Of a stretch of 64,000 bases of DNA, positions 1 through 64,000 are shown piece by piece. The DNA is from Ulvibacter antarcticus. GTDB lineage: Bacteria; Bacteroidota; Bacteroidia; Flavobacteriales; Flavobacteriaceae. Positions within the stretch are counted from its first letter, which is position 1, and each line of letters begins with the position of its first letter. Both the position numbers and the translations under genes were made by a program. Under the pieces are notes generated by a model, which saw only the letters and a program-made list of their open reading frames with translations, did not search any database and was not told the DNA's origin. Location: positions 372,001-436,000 of the forward strand of contig NZ_REFC01000013.1 of the NCBI RefSeq assembly GCF_003688405.1. The letters run 5' to 3'.

Positions 1-385
1 CTGCGGCAGCGCCATCAATGGCATTAATGGTTACACCCAAGTTAATGTGTTTTTCTTTTTGTAGATCACGTTCAAAATAGCGTGGAATTTCTACAACGAC
101 ATCAACTTCACCTTTAAGCATGGCAGCATTAGAAAATGCTTCCGAAGAAAAATCTGTCAACACATCAAAATAAGTGGATGCATTAAACTTTTCTATTAAC
201 GCTCTTGATGTTGACGATTGGTCATTGTCAATATATCCAAACTTTATGTTCTTTACCTCAAAAGTGGCTGCATTTGATAAAATAATAAGTTGGAGTAGGG
301 GTAGCACAAAAATAATTGGGAGCATCCCTTTATTTCTAAAGATTTGCTTAAACTCCTTCTGTATTATGTAGAATATTATTTTCAT
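1..385 (-). CDS. ABC-2 type permease, YbhR-like (partial, C-terminus outside window)
   Basis: The gene starts at the ATG whose complement lies at 383-385 and runs off the left edge, so only the first 128 codons are visible. The protein begins with a short cytoplasmic stretch (MKIIFYIIQKEFKQIFRNKG), a first membrane helix (about residues 21-38) and then an extracytoplasmic domain, the usual start of ABC-2 export permeases (YbhR/YbhS, CcmB-like). It is the last visible gene of the minus-strand efflux operon, 43 bp after the stop of another permease of the same family. The pair probably forms the heterodimeric channel driven by the two upstream ATPases. The substrate cannot be read from sequence. 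A 7-bp repeat array occupies the gap before it. Confidence 0.85.
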   Translation of the reverse strand, partial: MKIIFYIIQKEFKQIFRNKGMLPIIFVLPLLQLIILSNAATFEVKNIKFGYIDNDQSSTSRALIEKFNASTYFDVLTDFSSEAFSNAAMLKGEVDVVVEIPRYFERDLQKEKHINLGVTINAIDGAAA

Positions 386-392
386 ATTTTTT

Positions 393-430
393 ACTGAACA
401 CTGCCCACTGCCTACTGAACACTATTACTC
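393..430. repeat. Intergenic heptamer array (ACTNNNN)5
   Basis: On the + strand ACT recurs at 393, 400, 407, 414 and 421, exactly every 7 bp, with variable bases between (GAAC, GCCC, GCCT, GAAC, ATT). It fills the gap between the two permease genes. Similar arrays lie at 1611-1637 and 51049-51117. Confidence 0.75.
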
Positions 431-1535
431 ACTCCAATCTAATTTTATATTTCTTCACGCTCAATGCTATAAAAAACACCGTCATACCCATTAAAATCAA
501 AGTTTCTTTCCATATATATTCTAAGCCTACTCCTTTAAGCATGATGCCTTTGATTATTATGATAAACCATTTGGCAGGAATGATATTACTAATTATTTGA
601 AGTGGAAATGGCATACTTGAAATAGGAAATATAAATCCGGAAAGCAAAATCACTGGTAGCATTAATCCCATTAGTGAAATCATCATTGCGGTTTGCTGTG
701 TTGCCGAAATGGTGGAGATTAATATACCTAATGCCAAAGCGCTAATAATAAATAGAATACTCTCTAAGGCCAATAGAACCAGACTACCTTGAACAGGCAT
801 GTTAAATATGAAAATGCTTAGCATCACAATTACTATGGCGTTGATTATAGAAAGAAAAATATAGGGAAATACCTTTCCTATTATCACCTGAAATGGCTTT
901 AACGGAGATACTAATAGGATTTCCATAGTACCCAATTCTTTTTCGCGAGTAATGGAAATGGAAGTCATCATTGCCGATACTAACATGAGAATAATCGTCA
1001 TAACCCCCGGAACAAACATATAGACGCTTTTTAATTCTGGATTGTAAACCATGCGGGTTGCCGGAACGATTTGATAGGCAATAGTGATGTCTTTGTTCAA
1101 TTCTTTTTGATACTGCTGAAGGATGGCGCTCACATAATTGCTTATTGTGTTTGCAGTATTTGGATCTGTTGCATCTGTTATAATTTGAATGGTTGCTTTG
1201 TGGTCTTTTATAAGATTTTTGCTGAAATCTTTTTCGAAGTTTAAAACTGCTTTTACTTGTCCTTTCTGAAAAACTGAAGCAATATCCGCTTCACGAGTAA
1301 CCATCTGTTTAATGCTGAAGTATTCTGAAGCAGCTATTTTATTGATAATTTCATTAGTAGTGGCATCTTTTGAATGATCAAGGATGGCAATGTCCACATT
1401 ATTAATTTCATTGGTTATGGCAAATCCAAACAATAAAATTTGAGCAATAGGCATTCCGAAGAGAATAAATAACGATCGCTTATCTCTAAAAATATGATAG
1501 AATTCTTTTTTTATGAAACCTTTAAACCTTTTCAT
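429..1535 (-). CDS. ABC-2 type permease, YbhS-like
   Basis: A 368-residue integral membrane protein of the ABC-2 transporter family. It has a short N-terminal cytoplasmic segment, one membrane helix (about 22-42), a large periplasmic domain to about residue 170, then five hydrophobic helices with the family motif around ISITREKELGTMEILLVSP (about 195-213). This is the architecture of E. coli YbhS/YbhR. It probably exports a drug-like or lipophilic compound together with a second permease encoded just downstream. It follows the ATPase genes with a 103-bp gap that holds a heptamer array. Direction of transport and substrate are inferred from the HlyD and TolC partners in the operon. Confidence 0.9.
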   Translation of the reverse strand: MKRFKGFIKKEFYHIFRDKRSLFILFGMPIAQILLFGFAITNEINNVDIAILDHSKDATTNEIINKIAASEYFSIKQMVTREADIASVFQKGQVKAVLNFEKDFSKNLIKDHKATIQIITDATDPNTANTISNYVSAILQQYQKELNKDITIAYQIVPATRMVYNPELKSVYMFVPGVMTIILMLVSAMMTSISITREKELGTMEILLVSPLKPFQVIIGKVFPYIFLSIINAIVIVMLSIFIFNMPVQGSLVLLALESILFIISALALGILISTISATQQTAMMISLMGLMLPVILLSGFIFPISSMPFPLQIISNIIPAKWFIIIIKGIMLKGVGLEYIWKETLILMGMTVFFIALSVKKYKIRLE

Positions 1536-1610
1536 TTTTTATTCCTGCGTAGGCAGGAATCTTTATTAATTGTATAATTTTGTTTTTAGTCTCTAACAGA
1601 GTTTTTAATT

Positions 1611-1637
1611 ACTGTTAACTGTGACTGAAAACTATTT
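1611..1637. repeat. Intergenic heptamer array (ACTNNNN)4
   Basis: ACT occurs at 1611, 1618, 1624 and 1631 (steps of 7, 6, 7), just beyond the stop of the ATPase gene at 1639. It has the same unit and the same strand orientation as the array at 393-427. Confidence 0.6.
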
Positions 1638-1638
1638 C

Positions 1639-2367
1639 TCATCCTCTTGCCAATTTTAAAAACACATCGTTCATATTTGCTGCTTTAAACTGCTCCTTAA
1701 GCTTCTTCGGTGTATCTAAAGCTTCTATTTTTCCATTTACCATAATAGAAACCCGATCGCAATATTCTGCTTCGTCCATATAATGTGTGGTTACAAAAAT
1801 GGTTGTTCCTTGATTTGCCGCTTTGTAAATAAGTTCCCAAAATTGCCGTCTTGTAATTGGATCGACACCTCCCGTTGGCTCATCTAAAAAGACAATTTTT
1901 GGGTCGTGAATTAAAGACACAGAAAAGGATAGTTTTTGTTTCCAGCCGAGTGGTAAGGATCCTACTAATTGATTAGCAACATTTCCTAAACCTAATTCTT
2001 CAATTAATGTATTTGCTTTTTCCTTAATTCTTTTCCTCGACAGTCCATAAATACCCCCAAAAAAAGTAATGTTTTCTTTAACCGTTAAATCGTCATATAA
2101 AGCAAATTTCTGACTCATATAACCAATGTTTTTTTTAATGTTTTCAGCATCCGTAAATACATCAAATCCTGCAACATGCGCCTTTCCGAATGTTGGTTTA
2201 GAAATACCAATCAACATTTTCATAGCTGTGGTTTTTCCAGCACCATTGGCACCCAGAAACCCAAATATCTCGCCCTTGTTAACATCGAATGTAATGTCAT
2301 TAACAGCAATGAAATCGCCAAACATTTTAGTTAAGCTTTCAACTTGTATGACTTTATCGTTGTTCAT
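1639..2367 (-). CDS. ABC transporter ATP-binding protein (second half of split YbhF-like ATPase)
   Basis: A 242-residue ABC ATPase. Walker A GANGAGKT lies near residues 39-46, Walker B IVFLDEPTGGVDP near 158-170, and the H-loop TTHYMDEAE follows. The signature motif is not LSGGQ but LPLGWKQKL, a variant seen in the second nucleotide-binding domain of YbhF/RbbA-type double ATPases. Its ATG overlaps the stop of the preceding ATPase by 4 bp, so the two are translationally coupled. Together they look like the two halves of one YbhF-type protein encoded as separate subunits, energising the downstream permeases. Confidence 0.93.
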   Translation of the reverse strand: MNNDKVIQVESLTKMFGDFIAVNDITFDVNKGEIFGFLGANGAGKTTAMKMLIGISKPTFGKAHVAGFDVFTDAENIKKNIGYMSQKFALYDDLTVKENITFFGGIYGLSRKRIKEKANTLIEELGLGNVANQLVGSLPLGWKQKLSFSVSLIHDPKIVFLDEPTGGVDPITRRQFWELIYKAANQGTTIFVTTHYMDEAEYCDRVSIMVNGKIEALDTPKKLKEQFKAANMNDVFLKLARG

Positions 2368-3302
2368 TTTACATTGTGCTCAGAAGTTTTGGAGAAGGAG
2401 GGTTTAGCTAATTCCATAAATGTATCTTCAATAGTTGCCACTGTTTTTTCAATTACAACATCGGTGAGATTTTTAGATTCTAAATAGTCCTTTAATGTCT
2501 TTGGATCAAAATCTGACCTATTATCTGTATAATGCACAAATTCGCCAAAAGGATATACGCTATGGTTATATTCATAGTCATTTAAACTATTAATTAGCTG
2601 ATACATATTGTTAGCACCAACATTAAATATTGGCTTTGGATAATGATTTATAATCGCCTGGGGAGTATCAATCTCCAATATTTTTCCATCTTGAAGGAGT
2701 GCAATTCTATCACATAATTCCGCTTCATCCATATAAGGTGTGGAAACCAATATAGTGATGCCTTTTTGTTGCAGACGTTTTAACATTTCCCAGAATTCTT
2801 TTCTGGACACCGGATCTACTCCGGTAGTGGGTTCATCCAAAAACAAAACTTTGGGTTTATGAATTAATGCACAGCACAATGCTAACTTCTGCTTCATTCC
2901 GCCAGAAAGTTTGCCAGCGCGTCGATTTTTAAAAGGTTCTATTTGCAAATAAATTTCCTTAATCAAATCGTAATTTTCTTCGATGGTAGTTCCAAATATG
3001 GTGGCAAAAAAGGATAAATTTTCTTCAACGGTTAGATCCTGATATAGCGAAAACTTACCTGGCATATAACCAACGTTATTTCTAATTTTCTTATAATCAG
3101 CAACCACATTGTAATCAGCTACCGTCGCTGAACCTTCATCTGCAAATAACAAAGTGGTTAATATCCTGAAAAGAGTAGTTTTGCCAGCTCCATCCGGGCC
3201 AATAAGTCCAAAGAGTTCACCTTCATTGACTTCAAAAGAAATGTTCTGTAAGGCTTTTACGTCTTTATAGGATTTTGATATGTTGGATACGGAAATACTC
3301 AT
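2364..3302 (-). CDS. ABC transporter ATP-binding protein (first half of split YbhF-like ATPase)
   Basis: A 312-residue ABC ATPase with a canonical set of motifs: Walker A GPDGAGKTT (35-43), signature LSGGMKQKL (about 133-141), Walker B VLFLDEPTTGVDP, and an H-loop region reading STPYMDEAE. In the last motif the usual switch histidine position is P-Y rather than H-Y, an oddity that could weaken hydrolysis at this site and suits an asymmetric pair. About 80 residues after the ATPase core form a C-terminal extension of unknown role. It starts 1 bp after the lipoprotein gene's stop and overlaps the next ATPase by 4 bp. Confidence 0.93.
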   Translation of the reverse strand: MSISVSNISKSYKDVKALQNISFEVNEGELFGLIGPDGAGKTTLFRILTTLLFADEGSATVADYNVVADYKKIRNNVGYMPGKFSLYQDLTVEENLSFFATIFGTTIEENYDLIKEIYLQIEPFKNRRAGKLSGGMKQKLALCCALIHKPKVLFLDEPTTGVDPVSRKEFWEMLKRLQQKGITILVSTPYMDEAELCDRIALLQDGKILEIDTPQAIINHYPKPIFNVGANNMYQLINSLNDYEYNHSVYPFGEFVHYTDNRSDFDPKTLKDYLESKNLTDVVIEKTVATIEDTFMELAKPSFSKTSEHNVK

Positions 3303-3797
3303 TTATTCAAAATAATCTGAATATGCATTTATATTTTCTTCAATACTGTGTTTTAATTTTGAAGCTTCCTCAACCGTTTTTGCTTCTGAAAGTGCACCAA
3401 TTTTATCAATCAATGGCATTAACCAAATATGCAAGTTGTCATGTGAAGGACCTTTCATTGTACAATTTTGGATTAGGGAATTTTTGTCTTCATTCAATTT
3501 GTTTGCTAATTGATGATATTCTTCAAGTGAAGTGGTTGTCTGAGTCTTTAATAGTGCTTGCATCTTTTCAACCCCTACTGTAGTTTCAATATTTGCCTTC
3601 CATTTTGCACCCTTGTTCATTTCGATATCTACCGTCCAAGAATTGTCATACAAGTTTGATGCATGGTCGTGGTGTCGATCTTCAGTTGCATCAGTGGTTT
3701 GCTCAATAGCATCTGTTTTTTTAGCGTTTTCTTGATTTTTACCATCCTTGCAGCCTACTAAAGTTAATATGCTAATTGCGAAAATTAAATGTTTCAT
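3303..3797 (-). CDS. His-rich lipoprotein of the efflux operon, function unknown
   Basis: A 164-residue protein with a lipoprotein signal (MKHLIFAISILTLVGC, lipobox LVGC, Cys16). It has a short acidic/His linker (DRHHDHAS, about 41-48), then a helical domain with the motif CTMKGPSHDNLHIWL near residues 112-126. Cysteine, histidine and methionine in that motif suggest metal binding, as in small periplasmic proteins near copper or heavy-metal genes of Bacteroidota, but this is inference. It sits between the HlyD-type protein (12 bp) and the first ATPase (no gap) inside the operon, so it likely serves the transporter as a sensor, accessory lipoprotein or metal buffer. Confidence 0.8.
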   Translation of the reverse strand: MKHLIFAISILTLVGCKDGKNQENAKKTDAIEQTTDATEDRHHDHASNLYDNSWTVDIEMNKGAKWKANIETTVGVEKMQALLKTQTTTSLEEYHQLANKLNEDKNSLIQNCTMKGPSHDNLHIWLMPLIDKIGALSEAKTVEEASKLKHSIEENINAYSDYFE

Positions 3798-3808
3798 AGT
3801 TTCTTATT

Positions 3809-4717
3809 TTAGTTATTATTTTTTTCTGAATTGTTTAGCCACATTTCTGCGGGCATACCTATTTTTAGGCTTCCGTCGTTAATGACGTCTACTTTTACGG
3901 CATATACTAATGCTACACGTTCTTCTTTAGTTTGAATAATTTTTGGAGTGAATTCTGCTTCCGAAGCTATCCAACTAATATTACCTGTGTAAGATTTCAT
4001 AGTTTCTGAAGCATCAATTTTTACAGTAACTTCCTCACCAATTTTTAAATTAGCCAATTGTGTTTCACTTACATAGACGCGCAATTGCATTGTACTCAAA
4101 TCGGCAATTTTATAAAGCGGTTTGCCAAAGGCCGTAATTTCATTTGGTTCAGCATATTTGGTTAAAACAGTAGCATTTATTGGATTAATGATTTTACTCT
4201 TCTGGATTTGATCATCGATTTGTTTAAGCTGTACATCAATACTCTTCAACTCATTGACTACAGGTGCGTTTTGAATTTCCACACTTTGAATTTGAGTTTT
4301 TATGACGTCAATTTCCCCTTGTACATCATCTAACTGCTTTTGAGTACCCGCATTGTCCTTTATTAAGTTTTCTGCTCGAGTTTTGTTAGTGTTAGCTGTT
4401 TTTAGTTTTGCATTCAGCACGTTGATTTGTGATAAAACACCTTTGGATTTTAAGCTAATAACTGCCTTAGAAACTTGTAATTGCTCTCGCTTTAGTGCCA
4501 AAGGAATTGTATCAATATAACCAACAAATTGCTCTTTTTGAAGCACATCGCCTTCGCTAACGCTAAACTGAATTAATTTTCCGTTGTTCTCGGCTGAAAC
4601 GGTGATCTCGGTAGCTTCAAAATTTCCATAACCATCGGCTTTTCCGTTGGAATCGTTACAGGAAAAAAAACTAACAGCTATAACGCTAATACTTAAAATA
4701 AATTTGTAGTTCTTCAT
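3809..4717 (-). CDS. HlyD/YbhG-family periplasmic adaptor (membrane-fusion) lipoprotein
   Basis: The start is taken at 4717 (MKNYKFILSISVIA), because an earlier ATG at 4747 would overlap the TolC gene and put ten extra residues before the signal sequence. The protein is about 302 residues. It has a lipoprotein-like signal ending SFFSC, a biotinyl-lipoyl half-domain (ENNGKLIQFSVSEGDVLQ), a long coiled coil (about 85-165), the second lipoyl half (INATVLTKYAEPNEI) and a C-terminal beta-barrel domain. Such adaptors link inner-membrane ABC permeases to a TolC channel. It lies 10 bp after the TolC-like gene and before the ATPases, matching YbhG in ybhGFSR. Confidence 0.92.
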   Translation of the reverse strand: MKNYKFILSISVIAVSFFSCNDSNGKADGYGNFEATEITVSAENNGKLIQFSVSEGDVLQKEQFVGYIDTIPLALKREQLQVSKAVISLKSKGVLSQINVLNAKLKTANTNKTRAENLIKDNAGTQKQLDDVQGEIDVIKTQIQSVEIQNAPVVNELKSIDVQLKQIDDQIQKSKIINPINATVLTKYAEPNEITAFGKPLYKIADLSTMQLRVYVSETQLANLKIGEEVTVKIDASETMKSYTGNISWIASEAEFTPKIIQTKEERVALVYAVKVDVINDGSLKIGMPAEMWLNNSEKNNN

Positions 4718-4727
4718 TTGTAAATAA

Positions 4728-5978
4728 TTATTGTCCCTTAATGACATTGTAATTTGCTTTTGCCAGTTGCAGCTGAATCTTATGCTTTACCAAGGTATTT
4801 TCATCTTCGAATAAATTTGTGAGTTCGGTGATATAGGCTGAAGAGGTGATAACTCCGTTTTTGAGTTGCGAATCAGCAGATTTGAGTACGTCTTTTCTGA
4901 GATTGATAATCTCTAAGTCGGAAGTGACAAAAGCCTCATTTTTTTCAATTTCCTTTTGTTGTTGATTCAATTCTATATTGGTATTCAACTTGAAGGTTTC
5001 GGTTTCTATGTCTACGAGTTCTTTATTCATTAACAAGGATTCACGTTGTTTTTTATTTGAATTCCAGTCGAATACATTCCAATTTAATTTGACGCCAAGT
5101 GTATAAAAAGCTTGAAATGAATTATCGAGCATATTCAATCCCGGATTACCGTATCCTCCAGTTGCAAAACCAAATAGTTTAGGTGTATTATTTTTTGCTA
5201 CTAGGGCTTCGCTACTTGAAATTTCTTCTTTTTTAAGCTGAAATAATTCGAACTCCGGACGGTTCAAATCGGTGTTAAAAACAATTTCTATTGAGGGATT
5301 TTGAAAAGTGGTGGAAGCATCCAGGGATTGACCAATAAAGATAGAAAGAGATTGAATTAGTAGGGTTTTATTGCTCTCAATTTCTATAAATTGTTGATTG
5401 ATTCTTAACAATTCTGCTTCTAAAACTTTGTTGGAAGTAGGCAATAACATACCATATCTAATGCCTGCTTTCACTTCATCCAATTTAGCTTCAAGCTGTT
5501 TTTGTTTGGCATTTAATAATGCATCCTTTTCCTGTGTTAATAGTATAGAGTAATAAAGTTGATTAATCTTTTGCTTTAATTGATACAGATTGACTTCGAC
5601 TTGTTTTTGTTTCGTTTTGAGTTGCGTGGTTTCCAGGTTTAAAGCGGCGTCGGTTATTCCACCATTATAGATTAATTGATTGACCGACAGGGTAGCACGA
5701 TACTGATCCTTATTAAGTGGCTCTATAGTTGAATTAGGAATAGGAACTTCAATCACATCAGATTGATATGTAGCCTGTACATCAAAACTTAACTGTGGTA
5801 ATTTAGCGTTGGAAATAATGTCTGTATTCAATTGGCTTTGCGATTCGAGCAATTGAGATTGTCTTGCTAAAGGGTAATTGATAGTCACCAACTCATAACA
5901 TTCCTGAAGTGTTATGTTCTGTTGTCCAAAGATTGGAATGGTAAATAATACAATTAAAATAATGAGGAACAGTTTCAT
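4728..5978 (-). CDS. TolC-family outer membrane efflux protein
   Basis: A 416-residue protein with an N-terminal signal peptide (MKLFLIILIVLFTIPIFGQ) followed by two repeats of long amphipathic helices typical of OEP/TolC channels. Examples are the Gln/Leu-rich coiled stretches near residues 115-215 and 310-410. The strand segments SVNQLIYNGGITDAAL and LNWNVFDWNSNKKQRE are the usual barrel strand followed by helix. It gives the transporter an outer membrane exit. It is immediately adjacent to the TetR gene stop (no gap), showing co-transcription with the regulator. Confidence 0.93.
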   Translation of the reverse strand: MKLFLIILIVLFTIPIFGQQNITLQECYELVTINYPLARQSQLLESQSQLNTDIISNAKLPQLSFDVQATYQSDVIEVPIPNSTIEPLNKDQYRATLSVNQLIYNGGITDAALNLETTQLKTKQKQVEVNLYQLKQKINQLYYSILLTQEKDALLNAKQKQLEAKLDEVKAGIRYGMLLPTSNKVLEAELLRINQQFIEIESNKTLLIQSLSIFIGQSLDASTTFQNPSIEIVFNTDLNRPEFELFQLKKEEISSSEALVAKNNTPKLFGFATGGYGNPGLNMLDNSFQAFYTLGVKLNWNVFDWNSNKKQRESLLMNKELVDIETETFKLNTNIELNQQQKEIEKNEAFVTSDLEIINLRKDVLKSADSQLKNGVITSSAYITELTNLFEDENTLVKHKIQLQLAKANYNVIKGQ

Positions 5979-6593
5979 TTATCGTTGTTTTATCGAGTCG
6001 ATGATAAAATTGGCCACATCGGTTTTACGCTTTTCTACAAATTCTTTATAACTCTTTTCATCTTTATCCGTAAAAGCTTTTATCAATGGTTTTCCTAAAA
6101 ACGGAAAAATATTGAGTGCGATGATATTGACGAACAATTGGTCTGCATAAATTGGTTTTAAAATTCCTTGACTAATTTCGTCATCCACTTGTGATTTGAA
6201 TTTTTCAAGATTGGGAAAGTCCATATTTGCTTTCAACTTTATTATGAAATCTTCATTTCTATTAAGCTCTTGGATGATAAAATTTGGTAAATATGGATGC
6301 TTGATCATAAATGAAGTGTAATTGGATGTGAAGTTTCTGATTTTATCCTCTATTGAAGAATCATCATTTAGAATTGCGTTTAATTGCGGGGCCAGCAGTG
6401 AGAATGCATTCTTAAAAACTGCTTCGAAAAGTAATTTTTTGCTTCTGTAATAATAGTGAAGCATTGCCTTATTAATTTTAGCTTCATCCGCTATTTCTTG
6501 CATTCTAGCACCATCCATTCCTTTTGACTGAAACACACTTTTAGCAGCATCCAAAATTTGCTGTTCTGTAGTATCTATTTTTTCTTTTTTCAT
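5979..6593 (-). CDS. TetR/AcrR-family repressor of the efflux operon
   Basis: The start is placed at 6593 (MKKEKIDTTEQQILDAAKSVF). The longer frame from 6647 would put a non-family leader through the operator. The protein is about 204 residues. The N-terminal helix-turn-helix covers residues 10-55 (DAAKSVFQSKGMDGARMQEIADEAKINKAMLHYYYRSK), and the helical ligand-binding domain follows. It is the first gene of the operon, and a palindrome lies 16-29 bp upstream of its ATG, so autorepression and ligand-induced release are the likely control. The position corresponds to cecR in E. coli cecR-ybhGFSR. Confidence 0.93.
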   Translation of the reverse strand: MKKEKIDTTEQQILDAAKSVFQSKGMDGARMQEIADEAKINKAMLHYYYRSKKLLFEAVFKNAFSLLAPQLNAILNDDSSIEDKIRNFTSNYTSFMIKHPYLPNFIIQELNRNEDFIIKLKANMDFPNLEKFKSQVDDEISQGILKPIYADQLFVNIIALNIFPFLGKPLIKAFTDKDEKSYKEFVEKRKTDVANFIIDSIKQR

Positions 6594-6608
6594 TTTAACT
6601 ATATAGTT

Positions 6609-6622
6609 TAACCAAATGGTTA
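6609..6622. promoter_or_regulatory. TetR operator candidate
   Basis: Perfect inverted repeat TAACCA-AA-TGGTTA centred 23 bp upstream of the TetR gene start. The size, symmetry and position fit a TetR dimer site that would control the whole minus-strand efflux operon. Confidence 0.7.
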
Positions 6623-6784
6623 GTAAATGTACAAAAAAATATTCCAACTATTTCAAGTTCAGTTATTTTCCTTCGATTTTTTATTTGTTTGTATTCTCAA
6701 CTTTTTTTTTGAACTATTCACCGCTTATTTAAATTTAAACAGATTATAATTTAGGTGTGGAAAGATTAAATAAGGTAAATGAGA

Positions 6785-7417
6785 CTATAATTTTATTATT
6801 TTCAAATAATTTCTATTTAGTTCAATTTTACCAAGCTGTTCCATTTTTTTTAATAATCTTGATATTACCACTCTTGATGTATGAAGGTCGTATGCAATTT
6901 CTTGATGGGTATTTTTAATTATGTTGTTTTCATTAACCCTGGATTTTTCAATTAAATACTGAGTTAATCTTTCATCCATCTGATAGAATGCAATACTATC
7001 AATTGTCATTAACAATTCATTTATTCTGTTTTGGTAACTTTCAAAAACAAAATTTCTCCAAGACTTATATTTCGCGGTCCATTCTTCCATTTTCCCAACA
7101 GGGATCATTATTAATTTTGCATCGGTTTCTGCAATTGCCCTTATTTCACTTTTTTTATGGCCTATACAACAGGTCATTGTCATTGAACACGTTTCTCCTT
7201 TTTCTAAATAATAGAGCAAAAGCTCATCTCCATCGTTGTCTTCCCGTAGTACTTTAATAACTCCGGATATTAGAAGAGGCATTGATTTTACAAATTCACC
7301 TATTTCTATCATTTTAAATCCTTCTGGTATTTCCTTGAAGGTTCCAACTTCTAATATCTCATTTAGTAATGCATCCTCAAATAAGTTACCATAGCTATTC
7401 TTTAATTCATTAATCAT
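6785..7417 (-). CDS. Crp/Fnr-family transcriptional regulator
   Basis: A 210-residue regulator. A cyclic-nucleotide-binding-like beta-roll covers about residues 20-120, a dimer helix follows, and a C-terminal winged helix-turn-helix (HQEIAYDLHTSRVVISRLLKKMEQLGKI) covers about 168-196. The segment GETCSMTMTCC (about 73-83) places three cysteines in the beta-roll. This Cys-rich loop recurs in Bacteroidota Crp relatives and could respond to redox or metal, though that is inference. The arginine/glutamate pocket for cAMP is not evident. It is a single gene between the efflux operon and the exonuclease gene, with about 175 bp on either side, so it is probably its own unit. Confidence 0.88.
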   Translation of the reverse strand: MINELKNSYGNLFEDALLNEILEVGTFKEIPEGFKMIEIGEFVKSMPLLISGVIKVLREDNDGDELLLYYLEKGETCSMTMTCCIGHKKSEIRAIAETDAKLIMIPVGKMEEWTAKYKSWRNFVFESYQNRINELLMTIDSIAFYQMDERLTQYLIEKSRVNENNIIKNTHQEIAYDLHTSRVVISRLLKKMEQLGKIELNRNYLKIIKL

Positions 7418-7593
7418 TTTTAATTTGCGTTTTTATGTATGTCATTAATAGTACCTCTCTCAATTTCTAAAACCAAAAATGATTTCCCAATGAAATGTAA
7501 TATTACTTTACTTAGTTTATTTTCTTTATTATTTACCGAAGTAAATTGAAAAGCTTTATAACAGGCTGTTTATTTTTTAAAATAACAAAAATT

Positions 7594-9006
7594 TCATTCA
7601 AAAAAAGAAACATTTTCAGCGGTAGTAAATCTATGTTGATTTATATCTTTTCTTGCATAGGAACGTAAGATTTTTGATGTATGATAAGTATTCTGATACC
7701 GATTAATATAATTCCTAAAATCTTCAAAATTTTCTACAGTATTTTCTTTTTCTATAAATCCAAATCCGAAGTAAGTACCATTTTCAACAAGAATGATGCA
7801 GTTTTCTAATACTGTCCGTCCTTTTTCGATAATAACGTAAGTTTCTTTTCTTTCATCTAATTCATTTATAGCATGTAACACCCGCTCATTATAGGTTTCC
7901 GTTGGTTCGTTTTTTGAACAAATTCCCCTACAATTAGTGATTTTATAATGGGTGCAAGCTTCGTTCGTAGTTTGAAGCGAACAATACTTCGGGCAAAGAT
8001 TATATGTACTGCAAAGCTCCATGAGAGTTTCCAAACCAACTGTTTTATTGTATATTGTTAATACCGAATTAAATGAATTTTTAGTTCTTCCCAGAGCTAG
8101 CTGAATTATATTCCTCTGATTTCTATAAGAGATAATTTGATACGTATATGCCGGCCTTTTCTGCGCTTTGTTAAATTTTGGGTAGAATCGTCTTATATAA
8201 TCTGCCTCTAAGAGAAGTGCAGTTAACTCGTTGCCAGTTTCTTCAAAATCTAAATGAAATGTTTCGGTACATAGGTTTAAAGAATTTTGACTTTTAGAAT
8301 AAATATGAGATAATACTCTGGATTTAATATTCTTTGCTTTACCCACATATAAGACCTTATCTAATTTATCCTTAAAGATATATATTCCAGGGGTTTCTGG
8401 AAGTTTTTCAAAGTCTTCTGTGGATATATTTGGTGGTAAGGTGGCTTGCCTGGAAGACTTATTTAAAAAGCTTGTAAAAGTTTTAAATTCATTTAATTGA
8501 TCAATAGCTAATAATTTTAAAAACAACATTGCAGTTGCCCTTGTATCTGCTTCAGCTCTATGCGCACCAATTAGATTTATACCAATATCTCTACAGAGTC
8601 TACCTAAGCTGTAAGACTTTAAACCCGGTATTAATTTTCTCGATAATCTGACAGTACATAGTTTTCTTTTCGAAAATTTTAATCCTATAGAATCAAATTC
8701 CTTCTTTAAAAACCCAAAGTCAAAATTTACACTATGAGCAACAAAAATTGCGTTCTCGGTCTTTTCAAGAATAATGTTCGCTATCTCATGAAATTTCGGG
8801 GCATCCTGTACCATTTCATTTGTAATGCCTGTCAGTGCTGTAATATTTCTAGGTATTGCCACTTCAGGATTTAAAAGAGATTGATAAACATCAACAACCT
8901 GCATATTTTCTATAGTAATGATACAAATTTCGGTCATACGACCATAACGAACACCTCCGGTAGTTTCAACGTCAATTATCGAATATTTTGATGCTGTAAA
9001 ATTCAT
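7594..9006 (-). CDS. DEDDh 3'-5' exonuclease fused to UvrC-like GIY-YIG nuclease
   Basis: The start is set at 9006 (MNFTASKYSIIDVETTGG). The frame opens at 9072 but the extra 22 residues are unlike the family and overlap the twin palindromes. Residues 1-170 form a DnaQ-type exonuclease with D-x-E in DVETTG, HSVNFDF and HRAEADTRA (H-x4-D). Residues about 205-285 form a GIY-YIG domain (GIYIFKDKLDKVLYVGKAKNIKSRV). Further on, cysteines in the pattern ACTHYKITNCRGICS match the C-x7-C-x3-C block of UvrC, so the module is UvrC/Cho-like rather than a generic GIY-YIG. It probably acts in DNA repair, cutting and trimming damaged DNA. A TATATTTG element three bases before the ATG suggests a leaderless or very short-leader mRNA. 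Confidence 0.9.
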   Translation of the reverse strand: MNFTASKYSIIDVETTGGVRYGRMTEICIITIENMQVVDVYQSLLNPEVAIPRNITALTGITNEMVQDAPKFHEIANIILEKTENAIFVAHSVNFDFGFLKKEFDSIGLKFSKRKLCTVRLSRKLIPGLKSYSLGRLCRDIGINLIGAHRAEADTRATAMLFLKLLAIDQLNEFKTFTSFLNKSSRQATLPPNISTEDFEKLPETPGIYIFKDKLDKVLYVGKAKNIKSRVLSHIYSKSQNSLNLCTETFHLDFEETGNELTALLLEADYIRRFYPKFNKAQKRPAYTYQIISYRNQRNIIQLALGRTKNSFNSVLTIYNKTVGLETLMELCSTYNLCPKYCSLQTTNEACTHYKITNCRGICSKNEPTETYNERVLHAINELDERKETYVIIEKGRTVLENCIILVENGTYFGFGFIEKENTVENFEDFRNYINRYQNTYHTSKILRSYARKDINQHRFTTAENVSFFE

Positions 9007-9008
9007 TT

Positions 9009-9016
9009 TGCAAATA
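9009..9016 (-). promoter_or_regulatory. -7 box TATATTTG of exonuclease/GIY-YIG gene
   Basis: On the minus strand TATATTTG (TAnnTTTG consensus) ends two or three bases before the ATG at 9006, so transcription would start at or next to the start codon. No clear TTTG was seen at the usual upstream distance. Confidence 0.45.
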
Positions 9017-9027
9017 TATATAAAGTT

Positions 9028-9056
9028 GGAATAATTCCTAATGCTGGAATAATTCC
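9028..9056. promoter_or_regulatory. Twin GGAATAATTCC palindromes (operator candidate)
   Basis: The 11-bp palindrome GGAATAATTCC occurs at 9028-9038 and again at 9046-9056, 18 bp apart, just upstream of the -7 box of the nuclease gene. Two identical dyads at nearly two helical turns look like a cooperative repressor or activator site. The second copy overlaps a TTCCGAAG octamer (9053-9060). Confidence 0.6.
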
Positions 9057-9064
9057 GAAGCCTA

Positions 9065-9488
9065 AAAACCATATAACTATCGTTATGGGTTTCCTTTGGC
9101 GGAGAGTAAGGGATTACAAAAATGTGATCCTAAAAGGATATCCAGTACAAGCATAGAAACCCAACACCCCGCTTAAAAAAAGCGTGACTAGATTTTTTAT
9201 TTTTTAAAAACACCTTCAAGCTGAAATAGCTTGGGCGTTTTTCAAAAACAAAAAACCCATAACTATCGTTATGGGTTTCCTTTTGCGGAGAGTAAGGGAT
9301 TACAAAAAAATGTGATCCTAAAAGGATATCCTGTACAAGCATAGAAACCCAAGGTCACGCTAAAAAAAGCGTGACTAGATTTTTTATTTTTTAAAAACAC
9401 CTTCAAGCTGAAATAGCTTGAGCGTTTTCCAAAAACAAAAAACCCATAACTATCGTTATGGGTTTCCTTTTGCGGAGAGTAAGGGATT
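9065..9488 (-). repeat. Tandem 187-bp repeats made of tRNA-Ser 3' tail plus terminator
   Basis: Two full units (about 9065-9250 and 9251-9437) lead into a third partial one that is part of the genuine tRNA-Ser gene. Each carries the 15-base tRNA 3' tail complement (9101-9115, 9287-9301, 9474-9488), the terminator hairpin AACCCATAAC-TATC-GTTATGGGTT and a shared spacer with a second hairpin (TCACGC ... GCGTGA, 9355-9374). The spacing between terminators is 186-187 bp. The copy farthest from the tRNA is the most diverged. Open frames crossing this region are repeat artefacts. Confidence 0.85.
9436..9464 (-). terminator. Terminator of tRNA-Ser
   Basis: Perfect 10-bp stem AACCCATAAC (9441-9450) / GTTATGGGTT (9455-9464) with a TATC loop, followed on the minus strand by a T run. 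It is repeated in both tandem units downstream. Confidence 0.85.
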
Positions 9489-9557
9489 CGAACCCCTGGA
9501 GGTGTGACCCTCAACAGTTTTCAAGACTGCCGCATTCGACCACTCTGCCAACTCTCC
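9474..9557 (-). tRNA. tRNA-Ser(UGA)
   Basis: An 84-nt type II tRNA read on the minus strand, starting GGAGAGTTGGCAGAGTGG. The anticodon loop CTTGAAA gives anticodon TGA. It has a long variable arm, the T-loop GGTTCGAATCC and a 3' end ACTCTCC pairing with GGAGAGT. CCA is not encoded (CGC follows). It stands alone, and its 3' end is the source of the tandem repeats downstream. Confidence 0.96.
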
Positions 9558-9648
9558 ATTTACGCGGTCTCGCGTCCTCTAAAGCATTTCTGCGTAAGAG
9601 GATGCAAATATAGAAAGCTTTTTTTGTTTTGTAAAGACTTTTTTAAAA

Positions 9649-10041
9649 TTAATTATCAATAATTGCAACAGGCTTTTTATCGTTGCCAATAGCCACAAAA
9701 GTAAATAATCCTGACACTGCTCTATCCCGTTGATAACTATACATTTCCTCCATAAAAATATCGACTTTAACAACGCAACTGGTTCGCCCAACTTTATCTA
9801 CTCTCGCCACTAATTCTACGATTGTTCCTTGTGGAATGGGAGTGGTGAAGTCAATTTTATCGGTAGATACCGTTACCATTTTCTTTCTACTGAATCTGGT
9901 TGCACAAATAAAAGATGCTTCATCCATTAATTGTAAGGCAGTTCCACCAAATAGAGTGTCATAATGATTGGTAGTATTCGGAAACACCGCCTTAAATATT
10001 CGCGTTTCACTTTTATCCTTTAATTCTTCAATGTGAGTCAT
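9649..10041 (-). CDS. Acyl-CoA thioesterase, hotdog fold (YciA/BACH-like)
   Basis: A 130-residue single hotdog domain. The segment FPNTTNHYDTLFGGTALQLMDEAS (about 20-43) holds the family catalytic Asn/Asp area and the hotdog helix. TVSTDKIDFTTPIPQGTIVELVARVDKVGRTS is the typical central strand pair. Such enzymes hydrolyse acyl-CoA to free fatty acid and CoA in the cytoplasm. It is a single gene, divergent from the nitroreductase with about 90 bp between the chosen starts. Confidence 0.9.
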   Translation of the reverse strand: MTHIEELKDKSETRIFKAVFPNTTNHYDTLFGGTALQLMDEASFICATRFSRKKMVTVSTDKIDFTTPIPQGTIVELVARVDKVGRTSCVVKVDIFMEEMYSYQRDRAVSGLFTFVAIGNDKKPVAIIDN

Positions 10042-10107
10042 ATTGTTTTTTATTAGTGATTATAGAAAGATATTATCGCCTTCGACTTCATTTTCTATAG
10101 GTATGCT

Positions 10108-10115
10108 TAAATTTG
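10108..10115 (+). promoter_or_regulatory. -7 box TAAATTTG of nitroreductase gene
   Basis: TAAATTTG matches TAnnTTTG and lies 17 bp before the ATG at 10133. It supports that start, because the frame's first ATG at 10043 would lie upstream of the promoter. Confidence 0.5.
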
Positions 10116-10132
10116 CAATTCAAAGATACAAT

Positions 10133-10771
10133 ATGGCTTCAGAAATTATATCAAAACTAGAATGGCGATATGCCACTAAAAAATTTGATTCCACTAAAAT
10201 ACTTTCAGAAGAAAAATTAAATATCCTTAAACACTCATTTAACCTTACTGCAACTTCATATGGGCTTCAACCTTTAAAAATGATTGTGATCTCTGATTCC
10301 GAAGTAAAGAATAAACTGGTTCCAATTACAATGGATCAGACGCAAGTAGGTGATGCTTCTCATGTATTAGTGCTGTGTAAAGAAGCAAAAGTAGATGGAA
10401 AATATATAAAGGAATATTTTAATAAAGTAGAAGAAACACGAAACACACCTCGATCCATTCTTTCTCCTTTTGAAACGTTTTTAGTGAATGATTTTTCTGA
10501 AAAATCTAAGGAATCACTCGATAACTGGATGGCAAAACAAGTTTATTTAGCAATGGGAAATCTTCTAACTGTCTGCGCGCTTGAAGGCATAGATTCCTGT
10601 CCCATTGAAGGATTTTTACCCGAAAAATACAATGAACTCTTGAAATTAAATGAGCTAGGCTTAGAGTCGGTTCTTGTGCTCGCGGTAGGTTATAGAGCTG
10701 AAGACGACTTCTTTGCAGACCTAAAAAAAGTGCGTAGGGGCGTGGATGAGGTAATTATTGAAATGAAATAA
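10133..10771 (+). CDS. NAD(P)H-dependent nitroreductase (NfsB-like)
   Basis: The start is chosen at 10133 (MASEIISKLEWRYATKKFD). The frame is open from 10043 but the first 30 residues are not family-like. The 212-residue protein shows the FMN-binding WRYATKKFD N-terminus, SYGLQPLKMIVI, the helix AKQVYLAMGNLLTVCALEGIDSCPIEGF with the NfsB-type D-x-CPIEGF motif, and LVLAVGYR near the C-terminus. It is a cytoplasmic flavin enzyme reducing nitro compounds or quinones. Its stop is 3 bp from the convergent end of the cbpM gene. Confidence 0.92.
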   Translation: MASEIISKLEWRYATKKFDSTKILSEEKLNILKHSFNLTATSYGLQPLKMIVISDSEVKNKLVPITMDQTQVGDASHVLVLCKEAKVDGKYIKEYFNKVEETRNTPRSILSPFETFLVNDFSEKSKESLDNWMAKQVYLAMGNLLTVCALEGIDSCPIEGFLPEKYNELLKLNELGLESVLVLAVGYRAEDDFFADLKKVRRGVDEVIIEMK

Positions 10772-10774
10772 GCC

Positions 10775-11074
10775 CTATTCATTTTCGTACAAGCTTAAGC
10801 GATTTTTTAGCTTGTTAGTTTCTCTTTGCATCGCTTCTACCTTTTCCAATAGATTCAATACCACATCGATTCCTTCAGGATTAATGTGCAAATCCCGGTG
10901 TATTCGAATCATTCGTTCAACCTTGTGAATATTGTCTCTATGTACAAAATATTCTTGTTGCCTATAGGTAAGCTCCACTAACTCAAGCTCATTTAAACTT
11001 GATACAAAAGTGGTCTCTATATTGTACAACGAACAAATGTGCTTTATTGAAATATATTCTTGAGTATCCATCAT
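10775..11074 (-). CDS. cbpM: Chaperone modulator CbpM
   Basis: A 99-residue protein with the CbpM/MerR-like fold: the N-terminal ISIKHICSLYNIETTFVSSLNELELVEL region, the middle YFVHRDNIHKVERMIRIHRDLHINPEGIDVVLNLLEKVEAM, and a C-terminal coiled coil. It inhibits or modulates the J-protein CbpA. It overlaps the cbpA stop by one base, the standard cbpAM arrangement, which supports the assignment. Confidence 0.88.
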   Translation of the reverse strand: MMDTQEYISIKHICSLYNIETTFVSSLNELELVELTYRQQEYFVHRDNIHKVERMIRIHRDLHINPEGIDVVLNLLEKVEAMQRETNKLKNRLSLYENE

Positions 11075-11970
11075 TATTTGTTTTTTTGCAATTCTTCAAA
11101 TAGCGTTCTTTCTTTTTCTGAAAGATTTGTTGGAATCTCTATCTTGAATGTAATGTATAGATCCCCAAATTGTTCTTCTTTTTTGTAAACAGGAAAGCCC
11201 TTTCCTTTTAATTTTACCTTCGAATCGGTTTGTGTGCCGGGTTTTACCTTAAGCTTCACCTTCCCGTCAAAAGTATCTACCATGATATCTCCCCCTAGTA
11301 CAGCAGTATAGAAATCCAGTGCAACATTACTATAAAGATTGCTGCGGTCCCTTTTAAATGCAGTGTTGTTCAAAATGTTAAACTGAATTAAAAGATCTCC
11401 TTTCGGACCTCCGTTTGTTCCTTCACCACCATGTCCCTTGATTCTAATAATCTGTCCGTTTTCAACCCCTGCAGGAATAGTTAGGCGTATATTTTTTCCA
11501 TTAACAGTAAGCGTTTGCTTGTGCGAAGCGTAAACATCTTTTAAATTTAGCTGTAAGGATGCATTAAAATCTTGTCCTTTAAACTTTGTTTCTCTTCGGA
11601 AGCCACCACCAGTAGTCCTGCCTCCGCCAAACATTGATTCAAAAAAGTCGGAATAAGCCTCATCTCCATATCCTTCCGAAGCATACTGCCCACCGGACGA
11701 TTGGTATTGTCGTTGTTGCTGTCTGGCCTTATTAATCTCATCGGCGTGTTTCCAGTCTTTCCCGTGCTCGTCATATTTTTTACGGTTTTCTGAATGGCTT
11801 AGCACCTCATTTGCTTCATTAATTTCTTTAAACTTATGTTCCGCGTCCTTGTCATTAGGATTCACGTCCGGATGGTACTTTCTGGCTAATTTCCGATACG
11901 CTTTTTTAATCTCTTCGGAAGTAGCCGTTTTAGAAATACCTAATATTTTATAGTAATCTATATATGGCAT
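11074..11970 (-). CDS. cbpA: DnaJ-class co-chaperone CbpA
   Basis: A 298-residue protein. The J domain covers residues 4-70 with the HPD motif (KYHPDVNPNDK), followed by a Gly/Ser/Gln-rich linker (about 85-125) and two C-terminal beta-sandwich peptide-binding domains (QTLTVNGKNIRLTIPAGVENGQIIRIKGHGGEG ...). The zinc-finger domain of full DnaJ is absent, as in CbpA. It stimulates DnaK ATPase and is followed by its modulator CbpM in a two-gene operon. The start at 11970 gives the family-typical MPYIDYYKILG. Confidence 0.93.
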   Translation of the reverse strand: MPYIDYYKILGISKTATSEEIKKAYRKLARKYHPDVNPNDKDAEHKFKEINEANEVLSHSENRKKYDEHGKDWKHADEINKARQQQRQYQSSGGQYASEGYGDEAYSDFFESMFGGGRTTGGGFRRETKFKGQDFNASLQLNLKDVYASHKQTLTVNGKNIRLTIPAGVENGQIIRIKGHGGEGTNGGPKGDLLIQFNILNNTAFKRDRSNLYSNVALDFYTAVLGGDIMVDTFDGKVKLKVKPGTQTDSKVKLKGKGFPVYKKEEQFGDLYITFKIEIPTNLSEKERTLFEELQKNK

Positions 11971-12096
11971 ATGTCACTCTGATTCTCTGAGCTATTAAAA
12001 TTACGAAAAACAGATTTTTCAACGTCTGAATTAGGAAAAGTTTATCACAAGAATATACAGAACTTGAAATTTGATCTATTTTATTAGTGACGTTCA

Positions 12097-12128
12097 TTTG
12101 TAGCTTCACAACGCAACCATTACCTTTG
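12097..12128 (+). promoter_or_regulatory. Bacteroidota-type promoter of DegT gene
   Basis: TTTG (12097-12100), 20 bp spacer, TACCTTTG (12121-12128): a close match to the TTTG/TAnnTTTG consensus. It lies about 60 bp upstream of the aminotransferase start. Confidence 0.7.
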
Positions 12129-12187
12129 TTTTACGTCTTTCAGTTGACGCATTTAAAGAAATTTCACATTAAAATAACCTATTAGCT

Positions 12188-13381
12188 ATGCCCGGATTTG
12201 AAATATTTGGCGACGAAGAACGCAAACAAGTAAATGATGTATTAGAAAGTGGTGTATTGATGCGATATGGTTTTGATGGAATGCGAAACGGACATTGGAA
12301 AGCAAAGGAGTTCGAAAAAGCCTTTGCTAAAAGAATGCAATCACAACATTGTCAGTTGGTTTCCAGTGGAACATCTGCTTTAACAGTAGCATTAGCCTCT
12401 GCAGGAATTGGAGCAGGGGATGAGGTAATCATGCCAACATTTACCTTTGTTGCAAGCTTTGAATCGATAATTGCGCTGGGAGCTGTTCCTATTTTAGTGG
12501 ATATCGACGATACGTTAACACTCGATCCTAAAGCGGTCGAAGCTGCCATTACTCCAAGAACTCGTTGTATAATGCCGGTACATATGTGTGGCTCTATGGC
12601 CAATCTTAAAGCATTAAAGTCTATTTGTGATGCACATAATTTAATACTGCTCGAAGATGCTTGTCAGGCATTGGGAGGGACCTACGAGGGGAAACCTCTT
12701 GGTAGCTACGGAGATTTGGGATGTTTTTCTTTCGATTATGTAAAGACTATTACCTGCGGTGAAGGAGGTGGAATTATTACCAATTCTGAAAAATATGCCA
12801 TCAACGCAGATCAGTATCAGGATCATGGACATGATCACTTCGGAAATGATCGCGGTGCAGAAACACATCCTCATTTGGGGTATAATTTTCGTATTTCAGA
12901 ACTAAACGCTGCCGTTGGGGTCGCACAATTAGGTAAACTCGATAGCATTCTTGCCCTTCAGAAGCGGAACTATACTATTATGAGAGAAACTTTAGAAACT
13001 GTTGAAGGATTGACCTTTAGAAGAGTGCCTGAAGGTGGTGTTGAAAATTATTCTTTTCTGAATTTCTTTTTGGCTTCGGAAAGCATTGCACAAAAGGCAC
13101 ATAATGCGTTGTCTGAAGCTGGCGTAGATGCATGTTTCTATTGGTATACAAACAACTGGCATTATGTAAATGGTTGGGAGCATCTAAGAAACTTAACGTC
13201 CATGGGAAACCTCCCTTCCGAAGTAAAAAAACAAATGCAAAATTTAATCGAAACGGATTTCTCCAAAAGTGACGCTTGGATGGGACGTACTATTTCTTCT
13301 TTGGTAAAGATAGGATGGACTGAGGCTCAGGTAAAAGAACGGGCTGAAAAAATGAAAAAAGCCATCAATTCAGTACAATAA
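12188..13381 (+). CDS. DegT/DnrJ/EryC1/StrS-family PLP aminotransferase
   Basis: A 397-residue fold-type I enzyme. QLVSSGTSALTVAL binds the cofactor phosphate, EDACQALGG holds the PLP-ring aspartate, and SFDYVKTITCGEGG carries the PLP lysine. GHDHFGNDRGAETHPHLGYNFRISELNAAVG is typical of the sugar aminotransferase group. Relatives transfer an amino group to keto-sugar nucleotides, but no other sugar-nucleotide genes are nearby, so the substrate is unknown. It is monocistronic, with a good promoter upstream. A decayed copy of its last 70 or so codons lies 3.6 kb downstream (16974-17174). Confidence 0.9.
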   Translation: MPGFEIFGDEERKQVNDVLESGVLMRYGFDGMRNGHWKAKEFEKAFAKRMQSQHCQLVSSGTSALTVALASAGIGAGDEVIMPTFTFVASFESIIALGAVPILVDIDDTLTLDPKAVEAAITPRTRCIMPVHMCGSMANLKALKSICDAHNLILLEDACQALGGTYEGKPLGSYGDLGCFSFDYVKTITCGEGGGIITNSEKYAINADQYQDHGHDHFGNDRGAETHPHLGYNFRISELNAAVGVAQLGKLDSILALQKRNYTIMRETLETVEGLTFRRVPEGGVENYSFLNFFLASESIAQKAHNALSEAGVDACFYWYTNNWHYVNGWEHLRNLTSMGNLPSEVKKQMQNLIETDFSKSDAWMGRTISSLVKIGWTEAQVKERAEKMKKAINSVQ

Positions 13382-13520
13382 TTTTTTAAATTCAATTCAT
13401 TTCTTCAATTAAATATTGCTTTTGATAGTAACAAACTCTCAATTGTAAGCAACTATTTATATACAAGAAGTAAAGTAAACTTCTTCAATCACCAGTAAAT
13501 ACGGCTAATAATTATTACTG

Positions 13521-13553
13521 TTACATATGTTGCAAAGATTGTAACATATGTGA
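13521..13553. promoter_or_regulatory. 33-bp imperfect palindrome (operator or cruciform candidate)
   Basis: Arms TTACATATGTTGCAA (13521-13535) and TTGTAACATATGTGA (13539-13553) pair at 13 of 15 positions around the spacer AGA. The inner half ACATATGT is itself a palindrome in each arm. No T run follows, so it is not a simple terminator. It lies about 70 bp before the lipoprotein start. Confidence 0.6.
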
Positions 13554-13621
13554 TAAAGCCCGATTCATGCTTGAACTATATTCGCAGTACTATCATTATT
13601 AATGCTAATACCTTAAACCGT

Positions 13622-14161
13622 ATGTCTTTTCTAAAACAAACTAAACGGAGCAATTATATCCCAGTTTTTCTTTTGTTACTACTTCTAATTTCTTGCAATC
13701 AAAATCATAAGAATGAAATTGCAAAACTATCCGGCAATTCAAATAATAATGCAATTGAAGTTTATATGGAAGGTCGGGTTTTTCAAATAAAACAAGAAAA
13801 TGTCGAGCCTAATTCAAAATCAATCTTTAAAAAAGATTCCATCTTCCTTGAATTTTGGGAAAATGGCAATCCTTTGAAACTTAATTTAAATCTAACTGAC
13901 ACCAATATTTTAGAAAAAGGCCATGCTACTTATATTATTCCGGATGCCAATTCTCCTGAAATAATGGTTGATCTCAATTTTTATAATGCCAATAGGGATA
14001 CCAAAAGAATGAATAAGCGTATCATTTTTAGAAAGGGAATCATTGAAATAGAGAAAATTTCCGATACCCAATTACAAATGAAATTTGAAGGAGAAGCTGG
14101 AGGAATGCTAAATTTCGACAATAATTTCCCAATTTCCGGCAAGGTGAATGTCAACTATTAA
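13622..14161 (+). CDS. Hypothetical lipoprotein
   Basis: The start is chosen at 13622 (MSFLKQTKRSNYIPVFLLLLLLISC), which gives a clean lipoprotein signal with lipobox LISC. The frame opens earlier at a GTG (13550) inside a palindrome. The mature part of about 155 residues is predicted beta-rich and soluble (NNAIEVYMEGRVFQIKQENVEP ... GGMLNFDNNFPISGKVNVNY). I recognise no family. It lies in the accessory patch between the aminotransferase and its remnant and is followed closely by a second small lipoprotein gene. Confidence 0.7.
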   Translation: MSFLKQTKRSNYIPVFLLLLLLISCNQNHKNEIAKLSGNSNNNAIEVYMEGRVFQIKQENVEPNSKSIFKKDSIFLEFWENGNPLKLNLNLTDTNILEKGHATYIIPDANSPEIMVDLNFYNANRDTKRMNKRIIFRKGIIEIEKISDTQLQMKFEGEAGGMLNFDNNFPISGKVNVNY

Positions 14162-14183
14162 TAATCAAGATATAACTAAAATT

Positions 14184-14573
14184 ATGAGAAGTTTAAAATT
14201 ATTCTACATCAGTATCTTTTTAATATCATTTTCCTGTGGTACTGATGACATTCAAAATCTTGGCAAATCGGATTGTGCAGTAGCTTTTTCAAAATTACTG
14301 GATCAGGCTGAAGACGATTACATAGCGTTAATGATTCAACCTGATAGTGACGGTAATGATCAGTCGTTAGAAGCTTGTTTAAATAGGAAAAGTTACACTC
14401 AGGCATATATAGTTCGTTTGCAGAATGCGAACGATACATTGAATACTATTGCAGGATGTACGGATACCGAATATTTTAACTTCATAGGACGAATTCTAGA
14501 TAGAAAACAACAGCTGGAAGAAGATATGACAAGTACCTGGAACCGTTGTGAAGAAATTTTTGGAGGTGGTTGA
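14184..14573 (+). CDS. Small hypothetical lipoprotein
   Basis: The start is set at 14184 (MRSLKLFYISIFLISFSCGTDD), which gives a signal with lipobox FSC and places the gene 22 bp after the previous stop. The earlier in-frame ATG at 14148 overlaps that gene. The protein has about 129 residues. Its mature part contains four more cysteines (KSDCAVAF, LEACLN, AGCTDTE, NRCEE) spaced along predicted helices, suggesting two disulfides. No family recognised. It probably forms an operon with the lipoprotein upstream. Confidence 0.7.
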   Translation: MRSLKLFYISIFLISFSCGTDDIQNLGKSDCAVAFSKLLDQAEDDYIALMIQPDSDGNDQSLEACLNRKSYTQAYIVRLQNANDTLNTIAGCTDTEYFNFIGRILDRKQQLEEDMTSTWNRCEEIFGGG

Positions 14574-14797
14574 TTAAGTGGATTAGTCAGAAAACCGATT
14601 AATGCATTTGGAACCAAGATTAGACATAATGGAAACGATGGTCTAGTCCGATGTAGTAAAAATTATAATAACTCCCATTAATTAAGCTGCTCAATAATAT
14701 TGATCCATAATCAAAAATAATAACAACCGATATGGAAAATGAAGTAAACCAATTAATAGGATCATTTAAATTTAACTATAGCCAAAATACAATCATT

Positions 14798-15973
14798 ATG
14801 GAAACTAAAATCATTACACTTTTGACAATTTTAATAGGCCTTTCAGGCTTTTCACAACAGACCTACGTGCCAGACGACAACTTTGAACAAGCCTTGATTG
14901 ATCTTGGTTACGACACTGTTTTAGACGATTATGTAACAACTGCAGATATTAGCAGTGTTACAAGTCTAACTGTAGACAACATGAACATTGCAGACCTCAC
15001 CGGTATTGAAGATTTTGTCGCATTAACTTATATGAATTGCAGTGGAAACCTATTGACCAGTCTGGACCTTAGCCAGAATACAAACTTGGAAAATTTTAAC
15101 TGCAGCTTTAATCAAATAACAAGTTTAGATATAACTAATAACCTGGCGATTATTGCCGCTAATTGTAGAATGAACGAAATTGCTACTTTAAATGTAAGCC
15201 CTTTAGCTAATTTAACGGTTTTAAAATGCAGTGGAAATCCAATCAGTAGTTTAGACCTTACACAAAATAGTGCTTTGGAACAATTGGAATGTGGAGGTAA
15301 CCAACTTAATAGTCTGGATCTCACACAAAACCCATCACTATATTATTTGTTGTGTGCTGGAAATCCATTCTCCGAATTAAATGTGTCTCAGAACCCTTTA
15401 TTAGAGTATTTAGGCACAAACAACTGCGAATCATTGACAAGTTTAGACCTTTCACAAAATTTAGTTTTGAAGGAATTGTCTTGTGTCAATAACCTATTGA
15501 CCGAGTTGGACTTATCTATACAAACTGATTTAACATATCTTAATTGTAATGCCAATCAATTGACCAATTTAAACGTTAAAAATGGTAACAATACTAATGT
15601 AACATACTTTGTAGCCATGAATAACTCAAATCTTAACTGTATTACGGTTGATGATGTAGCTTATTCTACCACTAATTGGACAGATATTGATCCTCAGACC
15701 AGTTTTAATTTAGACTGCAGTCTGTCGGTTGGAGACCATGATCTGAATGAAAGTGTGGTTGTTTTTCCAAATCCGACAAAGGGTGTGCTTAACGTCTTGA
15801 TGGTGGAAGATGGTACTTATAACATATTGACAATGAGCGGTCAAATTCTAAAAACAGGATTGATTAACAATGGTGAGAACAGGATAGATGTCTCTTCTAT
15901 GGCTCAAGGCATTTATGTTTTAAATATTAAAACCATGAATGCTACACTTTCTAAAAAATTGATATTGAATTGA
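14798..15973 (+). CDS. Secreted leucine-rich-repeat protein with T9SS type A sorting domain
   Basis: The start is chosen at 14798 (METKIITLLTILIGLSGFSQ), a proper signal peptide; the frame is open from 14732. After an EF-like N-terminal segment (YVPDDNFEQALIDLGYD) come about nine repeats of 20-22 residues of the type L-x-x-L-x-C-x-x-N-x-L-x-x-L-D-L-x-x-N-x. This is the bacterial internalin/TpLRR style with Cys or Asn in the ladder. The last 75 residues (VFPNPTKGVLNV ... GIYVLNIKT ... KKLILN) are a T9SS sorting domain, so the protein is exported by T9SS to the surface or medium. It likely mediates binding; the partner is unknown. Confidence 0.88.
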   Translation: METKIITLLTILIGLSGFSQQTYVPDDNFEQALIDLGYDTVLDDYVTTADISSVTSLTVDNMNIADLTGIEDFVALTYMNCSGNLLTSLDLSQNTNLENFNCSFNQITSLDITNNLAIIAANCRMNEIATLNVSPLANLTVLKCSGNPISSLDLTQNSALEQLECGGNQLNSLDLTQNPSLYYLLCAGNPFSELNVSQNPLLEYLGTNNCESLTSLDLSQNLVLKELSCVNNLLTELDLSIQTDLTYLNCNANQLTNLNVKNGNNTNVTYFVAMNNSNLNCITVDDVAYSTTNWTDIDPQTSFNLDCSLSVGDHDLNESVVVFPNPTKGVLNVLMVEDGTYNILTMSGQILKTGLINNGENRIDVSSMAQGIYVLNIKTMNATLSKKLILN

Positions 15974-16080
15974 TAAACTGAGATTTTTTATTGAGATTTA
16001 AAAATGGAACAGCAATAGTAATCATTAGATTTTACAGCAGGAAATTAATTCTAAAGAGTAAAAACTAAATCCAAGATATT

Positions 16081-16968
16081 ATGAAACCAACTATAATCAT
16101 ATTGTTTGTCTTTTTTCTCTTGAATAGTTGTAAAAATGGAGAAAGTAATAAAAATTCTACTCAAGCAATTCAGGATAGTATAACAAATACTGAAACTAGG
16201 AATGTAGAAAAAACACAGCCTGAAGTTGAAGTTATAGTGAAAAATAATAAGTCAAAAGCTTCAAATCCCCAAGACGACTGGTATTGGAAGAATACTTTAA
16301 TGAGCAAAAATAACAAATTTGAGGCTTGGGATGAAGGAGAAGTTGAGCTGGTTATGACCTACAGGAAACAACAAAATGATGTACAGTCAAGAACTTTTAA
16401 AGTGGGAAGCATCACTTCCGAAGGGCTTGTAACTATTAATTTACCTAAAAATATAAAGACTGAAACAAAACTGGATAATTTGAACAATCTTGTTTTTTAC
16501 GACCTGCAAGACATTTCGAATCTAGAATATAAAAATCACAAAACAGGATATTTTTCTAATACCACTATAGGTGTTGAAAAGAACGGCATCACCATAGGAA
16601 ACTTAACGATTGGAAACTCGGTGCGAACAACTTATAACCTGACCAATCAGAGTACACTCACCATGGGAGATGAAGGTTATCTAGTTTACTTGGCTTACGT
16701 TGATGGAGATGCGGCAATGTTGGGGGATGAAATAAGAACGGATAAAGTGCGTAGGGATGGTACGAATACCATTGAAGCTAAGACAACTGTTGTTTATGAT
16801 TTAGGCTTTAAATCAGGTTGGAATTTCGTAAAAACTGAAATTATTGGCAGTTATGATTTGAAACACGAAAGAGGTTTGAATGCATCTTGGTTTAAAAAAC
16901 ATAATCACACTTTGGTTGAAGAAATGCCGTCTGATGCTGAGTATTTTTTCAGAAAAGAGTCAAAATAG
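16081..16968 (+). CDS. Hypothetical lipoprotein
   Basis: A 295-residue protein with a lipoprotein signal (MKPTIIILFVFFLLNSC, Cys17) and a Ser/Asn/Thr-rich linker to about residue 60. A beta-rich domain begins at DDWYWKNTLMSKNNKFEAWDEGEVELVMTYRK, and a C-terminal region carries YLVYLAYVDGDAAMLGDEI. No family recognised. It is the last intact gene of the accessory patch before the aminotransferase remnant, on the + strand like its neighbours, with a 107-bp gap from the leucine-rich-repeat gene. Confidence 0.72.
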   Translation: MKPTIIILFVFFLLNSCKNGESNKNSTQAIQDSITNTETRNVEKTQPEVEVIVKNNKSKASNPQDDWYWKNTLMSKNNKFEAWDEGEVELVMTYRKQQNDVQSRTFKVGSITSEGLVTINLPKNIKTETKLDNLNNLVFYDLQDISNLEYKNHKTGYFSNTTIGVEKNGITIGNLTIGNSVRTTYNLTNQSTLTMGDEGYLVYLAYVDGDAAMLGDEIRTDKVRRDGTNTIEAKTTVVYDLGFKSGWNFVKTEIIGSYDLKHERGLNASWFKKHNHTLVEEMPSDAEYFFRKESK

Positions 16969-16973
16969 TCGCC

Positions 16974-17174
16974 AACAATAGGTATTATTAAATGGTTGGG
17001 AGCATATTAGAAATTTAACGCCCTTAGAGAAGTTCCCTTGTGCAGTAATTCAAATAAAAAAGATTTATTCAGAAGCAATTTATGAACGTGATGTACATTT
17101 TCTTCCTTGGTAAAAATTAGATGGTCTGAAACTCAGCTGAAGAAAAGAGCGGTAAAATGGCAAGCATCATTTAG
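16974..17174 (+). pseudogene. Decayed 3' fragment of a DegT-type aminotransferase gene
   Basis: The translated fragments NGWEHIRNLTPLEKFP and SSLVKIRWSETQLKKRA match NGWEHLRNLTSMGNLP and SSLVKIGWTEAQVKERA of the intact aminotransferase at 12188-13381. They lie in different frames and are separated by stops (TAG near 16978, TAA near 17111). DNA similarity runs over about 200 bp, including a nearly exact stretch AAATGGTTGGGAGCAT. Only the C-terminal 70 or so codons remain. The divergence says the duplication is old. The 13382-16973 segment is therefore bracketed by two copies of the same gene end. Confidence 0.88.
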
Positions 17175-17225
17175 GATAAGCACTAATTAATGTAACTTAG
17201 CAATCAATCCTCATAGACCAACCTC

Positions 17226-17771
17226 ATGAAATTATTCAAATTTTTTATTAAAGCAGTTATTATAATTGGAGTTCTATTGTTTAGCGTAGACGGTTTTACT
17301 CAAACTACACAAATTGAAGTAATCGACAGCACAGCACAGAAACAACCCAGATTTAAGTTTGGTTGTGGCTTCGGACTTAGTTTTATTGGAGGCACCAATA
17401 TTAGCTTAGCACCAAATATTGCTTATCAATACAATGAGAAATTTAGTTTGGGTGTTGGAATACAGGGGAGTTATTCGGCAATCAAGAATTTGCAAAACAC
17501 AACCACTTTTGGGGCCAATATAATCACTCAATACACGCCAATTAAATTGTTAACCACATTAATCGAATTCGCAGAATTAAACGTTACCACAAAAACTGAA
17601 ACGGCGAATGGCGAAACAGAGGACAATTATTGGGATTCCGCTCTATTTGTAGGTGCTGGACTCAATATCACTGAAAATATATCGGTAGGCGCTAAGTATA
17701 ATGTGCTCTACGATTCAGACAAAAGTGTTTATACTAGTCCGGTGATTCCTTTCGTGAATATCTCCTTTTAA
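17226..17771 (+). CDS. Small secreted, barrel-like protein of unknown function
   Basis: A 181-residue protein with an N-terminal signal (about 1-26, FFIKAVIIIGVLLFSVDGFTQ). Alternating-hydrophobic strands follow (FGCGFGLSFIGGTNISLAPNIAYQYNEKFSLGVGIQGSYSAI ... WDSALFVGAGLNITENISVGAKYNVLYDSD ... VIPFVNISF). The terminal aromatic residue and the repeated strand-turn-strand pattern suggest an eight-stranded outer membrane barrel of the OmpA/OmpW type. No closer family is evident. It is monocistronic, convergent with ribB. Confidence 0.72.
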   Translation: MKLFKFFIKAVIIIGVLLFSVDGFTQTTQIEVIDSTAQKQPRFKFGCGFGLSFIGGTNISLAPNIAYQYNEKFSLGVGIQGSYSAIKNLQNTTTFGANIITQYTPIKLLTTLIEFAELNVTTKTETANGETEDNYWDSALFVGAGLNITENISVGAKYNVLYDSDKSVYTSPVIPFVNISF

Positions 17772-17841
17772 TGTTTGCTTGTTATACTGAAGGTAAATTC
17801 TGTGCTATAAATTGCCTTGAGAAGAATTTAGGTCTGAAAGA

Positions 17842-18990
17842 CTAGTAATTTACATATTCAGTAATTTCCAGTCCATAACCAATCATCCCAACACGTTTGG
17901 TTTGTGCGCTATTGGAAACCAATCGAATTTTATGAATTCCAAGATCATGTAATATCTGAGCGCCAATTCCAAAATCTTTATTATCCATCTCAATCCTAGG
18001 AGCTTTGGCAATCTCGTCATCACTTTGAGCCTCTTTCAGCTCAGATAATCTTTTTAGAAGATTTAACGACTGACTCTGTTGATTGATAAATACAATAGCC
18101 CCTTTTCCAGTTTTATTGATTACATTAAACATGTCATCAAGTTTTTGCTCTGCATTATTGGTAAGCGTTCCGAGGATATCACCATTCACTAAAGTGGCAT
18201 TTACACGCACTAAAACGGGCTCATTCACATCCCAGGATCCGCGAGTAAGTGCAATGTGTACCTGGTCATTTGTTGTTTGTTTGTAAGCTCTTAAGCGAAA
18301 ACTTCCGAAGCGGGTACTTATATTAAAATCTTCTTCCTTCCTAATCAAAGAATCATGTTCCATTCTGTATCCAACCAAATCTTCGATTGAAATAAGCTTT
18401 AAATCGAATTTCTTAGCAACTTCGACTAATTGAGGAAGTCTAGCCATGGTTCCATCTTCATTTAAAATCTCTACTAAAATACCAGCGGGCTCCAATCCGG
18501 CAAGTCTGGCTAAATCGATCGCAGCTTCAGTATGTCCGGTACGTCGTAAAACGCCTCCAGATTTTGCACGTAAAGGAAATATATGTCCGGGACGTCCTAA
18601 ATCACTTGGTTTCGTATTTTTATCTACCAATGATTTGATAGTCTTAGAGCGATCGTGAACTGAAATACCCGTCGTGCATCCATGACCAATCAAGTCGATT
18701 GAAACTGTAAATTGAGTATGGTGTAAAACGGTATTATTCTCAACCATCATGTTTAAATCCAGCTCCTTACAGCGCTCCTCTGTTAAGGGTGCACAAATCA
18801 ATCCGCGACCGTTCGTGGCCATAAAATTGATCATTTCGGGAGTCACCATTTCTGCAGCAGCAATAAAATCACCTTCATTCTCGCGATTTTCGTCGTCGAC
18901 AACAATAATGATCTTGCCATTTCGAATGTCTTCAATAGCTTCGGAAATGGTATTTAATTTGATGGAAGTACCGTTTTTCGTGGTAATCAT
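17842..18990 (-). CDS. ribB: 3,4-dihydroxy-2-butanone-4-phosphate synthase with degenerate GTP cyclohydrolase II domain
   Basis: Residues 1-200 are a complete RibB domain: [16 protein letters not shown] with the acidic metal/substrate site, [46 protein letters not shown]. It makes the four-carbon unit of riboflavin from ribulose-5-phosphate. Residues 205-382 align with GTP cyclohydrolase II, but the zinc cysteines are lost: the HSEC and RCDCG positions read VNAT and LTNNAE. The QEGRGIGL loop reads QQSQSLNL. That half is thus unlikely to open GTP and may be structural or regulatory. A separate RibA is expected elsewhere. Monocistronic. Confidence 0.92.
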
Positions 18991-19062
18991 AACATTTTTT
19001 TAGATGCTGCAAAGATAATAAATAGGAATAAGCTGTGCCCAATTCGCGATTGTATTTTCGAA

Positions 19063-20514
19063 TTATTCGGGGAGCTCATTATCAGATGCTTTCTTTCCAA
19101 AAAGCCTGCCTATTCGTTGCACAAATGAATCGATATCAAAAATACCTTGATCTGTGGTGGCTCTATATGTAAGCCAAACGCTCAATGGGAGCATAATCAC
19201 CGTACTCAACCAAGTGGCGATAAAAGGGTGAAGTGTTCCATCTTCAGCACTGTTTTTAGCAAATATTCCAATAAAATGATAGGTAAGAAAAAGTACAATA
19301 GCGACCACCATCGGTAGTCCCATGCCTCCTTTTCGAATTATCGCACCTAGGGGAGCACCCACAAAAAACAGAATGATGCAGGCAAAAGCCAATACATACT
19401 TATCATGCAAGGCCATTTCAAACTTATTGAGTCGCTTCGTTTTTACCTTAAATTCGTTTTTCTTAGAACCAACTGATTGGATAGTTCCTTTTATGTTATT
19501 TAAGGCCATATCGACGATTTCTGCTTGTCTTTTCTTCGGAAAAATATTCAGTATGGTTTCGAGCGTATCGGTAGACACCGAATCTATTTTGGTATAATCA
19601 CTAAATTTTGAAACTCCACTTCGATAGTACATGTTTTCAGAAAACAATCGAATATCCTTCGAATAGCTCACCGATAGCGAATCAATCTCCACAAATAGTT
19701 CGCTCATTTTATACATGTTCTGATTGGAAAGCTCGTTCTCCTTCTCTACATCAGTATTATTAAACGCTGTGAGGTCAATATTAATCGCATATTCTTCAAA
19801 ATAACTTTTTGCGAAAGGCTGTCGTAACTGCTTTTTAGGGTCCTTCTGTTGTACATCGTCATAGTAATTCCCGTCTTTCAGAATAAGAGATAAAGTATTG
19901 CTTCCTTCTTCACTAGCTAATTCTCCGTTGTCTGCAATGATTACTGTGAAATTACCATTGGGTCTTGAAGGATCTTTTTTATGTATTACAACATCCTTCA
20001 GGAACTGATCCCGATCTCCGCTCTTTTCGCCTACTTTAATATTGAAATCATCACCTATCTGACTAAACTGTCCTTCGGCAATAACCATCGACGGACTCAC
20101 TTGAGCAATATTTCTTCTTAAATTTTGCCATTTGTATTCAGACCAAGGGATTACATTATTAGCAAATAAGAAGGCGGTAAAACTTAGAAGTAGGATAAAA
20201 ACAGTAAGACTCCGCATAGCACGTTGCAACGAAATTCCTGTAGATTTCATGGCGGCGAATTCGTAGTTTTCAGAAAAATTTCCAAAAACCATCAAGGAGG
20301 TCACCAATATTGTTAGTGGGAGCACGAGTGGAATAAGTCGCGGTGAGACAAACCACAAAAATTTTAAGACAATCCAGATATCCAGGTCTTTACCCGCAAG
20401 TTCATTGATGTAGAGCCAAATAGTCTGTAGTACAAAAATGAACATTAAAATAATGAAGACGCTAAAAAACGTCTTCAGGTAAGTCACTAATATGTAGCGG
20501 TCTAATATCTTCAA
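19063..20514 (-). CDS. LptF/LptG-family permease (YjgP/YjgQ)
   Basis: A 483-residue inner membrane protein. It starts MKILDRYILVTYLKTFFSVFIILMFIFVLQTIW, the family hallmark. Three N-terminal helices are followed by a large periplasmic jellyroll (about 130-360, interrupted by a coiled region), then three C-terminal helices (KYVLAFACIILFFVGAPLGAIIRKGGMGLPMVVAIVLFLTYHFIGIF). In the Lpt system such subunits extract LPS from the inner membrane for transport to the outer membrane. It lies 9 bp downstream of the LolA-like gene, both being part of envelope lipid trafficking. Confidence 0.92.
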   Translation of the reverse strand: MKILDRYILVTYLKTFFSVFIILMFIFVLQTIWLYINELAGKDLDIWIVLKFLWFVSPRLIPLVLPLTILVTSLMVFGNFSENYEFAAMKSTGISLQRAMRSLTVFILLLSFTAFLFANNVIPWSEYKWQNLRRNIAQVSPSMVIAEGQFSQIGDDFNIKVGEKSGDRDQFLKDVVIHKKDPSRPNGNFTVIIADNGELASEEGSNTLSLILKDGNYYDDVQQKDPKKQLRQPFAKSYFEEYAINIDLTAFNNTDVEKENELSNQNMYKMSELFVEIDSLSVSYSKDIRLFSENMYYRSGVSKFSDYTKIDSVSTDTLETILNIFPKKRQAEIVDMALNNIKGTIQSVGSKKNEFKVKTKRLNKFEMALHDKYVLAFACIILFFVGAPLGAIIRKGGMGLPMVVAIVLFLTYHFIGIFAKNSAEDGTLHPFIATWLSTVIMLPLSVWLTYRATTDQGIFDIDSFVQRIGRLFGKKASDNELPE

Positions 20515-20523
20515 AACACAGCT

Positions 20524-21165
20524 TTAATCAAGCTTGTTGATGTAATATCCTTCCTGCTTGAATTTTGCTTCGTCAAATGTAAACAAGGTTTTCGAAAGAG
20601 GCTGGTTGGTTTTAAACGAATTTACAGTCAATGTATATTTCGTTCCCTTAGCATCAGTTTGAATAAGCTTGTAAATGTGCTTTGTTTGTACATCTATTCC
20701 TAAAAGAATGTCTTTTATTTCTGCTTTGGAATCGATCGGAGTTAATTTAATAAACTGAACTTTTCTCCCTTTCAGGTTTTGTTCAATGTCCATTTTATAA
20801 TTATAACCGCTCTCGTAAAAAGTGAGCATTTTCGAAGGCGTTATTTCTTTATCATCCTGAGCACTATACTTTGAAATAGTTACTTCCTCGTCTTCAGGAA
20901 CTATGGTGTAAATATTTTTCCCATCAAATAGACGAGTGGTTCCAAGCATATTAAGAACATACTTATTTCCGGATAATGATACATCACCACGGGTCTCTTG
21001 ATTAACGTCTTCTTTAGAATTATTCAGATTATACTTAAAATCGATCTGAATATTGTCGTAACTCTTCGCTTTTGCTGAAACTTCATTCAACAATGCCTTC
21101 GCACTTTGAGCGTTCGCAATTGAAAAAGTGAAAACTGCCAGTAGTAAAAGGAACGTATTTTTCAT
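20524..21165 (-). CDS. LolA-like periplasmic outer-membrane lipoprotein carrier
   Basis: A 213-residue protein with a signal peptide (MKNTFLLLLAVFTFSIANAQ) and a single LolA/LppX-type beta-sheet domain (LLNEVSAKAKSYDNIQIDFKYNLNNSKED ... TRGDVSLSGNKYVLNMLGTTRLFDGKNIYTIVPEDEEVTISKY). LolA carries lipoproteins across the periplasm. It lies 1 bp from the FtsK gene stop and 9 bp before the LptF/G gene, forming ftsK-lolA-lptFG. Confidence 0.88.
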   Translation of the reverse strand: MKNTFLLLLAVFTFSIANAQSAKALLNEVSAKAKSYDNIQIDFKYNLNNSKEDVNQETRGDVSLSGNKYVLNMLGTTRLFDGKNIYTIVPEDEEVTISKYSAQDDKEITPSKMLTFYESGYNYKMDIEQNLKGRKVQFIKLTPIDSKAEIKDILLGIDVQTKHIYKLIQTDAKGTKYTLTVNSFKTNQPLSKTLFTFDEAKFKQEGYYINKLD

Positions 21166-21166
21166 T

Positions 21167-23569
21167 TTAGGTATTATTTTCGTTATCTAATAGTTGGTTT
21201 AATGCTTCAATAGTTGGAACGAGCACTTGCCTTGCCTTACTTCCTTCAAATTGTCCTACAATACCTGCTGCCTCTAATTGATCTATAATTCTGCCTGCGC
21301 GATTGTAACCTAATTTCAGTTTTCGTTGCAAAAGAGATGCAGAGCCTTGTTGAGCAATAACCAATACTTCGGCTGCCTCTCTAAATTTATTGTCTCGTTC
21401 GTCGATATTAATATCAAGATTTGTGCCACCTTCTTCACCGACGTACTCAGGTAATTGATGCGCTTCAGGGTAAGCTTTTTGGGAACCTATATACTCAGTA
21501 ATATCAGCCACTTCGGGAGTGTCCACGAAAGCACATTGTAAACGAATTAGATCGTTTCCTTGAGTATATAACATATCACCTCGACCTATTAGCTGATCGG
21601 CTCCTGAACCATCTAAAATAGTACGCGAATCTATCTTACTTGTCACTCTAAAAGCAATTCTGGCGGGGAAATTCGCTTTAATAATTCCCGTAATCACATT
21701 CACCGACGGACGCTGGGTGGCGATGATCAAGTGAATCCCAATAGCACGCGCCAATTGTGCCAGACGAGCAATTGGGGTTTCTACCTCTTTTCCGGCAGTC
21801 ATGATAAGATCTGCGAACTCGTCTACTACAAGTACTATATAGGGTAGAAAATGATGCCCTTCATTAGGATTGAGCTTGCGGGCTTTAAATTTTGTGTTGT
21901 ATTCCTTAATATTACGAACCATCGCATCTTTAAGCAAGTCGTAACGATTATCCATTTCAATACAAAGTGAGTTTAGCGTATGTACTACTTTGGTTGTGTC
22001 TGTAATGATAGCTTCTTCGGTATCCGGCAATTTTGCCAGAAAATGTCGCTCAATTTTATTGAAAAGAGTAAGTTCTACTTTTTTTGGATCGACCAGAACG
22101 AATTTCACTTCGGCGGGGTGTCTTTTATAGATCAATGAAGTTAGAATAGCATTCAAACCAACCGATTTCCCTTGCCCAGTAGCCCCAGCCATTAATAAGT
22201 GAGGCATCTTAGCAAGATCGACCACAAAGGTTTCGTTGCTAATGGTTTTTCCTAGTGCTAGCGGAAGCTCCATTTCTGCATTCTGAAATTTCGGTGAAGC
22301 AATCACTGAACGCATAGAAACCGTTTTAGGATTTTTATTAGGAACCTCAATTCCAATAGTTCCACGCCCCGGAATAGGAGCGATGATACGAATTCCTAGT
22401 GCCGAGAGTGATAATGCAATATCGTCTTCTAGATTCTTGATCTTCGAAATTCTAATTCCAGCCTCAGGTACAATTTCGTACAAGGTAACCGTTGGTCCAA
22501 CCGTTGCTTTAATGCTTGCAATCCCGATTTTATAGTTACTAAGCGTATCGACAATACGATTTTTATTTTCTTCGAGTTCTTCCTGATTGATGGTAATTCC
22601 GCCACCAGAAGTATGGTCTCTTAATAGCTCAATGGTTGGAAACTTATAATTGCTTAGCTCTAATCTAGGGTCGAATTCCCCATAATCCTTTACTAGTTTA
22701 TCACTTAAATTCTCAGAAACAGTTTCTTCTTCGACGGCTTGTTCTACTTCCATGTCGAGATCACCTTCGATTTCAGATTTAAGAACGATTTTTTCCAATG
22801 GGTTGTTTTCTACTTTCTTTTCTGAAAGATCCAATGGTTTTGCGGTTGCTTCAGTAGTTGGTTTTATCTCTTCTGAAGGCTTTTTTGAACTAATACTAGT
22901 ACCAGTTTCAGAATCAATTGCAATATCTTCCGAAGCATTAGCAACTCCTTCCGAAGAAAAATCGGAAGCTATATCTTTTTTAGTACGTTTCAATGCAGTA
23001 GCAATCTTTTCGGGCGTAACTTTTAATCGCATTACAGCATATGCGATCAGTAAAAAGGTCATTACAAGGATAGCTCCAAGAAGACCTAGATAATCTTGCA
23101 TTAGATCGTTAATTTCGTATCCAAATATCCCGCTAAGCAATGAATTTTTTGAAGTAAAGAAACCGAACAAAACTGATATCCAAAGCATTACGAGTATGCC
23201 CCAAAACCAGAATTTCAGTAGTTGCTTTTTAGGATAATCGAAAAAATAGTATATTCCGGTTAGTGTGATGAGAACCGCAGGAATAAAGGAGGAAATTCCG
23301 AAGCCATTATATATAAAAAAGTGACCGACATTGGTCCCAAACTTATTTAGCCAGTTTTTAGTGACTAATTCACGATCGGTTATATCGCCGACCAGGCTGT
23401 GATCTGCCTGCCAGGTAAAGAAATAGGAAATAAAAGAGAAAACAAGCGCTAATCCAAGTAGAAAAAGAAAACTACCCAACAATATTTTTTGCTGTTTGGA
23501 GAGTGTAAAGGACACTTTCTTTGAAGGTGTTTTGGGTTTTTTAGATGTAGCTGACTTTTTCTTGGCCAT
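21167..23569 (-). CDS. ftsK: FtsK/SpoIIIE DNA translocase
   Basis: An 800-residue protein. Four membrane helices lie between about residues 28 and 190, followed by an acidic linker (about 195-300). The alpha/beta motor has Walker A GATGQGKSVGL (about 462-472) and Walker B VLVVDEFADLI (about 578-588). The C-terminal gamma winged helix (about 730-795, VIAQQGSASLLQRKLKLGYNRAGRIIDQLEAAGIV) recognises KOPS-like DNA motifs. It pumps chromosome termini through the septum and activates XerCD resolution. A CAAAAATA box upstream (23592-23599) reads TATTTTTG on its strand. First gene of the ftsK-lolA-lptFG unit. Confidence 0.97.
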   Translation of the reverse strand: MAKKKSATSKKPKTPSKKVSFTLSKQQKILLGSFLFLLGLALVFSFISYFFTWQADHSLVGDITDRELVTKNWLNKFGTNVGHFFIYNGFGISSFIPAVLITLTGIYYFFDYPKKQLLKFWFWGILVMLWISVLFGFFTSKNSLLSGIFGYEINDLMQDYLGLLGAILVMTFLLIAYAVMRLKVTPEKIATALKRTKKDIASDFSSEGVANASEDIAIDSETGTSISSKKPSEEIKPTTEATAKPLDLSEKKVENNPLEKIVLKSEIEGDLDMEVEQAVEEETVSENLSDKLVKDYGEFDPRLELSNYKFPTIELLRDHTSGGGITINQEELEENKNRIVDTLSNYKIGIASIKATVGPTVTLYEIVPEAGIRISKIKNLEDDIALSLSALGIRIIAPIPGRGTIGIEVPNKNPKTVSMRSVIASPKFQNAEMELPLALGKTISNETFVVDLAKMPHLLMAGATGQGKSVGLNAILTSLIYKRHPAEVKFVLVDPKKVELTLFNKIERHFLAKLPDTEEAIITDTTKVVHTLNSLCIEMDNRYDLLKDAMVRNIKEYNTKFKARKLNPNEGHHFLPYIVLVVDEFADLIMTAGKEVETPIARLAQLARAIGIHLIIATQRPSVNVITGIIKANFPARIAFRVTSKIDSRTILDGSGADQLIGRGDMLYTQGNDLIRLQCAFVDTPEVADITEYIGSQKAYPEAHQLPEYVGEEGGTNLDINIDERDNKFREAAEVLVIAQQGSASLLQRKLKLGYNRAGRIIDQLEAAGIVGQFEGSKARQVLVPTIEALNQLLDNENNT

Positions 23570-23591
23570 TTAAGGTAGGTTGACTTTTGAG

Positions 23592-23599
23592 CAAAAATA
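23592..23599 (-). promoter_or_regulatory. -7 box TATTTTTG of ftsK operon
   Basis: Minus-strand TATTTTTG (TAnnTTTG) about 23 bp before the ftsK ATG. A TTTG lies 16 bp further upstream, slightly shorter than the usual spacing. Confidence 0.5.
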
Positions 23600-23692
23600 C
23601 AATAACAAAACGTGCCAAACTAAAGAAAATTTTATAAAAGATAGAAGGATATTAAGCGAATCATAATTTGATATAATTCATTTTAAGGAAGG

Positions 23693-24121
23693 CTAATTTC
23701 TACTAGCGCTTGTTCGACTTTCCCCAAGATGGACCTCAAACATCGCCGTTGTTTTAACTTCCTCCGCAGTCTGTGTAGGAGTTTTTGGACTTTGTCTAAT
23801 TTGGTCGTTTCGCTCATCCTGTTTCTTGTCACGTTGCGTAAATTCATAGTGTTTATAGCCATATGTGACAAGTATTAGTACGATTAAAAGCCAGTTTAAT
23901 TTAACCAGCGTTTTTATCTGTAGGTAATAAGCGATAAAAAATGATGCGATAAAGGCAATTCCTCCAAACATTACTCCGTAACCTACAACAATAGCTCCGC
24001 CCGCCAGACCTTGATTTTTACCTGCATCTATCCATCCCGCGAAAAAGAGACCAGCAATAAAGAAGGCTAAAAGCATTAAAATGTAAAATCCAATGCAGGC
24101 GGGTTTTAGTAGTTTTTTCAT
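23693..24121 (-). CDS. Small hypothetical membrane protein
   Basis: A 142-residue protein with three predicted membrane helices: about residues 9-30 (CIGFYILMLLAFFIAGLFFAGW), 40-66 (GGAIVVGYGVMFGGIAFIASFFIAYYL) and 74-91 (KLNWLLIVLILVTYGYKH). A charged cytoplasmic tail follows (QRDKKQDERNDQIRQ). No family recognised. It follows the unknown secreted protein and the von Willebrand A protein on the same strand with a 33-bp gap, so the three may be co-transcribed. Confidence 0.7.
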   Translation of the reverse strand: MKKLLKPACIGFYILMLLAFFIAGLFFAGWIDAGKNQGLAGGAIVVGYGVMFGGIAFIASFFIAYYLQIKTLVKLNWLLIVLILVTYGYKHYEFTQRDKKQDERNDQIRQSPKTPTQTAEEVKTTAMFEVHLGESRTSASRN

Positions 24122-24154
24122 GATTTTTTTGTTTAAAAGAACTCTAATTTTATA

Positions 24155-24799
24155 TTAACTTAAGAGACTCCACCGAATTAACAATTTTCCGTCTTTTTTC
24201 CAGTGTATCCATCCTCTTCTTATGATTTCACCGGAACCTTCATTATCTATAATTATAACTTCTATCCAATCACCTACTATATAAAGGGCGCGAAAGAAAG
24301 GCCTCTCATACACCTTACCGGCTGAAGTAATCATTGGGTTGTCATATACTTTTTGTCCTTCAGAAATAAATTCAATAGAATGCATCCCTATTAGAAACTC
24401 GGGCCAGGAGACAAACTTTCCAGCTTCAGACTCTATATATGCAGTCTTTCCAGTTTTTTCATTTACGACCAACTCATGGTAATCTCTCCCAACTCGTTTT
24501 ACCCGAATATAAAAAATACCATAATCCAATTTTTGATGCATAGGCGCAAACCAGTTAGGAGCATAATCTATTTCACTGTTGCCGTACCAATTCTTGAAGG
24601 TTATACTGTCTATAGGTTGTTCTGCGACGGTATTTTTTCTATGATTTGGGGTGTCGTACAGATAAAGGACTTCTCCTACTTCGGTCGTAGGTGAGAAAAA
24701 TCCCATACCGATTTCAATATTCTGAGCCTTGATACTAATGGTTCCAAAGAAAAAAAATAATAAGACAATTTGAATTAAAATGTACCTTCCATTTATCAT
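24155..24799 (-). CDS. Secreted protein of unknown function
   Basis: A 214-residue protein with a signal peptide (about 1-25, IQIVLLFFFFGTISIKAQ) and a soluble beta-rich body. It is rich in Trp (KNWYGNSEIDYAPNWFAP, GDWIEV, RGWIHWKKDGKLLIRW). No family recognised; the C-terminal part resembles an SH3-like barrel in composition only. Its ATG overlaps the stop of the von Willebrand A gene by 4 bp, so the two are coupled and probably work together in the periplasm or at the surface. Confidence 0.72.
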   Translation of the reverse strand: MINGRYILIQIVLLFFFFGTISIKAQNIEIGMGFFSPTTEVGEVLYLYDTPNHRKNTVAEQPIDSITFKNWYGNSEIDYAPNWFAPMHQKLDYGIFYIRVKRVGRDYHELVVNEKTGKTAYIESEAGKFVSWPEFLIGMHSIEFISEGQKVYDNPMITSAGKVYERPFFRALYIVGDWIEVIIIDNEGSGEIIRRGWIHWKKDGKLLIRWSLLS

Positions 24800-26205
24800 T
24801 TTACTTCTCTTATTTCAGTCACTGTTTCACCTTGTTTTATCTCGATGGTAAATTGCGAACTCTTTGCAGAGGCGTTGTAAACTCCATGCTCAACCAAGGT
24901 GACGTTATAGGATCCCACGCTTAAAATTATTTCTTTGTTCTTTTTGTAGGTTCTTCCTCCGTATACACTTTTTCCACTCTTGGCATCTACTATATTTATA
25001 CCTACATCGAATGGATCGCCTCCAAAAGTACCGCCGAGGATAGCAACTCCAGTTTTAAAATCGTGTTGTACTTCTGTAACTTCCCCATTGCCAACTTTAA
25101 TATTCTCGAGGGAGGTTGTACTTTCATGACCATTGGTTGTTCGTGCGTATAGCTCGATATTGTAAGTGCCGGGATCCACATCTAACATCTTGGGTTTTGC
25201 GTAAGTACGACCACCGATAACATTTTTACCTTCCAGCGTTTTTACTCCAATTTGACTGTCCCACAATTCGCCATTATTCGTTATCATGAAATTTAGTTTT
25301 GCTCCGTCTAGGCTTACTGTTTGATAAGTAGTTTTGTCAGTGAACGTCTTCACGTTTTTAATGGTCAAGGCCGAAACAGCTCCAAAATCATGTTGGTATA
25401 CTTTCAAATCGTACGTTGCTTGAGGGAGATATAAAAATGCGGTATCCTTATAAGTACGCTTGCGGTCTACTATGTTTTCTGTATTGGGTGCATAAGCGAC
25501 TACTTGAGCATCTAAAGGTTTTCCGTCTTTTAAAACGAACACCCCTAAATTTCCTTCAGGCTTATCAATCGTTGCTGTTACTACCTCATCCATTGCTTGT
25601 CCTAAACCACTTGCATCGGCAGCGTCATAGTAATTTCCATCACCCGCCTTAGCAGCACATTTAAGCTGTTCAGTTTCCCCCGATTTTAAACCAAATCCGA
25701 CAATATGAAGTTTAAAATCGATGCCTTCTTTTTTGGCATTGGCAACCACATCACAAATATTTCCGTCACAGGATTCAATGCCATCTGTGATTAGTATGAT
25801 GGTTGCTTTTTCTTTAGATTTTCTAAGCTGATCAATCACTGCAGTTGCTGAATAGGCGAGGGGCGTCATCCCTAAAGGTTTTATCGCACTAATAGCAGCA
25901 ATAACTTTCCCTTTCGAGCTATTATCCATAGTGACCAAAGTTTCTACATCCCGGCAATCCCCTTTTTTTCGATGACCGTAGGCTATCAGTCCTAATTTCT
26001 GATTTTCAGGTAATTGATTAATGGATGTTGACAATACTTCAGAAGCAATTTCCATTTTTGTTTTACCCTGAATTTGACCCCACATAGAACCACTGGCATC
26101 ATAAATAAATATTATTGGTGAAGGAACTTCAGGGTTTTGTTTTGTTTGTGCATTTCCGAAGCTAAAAAGCATGAAAGCACACAGAAGAAATAGTGCTTTT
26201 TTCAT
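24796..26205 (-). CDS. Secreted von Willebrand factor type A domain protein
   Basis: A 469-residue protein with a signal peptide (MKKALFLLCAFMLFSFGNAQ). The vWA domain covers about residues 28-210, with MIDAS DASGSMWG (D-x-S-x-S), T in LGMTPLAYS and D in ILITDGIESCDGNICD. After it come three repeats with the core G(R)TYK/AKxK...DPGTYNIEL, i.e. Ig-like beta sandwiches of about 85 residues (about 240-465). Such proteins bind partners through a metal ion. It is the first gene of the three-gene unit with two unknown proteins. It could sense or hold envelope or surface material; function not established. Confidence 0.87.
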   Translation of the reverse strand: MKKALFLLCAFMLFSFGNAQTKQNPEVPSPIIFIYDASGSMWGQIQGKTKMEIASEVLSTSINQLPENQKLGLIAYGHRKKGDCRDVETLVTMDNSSKGKVIAAISAIKPLGMTPLAYSATAVIDQLRKSKEKATIILITDGIESCDGNICDVVANAKKEGIDFKLHIVGFGLKSGETEQLKCAAKAGDGNYYDAADASGLGQAMDEVVTATIDKPEGNLGVFVLKDGKPLDAQVVAYAPNTENIVDRKRTYKDTAFLYLPQATYDLKVYQHDFGAVSALTIKNVKTFTDKTTYQTVSLDGAKLNFMITNNGELWDSQIGVKTLEGKNVIGGRTYAKPKMLDVDPGTYNIELYARTTNGHESTTSLENIKVGNGEVTEVQHDFKTGVAILGGTFGGDPFDVGINIVDAKSGKSVYGGRTYKKNKEIILSVGSYNVTLVEHGVYNASAKSSQFTIEIKQGETVTEIREVK

Positions 26206-26378
26206 AATTGTAGTTGTTAGTTTAGCTAAAATTAGTAAAACTATTTAATCGAAACAAACTTAAAATCAATTAGTTAGTGAAGAAATTTATCATTTAGCGA
26301 TAAAAAAATGATAAATCTTACAAGGAAGAATAGAAATGAATAAACCCGCAGAAGGATGGAGTAGGTCTTAGCAGTTTC

Positions 26379-26738
26379 TCAAAATTTTGGGATATAGATA
26401 ATACATCCTATAATCACTGCAGTTATTGCGGCGAAGAATACGGCTCCAGCCGCCACATCTTTGATATAACCAATTTTACTATGAAAATCTGGATGTACAA
26501 AATTAGCAATCTCTTCGGCCGCCGTATTTAAACCTTCAACACTTAAAACAAGACCAATAGCTAAAATTTGAAATATCCATTCGGTTTTTGAAATTTCGAA
26601 ATAGAATCCGGCGATGGTCATCACAATTGCGATGAACACTTGTACCTGAATGCTAGCCTCATTCCTTATTAAAAGGTAGGCACCTTTAATCGCGTATTTT
26701 GCACCTTTTAATCGTTTTCCGAGAAAGGTATCCCACAT
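26379..26738 (-). CDS. dgkA: Diacylglycerol kinase-family protein
   Basis: A 119-residue membrane enzyme with three helices. The motif NEASIQVQVFI, the E-G-LNTAAEE catalytic segment (about 64-74) and KIGYIKDVAAGAVFFAAI are conserved in bacterial DgkA/undecaprenol kinases. It phosphorylates diacylglycerol or undecaprenol using ATP. It overlaps the stop of the thiol peroxidase gene by one base, so the two are one transcript. Confidence 0.93.
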   Translation of the reverse strand: MWDTFLGKRLKGAKYAIKGAYLLIRNEASIQVQVFIAIVMTIAGFYFEISKTEWIFQILAIGLVLSVEGLNTAAEEIANFVHPDFHSKIGYIKDVAAGAVFFAAITAVIIGCIIYIPKF

Positions 26739-27238
26739 TATTTAAGGATATTTAAAGCACTTTCATAATCTGGTTCTTGACCAATTTCTGGCACTTGTTC
26801 TGTATATAATACCTTGTTATTTTCATCCAGGACCATAATCACACGAGAGTGTAATCCTTCAAAAGCACCGTCTGTAATTGTTAGCTGATAATTTTTTCCG
26901 AAGCTACCATCTTTATAATCAGATAACATTTCTACATTTTCAAGTCCTTCCGAAGCACAAAAACGTTTTTGAGCAAAGGGTAGGTCACGAGAAATACAAA
27001 GAATCTTCGTATTATTCAGTTTTGAAGCTTCTGCATTGAATTTTCTCGCTGATGCTGCACAAATACCTGTGTCAACACTTGGGAAGATATTTAAAATTTT
27101 ACGTTGACCTGAATAATCAGACAGAGATTTTGAAGCCATGTCTGTTGTCGTTAATTTGAAATCTGAAGCGGTTGAACCTTTTGAGAGAAGTGTTCCTAGG
27201 GTGTTAGCGGGATTTCCTCCCAAAGTGATAGCTGCCAT
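26738..27238 (-). CDS. tpx: Thiol peroxidase
   Basis: A 166-residue atypical 2-Cys peroxiredoxin. SVDTGICAASARKFN contains the peroxidatic cysteine (about residue 59), and KRFCASEGLENVEMLSDY contains the resolving cysteine (about 93). It reduces hydroperoxides in the cytoplasm with thioredoxin. It is the first gene of tpx-dgkA. The 298-bp upstream gap holds the terminator of the next peroxiredoxin gene and one TTCCGAAG octamer (27311-27318). Confidence 0.95.
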   Translation of the reverse strand: MAAITLGGNPANTLGTLLSKGSTASDFKLTTTDMASKSLSDYSGQRKILNIFPSVDTGICAASARKFNAEASKLNNTKILCISRDLPFAQKRFCASEGLENVEMLSDYKDGSFGKNYQLTITDGAFEGLHSRVIMVLDENNKVLYTEQVPEIGQEPDYESALNILK

Positions 27239-27536
27239 TTTTTCTGAGTTGAATTAGACATTAAAATTAGCAATTCTTAACGGTATAAACTGAAATTTTT
27301 TAAGCATTTTCTTCGGAAGGAATAACGGTTTAGCATCATATCTCAACTACAGAATGAATTCTTCGTTAATAAACAACGCAAAAATTAAAATTTAAAGCGG
27401 AACCAAAAGGAATATTATGAGCGATATAACTTAAGAAAGCATCCTAATGCGCATTAAAAAACCCTCCTTCAAAAGTGAGAGAGGGTTAGTCAATAGCAAT
27501 TTATTTTTAATCAGCTCCGTTTTTTCGGATCTATGA
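27239..27536. other. Intergenic gap between tpx and peroxiredoxin genes
   Basis: The 298 bp hold the terminator of the upstream peroxiredoxin gene (27455-27486), a CTTCGGAA octamer (27311-27318) and presumably the tpx promoter. No open frame or RNA gene was seen. Confidence 0.6.
27455..27486 (-). terminator. Terminator of peroxiredoxin gene
   Basis: Stem AACCCTC / GAGGGTT around a 12-nt loop, followed on the minus strand by a T run, about 50 bp after the peroxiredoxin stop. Confidence 0.8.
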
Positions 27537-28181
27537 TTAATTAAGACTTTGTGATAGATATTCAGCTACACCCGCTCTGTCAGCATTCATAGCTTGCGAA
27601 CCTTCTTGCCAATTTGCCGGACAAACTTCACCATTCTTCTGAACGTGAGAATAAGCATCGATAAGTCTAAGGAATTCTGCAACGTTTCTTCCTAATGGCA
27701 TATGATTTATGCTTTCATGGAACACGGTACCTTCTTCATCTATAAGGTAGGTTGCACGGTAAGTTACGTTGTCACCATCGACTAAAACATTTCCGGTTTC
27801 TTCGTCGTATCGTTCATTTGTGATATCTAAAATACCTAATTGAGAAGATAGATTTCTATTAGAATCTGCAACAAGAGGGTAAGTAACACCTTCGATACCA
27901 CCATTATTTTTTGGAGTATTTAACCAGGCAAAATGTACTTCAGGTGTATCACAAGATGCACCGATTACAATTGTATTTCTTTTTTCAAATTCTGCCATTG
28001 CAGCTTGGAAAGCATGCAACTCAGTAGGACATACAAAGGTGAAATCTTTAGGATACCAGAAAAGAATCACTTTTTTACCTTTAGTCTGTGCTTCTTCTAG
28101 TATGTTTATTTTTTGAGTTACGCCTGTTGTATTTGTAGCGTCTACTGCTAAATTTGGGAATTTTTTTCCTACGAATGCCAT
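27537..28181 (-). CDS. Typical 2-Cys peroxiredoxin (AhpC/TSA family)
   Basis: A 214-residue protein. WYPKDFTFVCPTELHAF holds the peroxidatic cysteine (about residue 52) and NGEVCPANWQEGS the resolving cysteine (about 176). GASCDTPEVHFAW and DEEGTVFHESINHMPLGRN are further family signatures. It detoxifies peroxides. Single-gene unit with a TATTTTTG box upstream and a terminator downstream. It lies next to tpx on the same strand, a small antioxidant cluster. Confidence 0.95.
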   Translation of the reverse strand: MAFVGKKFPNLAVDATNTTGVTQKINILEEAQTKGKKVILFWYPKDFTFVCPTELHAFQAAMAEFEKRNTIVIGASCDTPEVHFAWLNTPKNNGGIEGVTYPLVADSNRNLSSQLGILDITNERYDEETGNVLVDGDNVTYRATYLIDEEGTVFHESINHMPLGRNVAEFLRLIDAYSHVQKNGEVCPANWQEGSQAMNADRAGVAEYLSQSLN

Positions 28182-28220
28182 AGCTTATAAATTTTAATAT
28201 TAGTACTTGCTTTCAGAGTG

Positions 28221-28228
28221 CAAAAATA
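28221..28228 (-). promoter_or_regulatory. -7 box TATTTTTG of peroxiredoxin gene
   Basis: Minus-strand TATTTTTG about 40 bp before the ATG, with a TTG 20 bp further upstream; fits the Bacteroidota promoter pattern. Confidence 0.6.
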
Positions 28229-28327
28229 CACACAAGAAGCAGTATTAACAAGCCAAATAATTCCTAAAATTTATGCACTGATAGATAGAATAAATAGTTT
28301 GATTTTTATCCTTAAGTAAGATGAGGA

Positions 28328-29833
28328 TTATGTTTTTACTGACGCCTCTTTGGGCGCTGATAGCATACGAATTTTAATTCTGAAAGCTGCGAATAACAAA
28401 GTCGTAAACGGGCTTAACCAATTGAAAATAGCATATACAAAATAATCTGCCACAGAAACACCCAGCACGCCACTCTGATAAGCACCACAGGTGTTCCAAG
28501 GAATTAGTACAGAAGTAACAGTACCCGAATCCTCTAATGTCCGACTCAAGTTTTCAGGAGCTAGTCCTTTTTCTCTGAACGCCTTCGCATACATTTTTCC
28601 AGGAACAACGATCGCTAGATATTGGTCACTTGCTGTTAAATTTAAGGCCAAACAACTTGCAACGGTACTGGCAAATAATCCAAAGGTGGTGTGAAACATT
28701 TTTAGAAGCGCCTTACTTATTGTAGCCAAAGCACCAATACCATCCATGATTCCACCAAAAACCATGGCGCAGACAATGAGCCAAATAGTACCTAACATTC
28801 CAGACATTCCTCCGGCTGAAAAGAGATCTTTTAGTGCTGCATTTTCTGTAGGAATAGCTGTATCTACTGTAATCGCATTCATGATGCCTCTGTACCCTGA
28901 AAGGAAATCAAGGGATTTGCCTCCGCCTAATTGAGCCACTAACTCTGGCTGAAAGATAAGTGCCGCCAAGCCACCTAATAGCGTACCAATAAGTAATGCA
29001 ATTAATGGGGGTGTTTTTTTAATGATTAAAAAAATAACAACGGCAGGGACTATAAATAGCCACGGACTAATATTGATAGACGAATCCACAGCTGCCAATA
29101 TTTCACTTGTGTCTGCAGCACCTGATGTATCAAGGTTTAATCCAATAATTATAAAAACGATTAATGTAACTGTAATTGTAGGAACAGTGGTGTACAACAT
29201 ATATTTGATATGTGTAAAAAGATCAGTTCCGGCCATGGCAGGAGCGAGGTTTGTAGTGTCGCTTAAGGGTGATATTTTATCTCCAAAATAAGCACCGGAT
29301 AAAACGGCTCCAGCTGTCATACCCAATGAAATACCAAGGGCATCAGATATTCCAATTAATGCAATTCCCACAGTGGCTGACGTAGTCCAACTACTTCCAG
29401 TTGCCACCGAGATGATGGCACAAATAATTACGCAGGATGCAAGAAAAATCGTGGGATTAAGAATTTGTAATCCATAATAGACCATAGTAGGGATAATACC
29501 ACTTATAAGCCAGGTTCCAGCTAGTGCTCCTACCATTAATAAGATTAAAAGTGCGCCGGAAGTCGATTTAATGTTTTCGGCAACCTCTTCCATCATTTGT
29601 TCGAAGCTAACTTTATTGAATATTCCAACGACGGCAGCAACGGCTCCACCCATTAATAAAATAAACTGATTACTTCCACTTAAAGCATCGTCTCCAAAGG
29701 CAAAAAATACGTTGTAAAAGAGCATGATTATTAACGCAAATACAGGAATGAGTGCTTCCCAAATGTTTAACTCTTTATTCTCCACAATATGTTCATCTTG
29801 GGGTTCACGTGGTTTAATGTCTTCGCTTTGCAT
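28328..29833 (-). CDS. nhaC: Na+/H+ antiporter, NhaC family
   Basis: An inner-membrane protein of about 501 residues if started at 29833 (MQSEDIKPREPQ); an in-frame ATG at 29884 would add 17 polar residues, and either is possible. There are about 11-12 hydrophobic helices. GSSWTTSATVGIALIGI, GAYFGDKISPLSDTTNLAPAMAG and VLIPWNTCGAY are signatures of the NhaC group. It exchanges external protons for cytoplasmic Na+, as expected in a marine organism. Single gene, divergent from the first VGIG surface protein. Confidence 0.93.
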   Translation of the reverse strand: MQSEDIKPREPQDEHIVENKELNIWEALIPVFALIIMLFYNVFFAFGDDALSGSNQFILLMGGAVAAVVGIFNKVSFEQMMEEVAENIKSTSGALLILLMVGALAGTWLISGIIPTMVYYGLQILNPTIFLASCVIICAIISVATGSSWTTSATVGIALIGISDALGISLGMTAGAVLSGAYFGDKISPLSDTTNLAPAMAGTDLFTHIKYMLYTTVPTITVTLIVFIIIGLNLDTSGAADTSEILAAVDSSINISPWLFIVPAVVIFLIIKKTPPLIALLIGTLLGGLAALIFQPELVAQLGGGKSLDFLSGYRGIMNAITVDTAIPTENAALKDLFSAGGMSGMLGTIWLIVCAMVFGGIMDGIGALATISKALLKMFHTTFGLFASTVASCLALNLTASDQYLAIVVPGKMYAKAFREKGLAPENLSRTLEDSGTVTSVLIPWNTCGAYQSGVLGVSVADYFVYAIFNWLSPFTTLLFAAFRIKIRMLSAPKEASVKT

Positions 29834-29992
29834 AGTGGAAATTTTTCTAATTGTAATGTTACGATTTTGTGAACTGTCTTGCAAATTAGATTAAGGTAAA
29901 GATGTGACGATACAATTCCTACAAATAAAACCAAATAGTGTATTATGTCGTAAATATTATACATTTAATCTATATATTATATAAATAATTCT

Positions 29993-30000
29993 TACGTTTG
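29993..30000 (+). promoter_or_regulatory. -7 box TACGTTTG of first VGIG protein gene
   Basis: TACGTTTG matches TAnnTTTG and lies 88 bp upstream of the ATG at 30088 in a very AT-rich region. The upstream element is not clear. Confidence 0.5.
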
Positions 30001-30087
30001 CATCTTAGGATGAATTATATAACGTATAGTGGAAGTAAATAAACATGATACTTGTATAATTTTGAATAATTACCTAAAACTTAACAA

Positions 30088-31188
30088 ATGAAAATTTTAG
30101 CCCCATTTTTTCTATTTATGTGCATCACGATACAAGCTCAAGTTGGTATTGGAACTGCAACGCCCAAAACCACTTTAGATATTGTAGGACAACCTACAAA
30201 TAGCAGTCAGTTGGATGGTATTATTGCCCCAAGACTAACTGGAGTTCAATTAAGAGCTAAGACCTATACAGCAACAGAAACTGCAGCAATCGTTTATGTT
30301 ACTGCCGCAGATACTGCGCCGGCAGGTCAAACCATTGATGTTACCCAAATTGCTTATTACTATTTTAATGGAACAAAATGGGTAATTATTGCTCCCCAAT
30401 CTGAAGACTGGAAAATTGCCGGAAATTCTAATACAAATGCCGCTACGAATTTTGTAGGTACTAGAAATGATGTTGATTTAATGTTTAAACGTAATAATAT
30501 ACAATCAGGTGTGATTGGTTCCGATATAACTAGTTTAGGTTATAATACTGTAAATCCTTTGACTGTCACGGGTCCCCATAATACCGCTATAGGTCATACT
30601 AACTTATTTAGTACTACTTCCGGGCACAGAAACACAGCTATAGGCTCTGGAGTATTGACCGATAATACAACTGGTTATCAAAATACTGCAATGGGTAGAT
30701 ATTCAATGCACTTCAACATTTCTGGATACAACAACATGGCAATTGGTCAAGAATCTGCAAAATGGAATTCAACTGGTCACGATAACGCGGCCATTGGTTT
30801 TAATGCATTAAGATATAATGGTACTGGATCATACAATGTAGCGATTGGTAGATCATCAATGGCAGAGACATCGGTTGGTGATGCGATAGATAATGTTGGT
30901 AATAACAATATTGCAATTGGTGCAAATGCTCAATTGCCAGTTAGAACAAATAGTAATCAATTGGTCTTAGGAGGCGCTGCAGGTACCTCTCTTGGTGGTA
31001 TATCCACAGCAACAACTAGGACGATAATTAACGGAATCGCAAATTCATCTGCCGGTAGACCTACAAGTGATAATGCTAGCGGTGTACAAGGAGAAATTAG
31101 AGTTGCAAGCCATGGAGGCTCACGTTATTTATACGTTTGTTACGCAACTAATAGCTGGGGTAGAGTCCAGTTAGATACTTCTTTTTAA
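30088..31188 (+). CDS. Secreted VGIG-type protein with YadA-head-like repeats
   Basis: A 366-residue protein. The signal peptide is MKILAPFFLFMCITIQAQ, followed by VGIGTATPKTTLDI and GIIAPRLTGVQL, the N-terminal module shared with four other genes here. Residues about 165-300 are repeats of 20-23 residues with the core N-T-A-I-G-x-x-x-L (HNTAIGHTNLF, RNTAIGSGVL, QNTAMGRYSM, NNMAIGQESA, DNAAIGFNAL, YNVAIGRSSM). This is the pattern of left-handed beta-roll heads of trimeric autotransporters. There is no YadA barrel anchor and no T9SS domain, so the mode of attachment is unknown. Function is probably surface fibre or adhesion (inference). Confidence 0.78.
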   Translation: MKILAPFFLFMCITIQAQVGIGTATPKTTLDIVGQPTNSSQLDGIIAPRLTGVQLRAKTYTATETAAIVYVTAADTAPAGQTIDVTQIAYYYFNGTKWVIIAPQSEDWKIAGNSNTNAATNFVGTRNDVDLMFKRNNIQSGVIGSDITSLGYNTVNPLTVTGPHNTAIGHTNLFSTTSGHRNTAIGSGVLTDNTTGYQNTAMGRYSMHFNISGYNNMAIGQESAKWNSTGHDNAAIGFNALRYNGTGSYNVAIGRSSMAETSVGDAIDNVGNNNIAIGANAQLPVRTNSNQLVLGGAAGTSLGGISTATTRTIINGIANSSAGRPTSDNASGVQGEIRVASHGGSRYLYVCYATNSWGRVQLDTSF

Positions 31189-31293
31189 GTGCTATAACAC
31201 CCCGATAGCAGATTATTTGCCCCAAAACTCTCAATGGATATATTTTTTAATCCACTATTAAAAATAACCCCCGATTTTTAACAACCTACTATA

Positions 31294-34200
31294 ATGAAAC
31301 TACAATACTCAAGCCTATTATTACTCGCTTTTTTTGCGTTTTCTTTTTTGAAACCAGATCAAACTAAAGCACAATGTGTTACTGGTGCAGAGACTAATGC
31401 TGCTCACCCAAAGAAAGAAATGAGAGGTGTTTTTATACCTTCCGTAGTAAGTATCTCTTGGCCAACCAATCGATTTGCTACTCCAGCAGTACAGCGAGCA
31501 GAGTTGATTACCATTTTGGATAAAATAGTTTTAAACGGTTATAACGCTGTTTTCTTACAGGTTAGACCAGAGAGCGATGCACTTTATGCTTCAACAATCG
31601 ATCCTTGGTCATACTGGCTAACTGGAGCACAAGGAACTGCACCATCTCCATTGTGGGATCCGTTGGAATTTGCTATCAACGAATCACACAGTAGAGGCTT
31701 AGAATTACACGCATGGTTAAATCCGTATAGAGCAAAAAGAGGAGTAGATGTGTCTTCTCCTGATCACGTCACTAATGAACATCCAGATTGGATTTTTACG
31801 GCTTCAAATAATGCGAATTTAAAAATTGTAAACCCTGGTATTCCAGCGGTTGAAGATTATATAGTTTCAGTTGTTGAAGATATCGCAACACGTTACAATG
31901 TAGATGGGATTCATTTTGATGATTATTTTTATCCAAGTGGAGGAATGGGAAACAATCAAGATGCTCAAACTTATATAGATTATAACCCAACTAATATTTC
32001 TAACATTAATGATTGGAGAAGAGATAATGTAAACGAAATGATAGGTTCTGTATACGACGCGATACAAACTATTAACTCAAATAATAATAAAAACGTAGTA
32101 TTTGGGGTAAGCCCGGCGGGTATCTGGAAGTCTGGAACGCCTCCCGGTATTGTTGGTAGTTCAGCCTATAGTGCATTATATTGTGATCCTATTGCCTGGA
32201 TGCAAGCTGGAAAAGTAGATTATATTGCACCACAATTGTATTGGGCATTTGGAGGTGGACAAGATTATGATATACTTTCACAATGGTGGAATGATCAAGC
32301 AGATTTATATAACACCCAAGTTTATGTAAGTCAGGCATACTATAAGATTAACGGAGGTTCTTGGCCAGCATCTGAGGCTCAAGATCAAGTTGATGAGAAT
32401 AGAGAAGCGTCCATGGATGCTACCTTTGGACAAATTGCTTACAGATACAATGAAATTGGTTCAAACTTACACGGAATTAATGATGCTTTAAATGGGACTC
32501 AGTTTCAATACAAATCATTTGTGGCTCCAATTACAGGAGCTGGAAAGGATGCTGTTTGTGCTCTGAAACCAGATAATATTCGATTTGGCGATTTAAAAGT
32601 TATGTGGGATACACCCGCTGTGGCTTCAGATGGAGATTTACCTCAAAAATATGTAGTTTATGCTTTTAATAATGCTTCCGACGCTACAAACAATAAGAAC
32701 AATGGTGCAAAAATACTAGACATAGTTGCTGGTAATGAACTGGCACTTTCACAATCGCAAATAGACAATAAATTTATTGTGGTCACTTCATTAGATAAAA
32801 ATAATAATGAAGCAGGTGATTTCTGCATTTTCCCCCTAAAGGATATAACTGCAGCTTGTTCAGTAACAAGTATAACTGCACCATCTATTTTAAAAAATTG
32901 TTCTAGTTCAAGGACTGGAACAACTTCGGCTACTTTTCCAATTGAAAGTACTACCGTTATCACATGGAGTTATAATTTAGGCGGTGGTGAGACTTTTACT
33001 CAATCGCAAAACGTGATTATTGAAGATACGACAGCACCTAATGTGATAACACAAAATATTTCAGTTACACTAACTGGAGCAATTACTAGTATTACTGCAA
33101 GTGATATCAATAACGGCTCGAATGATAATTGTGCTATTGAAACCATGAGTATTGATATTGCTTCTTTTACGTGCTCAGATGTTGGAGTCCAAGTTGTTAT
33201 GCTTACCGTAGTGGACAAAAACGGAAACTCGGCATCGGCTAGTGCAAATGTGACTGTAGAAAGTGAGATTACAGAGTATATTACTTCAAGCTGGTCTAAT
33301 GGATTCCCTCATAAAGGATCATTAGCTAAATTTAGCAGTAGTTATAGTACAAATCAAGGTAGTATTGAAGTATGTGCCTGTGAAGTTGCCGCCACATCAA
33401 CAATGACAGTGGAAGCGAATCATTACCTTAAAGTTGAAGGTGACATTACAGTGGATGGTATTTTAAATGTAGCGCACCAAGGAAATGTGGTGCAAATTGA
33501 TGATGCTGCTGTTGTTATTAATAACGGTACAATAAACGTAAATGTGACTACACCATCTTTAGTTGCTAGAGATTTTATGCTTATGGGTAGTCCGATGACT
33601 TCCGAAGATAACAGCGTCTTTACAGACATGAATGGCGCAGGAAGTTCAGCATACCAAGTTCTAAATCATACCACTGCCAATTTCAATCCTTATGTAGGTA
33701 CACCACCTGTGGTAGGAGTGAATTTCCACGATCAGGAGAGTAATGATTGGACAGTTTTGTCAGGACCGCTCATCTCTGGTGAGGGTTATTTAGTTCGTCC
33801 GTCATATACAAATAATGGTACTTACGACTATCAATTCAATCAAGGAACCTTAAACAATGGGGTGATTACTTATTCGGCTTTTTTCGGCGACGATAAAGAA
33901 GATAGTCCTAATATCATATCCAATCCTTACGCCAGTGCGATCGATGCAGATATATTGATTAGTACAAATTCTCTAATTGATGAAATATATTTTTGGGAAC
34001 ATAATACAACCCCGGCATCGGGTGTTCCTGGACCTTTAGGTGAGAATTTTAATATGGACGACATTTCTACTAGAAATCTAGGTATGGGAATACCAGCAGC
34101 TACCGGAGGTACAACTCCAAATGGTATCATTTCAACTGGGCAAGGTTTTGGGATTAAAGCCAATGCAGCTGGAAATGTGATGTTTAATAATGCTTTACGT

Positions 34201-34926
34201 TTAACTTCCGGGAATACAACATTAAGAAAGGTAAGCGATGCTGATAAAATTTGGATTGAAGTACGAGAAAACGTTTATGGATTGGGAAGTACTACAGGAG
34301 TTTCATTTTCTGAAAACGCCAGCTCAGAAATAGACGCTGGATATGATACCATGAAATTAGGAACCGTTGTTTCATTATACTCTCATTTGCAAGATGGATC
34401 GGAACAATTAGGTATTCAGGGAAGAGAAATTTTTGATTCCGGTATTACTATTCCAATGGGATTCTCAACACTAATTGAAGCAGATGCGGGCATACCATAT
34501 ACAATTGCAGTAGCAGACGTTGAAGGTTTAAATATTGAAAATGCTGATGTCTATTTAATTGATCATTATACCAATATGATTACCAATATAAAGACGGGAC
34601 ATTATGTGTTCACATCGGATGCAGGAACGTTCGACAACCGTTTTACGCTTTTGTTTGAGTCATTAGTGCTCGATACTAATGTTTCGGTACAGGATGCTGT
34701 TTCTATCTATCCAAATCCAACAGAGAATATAGTAAATATTGTTTCGCCAAATAATGTGGTTGATTCGATTGAGGTATATGATCTTAGTGGCAGAATGATA
34801 AGTAGAACGAAGTTTTCTTCGGAAAAAGACTATCAATTAGATATGTCTTCATTTGAATCGGCCATTTACTTTTTGAAGATCAACACCTATGATGGTGCTG
34901 TAACCAAAAGAATAATTAAAAAATAA
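31294..34926 (+). CDS. GHL10/DigH-like glycoside hydrolase with T9SS sorting domain
   Basis: A 1210-residue protein with a signal peptide (about 1-27). The catalytic domain (about 40-400) belongs to the GHL10 (DUF187) group: MRGVFIPSVVSISWP, YNAVFLQVRPESDALY, LELHAWLNPYRAKRG, DGIHFDDYFYPSGG (acidic pair near 205), and VDYIAPQLYWAFGGGQDYD. E. coli DigH (YddW) of this group cleaves stem-peptide-free peptidoglycan; the same activity is an inference here. Ig/HYR-like domains (about 540-660) and a long beta-rich region follow. The end (VSIYPNPTENIVNIVSP ... VTKRIIKK) is a T9SS type A signal, so export to the surface is expected. A terminator follows. Confidence 0.9.
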   Translation: MKLQYSSLLLLAFFAFSFLKPDQTKAQCVTGAETNAAHPKKEMRGVFIPSVVSISWPTNRFATPAVQRAELITILDKIVLNGYNAVFLQVRPESDALYASTIDPWSYWLTGAQGTAPSPLWDPLEFAINESHSRGLELHAWLNPYRAKRGVDVSSPDHVTNEHPDWIFTASNNANLKIVNPGIPAVEDYIVSVVEDIATRYNVDGIHFDDYFYPSGGMGNNQDAQTYIDYNPTNISNINDWRRDNVNEMIGSVYDAIQTINSNNNKNVVFGVSPAGIWKSGTPPGIVGSSAYSALYCDPIAWMQAGKVDYIAPQLYWAFGGGQDYDILSQWWNDQADLYNTQVYVSQAYYKINGGSWPASEAQDQVDENREASMDATFGQIAYRYNEIGSNLHGINDALNGTQFQYKSFVAPITGAGKDAVCALKPDNIRFGDLKVMWDTPAVASDGDLPQKYVVYAFNNASDATNNKNNGAKILDIVAGNELALSQSQIDNKFIVVTSLDKNNNEAGDFCIFPLKDITAACSVTSITAPSILKNCSSSRTGTTSATFPIESTTVITWSYNLGGGETFTQSQNVIIEDTTAPNVITQNISVTLTGAITSITASDINNGSNDNCAIETMSIDIASFTCSDVGVQVVMLTVVDKNGNSASASANVTVESEITEYITSSWSNGFPHKGSLAKFSSSYSTNQGSIEVCACEVAATSTMTVEANHYLKVEGDITVDGILNVAHQGNVVQIDDAAVVINNGTINVNVTTPSLVARDFMLMGSPMTSEDNSVFTDMNGAGSSAYQVLNHTTANFNPYVGTPPVVGVNFHDQESNDWTVLSGPLISGEGYLVRPSYTNNGTYDYQFNQGTLNNGVITYSAFFGDDKEDSPNIISNPYASAIDADILISTNSLIDEIYFWEHNTTPASGVPGPLGENFNMDDISTRNLGMGIPAATGGTTPNGIISTGQGFGIKANAAGNVMFNNALRLTSGNTTLRKVSDADKIWIEVRENVYGLGSTTGVSFSENASSEIDAGYDTMKLGTVVSLYSHLQDGSEQLGIQGREIFDSGITIPMGFSTLIEADAGIPYTIAVADVEGLNIENADVYLIDHYTNMITNIKTGHYVFTSDAGTFDNRFTLLFESLVLDTNVSVQDAVSIYPNPTENIVNIVSPNNVVDSIEVYDLSGRMISRTKFSSEKDYQLDMSSFESAIYFLKINTYDGAVTKRIIKK

Positions 34927-35021
34927 CTAGTTTCAGAAAGAAATCATTTCAAATAATCTTCTGATATAATTTGAAGATGAAAAGAAGAATTTTTCACACC
35001 AAATAAATACACTACTTAAAA

Positions 35022-35050
35022 GGTCGTCTAGAAATACTAGACGGCCTTTT
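35022..35050 (+). terminator. Terminator of glycosidase gene
   Basis: Stem GGTCGTCTAG / CTAGACGGCC around AAATA, followed by TTTT on the + strand, about 100 bp after the stop at 34926. Confidence 0.8.
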
Positions 35051-35153
35051 ACATTAAACAACAAGTATTATTCAATACGAATTTTGTAGGAAAAAAGTTA
35101 CTTACATCGTTAATATTTGCTTATTATCGAAAAAAATAACAATACAACTTGAA

Positions 35154-35187
35154 TTTGTAGGAAAATAAAACATAACTGTTATTTTTG
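35154..35187 (+). promoter_or_regulatory. Promoter of second VGIG/YadA-like gene
   Basis: TTTG (35154-35157), 22-bp spacer, TATTTTTG (35180-35187); about 20 bp before the ATG at 35207. Confidence 0.6.
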
Positions 35188-35206
35188 TATACCCTAATCT
35201 ATTGAT

Positions 35207-36718
35207 ATGACAAATAATGCCTACTTATTTTTCTTTCTTATAATATGTCTTTCCGTCAATGCGCAAGTTGGAATTGGAATAGCAAATCCTAAATCTAGTT
35301 TAGATATTGTTGCATCAAATTTCGCAACACCTTCAAATACTGATGGAATATTAATTCCGCGTTTGCAAGCATTACCCGCTATTAATCCAACAGACGCTCA
35401 ACATTCTATGTTGATTTACCTATCAACAGCCTCTGGTACTTATATACCTGGTTTCCACTTTTGGGATAAGAATAAGGGAGTAAGTGGTGAGTGGGTTCCT
35501 ATCTTAAATAAACCAGGCTGGGAGATTGATGGTAATTCTAATACCACAAGCGGTGTTCACTTTTTGGGAACAACAAATGCAGAGGAAGTAGACTTCAAAG
35601 TCAACAACAAATTGATAGGACGATTAACCGAACTTGGACAGTTTGAATTGCAAGCAGATGGTGAATCGGTATTAATAGGTTACGAAGCAGGTGAAAATTA
35701 TGACCCCGCTAATACACTGGCAGATCATAATGTTTATATTGGATACCAAGCAGCAAAACAATCTACTTCGGGTAGAGATAATACTGCGGTAGGCGCGTTC
35801 GTGATGATAGAAAATACAACTGGTAGTTATAACACTGCCCTTGGTTCGGAAGCTTTGCAAACTAATACTATTGGTGAACAAAATACAGCATTAGGAGATG
35901 ATGCACTTAGATATAATACAATCGGTAATGACAATACGGCTGTAGGGCAGGACGCCTTAAAAGTAAATGCAGCTGGACAAAGTAATACTGCTGTTGGAAG
36001 AAAGTCACTTCGCAACAATATTGGTGATAATAATGTAGCATTAGGTAGTTTTGCTGGCGAAAGTATAACTACAGGAAATAATAACAGTGTTTTGGGCTAC
36101 GCTGCAGATGTAGTTGTAGGTACAGAGATTGAGACTGTTATAATAGGAAATGGCGCAAGAGGTGGGGCCAATAGGGTCGTTGCAATTGGAAAAGACGCTA
36201 CAGCGAGTCAAACGAATGCTGTTGCCATTGGTAATAACGCGACCGCAAGTGCAACTAATGCAACTGCGATTGGAAATGGCGCAGTTTCAAATAATGCCAA
36301 TGAAATGGTATTGGGAAATAACTCCGTTACAAGGGTAATTACAAGTGGGAGCGTACGGGCAAATTCATTTATATCAAATACAACGACCTATCCTGATTAT
36401 GTGTTTGAAGATTTTTACACTGGTTCTTCGGAAATAAATTCAGATTATAAATTTACTGATTTGGAAAATGCTGAAAAGTTTGTGAAAGCTAATGGTCATC
36501 TTCCAGGAGTTAAATCCTATGAAGCGGTTGCGAACAATAACTTTGAACTCAATATCACTGAGACATCTGTTAAAAATCTAGAAAAAATTGAAGAGCAGTT
36601 TCTATATATTGTGACCCTAAACGAAAAAATAAAAGATCAGGAAAACTCCATCGAAGACTTAAAACAAGAAGTTGAGGCGTTAAAAGCAATCGTTCAGAAA
36701 TTAATTTCAGATAAATAA
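35207..36718 (+). CDS. Secreted VGIG-type fibre-like protein: YadA-head repeats plus coiled coil
   Basis: A 503-residue protein. The signal peptide ends at NAQ and is followed by VGIGIANPKSSLDIVASN, GILIPRLQALP and GFHFWDKNKG, the shared N-terminal module. Residues about 180-300 carry 21-22-residue repeats (DNTAVGAFVM, YNTALGSEAL, QNTALGDDAL, DNTAVGQDAL, SNTAVGRKSL). Then come 14-residue YadA-head repeats (ATASQTNAVAIGNN, ATASATNATAIGNG). The C-terminus has DYVFEDFYTGSSEIN ... NAEKFVKANGHLPGVKSYE, a module common in Bacteroidota fibre-like proteins, and ends in a heptad coiled coil (about 450-503). It is likely a trimeric extracellular fibre. No membrane anchor is visible. Confidence 0.82.
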   Translation: MTNNAYLFFFLIICLSVNAQVGIGIANPKSSLDIVASNFATPSNTDGILIPRLQALPAINPTDAQHSMLIYLSTASGTYIPGFHFWDKNKGVSGEWVPILNKPGWEIDGNSNTTSGVHFLGTTNAEEVDFKVNNKLIGRLTELGQFELQADGESVLIGYEAGENYDPANTLADHNVYIGYQAAKQSTSGRDNTAVGAFVMIENTTGSYNTALGSEALQTNTIGEQNTALGDDALRYNTIGNDNTAVGQDALKVNAAGQSNTAVGRKSLRNNIGDNNVALGSFAGESITTGNNNSVLGYAADVVVGTEIETVIIGNGARGGANRVVAIGKDATASQTNAVAIGNNATASATNATAIGNGAVSNNANEMVLGNNSVTRVITSGSVRANSFISNTTTYPDYVFEDFYTGSSEINSDYKFTDLENAEKFVKANGHLPGVKSYEAVANNNFELNITETSVKNLEKIEEQFLYIVTLNEKIKDQENSIEDLKQEVEALKAIVQKLISDK

Positions 36719-36752
36719 AAAAAATCCAAACTTGAGATACGTTTGTCAAATA

Positions 36753-36787
36753 AAAAAGCCATGATTATAACGATCATGGCTTTTTTT
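36753..36787. terminator. Bidirectional terminator
   Basis: AGCCATGAT / ATCATGGCT stem with a TATAACG loop and A/T runs on both sides, between convergent genes ending at 36718 (+) and 36806 (-). Confidence 0.9.
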
Positions 36788-36805
36788 ATTCGAAATAGTT
36801 CCTTC

Positions 36806-38029
36806 TTACACAAGACTTTTATCTCCTTCAAGAATCTGTAATTCTTCCATACAAGCACGCATCATTTGGTAAGTACGTTCTATATCTGCATCCAAGCCAA
36901 TTGAGAAACGTATCAATCCGTCGCTTAGTCCCATCTCTTTTTGTTCCTCTTCAGGTATTTCAGAAGAAGTTGAAGAACCTGGAGCACTAAATAATGTCTT
37001 ATAAAAACCTAGACTTACAGCCAGATACCCAAGATTACGCTCTTGCATCAGTTCCATAAGCTCATTTGCTTTGTCAATTCCTCCTACGTCGATCGTTAAC
37101 ATTCCACCGAAACCGTATTGCTCATTCATCATGCGCTTGTACAACTCATGTCCGGGATGTGATTTTAAACCGGGATATACGGTTTTTAAACCATCCGCTT
37201 CAAACTTTTCAGCCAAAAATAAAGCATTATAGCTATGTTGCTTCATTCTAATGTGAAGCGTTCTCATGTTTTTCAGAATAGAAGCAGCACGCAGGCTATC
37301 CATAGAAGCACCTAATAACATACTAGCACCATCATTTACATTCCGAAGTGAGTCAATTAATTCTTGTGAACCACATACAACACCACCCATAGTATCACTG
37401 CTACCGTTGATAAATTTAGTTAAACTGTGCATCACTACATCGGCGCCCAATTGGATAGGGGATATGGTCAATGGGGAGAAGGTATTGTCAACAAGAAGTG
37501 GTATACCATGTTTCTTAGCGATTTTTGCCAAACCTTCGATATCTGCAATTTCGAGTAACGGATTGCTAACACATTCACAGAAGATAATTTTGGTCTTTTC
37601 GGTAATAGCAGCCTCAACCACATCTAATTTTGTGACGTCGACAAATGTAGTCTCAATCCCTAAACGAGGTGTAAAATTCTTTAAAAAAGCATAGGTACCT
37701 CCGTAAATCGTTCTGCTGGAAACAATATGATCTCCTGCTTCACAAAATTGTAGAATTGTAGGTGTAATAGCACCCATTCCACTGGCGGCAACATTGGCAG
37801 TTTCGGTACCTTCCATTGCTGCTAATGCTTCTCCAAGATAGAGGTTAGAAGGTGTAGTATGCCTCGAGTAAAGATAACACCCGTCCGCATTTCCTTCAAA
37901 CGTATCGAACATGGTCTTGGCCGATAAAAAAGTATATGTGGAAGAATCAGAAATTGAAGGATTAACGCCTCCAAATTCTCCGAAATACTGTAAATCCTGA
38001 ATTTTATTAGCCGGTTTAAAATCTTTCAT
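36806..38029 (-). CDS. Cys/Met-metabolism PLP-dependent lyase (methionine gamma-lyase/cystathionine synthase family)
   Basis: A 407-residue fold-type I PLP enzyme. YSRHTTPSNLYLGEALAAMEGTE is the family N-terminal block, with MGAITPTILQF, IYGGTYAFL, and VDNTFSPLTISPIQLGADVVMHSLTKFINGSSDTMGG containing the PLP lysine (S-x-T-K). It cleaves or exchanges the gamma substituent of sulfur amino acids; which reaction (gamma-lyase or gamma-synthase) is not decidable here. It is divergent from an Lrp/AsnC regulator across a 210-bp AT-rich gap, which suggests amino-acid-responsive control. Confidence 0.9.
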   Translation of the reverse strand: MKDFKPANKIQDLQYFGEFGGVNPSISDSSTYTFLSAKTMFDTFEGNADGCYLYSRHTTPSNLYLGEALAAMEGTETANVAASGMGAITPTILQFCEAGDHIVSSRTIYGGTYAFLKNFTPRLGIETTFVDVTKLDVVEAAITEKTKIIFCECVSNPLLEIADIEGLAKIAKKHGIPLLVDNTFSPLTISPIQLGADVVMHSLTKFINGSSDTMGGVVCGSQELIDSLRNVNDGASMLLGASMDSLRAASILKNMRTLHIRMKQHSYNALFLAEKFEADGLKTVYPGLKSHPGHELYKRMMNEQYGFGGMLTIDVGGIDKANELMELMQERNLGYLAVSLGFYKTLFSAPGSSTSSEIPEEEQKEMGLSDGLIRFSIGLDADIERTYQMMRACMEELQILEGDKSLV

Positions 38030-38239
38030 AAGCCCTTAGTGTATATTGATGATTATAAATTCCTTTTGAATTCTTTCAGAATTAACTCCGATAAGAATCG
38101 ATCAAATATCAATAATTATAGACTATTTATCAATGTTAATTCATTTATTTGAAATATAAATCTATTTAAGGCAAATAATATAGAAAATATATCTTTTTAA
38201 AGTTCGGATTTTTATATATTTCTGAAAAATTTTCTCATC

Positions 38240-38701
38240 ATGCGCTTGGACCAAACCGACAAACAGATTCTTAAGTATTTACAACAGGATTGTAAGCAAA
38301 CGAATAAAGAACTTTCTTCCAAGCTTAACCTTTCAGTCACTGCAGTATATGAACGAATAAAAAAATTGGAGCGCGATGGTATTATTGATAAATATGTCTC
38401 ACTGCTCAATAAAGATAAAATAGGTTTAGGCCTTATCGTTTTTTGTCAGATAAAATTAGCGCAGCATTCAAAGGAGTATCTTACAAAATTTGAAACTGAA
38501 GTAACTAAATTAGAGGAGGTTTTAGAATGCTTCCATGTAAGTGGCGAATATGATTATTTGCTGAAGGTTTTGGTAGAAGATATGAAGCATTTCCGTAATT
38601 TTATGGTCACGAAGCTTACTACCATCCAACATATAGGAAGCACTCAAAGTTCATTTACAATAAGTGAAGTCAAAAACACAACCACAATTACAATAAAATG
38701 A
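38240..38701 (+). CDS. Lrp/AsnC-family transcriptional regulator
   Basis: A 153-residue protein. The N-terminal winged helix is LDQTDKQILKYLQQDCKQTNKELSSKLNLSVTAVYERIKKLERDGIIDKYV (residues 3-53), and the C-terminal RAM domain binds amino acids. The family controls amino-acid metabolism and transport. It is transcribed divergently from the sulfur amino acid lyase, its probable target, and its stop overlaps the start of the CPBP gene by 4 bp. Confidence 0.93.
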   Translation: MRLDQTDKQILKYLQQDCKQTNKELSSKLNLSVTAVYERIKKLERDGIIDKYVSLLNKDKIGLGLIVFCQIKLAQHSKEYLTKFETEVTKLEEVLECFHVSGEYDYLLKVLVEDMKHFRNFMVTKLTTIQHIGSTQSSFTISEVKNTTTITIK

Positions 38702-39339
38702 TGAGGAGTATAACTTACCGACTTGCGGAATTTTTTCTTCTATTCGTGGTGATGCCTATTAGTTTTGCTTTACACTATCCATTTGTAATAAAAGCGATAT
38801 TGGCAGTCATAGGATTTGGATATATTATCTGGGTCCTGAAAAAAGTCGAGCGAATTTCATTCAAAGTAAAAAGCGGTATTCCATGGAGAGAATTCTGGAA
38901 ACGGATACTCATAACTTTTTCAATAATTATTCTTCTAACAAGCGTTTTTGTTTATATAAGAGCTCCTGAAAAGCTTTTTTATGCACCAATACATCACTTT
39001 TCATTTTTTCTGCTTATAGTTCTATTCTATTCTCTTTTATCGGTTTGGCCTCAAGAAATTATTTATCGCACCTTTTTTATGCAGCGATACACATCCTTGA
39101 TTAAAAGTAAATCCTTATTAATTTTTATAAATGCGATAGTTTTTTCATTAGCACATACATTTTTTAGGAACGCTCTTGTAACGATCATTACTTTTTTAGG
39201 AGGACTTTTATTTGCCTTTAGTTATTTAAAATTCCGTTCTACTACTTTGGTAAGTATTGAACATGCGATTTACGGTAACTGGTTGTTCACAGTGGGCATG
39301 GGGGAGATGTTAGCCTTTCCTGGTATGGATGTTTCTTAA
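38698..39339 (+). CDS. CPBP-family intramembrane protease-like protein
   Basis: A 213-residue membrane protein with about six helices. The abortive-infection/CPBP motifs are at PQEIIYRTFFMQRY (motif 1, about 118-131), FSLAHTFFRN (motif 2) and HAIYGNWLF (motif 3). The canonical first glutamate of E-E-x-x-x-R is glutamine here, so proteolysis is uncertain; histidines in motifs 2 and 3 are present. Its ATG overlaps the Lrp gene stop by 4 bp (ATGA), so it is translationally coupled. Function in this organism is unknown. Confidence 0.85.
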   Translation: MMRSITYRLAEFFLLFVVMPISFALHYPFVIKAILAVIGFGYIIWVLKKVERISFKVKSGIPWREFWKRILITFSIIILLTSVFVYIRAPEKLFYAPIHHFSFFLLIVLFYSLLSVWPQEIIYRTFFMQRYTSLIKSKSLLIFINAIVFSLAHTFFRNALVTIITFLGGLLFAFSYLKFRSTTLVSIEHAIYGNWLFTVGMGEMLAFPGMDVS

Positions 39340-39437
39340 AATTTAATCACCCTATTTACCTGATTAAAAACAACTTAATTATGTTAAAGTTAAATATTTT
39401 TAGATTTCTTTAACAAAATTCTCTGATAAACTAGTGT

Positions 39438-39445
39438 ACTTTCGC
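39438..39445 (+). promoter_or_regulatory. Candidate -7 box TACTTTCG
   Basis: One mismatch from TAnnTTTG, 46 bp upstream of the ATG at 39491. Weak evidence. Confidence 0.35.
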
Positions 39446-39490
39446 ACCCCCGATTAAGCTCAAAATCAGCCTGCTGCTAACCTAACTTTC

Positions 39491-40648
39491 ATGAAATTCA
39501 GATTTTTTGCTTGCCTGTTATTTATTTCAGGCATTTCCACTGCTCAAGTGGGAATTGGTACTATTACTCCGGACCCATCCTCAATCTTAGACATTACAGC
39601 CACCGATAAAGGTATTCTTATCCCCAGAGTATCATTGGATGACGTCACTAACAATAGGATTGACACTGTTAATACCGTTGGAGAAGGAATGCTTATTTAC
39701 AATACAAACACCACGACTGCCGGTGGAAATGGTATTGGTATTTATTATTTCGACGGCACTGTTTGGGTATTTTTAAATGGAGCTTCCGGAACTACTGGTG
39801 GCGGAGGTGATGCCGATTGGTATATAGCCGAAACAACCGATATTCCTATGTCAATTATTGATCATATTTACACCCATGGTAATGTTTCTATTGGTAAAGA
39901 TACAACGCCTTACCCATTAAGCGTGGTGACTCACGATCAGGACATAACTCTCTTTGTAGAATTAGATGTGCCCGGAAACGGTCCGCTATCTACTATAAGA
40001 ACTGAATCTAATAATATGGGTACCGGGATACAATATGGTTTAAATGCTCTAATGATCAAAGAAGGAGGAGGTGATCAAATTGGAATCTATCAGGATCTTA
40101 CAGGTGATACCGAAGGTGATAAAACCGGACTTTATAACAATGTTGTTGGCGAAGGTGATGGAATTCATTATGGAGTTTTTAATAATGTATTTAGTCATGG
40201 TGAAGGTGATCAATACGGAGAAAAAACGGCGCTCGAGGTTGTTGGTGCAGGAATTAAATACGGGAACCATATTTCAATTACAAATTCTTCTACAGGCGAT
40301 TTATACGGTGTATATTCTAGTGTTTTGAGAACTTCAGGTATTTCCTATGCGGCTTATTTCCTCGGAAATGTCTCGATTGGAAGATCTGCTTCAGATAATT
40401 ATATATTTCCTGCTTCTCGTGGAACTGCCGGTCAGGTGATGCAGACCGATGGAGCTGGACAATTAAGTTGGGCAACACTTCCTGCTCCCAGACCTGTGAA
40501 TGACACGGCAATCACTTCCGAAGCTATTGAAAATATTGAGAATAATGCTTCAAAAATTCAAAGTCTCGAGTCGGAAATTGAGACCTTGAAGGAGATGGTA
40601 GAAGCACTTTCATTAGAATTAAGTCTAAAATCTGCCGGAGAAAGGTAA
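39491..40648 (+). CDS. Secreted VGIG-type protein with coiled-coil end
   Basis: A 385-residue protein. Signal peptide MKFRFFACLLFISGISTAQ, then VGIGTITPDPSSILDITATDKGILIPRVSL and GEGMLIYNTNTT ... GIGIYYFDGTVWVFL, the shared module (about residues 19-100). The middle (about 130-290) has degenerate repeats around Y-G-x-x-N/x-x-V (YGLNAL, GLYNNVVGEGDGIHYGVFNNVFSHGEGDQYGEK, YGNHISITNSSTGDLYGVYSSV). A short GQVMQTDGAGQLSW-type segment follows, and it ends in a heptad coiled coil (about 350-380). Likely an oligomeric surface protein; function unknown. Confidence 0.78.
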   Translation: MKFRFFACLLFISGISTAQVGIGTITPDPSSILDITATDKGILIPRVSLDDVTNNRIDTVNTVGEGMLIYNTNTTTAGGNGIGIYYFDGTVWVFLNGASGTTGGGGDADWYIAETTDIPMSIIDHIYTHGNVSIGKDTTPYPLSVVTHDQDITLFVELDVPGNGPLSTIRTESNNMGTGIQYGLNALMIKEGGGDQIGIYQDLTGDTEGDKTGLYNNVVGEGDGIHYGVFNNVFSHGEGDQYGEKTALEVVGAGIKYGNHISITNSSTGDLYGVYSSVLRTSGISYAAYFLGNVSIGRSASDNYIFPASRGTAGQVMQTDGAGQLSWATLPAPRPVNDTAITSEAIENIENNASKIQSLESEIETLKEMVEALSLELSLKSAGER

Positions 40649-40728
40649 TTATTTTGCCTTCGGAAACAACCACACTCTAAAGACCAAACTTCTCCTTGTT
40701 TAAACTTTTAAACTTGTAAACAGTATTG

Positions 40729-40736
40729 TACCTTTG
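40729..40736 (+). promoter_or_regulatory. -7 box TACCTTTG of lpdA
   Basis: TACCTTTG matches TAnnTTTG, 57 bp before the lpdA ATG. The flank TATTGTACCTT recurs upstream of the T9SS gene at 42395 (near 42340), suggesting a similar promoter there. Confidence 0.55.
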
Positions 40737-40793
40737 TTATTAAACTCCGAAGCTAAGGCATAGGAGTTCTCTTTTTATAAAAAAAATACAGAT

Positions 40794-42197
40794 ATGTCAA
40801 AATACGATGTTGCCATAATAGGTTCCGGTCCCGGTGGATACGTAGCTGCAATCCGTTGCGCCCAACTGGGTATGAAAACCGCAATTATAGAAAAATATAG
40901 CGTCCTTGGAGGAACCTGTTTAAACGTAGGTTGTATACCAAGTAAAGCCCTTTTAGATTCGTCACACCATTACGAAGATGCGATGAAGCATTTTGCAGAT
41001 CACGGAATTGAAATTCCTGGTGAGATAAAGCTTAATTTTAAGAAAATGATCGAACGGAAAGCATCGGTAGTAGATCAAACCACAAAGGGGATTGAATTTC
41101 TTATGAATAAAAATAAGGTCGATGTCTTCACTGGAATTGGTGCTTTTAAGGATGCAACGCATATCGAAATTACCTCCGGAAAGAAAACTGAAACCATTGA
41201 AGCTGCAAATACAATCATCGCTACGGGAAGTAAACCCGCTTCGCTTCCTTTTATCAAATTGGATAAGGACAGAGTGATTACTTCTACTGAAGCACTTAGC
41301 TTAAAGGAAATCCCGAAGCATCTTGTGGTGATTGGAGGAGGGGTGATCGGTCTGGAATTAGGACAGGTTTATAGAAGATTAGGCTCTGAGGTTTCTGTAG
41401 TTGAGTATTTGGATCGAATAATTCCAACGATGGACAGTGCTCAAAGTAAGGAATTGATGAAGGTAATGAAGAAACAAGGAATCAAGTTTTATGTTTCTCA
41501 TAAAGTTTCTGCAGTTTCGAAAAAAGGAAAGGAAATTACTGTTACAGCTACCGATAAAAAAGACAAGGAAGTAAGCTTTACCGGAGACTATTGTTTGGTA
41601 TCTGTTGGACGACGTGCTTTCACTCAAGGATTAAAGCCTGAAAATGCAGGAGTTAAGATCACAGAAAGAGGCTTGGTTGAGGTAAATGATCATTTACAAA
41701 CCAACGTTAAAAATATTTACGCTATTGGTGATGTAATTAAAGGCCCCATGCTAGCGCACAAAGCTTCGGAAGAAGGTGTGTTGGTTGCCGAAATATTAGC
41801 CGGACAAAAACCACATATCGATTATAATCTAATCCCGGGAGTAGTTTATACCTGGCCTGAAGTTGCTTCGGTAGGTAAAACGGAAGAACAATTAAAGGAG
41901 GCAGGTGTTGCATATAAGTCCGGACAATTCCCGATGCGTGCTTTGGGAAGATCCCGTGCAAGTGGTGATACAGATGGTTTCGTTAAGATTCTTTCAGATG
42001 CGAAGACCGATGAGGTTTTAGGAGTACATATGGTTGGCGCTCGTGTCGCCGATCTAATTGCTGAAGCTGTTACCGCTATGGAGTTCCGTGCAAGTGCCGA
42101 GGATATCGCTAGAATGAGTCACGCGCATCCCACCTATGCAGAAGCGGTGAAAGAAGCCGCCTTGGCTGCTACAGATGATAGAGCTATGCATATCTAA
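40794..42197 (+). CDS. lpdA: Dihydrolipoyl dehydrogenase (E3)
   Basis: A 467-residue flavoprotein disulfide reductase. FAD-binding GSGPGGYVAAIRCAQLG (10-26), redox disulfide GGTCLNVGCIPSKAL (39-53), NAD-binding VIGGGVIGLELGQVYRRLG (about 180-198), second FAD motif YAIGDVIKGPMLAHKASEEG, and the active-site dyad SHAHPTYAEA near the C-terminus. It reoxidises lipoyl groups of 2-oxoacid dehydrogenase complexes. No E1 or E2 genes are beside it. Monocistronic, with a promoter and a strong terminator. Confidence 0.97.
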   Translation: MSKYDVAIIGSGPGGYVAAIRCAQLGMKTAIIEKYSVLGGTCLNVGCIPSKALLDSSHHYEDAMKHFADHGIEIPGEIKLNFKKMIERKASVVDQTTKGIEFLMNKNKVDVFTGIGAFKDATHIEITSGKKTETIEAANTIIATGSKPASLPFIKLDKDRVITSTEALSLKEIPKHLVVIGGGVIGLELGQVYRRLGSEVSVVEYLDRIIPTMDSAQSKELMKVMKKQGIKFYVSHKVSAVSKKGKEITVTATDKKDKEVSFTGDYCLVSVGRRAFTQGLKPENAGVKITERGLVEVNDHLQTNVKNIYAIGDVIKGPMLAHKASEEGVLVAEILAGQKPHIDYNLIPGVVYTWPEVASVGKTEEQLKEAGVAYKSGQFPMRALGRSRASGDTDGFVKILSDAKTDEVLGVHMVGARVADLIAEAVTAMEFRASAEDIARMSHAHPTYAEAVKEAALAATDDRAMHI

Positions 42198-42219
42198 AAT
42201 TAATAAAAACACATTATGA

Positions 42220-42253
42220 AATACCATTCGTCAACGGCGGATGGTATTTTTTT
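42220..42253 (+). terminator. Terminator of lpdA
   Basis: Stem AATACCAT / ATGGTATT plus inner CG pairs around a short loop, followed by a long T run, 23 bp after the stop. Confidence 0.85.
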
Positions 42254-42394
42254 TTGTTTTTTGCTGAAAAGAGCGAATATGAAATATACCAATTCATATT
42301 TGCAAAAATGATTGGTCAATATGCTGTTTTTCAACATTTTATTGTACCTTATTAACAACTAAAAGACTATTTATTAACCTTTAAACAACAAATT

Positions 42395-43303
42395 ATGAAA
42401 AACAACTACGTTATGGCGACCTTGATGTGTTTCTTCGTATTAGGTTTATTTGCTCAGGATTTTCAAGATGATATGGAATATAATCCAGGTGATCCCTTCG
42501 GACCCTGGTGGTACGATTGCCCAATTAATTGCCCTGAAATTGTAGATGGCTTTGCCAATACCGGCAATAAATCTGCGATTGTTATGGCAGATGGAATTAG
42601 TGAGATTGATCTGGATCTCGGACTAAATACCGAAGGAATATTCGAACTCGATTTTTATATGTATATCGCAGAAGGTAGAGAAGCTTATTTTGGGATACTT
42701 GAGGATATTACCTTGATAAATGGAGGCTCCGGATCTTTCATTGCCAATATACACTTTAATCGTGATCTGTTATCCCCAGCTGTTGGGGAGATAGAAGAAT
42801 TTTCGGTGCCTACTGGAAATTCCACATCCTTTTCTTACCCGGTACTAAATTGGTTTAAAGTAGATATACGGGTTGTGATGGATCCTGCGGGTGATACTTG
42901 GGGATTTAAGATAGATGGAGTTCAGGTCCTGGCAGATGGTACACCGCTAAGAAATAGCGATGGCGATGAATTAGAAAGCTATGGCGGAATTTCTTTCTTT
43001 TCGGTTTCAACCGATGCAGAATGGTATTTGGATAGTTTTAATTTTGATGCTTCTCCTCTTTTAGGAGTTTCTAGCGAAGAATTAGCGGCATTTAAAATTT
43101 ATCCCAATCCAACTTCAGGAGTGCTTAATATTTCTTCGGAAAGACTTATAACTTCAATTTCAGTATATACAGTTGAAGGCAAAGTTGTAAACGCGGAAGT
43201 TTCCGAAGAACGTATAGATGTATCGCAATTAGCTTCAGGAATTTATTTCATTGAAGTAGCGACGAGCATAGGTAAGAACGTTTCACAGTTTATAAAAGAA
43301 TAA
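42395..43303 (+). CDS. Secreted protein with T9SS type A sorting domain
   Basis: A 302-residue protein with a signal peptide (MKNNYVMATLMCFFVLGLFAQ). A jellyroll-like domain (about 22-225: DFQDDMEYNPGDPFGPWWYDCPINCPEI ... GIFELDFYMYIAEG ... WYLDSFNFDASP) resembles LamG/carbohydrate-binding folds in pattern only. A C-terminal sorting domain (about 235-302: AFKIYPNPTSGVLNISSERL ... GIYFIEVATSIGKNVSQFIKE) follows. It is exported by T9SS. The substrate is unknown; a sugar- or protein-binding role is possible. Confidence 0.82.
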   Translation: MKNNYVMATLMCFFVLGLFAQDFQDDMEYNPGDPFGPWWYDCPINCPEIVDGFANTGNKSAIVMADGISEIDLDLGLNTEGIFELDFYMYIAEGREAYFGILEDITLINGGSGSFIANIHFNRDLLSPAVGEIEEFSVPTGNSTSFSYPVLNWFKVDIRVVMDPAGDTWGFKIDGVQVLADGTPLRNSDGDELESYGGISFFSVSTDAEWYLDSFNFDASPLLGVSSEELAAFKIYPNPTSGVLNISSERLITSISVYTVEGKVVNAEVSEERIDVSQLASGIYFIEVATSIGKNVSQFIKE

Positions 43304-43325
43304 TATAAACCTAATTTCAAAAAAA

Positions 43326-43355
43326 AACCATCTGCCTAAAGCGGATGGTTTTTTG
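43326..43355. terminator. Bidirectional terminator
   Basis: AACCATC ... GATGGTT stem with flanking A and T runs between the convergent genes ending at 43303 (+) and 43392 (-). Confidence 0.85.
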
Positions 43356-43391
43356 TTTATTAGAAACAAAATCGGGGGCTCTAATAAAATT

Positions 43392-44594
43392 TTATTCCAT
43401 TACAAGTATTCTCCAATTTCTTGAAGCAGGGTCTACAATATCAAGAGGACCTGTTGTAATTTTATTTAATCGCACTCTAACTGTATTCGCAGAACTTACA
43501 TAACAACTCCATTGTAAACCGGTTTCGATTGCCCCTAATGGATTGCAATCACAGCTACTGCCAACAGCAGCTCCTGGAACAGTTACTGATAGTTCATCGG
43601 TTAAGCCATTGATAATAATAGGAAAATTTAGAGTTGCTGTAGTTTTAAGTCCGGTGAGAAGTAGTCTTCTGGATGAATTAGGTGTAAAATAAATACTGGT
43701 TCCATCGTATTCAATTGTTCCGGTTTCCGGTGTTGATAGTTTAGTACCGGGAGTAAGCTTTAGAGGAGCCGAATTAGCTGTAGCCGTTCCAGCTTTAAGT
43801 TGTAATGCAGCCGTTGGGTTTCCTGTGCCAATACCTACTCTTCCTGTAGCCCTAATAGTCATTTCGAGACCATTTTCATAGGCAGTTTCATCACCATTCC
43901 CTGTTACTGAAAGATCGTATTTTGTTGGTAAGTTTCCACTACTGTGGTCACCATCTGCAATTGGACTGATATAAGCTACATCACCGGATTTTGCTGTGCC
44001 ATTCCACACTTTTCCGTTTATGGCACCAAGAGGATCATTGTCGTTTAATTGTTGACGCGAACTAAATGTACCATTTGTTGTAAAGAATATAAGATTCGGT
44101 GCGTTGGGTGGTTCTGCACTTGTGATTTGAATATCGTTATCACCCGCAAACTTAAGTTCCAGACTCTCTTCAGGGTTCTTAGTTCCCATACCAATACGAC
44201 CGCTATCTTGAATTACTACATCAACTCCATTAACCGCAGCTTGTCTCGCATACATTAGATCCTCATCATCGTCATTATAGCCATCACGCCATTCTGCGCC
44301 ATAATCCAGCCATTGTGCTAAAGAATTGTCCCAATAATGAAGTCCTTTTTGAAATGTGCCTGTATCTGCTACTAAAAAAACCAGTAGCCCATCCTGATCG
44401 GCTGTTGGATTCGTTGTAGGGAAATTTTCAATTCGAGGCAGCAATATTCCATCCTTTGATGTGGGATTTACTTTATTAGAAGCACTAATATCTAGTATGC
44501 TGCGTGGATTATTCGATCTAATACCAACCTGCGCGTAGCAGGACAGTGTGAAGGTCGAAATACTTATATAAGCTAATATTGTTGTTAATTTCAT
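43392..44594 (-). CDS. Secreted VGIG-type protein (paralogue of the next gene)
   Basis: A 400-residue protein. The signal peptide ends at CYAQ, followed by VGIRSNNPRSILDISASNKVNPTSKDGILLPRIENFPTTNP, then LHYWDNSLAQWLDYG. It matches the protein at 44625-45836 along its whole length: SGRIGMGTKNPEESLELKFAGDNDIQITSAEPPNAP, GRVGIGTGNPTAALQLKAG, and a C-terminal domain with CDCNPLGAIETGLQWSCYVSSANTVRVRLNKI ... RNWRILVME. Three internal GIG/GMG-T-x-x-P-x-x-x-L-x-L blocks are seen. Function unknown. It is 30 bp downstream of its paralogue in the same direction, a tandem duplication. Confidence 0.8.
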   Translation of the reverse strand: MKLTTILAYISISTFTLSCYAQVGIRSNNPRSILDISASNKVNPTSKDGILLPRIENFPTTNPTADQDGLLVFLVADTGTFQKGLHYWDNSLAQWLDYGAEWRDGYNDDDEDLMYARQAAVNGVDVVIQDSGRIGMGTKNPEESLELKFAGDNDIQITSAEPPNAPNLIFFTTNGTFSSRQQLNDNDPLGAINGKVWNGTAKSGDVAYISPIADGDHSSGNLPTKYDLSVTGNGDETAYENGLEMTIRATGRVGIGTGNPTAALQLKAGTATANSAPLKLTPGTKLSTPETGTIEYDGTSIYFTPNSSRRLLLTGLKTTATLNFPIIINGLTDELSVTVPGAAVGSSCDCNPLGAIETGLQWSCYVSSANTVRVRLNKITTGPLDIVDPASRNWRILVME

Positions 44595-44624
44595 ATCGAT
44601 AATATTGTAGAATTCGACTTACTT

Positions 44625-45836
44625 TTAATCTATTACTGTGACCTTCCAATTTCGGTCTGAAGGATTTACGCTTCCGCTTGAAACGTTTGTAAGCCGTATC
44701 GTTACTACGCCTGCTGAACTCACATAACAACTCCATTGTAAGTTGTTTTCAATACCCGGAGCAGGGGCACATGAGCAAGAGCTCGTAGTAATTGCTCCTG
44801 TTACGGACATTGTTAATTCTGAAGTGCCTCTGGATCCAATATTTGGAAAGTTGAGACTTTGGCTATTTGAAACACCATTTAAAAATACTTTTCTGGTAGT
44901 ATTTGGGGTGAAATAAAGATTGGTTCCATCAAATTCTATAGCACCTTGTTCTGCGGTTGACAAATTAGTGCCTGCTGTTAGTTTAAGGGGAGCTGAGTTC
45001 GCTGATGAAGTACCGGCTTTCAAGTTGAGTACCGCTGTAGGATTTGTAATTCCAATCCCTACATTTCCGGTACTACGAATCACCATTTCAGGTTCATGTT
45101 CTGTAATACCACTATCTCCTGGTTCGGTCACGGCAAATTCTATTTTAGTTGGGAGATTTCCAGAGGAGTGATTTCCATCTGCTTTTAATTGAATGTTTGC
45201 AACATCACCCGACTTACCACTTCCGGCCCAAACTTTACCTGTGATATAACCAATTGGATCATCGTCATTCATGAAATCCGGTGATTCGAAAGTGTCATTC
45301 ATTGTATAAAAAGTAAGTTGTGGGGCATCAGGAGCTGAAGCACTTGTAATTTGAATGTCATTATCACCTACCAATTTTAATTCAAGACTTTCTTCTGGAG
45401 CACTTGTTCCCATACCTATATGACCAGAATCCAAAACCACTACATCGGTTCCCGTTGCATCTGCTTGTCTTGCATAAATAAGATTTGGAGTGAATCCACT
45501 ATGAACCTGAGCAACATTTCCATCATTCCATTCTTCATTGTAGGCAATCCATTTTTTTGGGGTATTGTCCCAATAATGAAACCCTTTTTTATAAGTTCCT
45601 GTTGCAGAAGTAAGAAATACTATCATCCCGTCCTGTTGATTACCTGGATTGGTAGTTGGAAAATTACTAATTCTTGGAATTAATAAACCGTCAGTATTTG
45701 AAGGACTGCTAGGATTGGCAATTTGAATGTCTAAGGTACTTTTGGGATCTGTAGTTCCAATTCCAACTTCCTGTGCCTTGGAAACTGTAATAGAGAGTAC
45801 CAGAGATACCGCAATAAAAGTGTAAATTTTCTTCAT
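44625..45836 (-). CDS. Secreted VGIG-type protein (tandem paralogue)
   Basis: The start is placed at 45836 (MKKIYTFIAVSLVLSITVSKAQ), a signal peptide; an ATG at 45860 adds eight residues. The protein has about 403 residues. EVGIGTTDPKSTLDIQIANPSSPSNTDGLLIPRISNFPTTNP and GFHYWDNTPKKWIAYNEEW form the shared N-terminal module. GHIGMGTSAPEESLELKLVGDNDIQITSASAPDAP and GNVGIGITNPTAVLNLKAG repeat the core. The C-terminal domain has CSCAPAPGIENNLQWSCYVSSAGVVTIRLTNV ... RNWKVTVID. The same domain ends the neighbour. Likely extracellular; no anchor visible. Confidence 0.8.
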   Translation of the reverse strand: MKKIYTFIAVSLVLSITVSKAQEVGIGTTDPKSTLDIQIANPSSPSNTDGLLIPRISNFPTTNPGNQQDGMIVFLTSATGTYKKGFHYWDNTPKKWIAYNEEWNDGNVAQVHSGFTPNLIYARQADATGTDVVVLDSGHIGMGTSAPEESLELKLVGDNDIQITSASAPDAPQLTFYTMNDTFESPDFMNDDDPIGYITGKVWAGSGKSGDVANIQLKADGNHSSGNLPTKIEFAVTEPGDSGITEHEPEMVIRSTGNVGIGITNPTAVLNLKAGTSSANSAPLKLTAGTNLSTAEQGAIEFDGTNLYFTPNTTRKVFLNGVSNSQSLNFPNIGSRGTSELTMSVTGAITTSSCSCAPAPGIENNLQWSCYVSSAGVVTIRLTNVSSGSVNPSDRNWKVTVID

Positions 45837-46039
45837 AAGTAGTAGATAATTTGGGGTCATCTATTACAAATCTATGGCTTTTGGTATTTTTCGAAAAATA
45901 TAATTGATTGATTTTTAGATATATTCGATATAAGAACTATAAATATCGATGAAATGCAATTATATGTAAGTTTATATTTACTTTATAATTTCTACACATC
46001 GTTAAAGTGTAAAATTAACAAGTTGAAAAGTTATTTATA

Positions 46040-49000
46040 TTATTCTGTACTGAATAGTTCACTTAGAAAACTGCGGGCGTCTTCTCTCCAATTTTCAGTT
46101 AGATCGGAGGGATTAAAATAAACGTCGTTTAATTCAAAATTATCCAGATCTATGCTTTGTTGTGCTTCGGAAATACCCATATACAATTCTACTTTTTCTG
46201 GTTTCTCAGTTGCTTCCGAAGCAGACGAATAACCATAATTGTAAACTAAGTATTTCTTTCCGAGGTGATCCATTTCACCTAAATAAGTGATTTCATCAGG
46301 ATATGCATCAGACGAGTTTCCTACTGAATTAAATAGAGATAATTTTGCAAGTTCTTCTTGCTCTAAGTATTGCTGAGGTATTTCACTAGATCGACCCAAA
46401 CTGATCATCAATTCCATAAGTTCAAATCTGGAGTAAAGATCTTGAAAAGCACTGGTCATTAATTGAGGGGAAATATCCATATTCAGTTCAATCGCGGTGA
46501 ATAAAGCCTCCGTTTTCAACCAATTTCGATCTTCAACCGATTGCGCAATGGTCTTGAGTATATCGACATATTCCGGATCGTCCAACCTTAGAACTTCTAT
46601 AAGATTAATGTAATTATGGATGAGTTGATAATTTAAATAGTCATATGTGTTTCGTAAGTCCAGCTGCACATAATTTTCTATATCCTCCATACTATAAGAC
46701 ATAAATTTTTCCAGTACTGCAGTGGTCTTTTTTACATAAGAACTGTCATATTGTATTTTAGAAGTGTATTGCTCAAGTAATTTATCTCGGAAATCATTTG
46801 TTTCAATTAGTTTTAGAGTGGTTTCCTGATGATCGGTAAATAGCGAAATAGAGTCGGATAATCTATAGAATATGTCATAGGAGTTATTTTTCCGAATGGG
46901 TTTATCTTCTTCTATCAGCTCAAAAAAGGTTTCGGAAATGGTTGGGTCAGAAAGCAGTGGAAGCTCTTCTAAAATCGTAATTTTAGTTTGATTAGCCGCT
47001 TTTCCTGAACGATAATACTCTTTTAATGTTGCTAGCGTATTAGGTTCGTCAAGTAAGAATAATTCATTTATTATATTTTGTTTCACACGAGTATCCTTCA
47101 CATTATCACCATAATTCCTGTTCAAATTTTTCTTCAATAACGCATAGTCTTCCGAAGTGAATATGTAATAATTAAAAGCATTTATAGCATTTTCAAATAC
47201 CACCGAATCCTTTGATTTTAAATTCTTAAAAATTTCATTCGATTTCGAGGAAGTAATGTCGAATTTAGTTTTGGATTTGTTCAGAATAACAAATGAATTA
47301 AAAAAAGCATCACTACTCCCTTGTTCCAACTCTTCTTCGCTTAGATACGTCAATAAGAGAGACAGCACATTTTCATGTAGGAGTAGGCGCATTCGCTGTC
47401 TAATATGTGTGTTTTTGTTATGTATAAGGACTTCCCTGGCCTCATTTCCTTGAATTTCGATCGATTTATTACTTACAATGGTATCGCCTGTTTCCAGTAG
47501 TGTTTGGAGATAATCAGTATAAAATTGATCTACCGATTTATGCTTTGCGTACTTTTTGAATTCTAACTGCTGTAAATTATAAACACCACCGGAAGTAGGA
47601 CTCGTAGTTGAATAAGTTATAGAACTATTAAACTCTGAATTTGTGGGATATAAAGTGTCAGTTTCAATCTGAGATTCTTTCCTGAAGTTAAAACGATAAT
47701 TTTGATGTGACGTAATAATAGTGTCCAAAACTGTTTTCTCAAACGTATTAAATGAAAAAGATTTGAAAAATTTGTTCTCTTTAGGAACTTTCTCCGTTTC
47801 ATTCAGTTTCTGAGCCAGCATCATAAAAGTACGGTTCCCTCTTAATATCACTTTAGCAAGTGTATTGTATTTATCTGATAAAGCTACTTCGTATTCAAAA
47901 CCCTTGTGTCCATCTATTTCAATTGCTTTAGGCTCGCCTAGCATGGTGCCTCGTTCCGAAAAATAAGTATTGAAATATGCCAAATAATCATCCTCATTAT
48001 CGATATAATACCCCATTGGTTGGTCGTTGTACCTAAGTAAATAAAGCATTTCCTGTTCCTTGTCCTGAGAAGTGAAAATTTTAAGATCATAGAGCGTGTT
48101 TTCATCTCCGTTCGGATTAGGAACTATTCTCGACAGATCCTGAACCTGCCCGGGAACCGAAATAGAATATGCACCAAGATCATTTTTGTTTGTTTTCCAA
48201 ACCGAAGCTGGAAATTTTGGTTCATAAATAAAAATAGAATCAAAAAATGCATTTGCGTATTCGCTATTAATCTCATCGATGGAGTTTTCAATAAAAAACG
48301 AATACAGAATGCTGTTTGCAAGGGCAATTTGCATTCGGGTAATACTTTTCCCTTTTTTTATTAAAATTTCAGTAAAATCTATACCATTTCGCTTGAAATC
48401 CTTTTGAGAAATTAGTTCTTCATTACTTTCGTCTATCTGATTTTTAATAATATTTTCGACATAGTCGAAATCTTTATTATAGCCGGTTTCCCTAAGATCG
48501 ATCGCCATATAAGTAAATGTACCTCCGTAGATCAGGTCTGTCGCAGTCATAGTTCTAACTTTATCAACCACATCTAATGGGACAGATTTTGTCGGGGTCG
48601 CGACTCTAAGTCCCAATTCTGAATTATCATCAATATGCCATTTCTTGAGGTTTGGAACGATTTTATATTCTTCGGAAGGATTATCGAATGTTGCCTCAAC
48701 TTTACGAACCTCATAACCTTTTTCCCGAAGCAATTCGATAATTCCAAATTTACCCGGTAAATGAGCAGTTCCAACCGCGGCGAAAACTGAACTCTGCTGC
48801 ATGATTTTATCCATGCTATTCGCCATGGTAATATTCCGCTTTTTCATGATCTTATCGATGGCATTCAAACCTGTGGCGAAGGTTAAAATTTCTTCAATAT
48901 CCCCGCGATAGTAGATATCTGTGAGCTTTTCAAGAAAGAGATTTCTTTCCTCGGCATTTGAATTTAAAATTTCAAGAACACTGCGTCTTATTTCTTCATC

Positions 49001-49555
49001 ATCTATACTCTCTATAGGCGGTAGTTGATCCTCTACCTTTTCAAGTCCTGTAATTTGTTTATCCAGATTGTTTGCTATTCCGAAGAGATATGCATCTAAA
49101 AAAGTTCTTTTGTCGGTTTCTCTTTCAACTTCCTCGCTTAACATCGCCTCTATCATTAAAGGGTGTTGCAGCGGAAAACTATCGATCTCTATTCCATTTA
49201 TTTCGTAAAAGCGTTTTGATAATCGTTTATACTCATCGGCCGTTAAAATTCGTTTAAAGCTATTTTCGAGTCCGCTGGCAAAAAAATTATCGCCCAAGCT
49301 ATTAGTTACAGAATCGGGATGAATTTCCAGCGCAAACATTTCCGATTTCTCTAAGGCCGGAATTAAAGCATCACTAAATTTAAAGGCGCGTTCATCTTTA
49401 ACGTGCATGGTACCAAAGAGATATGATTTCTTAGTGTTATTTTGATGATCTATTTCCCATAGCAACTTATAATCGTCACGATTCTGTGCTAAACAAGCTT
49501 GACTTATAATGAAAAATAGTAGTAAATAGAAAAAATGTGTGAAGGCCTTGAACAT
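46040..49555 (-). CDS. Very large TraB/GumN-family protein
   Basis: An 1171-residue protein with a signal peptide (about 1-24). The TraB/GumN domain (about 27-290) has its two hallmarks, LFGTMHVKDERAF (about 46-58) and VGTAHLPGKFGIIELLREKGYEV (about 263-285). Ordinary members of this TIKI-like putative metalloprotease family are about 290 residues. Here some 880 residues follow, with two related beta-rich stretches (around SFFIENSIDEINSEYANAFFDSIFI and LLLTYLSEEELEQGSSDAFFNSFVI) and then an all-helical HEAT-like part (about 800-1080). The fusion probably works in the periplasm or at the surface. Monocistronic; function unknown. Confidence 0.85.
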   Translation of the reverse strand: MFKAFTHFFYLLLFFIISQACLAQNRDDYKLLWEIDHQNNTKKSYLFGTMHVKDERAFKFSDALIPALEKSEMFALEIHPDSVTNSLGDNFFASGLENSFKRILTADEYKRLSKRFYEINGIEIDSFPLQHPLMIEAMLSEEVERETDKRTFLDAYLFGIANNLDKQITGLEKVEDQLPPIESIDDEEIRRSVLEILNSNAEERNLFLEKLTDIYYRGDIEEILTFATGLNAIDKIMKKRNITMANSMDKIMQQSSVFAAVGTAHLPGKFGIIELLREKGYEVRKVEATFDNPSEEYKIVPNLKKWHIDDNSELGLRVATPTKSVPLDVVDKVRTMTATDLIYGGTFTYMAIDLRETGYNKDFDYVENIIKNQIDESNEELISQKDFKRNGIDFTEILIKKGKSITRMQIALANSILYSFFIENSIDEINSEYANAFFDSIFIYEPKFPASVWKTNKNDLGAYSISVPGQVQDLSRIVPNPNGDENTLYDLKIFTSQDKEQEMLYLLRYNDQPMGYYIDNEDDYLAYFNTYFSERGTMLGEPKAIEIDGHKGFEYEVALSDKYNTLAKVILRGNRTFMMLAQKLNETEKVPKENKFFKSFSFNTFEKTVLDTIITSHQNYRFNFRKESQIETDTLYPTNSEFNSSITYSTTSPTSGGVYNLQQLEFKKYAKHKSVDQFYTDYLQTLLETGDTIVSNKSIEIQGNEAREVLIHNKNTHIRQRMRLLLHENVLSLLLTYLSEEELEQGSSDAFFNSFVILNKSKTKFDITSSKSNEIFKNLKSKDSVVFENAINAFNYYIFTSEDYALLKKNLNRNYGDNVKDTRVKQNIINELFLLDEPNTLATLKEYYRSGKAANQTKITILEELPLLSDPTISETFFELIEEDKPIRKNNSYDIFYRLSDSISLFTDHQETTLKLIETNDFRDKLLEQYTSKIQYDSSYVKKTTAVLEKFMSYSMEDIENYVQLDLRNTYDYLNYQLIHNYINLIEVLRLDDPEYVDILKTIAQSVEDRNWLKTEALFTAIELNMDISPQLMTSAFQDLYSRFELMELMISLGRSSEIPQQYLEQEELAKLSLFNSVGNSSDAYPDEITYLGEMDHLGKKYLVYNYGYSSASEATEKPEKVELYMGISEAQQSIDLDNFELNDVYFNPSDLTENWREDARSFLSELFSTE

Positions 49556-49629
49556 AGCAGAAATGAGCGGTAATTAATCTTATATTTGCTCAATAATACT
49601 GATTTTATTAGTCATTAATCACTAATTAT

Positions 49630-50937
49630 TTGAGATTTTCTAAAAAACTTAGCCATAAACTCGATGATGCGATCAAAGTGAAAATTCTCACTTGGGCGCA
49701 GCAATTTCACGAAGTTGTCTGGTTAGATTCTAACGATCATAATCAGACGCACAGCCAATTCAAGGCTATTTTAGCTGTGGACGCTTTTACAGCTATAAAA
49801 ACGGATGCTCATACTGCATTCGATAAATTGAACGAATATCAACAAAAGACGAAAGATTGGCTTTTTGGCTATCTTACCTATGATGTTAAAAATGATGTTG
49901 AAAACCTGAGTTCTAAGAATTATGACGGACTTGATTTTCCGGATTTATATTTTTTTCAGCCTAAGAAGGTTTTTTTATTTTCTGAAACCAACGTGACCCT
50001 ACATTATCTAAATATGGTAGATGATGAATTGGAGGAGGATTGGCAGGAGATTTTAGATACGGTTATTTCTGAAGCGGATACAAATAGTTTGGATCATCCC
50101 GTAAAAATTAGCCTACGAACTTCGAAAGACTCCTATTTTCAGAAAGTAAATGAAATGTTACGTCATATAGATCGCGGAGATATTTATGAAGCCAATTTCT
50201 GTCAGGAGTTCTTTTCTGAAAACACTAAAATTGATCCCTTAGCTTCGTTTATACATCTTAATGCGATTTCAAAACCACCTTTTGCCACTTTCTTAAAATT
50301 TGAAGAGCATTATGCGCTTTCTGCTTCGCCAGAACGTTACCTTCAGAAAACAGGAAGCAATGTTGTTTCACAGCCAATAAAAGGAACAGCAAAGCGAATG
50401 ATAGATCCTTCCGAAGATAAAAAAATGATATCACAATTGATGATGGATCAAAAAGAGCGAAGTGAAAATATTATGATCACGGATCTGGTTCGAAATGACC
50501 TTTCAAAAATTGCAGAAAAGGGGAGTGTACAGGTGGAAGAACTTTGTGGTATCTATACATTCGAACAAGTGCATCAAATGATTTCGACAGTGAGATGTAC
50601 GGTTTCTTCGGAAAAAACTTCGGTTGAGATTTTAAAAAGCACATTTCCGATGGGAAGTATGACAGGTGCTCCTAAAATTTCGGCCATGAAAATTATTGAG
50701 AAATTGGAAGATGCAAAACGCGGACTTTACAGTGGTGCAATCGGTTATTTTCTACCTAATGGAGATTTCGATTTTAATGTGGTAATTAGAAGCATATTGT
50801 ACAACGCCAGCCGGAATTATGTAAGCTTTTCTGTAGGAGGAGCGATTACTGCAGCTTCCATTCCCGAGCGAGAATATGAAGAATGCCTGTTAAAAGCAAA
50901 AGCAATGCGTGAAGTAGTGGAAGGGACTGCTTCTTAG
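49630..50937 (+). CDS. pabB: Chorismate-binding enzyme, aminodeoxychorismate synthase component I-like
   Basis: A 435-residue protein with a TTG start (49630); no upstream in-frame ATG exists and no internal Met occurs before the conserved region. The chorismate-binding domain fills the C-terminal two thirds: RGDIYEANFCQEF, SPERYLQKTGSNVVSQPIKGTAKR, VRNDLSKIAEKGSVQVEEL, STVRCTVS, FPMGSMTGAPKISAMKIIEKLE, RGLYSGAIGYF. PIKGT favours PabB/TrpE type activity over isochorismate synthase. With a glutaminase partner it makes the p-aminobenzoate precursor of folate. No pabA or pabC lies beside it. It is followed by a heptamer array and tilS. Confidence 0.88.
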   Translation: MRFSKKLSHKLDDAIKVKILTWAQQFHEVVWLDSNDHNQTHSQFKAILAVDAFTAIKTDAHTAFDKLNEYQQKTKDWLFGYLTYDVKNDVENLSSKNYDGLDFPDLYFFQPKKVFLFSETNVTLHYLNMVDDELEEDWQEILDTVISEADTNSLDHPVKISLRTSKDSYFQKVNEMLRHIDRGDIYEANFCQEFFSENTKIDPLASFIHLNAISKPPFATFLKFEEHYALSASPERYLQKTGSNVVSQPIKGTAKRMIDPSEDKKMISQLMMDQKERSENIMITDLVRNDLSKIAEKGSVQVEELCGIYTFEQVHQMISTVRCTVSSEKTSVEILKSTFPMGSMTGAPKISAMKIIEKLEDAKRGLYSGAIGYFLPNGDFDFNVVIRSILYNASRNYVSFSVGGAITAASIPEREYEECLLKAKAMREVVEGTAS

Positions 50938-51048
50938 GATTGAGTTTAAATCCATTTCACTTTTAAATTTAAATAAAGCTTCTCGATATAATTTCCAATT
51001 TCCTTCACAGTCAATTTGAAATCGCTCGAAGTGACAAAGTGTATTTTT

Positions 51049-51117
51049 ACTATTTACTATTTACTATTTACTATTAACTATCAACCAGCACTCATTACTC
51101 AATACTCATTGCTAATA
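51049..51117. repeat. Intergenic heptamer array (ACTNNNN)10
   Basis: ACT (once each ACC and GCT) begins at 51049, 51056, 51063, 51070, 51077, 51084, 51090, 51097, 51104 and 51111: ten units at 7-bp steps with one 6-bp step. It ends 25 bp before the tilS ATG. The first four units are identical (ACTATTT or nearly so), the later ones degenerate. Confidence 0.85.
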
Positions 51118-51142
51118 ATGGAATTGTTAGATTTGTAACAAC

Positions 51143-52453
51143 ATGATCAAAAAGCTAGAAAAACATATTAGCGAACAACTGTCTTTTTTACAAGGTAAGA
51201 AGCTACTTATTGCTTGTAGTGGCGGTCTTGACAGCGTGGTACTTAGTTATTTACTGAGACAATTAAAATTTGAAATTGGCCTGGCACATTGTAACTTTTC
51301 GCTACGCGGAAAGGAAAGCGATCAGGATGAAGAATTTGTAGTGGAATTGGCAGATAGTTATTCAGTTGCTGTTTATACCGAAACTTTCGACACTAAGAAG
51401 TTTGCAAAGGAGCATAAGTTATCGACACAAATGGCGGCTCGTCAGTTGAGATATCATTGGTTTGAAGAAATTAGGCAGGACTTTACTTACGATTATATTG
51501 TCACTGGACATCATGCCGATGATGATCTTGAAACATTTTTAATCAATCTTTCTCGGGGTACCGGCCTCAAAGGTCTTACGGGAATTCAGGAAATAAACGA
51601 GTTGGTGGTGAGACCTATATTGCCTTTTACACGTGCCGAAATCTTGAATTTTGCAAAGGAAAAGAATTTGTATTGGAGAGAAGATAGCAGTAATAAAAAA
51701 GCAGATTACCTTCGGAATGTCTTACGTCTGAATGTGTTACCTCCTTTTAAGGAAGCTGCTCCGGGAGTGATTGCAAGTCTTCAGAAAACACAAAAACATC
51801 TGAAGGATAGTTATAGTTTAATAGAAGATTACTTGTCCTTGGTCTATACGCTTGTAGTGCAAGAAATCCCTGAAGGTTATACGATCAATATTGATAAACT
51901 AAAGGAATTGCCAAATACAAATGCTTTATTGTACGAAATAACTTCACCATTCGGATTTACCGATTTCAAGGCTGTTTCAGAATTGTTGGAATCACAGAGT
52001 GGAAAACAGGTTTTTTCAGAAACTCACAGACTCTTAAAGGACAGAAATGTGCTCATTCTGACAGAAATTTCAGAAAAAAAGGAAGAAAAAGAATTTTATA
52101 TAAAAAAAAACCAAATAAAAATAACGAAACCTTTTCAAATGGAGCTTAAATCTATCGACAAGATAGGGAATATTACCAGCAGTACGATCTACGTGGATAA
52201 TGATAAAATAGACTATCCTCTTGTAGTGAGAAAGTGGCAGGAAGGCGATGTATTCTTCCCCTTTGGAATGAAGGGAAAAAAGAAATTGAGTAAGTTTTTT
52301 AAAGATGAAAAGTTATCTTTGGTTCGCAAAGAAAAAATTTGGGTCTTAACTAGCAACAATCAAATTGTTTGGGTTGTTGGATATCGACCGGATGATCGAT
52401 TTAAAGTTGACGATAAAACAAAAAATATTTTAAAAGTAACCAGAACAACGTAA
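51143..52453 (+). CDS. tilS: tRNA(Ile)-lysidine synthase
   Basis: A 436-residue protein. The PP-loop SGGLDS (26-31) binds ATP. LAHCNFSLRGKESDQDEEFV, TGHHADDDLETFLINLSRGTGLKGLTGI and the RPILPFTR region are TilS signatures. The C-terminal domain (about 370-436) contains WQEGDVFFPFGMKGKKKLSKFFKDEKL. It adds lysine to the wobble cytidine of tRNA-Ile(CAU) so that it reads AUA, and is essential. It is followed after 7 bp by the DsbD gene, so the two may be co-transcribed. Confidence 0.95.
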   Translation: MIKKLEKHISEQLSFLQGKKLLIACSGGLDSVVLSYLLRQLKFEIGLAHCNFSLRGKESDQDEEFVVELADSYSVAVYTETFDTKKFAKEHKLSTQMAARQLRYHWFEEIRQDFTYDYIVTGHHADDDLETFLINLSRGTGLKGLTGIQEINELVVRPILPFTRAEILNFAKEKNLYWREDSSNKKADYLRNVLRLNVLPPFKEAAPGVIASLQKTQKHLKDSYSLIEDYLSLVYTLVVQEIPEGYTINIDKLKELPNTNALLYEITSPFGFTDFKAVSELLESQSGKQVFSETHRLLKDRNVLILTEISEKKEEKEFYIKKNQIKITKPFQMELKSIDKIGNITSSTIYVDNDKIDYPLVVRKWQEGDVFFPFGMKGKKKLSKFFKDEKLSLVRKEKIWVLTSNNQIVWVVGYRPDDRFKVDDKTKNILKVTRTT

Positions 52454-52460
52454 TCCGACT

Positions 52461-54443
52461 ATGAAAAAAATGCTCTCTCTCCTTATTGTAGTACTTGGTT
52501 TTTGTGCTTCAATAAACGCTCAAGAATTTTTGGATCCCGTAGAATGGGAAGTTAAAGTGGAAAAACAACAGGGCGACGAGTACAATATTTTAATAAAGGC
52601 TTCAATCGATGATGGATGGCATTTGTATAGTCAGGTGGCGGCCGATGTGGACTTGGGACCTATTCCTACCGAATTTACATATAATAATTCTCCAGAAACT
52701 TATGAGTTGATTGGAGGAACCACAGAGCCTGATGTTGCACCGGTTCATGACCCAATATTTGAAGCTGATATCGTATTCTTTTCAGATAAAGCCATCTTCA
52801 TTCAGCCTATTAAGGTTATCAATGAAGAGGGACTAGTTATTAAAGTAGAGGTGTATTATTCGGTTTGTGATGATGAAAAATGTTTGCCTCCTGAGAGTAA
52901 AATGTTTGAGCTGAAATTGACAGATGGAAAAGCCATGGCTACTACTGCCGAATTAACAGCGGAAGACTTAGAAAAAACAGCACAACTTACTATCGATCTT
53001 AAAGGAAAAGATAAGTACGAAACAGAAGAAGAAAAGTCTGAAAAAAGCTTTCTAACAATATTTCTGCTAGGTTTTATTGGGGGATTAATCGCATTGCTAA
53101 CGCCTTGTGTATTTCCTATGATTCCACTCACAGTTTCCTTTTTCACTAAGAGTGCTTCCAATAAAAAGAAAGGTTTAGGGAACGCAATTTTATATGGCTT
53201 GTTCATATTTGGGATTTACCTTTTATTGAGTCTACCGTTCCATTTATTAGACTCCTTAGACCCGGAAATACTCAATAATATTTCAACCAATGTTACGCTA
53301 AATGTAGTGTTCTTCGTCATTTTCATGGTATTTGCATTTTCGTTTTTTGGATACTACGAAATTACTTTGCCTAGTTCATGGAGTTCGAAAATGGATGATA
53401 AAGCAACAAGTATTGGCGGTGTCATTGGAATTTTCTTTATGGCCTTAACTTTAGCAATCGTTTCCTTTTCATGTACAGGACCTATCCTTGGTTCTTTATT
53501 AGGAGGTTCACTTTCAAGTGATGGAGGAGCCATGCAGTTAACTTTTGGAATGGGAGGTTTCGGATTGGCATTAGCGTTGCCTTTCGCCTTATTTGCTCTA
53601 TTTCCGAATTGGTTAAACACCCTCCCAAAGAGTGGTGGATGGCTAAATACTGTAAAAGTAGTATTAGGGTTTATTGAATTAGGCTTGGCTTTCAAATTCT
53701 TATCGAACGCCGATTTAGTGGAACACTGGGGATTATTAAAACGTGAAATATTTATCGGAATCTGGATTTTATGTGCCTTAGGTCTAGGATTGTACTTATT
53801 CGGATTTATTCGATTTCCACATGATGGTCCTAGGAAAAAGAAATTACCAATGGGGAATATTGCGATTGGAACATTGTGTTTTGTTTTCGTACTCTATTTA
53901 ATTCCAGGATTGACAAATACTAAGTATGCTAACTTAAAGTTGTTAAGTGGTTTTCCACCGCCCTTGTTTTACAGCTTGTACGACAAAGGAACTAGTGCTC
54001 CGCTGGGCTTAGAAGCCTATAAGGATTTTGATGAAGGTGTAGCTGCTGCGAAGGCTTCAGGGAAACCTATCATGTTGGACTTCACAGGATGGGCATGTGT
54101 AAATTGCCGAAAAATGGAAGAACAGGTATGGAGTGAGGATGAGATCTTTAAGATCATAAATGAAGAATATGTTTTAATATCGCTTTATGTCGACGACAGA
54201 AAGGAGCTTTCCGAAGAAGAAAAATTCAATTTCTTAAAACCCACAGGAGGAGTTAAACAGATACATACAATAGGGGATAAGTGGGCGACTTTTCAAACTG
54301 TTAACTTTAAAAATAACTCCCAGCCATATTATATTTTAATGGATTCAGAATTTAATTTACTGAATAAGCCGGTAGGTTATACACCAGATGCCGATGAATA
54401 CCTTAATTGGTTAAAGGAAGGGAAGGCGAATTTTAAAAAATAG
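52461..54443 (+). CDS. dsbD: Thiol:disulfide interchange protein DsbD family
   Basis: A 660-residue protein. Signal peptide (about 1-21), N-terminal Ig-like redox domain with the pair VCDDEKCLPPES (about 134-145), eight membrane helices including LLTPCVFPMIPLTVSFF and FSCTGPILGSLLGG (the two membrane cysteines), and a C-terminal thioredoxin domain with WACVNCRKM (active site C-V-N-C, about 545-549). It moves electrons from cytoplasmic thioredoxin to periplasmic proteins. It sits 7 bp after tilS and has its own terminator. Confidence 0.95.
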   Translation: MKKMLSLLIVVLGFCASINAQEFLDPVEWEVKVEKQQGDEYNILIKASIDDGWHLYSQVAADVDLGPIPTEFTYNNSPETYELIGGTTEPDVAPVHDPIFEADIVFFSDKAIFIQPIKVINEEGLVIKVEVYYSVCDDEKCLPPESKMFELKLTDGKAMATTAELTAEDLEKTAQLTIDLKGKDKYETEEEKSEKSFLTIFLLGFIGGLIALLTPCVFPMIPLTVSFFTKSASNKKKGLGNAILYGLFIFGIYLLLSLPFHLLDSLDPEILNNISTNVTLNVVFFVIFMVFAFSFFGYYEITLPSSWSSKMDDKATSIGGVIGIFFMALTLAIVSFSCTGPILGSLLGGSLSSDGGAMQLTFGMGGFGLALALPFALFALFPNWLNTLPKSGGWLNTVKVVLGFIELGLAFKFLSNADLVEHWGLLKREIFIGIWILCALGLGLYLFGFIRFPHDGPRKKKLPMGNIAIGTLCFVFVLYLIPGLTNTKYANLKLLSGFPPPLFYSLYDKGTSAPLGLEAYKDFDEGVAAAKASGKPIMLDFTGWACVNCRKMEEQVWSEDEIFKIINEEYVLISLYVDDRKELSEEEKFNFLKPTGGVKQIHTIGDKWATFQTVNFKNNSQPYYILMDSEFNLLNKPVGYTPDADEYLNWLKEGKANFKK

Positions 54444-54472
54444 AATAGTAGAGTCTTACTAGTAAATATAAG

Positions 54473-54503
54473 ATGGGTTCTCTTTTTGAGGATCCATTTT
54501 TTT
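54473..54503 (+). terminator. Terminator of tilS-dsbD
   Basis: Stem ATGGGTTCTC / GAGGATCCAT (two mismatches) with a T-rich loop and a following T run, 30 bp after the dsbD stop. Confidence 0.75.
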
Positions 54504-54586
54504 ATGAGTAAGTTGCTGTTTCGAGACATTGGAAATAGTAACTTTCATCCAGCTGTAATTGTAGAGACAGAACCAGTTTAAATAAC

Positions 54587-54614
54587 AAAACGTCTCAACT
54601 TGGTAGTTGAGACG
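54587..54614 (-). terminator. Terminator of the starch-locus transcript
   Basis: Perfect 10-bp stem CGTCTCAACT / AGTTGAGACG with TGGT loop, followed on the minus strand by TTTTG; about 155 bp past the amylase stop. Confidence 0.8.
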
Positions 54615-54768
54615 CTTGTAACAAACCTAACTTAGTAAATTTTAATTGCTTCGTCGAATAAATTTTTTATCCCCACAAAAAAAATGTTCGACTAACATTC
54701 ACTAATTCATAAGTCAAATGTAGCCCAAATGATTCTTCGAATCAATACGTATAAACACGTATATTTTG

Positions 54769-57582
54769 TTAAAATTTCATTAATTTAAAATTTTGAGACT
54801 TCTCATTTGTCACCGCATTGATGAAATAGATACCATTTTGATATTTTTCGACACTAATTTCGTCACCTTTTTTATAATTTTCAAACTCCGCAATCATCTT
54901 TCCAGACAGCTCATAAATGTATATTTTGGAAATATCTTCTGAAAGACTAAAGTGATTATGCGCTGGATTCGGATACAGTTGAATTTCGGTTAACGATACT
55001 TCGGAAAGTCCTAAAGTAGCAATTTCGTTTGCATATAATCGATATTCTCCCGGCTGTAGTAAAATAGGGGCATTTACATCAGTAATCGTAGTTTCTGAAG
55101 CGGTTAACATATCATACCAAGTTCCGGTTTCTTGAAATACAGGCACTATATTTTGAGCTTCTACGCCAAAATTCCCTAGTATCGTAACATACTTTACTTG
55201 CGAGCCTGTGGCTGTTGGATCATAAAGTTGAATTTTCTTCAATCCATTTGGATTAGCAACGTCTAAAGTAAAGTCGTTTGTATTAAAGATAGCATTCTGC
55301 TTTCTTAGACGTAATAACTGACTCCATTGAGAATATACATCGGTTCTGGAAGTGATATTTTGGTAGCCTAAATCCCAGGCAATGGGCTTTGGGTCTACCC
55401 GGCAACCAGGATCGATTGTGCCATTTTCGCAGTAGTTGATGCTAAAGTCGTATCCTAGTTCTCCAAATTGCCATATCATTTTTGGTCCAGGAATAGTAAA
55501 ATAAAAAGCTCCCGCGAGCTCCATACGGTCCAATGAAGTTTCTAAATCCTTAACATCGTAGGTACCACTATTATTTCCAAAAGCCAGATTTTTATAGCTT
55601 AGTCGTTCTTCATCATGACTTTCCATATAACCAACACTTGATGGTGTTGACCACCCTCTGTTTAAATATGAAATCGAGGAAAAATTAGAATTGGGATAAC
55701 CCATAGTTCCTTCATTGTAATTGTAATTATGATTGCTCCAGACTAACATCCCTGGTTCCAAAGGATCTGATGTTGCTCTGTATTCAATAAGTTCGGTTTC
55801 TTCAGAATTAGGTGCAAAATGTTCTAAGATCACGTAAGCATTCGAATCAAAAGTGCGAATTTCATTATACATTCTCTCCAGGATGGCTATTCTGGAAGCA
55901 TCATAGCTACCGCCATCACCAACGGTATTTGTAAATCCTTTTGTGAAATCAAAACGATATCCATCAATTTTAAATTCTTCCAACCAATACTCATTCAATT
56001 GATCGATATAAGCTTGTGTTGCAGTCGATTCATGGTCAATATCATTAAAAAACTGAAAAGCTGTGTTGGGATCAACTACGTTAAAGTATGGGTTTTCAGT
56101 GGTCGCCTGACCTCCATAACAACCATTGCAATCATTCCACATACGGTAGTTGGGGTTTTGTCCGGTAGCATGGTTGTAAACCACATCCAATATCACTGCG
56201 ATACCTCTTGAATGGCATTCATCAATAAAAGCTTTGAATGCATTCTTGGTTCCGTAATATTTATCCAATGCCATGTGAAAGCCAGGATTGTATCCCCAGC
56301 TTAAATTGCCGTCAAATTCATTTACTGGCAGTAATTCAATTGCATTTATATTTAAGTTTTGAAGATAGTTCAATTTATTTTTTATGGCGTCGAAGCTATG
56401 TAAAGAAACGAAATCACGAATAAGCATCTCATAAATAATAAGATCTTCTTGTGCGGGTTTTTCAAAATCATTGATCTGCCAATTATAAGGAGTTTCCCCA
56501 ACCTTGAACCAACTTATGGCGAAGCTTGTTTTTCCAACAGGATATTGAGGAAGATCCGGAAAAGTAGTTTGAGAAATATATTGATCATCAAATTCATTTA
56601 AAACAGCTGTAGAGTAGGGGTCTGCAACCGTAATTTGAGCATCAACAAGATATTGGAATAATACGTTAGGATTTCCGCTGTCTAAGCCCGTTAAAGTAAT
56701 CCAATGTCGATCTGTTGCGGTATCCCTATTAAGCAAATAAGTGTTTGAAAGCCTCCAATCATTACTATTAAAGTTTCCAATTAGGTGTACAAAGTCTTTT
56801 TCAGGAGCATATAACACAAGGGTTGCAATATCGGAATTGTTAGGATCCAGATTTATTCCATCTTTCATTCCGGATGGAACTGGTATGGATTGTGGATTTG
56901 GTGTAAGAATTACGTTAAAGGTTTTAATAATCTCTTCTCCTGAAATGGGTTCAGTAATGAAAAGTTCGAAATAAGTGTCCTCATTCACCGTATATGAAGT
57001 TGTAAAATTGGTGATGTTATTTTGTGTTTCAACTGAAGTTCCGTTGGCCCAAAGGGTAAAATTTGCCTGAATGCTGGAAACGGCTTCAATTAATAAAGAA
57101 TTTCCAGAATTAACAATAGTATTTTGTTGTGCAGGATGTACCAAGGTGGTTTGAAAGGTTCCTACTTCCACCAGATTGTCCTGTGTTTTGCGTTCTCCAT
57201 TGCCCATATCACTGGCATCATCTGCTTTAGCTAGCATTCCAATACGCCCGATATTACTATCATTGAAAAGAATGGAGGGAGTAAAGGTATATGAGAATGT
57301 ACCATTACCATTGTTCGTGAACTTTTGGATCTCATTAGAATCTGTCCAACTACCATTGGTTGGAGAGTCTCCTGCCGGATTATCATTTTCATCAAAATAC
57401 CATGCCCATAGGTAGATATCTGATACACCCCAAAGGCTTGGGTCTATATTGGATACAGTTATCGTTATTTCATCAGCCGCATCGAAAGTTGCAGGAGAAA
57501 CATCAAAGCTTACTGTTTGTACTTGTGCTTTTGCACAAAGGGATATAAATAATAAAATCGAGTAAAGAAATAACTTTTTCAT
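54769..57582 (-). CDS. GH13 alpha-amylase-family enzyme with T9SS sorting domain
   Basis: A 937-residue protein with a signal peptide (about 1-19). Two beta-sandwich domains come first (about 20-245 and 240-345, the second E-set/CBM48-like: FVHLIGNFNSNDW). Then the GH13 barrel: DVVYNHATG (about 465), GYRFDFTKGF with the nucleophile aspartate (about 540), VILEHF with the acid/base glutamate (about 585) and MESHDEER with the transition-state aspartate (about 655). It ends in YPNPAHNHFSLSE ... KSQNFKLMKF, a T9SS type A domain. It degrades starch-like alpha-glucan outside the cell. It is the distal gene of the susCDE-amylase unit, separated by a hairpin. Confidence 0.94.
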   Translation of the reverse strand: MKKLFLYSILLFISLCAKAQVQTVSFDVSPATFDAADEITITVSNIDPSLWGVSDIYLWAWYFDENDNPAGDSPTNGSWTDSNEIQKFTNNGNGTFSYTFTPSILFNDSNIGRIGMLAKADDASDMGNGERKTQDNLVEVGTFQTTLVHPAQQNTIVNSGNSLLIEAVSSIQANFTLWANGTSVETQNNITNFTTSYTVNEDTYFELFITEPISGEEIIKTFNVILTPNPQSIPVPSGMKDGINLDPNNSDIATLVLYAPEKDFVHLIGNFNSNDWRLSNTYLLNRDTATDRHWITLTGLDSGNPNVLFQYLVDAQITVADPYSTAVLNEFDDQYISQTTFPDLPQYPVGKTSFAISWFKVGETPYNWQINDFEKPAQEDLIIYEMLIRDFVSLHSFDAIKNKLNYLQNLNINAIELLPVNEFDGNLSWGYNPGFHMALDKYYGTKNAFKAFIDECHSRGIAVILDVVYNHATGQNPNYRMWNDCNGCYGGQATTENPYFNVVDPNTAFQFFNDIDHESTATQAYIDQLNEYWLEEFKIDGYRFDFTKGFTNTVGDGGSYDASRIAILERMYNEIRTFDSNAYVILEHFAPNSEETELIEYRATSDPLEPGMLVWSNHNYNYNEGTMGYPNSNFSSISYLNRGWSTPSSVGYMESHDEERLSYKNLAFGNNSGTYDVKDLETSLDRMELAGAFYFTIPGPKMIWQFGELGYDFSINYCENGTIDPGCRVDPKPIAWDLGYQNITSRTDVYSQWSQLLRLRKQNAIFNTNDFTLDVANPNGLKKIQLYDPTATGSQVKYVTILGNFGVEAQNIVPVFQETGTWYDMLTASETTITDVNAPILLQPGEYRLYANEIATLGLSEVSLTEIQLYPNPAHNHFSLSEDISKIYIYELSGKMIAEFENYKKGDEISVEKYQNGIYFINAVTNEKSQNFKLMKF

Positions 57583-57601
57583 AGGTGAGTTTTAAATAAA
57601 A

Positions 57602-57631
57602 AAAGGAGGAATAGTTTAACATTCCTCCTTT
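57602..57631 (-). terminator. Hairpin between susE-like and amylase genes
   Basis: Stem AAAGGAGGAAT / ATTCCTCCTTT with an 8-nt loop, followed on the minus strand by a T run. It lies 44 bp after the susE-like stop and 20 bp before the amylase start. It may act as a partial terminator that lowers amylase expression relative to the binding proteins. Confidence 0.8.
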
Positions 57632-57674
57632 AGCATAACAAATAATTAGTGAAAAAATTTGCAATCGAAATGTT

Positions 57675-58853
57675 TTATTCTACTGAAATTATTTTATTAA
57701 TATCGTCAACTGTTAAATAATAAGCTCCTGTAGTTCCAACAAATTTAAAGTTATTGTCACCATCACCAGCATTCTCAAAGACGGCGTCAATCGTATAACC
57801 AGCGTCTGCATAATATGGAAAGTTTCTTCCTGATCCCCAATCTGTTTCAACGGTAAAGAATCTAAAATTAGCATCTCCATCGCTAGTAAAGTTTACAAAT
57901 CCAGAATATACACCTTCACCATCACACATGGTTTGAACTGGGCTGTCCCATCCCCATCCGGCATCTGGTACACCTGCACCCACTATCCAAAGTTGTTCTA
58001 GTTCACAGTCACCTAAAGCCTGAGGCTCTCCAAGCGTAATCGTTTTATTAATTGTATCTACTTCTAAATAATGCAAACCGGAATCTCCAACAAATTTAAA
58101 GTTGTTGTCACCATCTAATGCATCTTCAAAATTGGAATCAATTGTATAACCTTCGTCTACATAGAAAGTGTAATTTCTTCCCGATCCCCAATCAGTTTCC
58201 ACTGTAAAGAATCTAAAGTTTGCGTCTCCTTCATTTGAGAAAGTTATATTTCCTGAATACACACCATTTCCGGTACAGCTTATTTTGTTAGGAGTTTCCC
58301 ATCCCCATCCTGCGAAAGGAACACCTGCACCAACCAACCATAGTTGATCTAAATCACAGTTTATTTCATTTCCTACAGCTTCCGGTAGTACCAGTATAAG
58401 TTCTTTTACTTCTGAAAAAACACCATTTCCACCATTGGTTCCAAGAGAAGCCATTAGGCGTACAAAAATACTTCCACTATTAGGCTCAGGTGTGGCAGGA
58501 TCTGCATCCAGACCTAGTGTTCCAGCATAACCTAACATATCACCAATGGTAATAGATAGTTCATTTCCTGTGGAGGTATTTATTATAGTGAAATCACTAA
58601 AATCTGAAGAATTAGATTTCTGTAACTCATAAGATACATTTGTTGGTTGTCCAAAATCGGCGTCATCCCAAGTAAATCGTTCTCCTAAATTACCTGCAGT
58701 AGCTGGCGTTAAAATATATTCTGAAGAAAAATTATTTGTAAAATTAATGCCTGAAGCATCTTGGGCTACAAAAACGACATCATCTTCTGTTTTACAGGCA
58801 TTGTAACAAAACGCTGTAACTAAAATTAAAACTAAAATTCCTATTTTTTTCAT
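57675..58853 (-). CDS. SusE/SusF-like starch-binding outer membrane lipoprotein
   Basis: A 392-residue protein. Signal with lipobox-like YNAC (MKKIGILVLILVTAFCYNAC), then a SusE-type N-terminal domain (about 30-150: SEYILTPATAGNLGERFTWDDADFGQPTNVSYELQ) and two nearly identical starch-binding domains (about 167-275 and 286-392). Each runs LWLVGAGVP-AGWGWE/D ... GDANFRFFTVETDWGSGRN ... GDNNFKFVG, so Trp and Asp/Asn binding residues are retained in both. It holds alpha-glucans at the surface next to SusCD. It lies 18 bp after the susD gene. Confidence 0.9.
   Translation of the reverse strand: MKKIGILVLILVTAFCYNACKTEDDVVFVAQDASGINFTNNFSSEYILTPATAGNLGERFTWDDADFGQPTNVSYELQKSNSSDFSDFTIINTSTGNELSITIGDMLGYAGTLGLDADPATPEPNSGSIFVRLMASLGTNGGNGVFSEVKELILVLPEAVGNEINCDLDQLWLVGAGVPFAGWGWETPNKISCTGNGVYSGNITFSNEGDANFRFFTVETDWGSGRNYTFYVDEGYTIDSNFEDALDGDNNFKFVGDSGLHYLEVDTINKTITLGEPQALGDCELEQLWIVGAGVPDAGWGWDSPVQTMCDGEGVYSGFVNFTSDGDANFRFFTVETDWGSGRNFPYYADAGYTIDAVFENAGDGDNNFKFVGTTGAYYLTVDDINKIISVE
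57680..58370 (-). repeat. Internal 351-bp duplication in susE-like gene
   Basis: Two direct copies offset by 351 bp (117 codons) encode the two starch-binding domains; for example ACACCTGCAC at 57970 and 58321. Most substitutions look synonymous or conservative. Confidence 0.8.
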
Positions 58854-58871
58854 TTCGATTCTTTTTAATAA

Positions 58872-60467
58872 TTAATAACCTGGGTTTTGTACTAAGTTTG
58901 GGTTTACACCTAAATCCGATGCCGGAATAGGCATAATATCTCTAAATGCTTCCGTAGTGCTTCCGTTTGGAACATTTCCTTTCCAAGGCCATACGCCTTG
59001 AGCTGAAAATTTTCCGAAGCGAATAAGATCTGTTCTTCTATGTGCTTCCCAATATAATTCACGGGATCTTTCAGAAAGAATAAAATCCAGTGTTAAATCA
59101 GATTGTGAGATATTACCTGAAGTATCCCCGTAAGCACGTTGACGTAATTCATTGATATAATTTACCGCAGTTGACATATCACCTCCACCATTCCGAAGGA
59201 CACATTCTGCATACATTAGATAAATATCTGATAATCTAAACATCGGAAAATCGGTATCCGGATGATTATTTGGATCTGAACCCGGATCACCATTTACATC
59301 TAAATTTCTAAATTTTTGAACCGCATATCCTTGATTGAAAGGAGGTACGCTTGCAATTTCTTTACTCTGTCCGTCGGTATAAAATTGTGATCTTCCATCA
59401 GGAGAATTTTCTTCACCCGGGAATTGTTCGACAAAGGTCGAAGTTGTTCTTATTCCGGCCCAACCACCATTGATACCAAATTGTGAAGGATCCATACTTC
59501 CTCCTACTGGCGCATGAACTAAAAAGGTCATTCCTCCAAAGGATAAGGTATTGATGCCATCAAAGGGAATCGCAAAAATGGTTTCCGTTTGTGCTCCATT
59601 TGTATTATTGTCTGCCAAAAATAAGTGAGTGTAAGGAGTCGTTGCGATTGAATATCCACCGCTAATTACTTTATTACAATATGTAAGTGCAGAATCATAG
59701 CGAGCAGTCCCAATGTATACATCAGCATTAAGATACAATTTCGCCAATAAAGACCAAACTGCTGCCTGATTTGCTCTACCATATTCACTCTGGCTAGCTG
59801 TTAGAATAGAATTTTCAATATCGAGTAACTCACTTTCAACATAAGTAAATAATGCGTCGCGATTGGTTTGTTCTGGTAAAAAGGCTCCAATTGGGTCATC
59901 TTCCGTTACAAAAGGAGGATTTGCAAAGAGGTCCATTGCATGCCAATAACTTAAGGCACGCATAAAACGAACTTCAGCACGATAATTTTGTATCTCATCA
60001 CGTAACTGTCCGTTTACACCACGTTCATCCAATTTCTCGGCACTCGTTTGTCTTAAGAATTCATTACTCAGAGCAATTTGATACATAATTCTGGAATATA
60101 CCGTTCTAATAAATTCATTACCAGCAGTCCAGTTCTGACTGTGTAAATCTTTTATAGTTCCGTCATCCCAACCAATCAATGCCTCATCGGTAGTTAGTTC
60201 TTGCATCATCCAATATAATCTCAGATAATTTGAGAACCCTTCATCAAGTCCTTCCAGATCCGGATTTCCAGCAGGTCCTTCTTGTCCACTCAGGGAAATA
60301 CCTGCATATATTTTCGCCAAAAATGCGCGATAAGAGGCAGGATCTTCGAATGCTGAAGCCGACGTATTTCTGTCATCTTCAGGTATTAAGTCAAGGTTTT
60401 TTTCACAAGACACCAGAATAAATGTTAGTGCGAAAAGAACAAAAACTTGTTTTAGATTATTATACAT
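58872..60467 (-). CDS. SusD/RagB-family nutrient-binding lipoprotein
   Basis: A 531-residue protein. Lipoprotein signal MYNNLKQVFVLFALTFILVSC (Cys21), then the SusD fold: tetratricopeptide-like helices (ASYRAFLAKIYAGISLSGQEG, YRAEVRFMRALSYWHAMDLFANPPFV, NQAAVWSLLAKLYLNADVYIG) and the C-terminal DIYLMYAECVLRNGG ... LDFILSERSRELYWEAHRRTDLIRFGKF. It caps the SusC pore and delivers oligosaccharide. It lies 17 bp after susC and before the susE-like gene. Confidence 0.96.
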   Translation of the reverse strand: MYNNLKQVFVLFALTFILVSCEKNLDLIPEDDRNTSASAFEDPASYRAFLAKIYAGISLSGQEGPAGNPDLEGLDEGFSNYLRLYWMMQELTTDEALIGWDDGTIKDLHSQNWTAGNEFIRTVYSRIMYQIALSNEFLRQTSAEKLDERGVNGQLRDEIQNYRAEVRFMRALSYWHAMDLFANPPFVTEDDPIGAFLPEQTNRDALFTYVESELLDIENSILTASQSEYGRANQAAVWSLLAKLYLNADVYIGTARYDSALTYCNKVISGGYSIATTPYTHLFLADNNTNGAQTETIFAIPFDGINTLSFGGMTFLVHAPVGGSMDPSQFGINGGWAGIRTTSTFVEQFPGEENSPDGRSQFYTDGQSKEIASVPPFNQGYAVQKFRNLDVNGDPGSDPNNHPDTDFPMFRLSDIYLMYAECVLRNGGGDMSTAVNYINELRQRAYGDTSGNISQSDLTLDFILSERSRELYWEAHRRTDLIRFGKFSAQGVWPWKGNVPNGSTTEAFRDIMPIPASDLGVNPNLVQNPGY

Positions 60468-60484
60468 AGCTGTTATTTTATATA

Positions 60485-63409
60485 TTAATATGTGAAGTTT
60501 AGACCCAGAACGAATCCACGTGGTCTTGGGTAAAAGTTTCTATCTATACCATTAAATATTTCAGGATCCAATCCGTCGTACTCTGTTAACGTAAAAAGAT
60601 TAGTCCCAGTTGCTGTTACTCTTAAAATCATTTTCTCCATTGGAATAGTATATCCAATAGAAGCATTATCCAATTTTAAAAAGTCAGCTCTCTGAATATA
60701 GTAATCTGAAAACAATTGTGCCTCAGAAAAATTAGAATTTAACACATCAGTACTACCATTTACATAATAATCTCCTAAAGTATCGAACATACTCGCATAA
60801 TATCCTGTACTTGAAGCGGCGTTGTTATATACATAGTTTCCAACGCTTCCTCTAAGTGTGAAATTGAATTCAAAGTTTTTATAATTTAAAGTCGAGGTAA
60901 ATCCGTAATACGCATCGGCAGATCCTTTTTTATAAGCCTGGCGATCTTCTTCAGTAATTTGGTTATCTCCATTTACATCAACGAAAGCGCCTTCTATTGG
61001 ATTTCCTTGTGTATCATAAACTTGTCTGAACACAAAGAAAGTGCTTGGGTCGTAACCCGGACGATATAACTGAATTTTGTTACCAACACCTCCTGAAATA
61101 TCACCTTGTGGAATAAAGAAATCCGGATCACCACTTAAGTTAAGCTTTGTGATCTCTAATTCCTGAAGTGTACCGTTTAGATTTACATTCCAATTAAAAT
61201 TCTCTTTTCTTGCTAGATTAAGACCAATACCTAATTCTAAACCACGGCTTCGGCTTTCACCAATGTTAGTGGTCAATACATCAGATAGATTTGAACCGGC
61301 TGCTACAGGGATTCTGGCCAGTAAGTCTTTTGTTTCTCTGTAATAACCGTCAAAATTAATAGTCATAAAGTCATCGAAAAGACCTATATCAATACCTGCA
61401 TTATACTGTGTAGTTTCTTCCCATTTCAGATTTTCATCAAATTCTTCAGGACGTAAAGTGTTTACAAATACCCCACCTAGTTCTACACTAGCAGTTGATT
61501 GCCCAGGCGTATATACACCTAAGTATCCGTAATTTTGGTTGATTTCATTGTTACCAGTAATTCCATATCCACCTCTTATTTTTAAATTAGAAATAGATTT
61601 TGAATCTTTAAGAAAACTCTCATTGCTAATTTTCCAACCTACCGAGGCACCCGGGAAGCTACCCCAACGATTATCCGGTCCGAATCTTGAAGAACCGTCT
61701 CGCCTGTAACTTGCTGAAATTAAATACTTGTCATCGATATCAAAACTTGCACGCCCGAAGTAAGATTCTAACGAATTACGATTGATATCAGTTTTGTCGG
61801 TTACCACATTACCTCCTCTTGATTGAAGTACATCTGAAAGAATATAATATTCCTGATAACCGTGACCACCAGTTAAGTCAAAGCCAGTATTTATTGCTTC
61901 AATTCTATTTTTATAGTTTAATATAAGGTCCAGATTAATATTTCGGTTTAAACCGCTATACAAATTAGCATAATCGCCTTCTTCTTGAGTTGCAGATTTT
62001 CCAGTAATAAATTGCTTACCGTCTAATTCAGAATAATCATAACCGGCATTTGCGATAAACTTTAGTTCCGGTAAAAAATGAAACTTATAGTCTAAATTAA
62101 GGTTTGTAATATTTCTTTTTGTACGTGCTTTATTATCATTTTGCTGTATTTGTGCAAAAGGGTTTCTAGGCGCTAAAGATTCCAAATCTCCTGTGGTGCC
62201 ATTAACAAACTCGAAATACCCTTCGTATGGATATCCCGGACTGTTATTCACTCTAACACTTTGAGTTGGATCGAACGTGATCGCATTTCCTATCGCACCA
62301 GTATCAGCATAAAGGTTGTCATCAAAACTTCCTTTAGTTGTAAGGGTCATTTTTAAATGGTTGTCTAATAGATTTCCTGTTAGATTAAGGTTTAGTGCCG
62401 TTCTACGATATAAATCTTTTACAAGGACACCTTGCTTATGCGTACTATTTATATTTGCTCTATAGGTGAAATTTTCGAATCCTTGAGAAAATGTCAAATC
62501 ATGAATCGCTCCATTGGCAGTCCGATAAATCGTGTCTTGCCAATCGGTATTGCTACTTCCTAATCTAGAAACATCACCATCATTTGCGACCACAAGGTTT
62601 CTGAAACCATCGGCATCGAATACATCGACCTTATCTGTAATTTGATCGGCAGAAAATTGAAAACCATAATCGATTACAAACGGACTACTTTTTTTAGCCT
62701 TTTTGGTTGTAATAATTATTACCCCGTTGGAAGCTCTCGAGCCATAAATAGCCGTTGCAGAAGCATCCTTTAAAATAACAAATTCTTCGATTTCATTAGG
62801 ATTAATCGCGTTGAGAGCATTTCTTACACCCTGCAACTTTCTTTGATCAAGTGGAATACCATCTAGAACAATTAATGGAGAGTTGTTTCCGGCAAGAGAA
62901 GAACCTCCTCTAATTCTAATTTCTGAATCTCCTCCAGGGCCACCTCCACCACTTGTTACACTTACCCCGGCAGATTTCCCGGAAAGTAATTGCTCAGGCG
63001 AAACAATAGATCCTGAATTGAATTCTTCCGAAGAAACTTTTTCAACAGCTCCTGTTGCATCTTGTTTTGTAGTAGCACCATATCCTATTAAAAGCACTTC
63101 TCCCAGAATAGCTGCGTCTTCTTCTAAGGAAACATTTAATGTTGAATTTCCTGTATGTTTCACTTCAAACGTAGTAAAACCTACATATGAAAAAACAATT
63201 ACATCATCATTTTCAACGTTGTCGAGCGTATAGTTACCATCAAAATTGGTAGTGGTGCCGTTTGTCGTTCCCTTTATTATCACATTGACCCCAGGAATTG
63301 GAATTTCAGTGACCTGATCACTTACCGTTCCGCTTACTGAAGACTGTGCTAGTAGGCCAATTGGGATCAAAGAAAATACGAATAGGCATTTTTTCAGTAG
63401 TTGTTTCAT
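60485..63409 (-). CDS. SusC/RagA-family TonB-dependent outer membrane transporter
   Basis: A 974-residue protein. Signal peptide (about 1-21), a carboxypeptidase-D-like regulatory domain (about 24-105: SVSGTVSDQVTEIPIPGVNVIIKGTTNGTTTNFDGNYTL), a TonB-box area (GEVLLIGYGATTKQD), plug domain (VSSEEFNSGSIVSPEQLLSGKSAGVSV ... IRIRGGSSLAGNNSPLIVLDGIPLD), and the 22-strand barrel ending RPRGFVLGLNFTY. It imports alpha-glucan oligosaccharides with SusD. First gene of the locus, with a LacI-type operator and a TAAATTTG promoter box upstream. Confidence 0.96.
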   Translation of the reverse strand: MKQLLKKCLFVFSLIPIGLLAQSSVSGTVSDQVTEIPIPGVNVIIKGTTNGTTTNFDGNYTLDNVENDDVIVFSYVGFTTFEVKHTGNSTLNVSLEEDAAILGEVLLIGYGATTKQDATGAVEKVSSEEFNSGSIVSPEQLLSGKSAGVSVTSGGGGPGGDSEIRIRGGSSLAGNNSPLIVLDGIPLDQRKLQGVRNALNAINPNEIEEFVILKDASATAIYGSRASNGVIIITTKKAKKSSPFVIDYGFQFSADQITDKVDVFDADGFRNLVVANDGDVSRLGSSNTDWQDTIYRTANGAIHDLTFSQGFENFTYRANINSTHKQGVLVKDLYRRTALNLNLTGNLLDNHLKMTLTTKGSFDDNLYADTGAIGNAITFDPTQSVRVNNSPGYPYEGYFEFVNGTTGDLESLAPRNPFAQIQQNDNKARTKRNITNLNLDYKFHFLPELKFIANAGYDYSELDGKQFITGKSATQEEGDYANLYSGLNRNINLDLILNYKNRIEAINTGFDLTGGHGYQEYYILSDVLQSRGGNVVTDKTDINRNSLESYFGRASFDIDDKYLISASYRRDGSSRFGPDNRWGSFPGASVGWKISNESFLKDSKSISNLKIRGGYGITGNNEINQNYGYLGVYTPGQSTASVELGGVFVNTLRPEEFDENLKWEETTQYNAGIDIGLFDDFMTINFDGYYRETKDLLARIPVAAGSNLSDVLTTNIGESRSRGLELGIGLNLARKENFNWNVNLNGTLQELEITKLNLSGDPDFFIPQGDISGGVGNKIQLYRPGYDPSTFFVFRQVYDTQGNPIEGAFVDVNGDNQITEEDRQAYKKGSADAYYGFTSTLNYKNFEFNFTLRGSVGNYVYNNAASSTGYYASMFDTLGDYYVNGSTDVLNSNFSEAQLFSDYYIQRADFLKLDNASIGYTIPMEKMILRVTATGTNLFTLTEYDGLDPEIFNGIDRNFYPRPRGFVLGLNFTY

Positions 63410-63466
63410 TTAATTAAATTGTTAGTTTACAATGGATTAACCAGACTTTATTTTTACTTCCTGATT

Positions 63467-63474
63467 CAAATTTA
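63467..63474 (-). promoter_or_regulatory. -7 box TAAATTTG of susC operon
   Basis: Minus-strand TAAATTTG (TAnnTTTG) about 58 bp before the susC ATG and downstream of the palindromic operator. Confidence 0.5.
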
Positions 63475-63492
63475 ACCGAATTTTAATAACAA

Positions 63493-63534
63493 TTTAACGT
63501 TTTGGTCATCTGAGGAGTTACGCAAACGTTTTCG
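63493..63534. promoter_or_regulatory. LacI-family operator(s) of the starch locus
   Basis: CGCAAACGTTTTCG (63521-63534) is palindromic except for one base pair and contains AAACGTTT, the classic LacI/GalR-family core with central CG. A weaker copy TTTAACGTTTTG lies at 63493-63504. Both are in the divergent region between susC and the LacI-type regulator gene. Confidence 0.7.
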
Positions 63535-63668
63535 TGTTAATAAGTTTTAAATTTTAACATAATTCAGAATATTTTACATCCATTTTTAACGAATCAATAA
63601 TGAGATAGGAATATTTCGAGAATAATCTAATTCACTTATATATTGATAAAATCTCCATATATTTCAGG

Positions 63669-64000
63669 ATGCAAAAATTGACGCTTAAAAAAATTGCCCA
63701 GGAGTTGGATGTCTCTATCTCGACTGTTTCTAAAGCACTTCGGGACAGCCATGAGATTAGTAAGGATACACGAGAAAAGATAAATGCCTTTGCGAAACTC
63801 TATAATTATAAGCCTAACAACATTGCACTAAGTTTAAAGAACAGAAAAACTAAAACCCTAGGGGTTATTATTCCTGAAATCGTGCATCATTTTTTTACCA
63901 CGGTTATTAGTGGAATTGAAAAAGTAGCAAATGAGAGGGGATACAATGTAATTATTGGACTCTCAAACGAATCGTTCACCAAAGAGGTCATCAATATGGA
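63669..64000 (+). CDS. LacI-family transcriptional regulator (partial, C-terminus outside window)
   Basis: The gene starts at 63669 and runs off the right edge; about 110 codons are visible. The N-terminal LacI helix-turn-helix MQKLTLKKIAQELDVSIST VSKALRDSHEISKDTREKI (residues 1-40, hinge following) is complete. The start of the periplasmic-binding-protein-like domain is seen (KTKTLGVIIPEIVHHFFTTVISGIEKVANERGYNVIIG). It is divergent from susC across 259 bp containing a LacI-type palindrome. It is the likely sugar-responsive controller of the starch locus, as in other flavobacterial alpha-glucan loci. Confidence 0.93.
   Translation, partial: MQKLTLKKIAQELDVSISTVSKALRDSHEISKDTREKINAFAKLYNYKPNNIALSLKNRKTKTLGVIIPEIVHHFFTTVISGIEKVANERGYNVIIGLSNESFTKEVINM

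Follow-up and report, generated by a model that had tools for sequence, protein, structure and literature searches.

Heptad arrays with an ACT core flank genes in Ulvibacter antarcticus and in many other bacteria and some phages

The array of ACT heptads that precedes tilS in Ulvibacter antarcticus is one member of a class of arrays that flank genes and are widespread, occurring in many bacteria and in some phages. The arrays of this class have a 7-bp period, a fixed core, a place at the gene edge with a preferred polarity, and a patchy presence in orthologous spacers, and their core changes more slowly than the rest of the unit. They are a further variety of the heptamer repeats that are known from Xanthomonas, Nostoc and Beggiatoaceae. 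The array before tilS lies in a stretch of 64,000 nucleotides (contig NZ_REFC01000013.1, positions 372,001 to 436,000), here called the window, and all positions given below without a contig are those of the window.

The array occupies positions 51049-51117 of the forward strand and is seen by direct reading, by TRF and by its self-match at lag 7. Its ten units are three times ACTATTT, followed by ACTATTA, ACTATCA, ACCAGC, ACTCATT, ACTCAAT, ACTCATT and GCTAATA. An earlier note made from the sequence had described ten ACT units with a single 6-bp step, and direct reading agrees with this, though ACT itself is present in eight of the ten units, with ACC in one and GCT in one. The lone 6-bp unit is ACCAGC at 51084-51089. 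At lag 7 the best stretch of 56 positions contains 47 self-matches, whereas 60 shuffles of the whole window that preserved dinucleotides reached 33 at most. TRF splits the array in two (51046-51081 and 51090-51110). The longest exact chain of ACT has five units and was equalled in a shuffle; the evidence for the array is therefore the overall 7-bp match and not the ACT count alone. The units contain no G-runs on either strand, and this one-armed array folds at the level of shuffled sequences (z = 0.05). Rfam 15 covariance models gave no match up to E = 1 between 49400 and 52600.

The ACT strand runs into tilS (51143-52453, forward strand), which encodes the tRNA lysidine(34) synthetase and matched NCBIfam models TIGR02432 and TIGR02433 above their cut-offs. 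Its ATG lies 25 bp past the end of the last unit. Upstream lies a pabB-like gene (49630-50937, forward strand), for which the best NCBIfam match was TIGR00553 with 326 bits, slightly below the cut-off of 328.4, and 112 bp separate its stop codon from the first unit. The first ACT is adjoined by a T-rich border, TATTTTT (51042-51048, forward strand), and T-runs were most frequent immediately 5' of the first ACT among 55 arrays of the U. antarcticus genome. In its general form the border resembles the flavobacterial -7 box, which has the consensus TAnnTTTG (PMC9723704), and any promoter role would be putative. A promoter start-site model for the arrays was considered, as TAnnTTT occurs at most 16 bp 5' of 19 of the 55 arrays and the window has a near match; it was dropped, since T-rich flanks make such matches weak. 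Between the pabB-like gene and the border, the forward strand carries TCNCTCGAAGTGACA (51022-51036), a REP-like palindrome that is dispersed over the genome in 29 copies, versus none for the reversed control, and that stands directly 5' of several U. antarcticus arrays. The other recurring end of this REP-like repeat, CTTCTCGATA (50979-50988, forward strand), also adjoins other arrays. Another array of ACT heptads in the window has five ACTNNNN units, ACTGAACACTGCCCACTGCCTACTGAACACT (393-423, forward strand), and its 3' end is 5 bp short of the end of ORF 429-1535 on the reverse strand. The orthologous tilS spacers of same-genus relatives hold no array and are therefore uninformative on how the array evolved.

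Pattern searches and fetched stretches were used to survey the genome of U. antarcticus (3.84 Mb in 18 contigs), which contains about 50 arrays of at least four ACTNNNN units; 42 such chains begin after a unit with a first base other than A, and nine further ones after a unit that starts with A but not with AC. When lags from 4 to 15 were compared over 444 kb around arrays, lag 7 gave 35 arrays and the other lags 0-8, except for the multiple 14. In 1.36 Mb that had not been chosen for arrays there were 56 chains of at least five units at lag 7 versus 0-19 at other lags. One or more chains of six or more ACTNNNN units are present in 82 of 149 Flavobacteriaceae genomes, almost every one of which represents a different genus. 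An ACT phase that stays fixed while the filler changes, to which the earlier note had drawn attention, thus recurs throughout the genome and the family. That note had named an array unique to this locus, or a phase that is lost in other arrays, as observations that would speak against it, and the survey found neither.

Over the 55 U. antarcticus arrays the consensus of the unit is ACT[G/A]HHH. The filler is variable but not free, because G is almost absent from two of its positions, with a weight of 0.5/55 at position 2 and 0.2/55 at position 3. The suggestion that only ACT is constrained is therefore not supported. ACT is the commonest core, and others exist, of the types AATCNNN, CATTNNN, CCTA and TTGG. 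Mixed arrays of G016 (C15 and C21), G059 and G041 were seen to have an AATCNNN or CATTNNN core with variable filler. ACT as the sole core was likewise rejected, since permuted triplets are also present in the family: of the 149 genomes ACT was counted in 82, TCA in 68, CTA in 62, TAC in 45, ATC in 43 and CAT in 34, counts that are interdependent because units overlap, and of which those for TCA, CTA and TAC were tallied by hand from control columns. The commonest filler differs from array to array and includes GACC, GAAC, GCTC, ATTC, AACA, GCCC and GTAA. Neighbouring fillers have a median identity of 0.97 over the 55 arrays, and nine of the 55 are strongly mixed. It had been argued that slippage alone would give identical units; the mixed filler is indeed real, but slippage still matters, and the prevalence of homogeneous runs points to slippage in 7-bp steps as part of the turnover of copy number. 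A cluster of arrays elsewhere in U. antarcticus (L081, C1:997000-1015000) contains units of the GCTTACA, GCCTACA, ACTACCA and ACACCCA types, and similar flanks such as TTTTCAACCCCGGCTT suggest that units of this cluster were duplicated.

The arrays of U. antarcticus sit mainly in spacers, as far as a crude calling of ORFs can tell. An ORF lies closer to the 3' end of the ACT strand than to its 5' end in 46 of 54 arrays (46:8, p = 1.4e-7), with median distances of 12 bp and 133 bp respectively. The gene that abuts the 3' end may point either way. In 35 arrays this end faces the stop of a gene read in the opposite direction, at a median of 6 bp, and in 20 it faces a start codon, at a median of 27.5 bp; ORFs were called by length only, so that distances to starts are approximate. 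The array before tilS obeys the same polarity, with 25 bp to the start at its 3' end versus 112 bp at its 5' side. Other genomes have the same polarity in a weaker form (38:19, p = 0.016, a few loci being counted twice). In two separate collections of ladders, only 10 of 122 and 10 of 164 lay within ORFs, and in both the median distance of the ladder ends was 9 bp to stop codons and 26 bp to start codons; divergent gene pairs held ladders somewhat less often. Read away from the gene edge, the tandem 7-bp unit of an arm consists of (C/Y)AGT and three bases poor in C. Heptad arrays also stand beside tRNA genes in an apparent rRNA operon of G142 (L183:900-1960).

Many spacers have two arms, in the order gene, (AGTNNNN)n, centre, (NNNNACT)m, next gene. 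Among them are, in G142, the rpsL-rpsG spacer and several further spacers of the ribosomal-protein operon, L181, L185 and L186. The rpsL-rpsG spacer is about 20-30 bp long in most relatives, and arrays are found there in G142 and G009. In 2.0 Mb of Flavobacteriaceae sequence, both array-bearing and random, AGT-then-ACT versus the reverse order stood at 9:1. The pattern (CAGTNNN)3-N0-30-(ACTGNNN)3 matched at least 117 stretches among 84,980 species genomes, and the phyla among the matches listed include Bacteroidota, Cyanobacteria, Chloroflexota, Acidobacteriota, Planctomycetota, Verrucomicrobiota, Pseudomonadota and others.

Viral contigs contain at least 120 stretches with a CAGT-to-ACTG pair and none with the reverse order ACTG-to-CAGT, a control that was scanned in viral contigs only. 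For AGTT-then-AACT versus its reverse the numbers were 52 and 0; these scans with the AGT side first are partly redundant because of near-identical contigs. Changing the period to 8 bp left three stretches and changing it to 6 bp left none, and letter-reversed, that is permuted, cores gave 18 and 5. Outside the searched sites, 4.85 Mb of fetched loci had outward versus inward pairs of 85:0 for CAGT, 24:1 for AGTT, 21:0 for AAGT and 27:0 for AGTG, counts that are not independent, because array-rich lineages and near-identical contigs contribute to them, and that are still one-sided in direction. The CAGT pairs in these loci occurred at period 7 only, save one at period 6. In some contigs most spacers hold a ladder. 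The contigs L392, L387, L401 and L437, classed as viral in IMG/VR, carry CAGT/ACTG ladders in many spacers; L387 and L437 contain genes that by eye resemble phage head or tail structural genes, and a Pfam search with eight ORFs of L392 and L387 gave almost no matches.

Comparison of related contigs indicates that core and filler change at different rates. Over all alignable pairs (78-98.5% identity) the core differs at 7.1% of positions, the filler at 29.1% and the whole alignments at 16.8%; these pairs overlap, and alignment out of register can inflate the value for the filler. A stricter test was limited to ten non-overlapping pairs and to ungapped arms between matching 20-bp flanks. Here the core had changed at 0 of 108 positions and the filler at 7 of 57 (p = 5e-4), and the filler changes listed all come from the pair L377/L438, where successive units went from ACTGATC to ACTGCTC. 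The test, small and with few arms, thus points to a core that is slower to change than the filler. The expectation that ACT is constrained while the filler drifts is borne out between these related phage contigs.

Intergenic tandem heptanucleotides, called STRR, occur in Calothrix and Anabaena and were described as fixed units; AGT is part of two of three such STRR units. We know of no analysis of the STRR in terms of core plus filler or of polarity. Repeats of Calothrix are mentioned by Rehm et al. (2015; PMC4692102), who reported GGGANTN heptamers in Xanthomonas and GGGGA(C/T)T in Nostoc. These heptamers have conserved and variable positions and are mostly intergenic, and their G-rich strand begins beside an ORF of either direction; in Xanthomonas inverted pairs are frequent, without a preference for the leading or lagging strand, and G-quadruplexes were proposed (PMC4692102). 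The ACT arrays share with them the 7-bp unit, its partial conservation, the location in spacers, the polarity at the gene edge and, with those of Xanthomonas, the inverted pairs and the lack of a leading or lagging preference. They differ from GGGAATC of Xanthomonas and GGGGA(C/T)T of Nostoc in having a (C)AGT core and no G-runs, in that core and filler vary between genomes, in their occurrence in many phyla and in phage contigs, and in that the slower change of the core is seen directly. The G-quadruplex idea is not applicable to the ACT arrays, because their units have no G-runs; no run of three or more G is present in the units before tilS, nor does the genome consensus ACT[G/A]HHH contain one, and the arrays do not belong among the G-quadruplex-forming repeats.

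TAACTGA repeats were described in Beggiatoaceae, Cyanobacteria and five Bacteroidetes (MacGregor, 2015; PMC4679880), where they are intergenic and, in Beggiatoaceae, often stand immediately before start codons. TAACTGA is ACTGATA in another phase, so that the ACTG core is common to both. That report concerns a single fixed heptamer and calls related ones rare, whereas the ACT arrays have variable filler, and their rule also takes in stop-codon edges and inverted pairs. As in the repeats of both reports, the units of the ACT arrays are enriched at 7 bp, lie in spacers, have the 5' end of the G-richer strand by an ORF and consist of a core with a variable rest. In open-licence papers we did not find a description of a core-plus-filler rule with an ACT core, of its breadth, of the one-sided order or of the rate difference between core and filler, and the exact ladder sequences had no literature match there.

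The earlier note had also regarded a protein or RNA binding to every unit of a 7-bp array as unusual. A precedent exists, since omega/ParB of plasmid pSM19035 binds 7-10 contiguous 7-bp repeats with one RHH dimer per unit (PMC9499535). Its parS site, a plasmid centromere, consists of WATCACW heptads in direct or inverted orientation, of which at least four contiguous ones are needed (PMC9499535). The ACT arrays share the contiguous 7-bp units with parS but differ in sequence; units such as ACTATTT and ACTCATT in the array before tilS do not fit WATCACW, and the comparison is an analogy and makes no claim of membership.

The explanation that we tentatively favour, with confidence a little short of even, is that the arrays are gene-flanking heptad arms with turnover of copy number by 7-bp slippage, kept out of coding sequence by selection, and with core and polarity held by sequence-specific recognition. 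A gene edge would carry one arm, which reads ACT[G/A]HHH toward the gene, and a spacer with an arm at each of its two genes would become an inverted ladder of AGT units followed by ACT units. Purifying selection would exclude arrays from coding sequence, so that selection on the genes would set the edges. The candidate recogniser would most likely be a multimeric nucleic-acid-binding factor, acting on DNA or RNA and placing one protomer on each heptad, in the manner of omega/ParB of pSM19035. Recognition is suggested by the fixed core and the polarity, because slippage explains copy number but neither of these. Against it stand the mostly homogeneous arrays, as plain slippage would give, the existence of other cores and the single arm before tilS.

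A purely mutational origin has to be taken seriously, even if we consider it doubtful. Replication slippage in 7-bp steps would then make and erode the arrays, their bias and polarity would stem from polymerase or repair chemistry, and there would be neither factor nor function. This would agree with the near identity of neighbouring fillers, with 7 bp as the commonest gap length in the single pair L377/L438, with the absence of the tilS array in same-genus relatives and the short rpsL-rpsG spacer of most relatives, with the lack of an evident common function among adjoining genes and with the explanation of heptamer excess by Mrazek, as far as it is cited in PMC4679880 and PMC4692102. Slippage, however, leaves unexplained why one core recurs in different arrays, genera and phyla and why the order is at least 120:0, and within the same arm the core is slower than the filler. 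When all contig pairs are pooled, 67 of 426 gaps close to ladders have a length that is a multiple of 7, versus 125 of 1536, which is only a modest enrichment. A preference for one replication strand did not survive testing either: a replication-strand or primase origin, to which a GC-skew trend in U. antarcticus stretches and G142 had pointed, was dropped because a new set drawn from other genomes, judged by the sign of the local skew, split about 10 in favour to 9 against. A stop-codon safety net was also discarded, as by inspection some units contain no stop on either strand.

The remaining alternatives assign the arrays to RNA, to mobile elements or to the start of the downstream gene. Arms that pair in the transcript would form a ladder hairpin with 4-bp rungs and 3x3 internal loops, acting in intercistronic processing, stability or translation control. 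Two-armed ladders do fold in this way in L068 (z = -6.2), L181 (z = -4.4) and L180c (z = -3.3), and fillers pair between the arms in 52% versus 35% after shuffling. We nevertheless find such a hairpin unlikely, since many arrays, including the one before tilS, are single-armed and unstructured, the two-armed L185 folds like its shuffles (z = 0.11), and Rfam 15 assigned no family to the heptad ladders. Moreover, pairing leaves the order unaccounted for: arms arranged as ACTG-then-CAGT could pair just as well, yet the viral contigs contain none. It is highly improbable that a mobile element or a REP/RAYT system produced the arrays. The array before tilS does follow a REP-like palindrome of 29 copies, and orthologous spacers carry arrays patchily, but most arrays do not adjoin the palindrome, and a search of the array-rich U. 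antarcticus genome with Y1_Tnp (PF01797) gave no match. We give equally little credence to a leader element that is promoter-proximal or recruits ribosomes for the downstream gene; TAACTGA directly before start codons of Beggiatoaceae (PMC4679880) and the U. antarcticus arrays that end shortly before an ATG would fit it, but 35 of 55 arrays in that genome face the stop of an opposing gene and not a start.

Returning to heptad arms held by recognition, a broader form of this explanation is conceivable, on which we would commit ourselves less readily. Outward (C)AGT heptads in a 7-bp register with fixed polarity may constitute a gene-edge code across phyla, which a putative widespread factor would read or make. 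The heptamers of Xanthomonas, cyanobacteria and Beggiatoaceae were reported separately, with G-quadruplexes, translation control and slippage offered as causes, and one set of rules unites them: 7-bp register, fixed core, outward polarity and position at the gene edge. This turns them into a testable question, namely which agent reads or produces the CAGT that stands every 7 bp beside genes, from Flavobacteriaceae to Chloroflexota and cyanobacteria.

The window also contains tandem repeats of longer units. At 36179-36276 TRF reported a 42-bp unit in 2.3 copies with 73% match. At 9064-9488 a 187-bp unit is present in 2.3 tandem copies with 94% match and with inverted AACCCATAACTATCGTTATGGGTT, and this repeat adjoins a tRNA-Ser(TGA) gene at 9472-9557.
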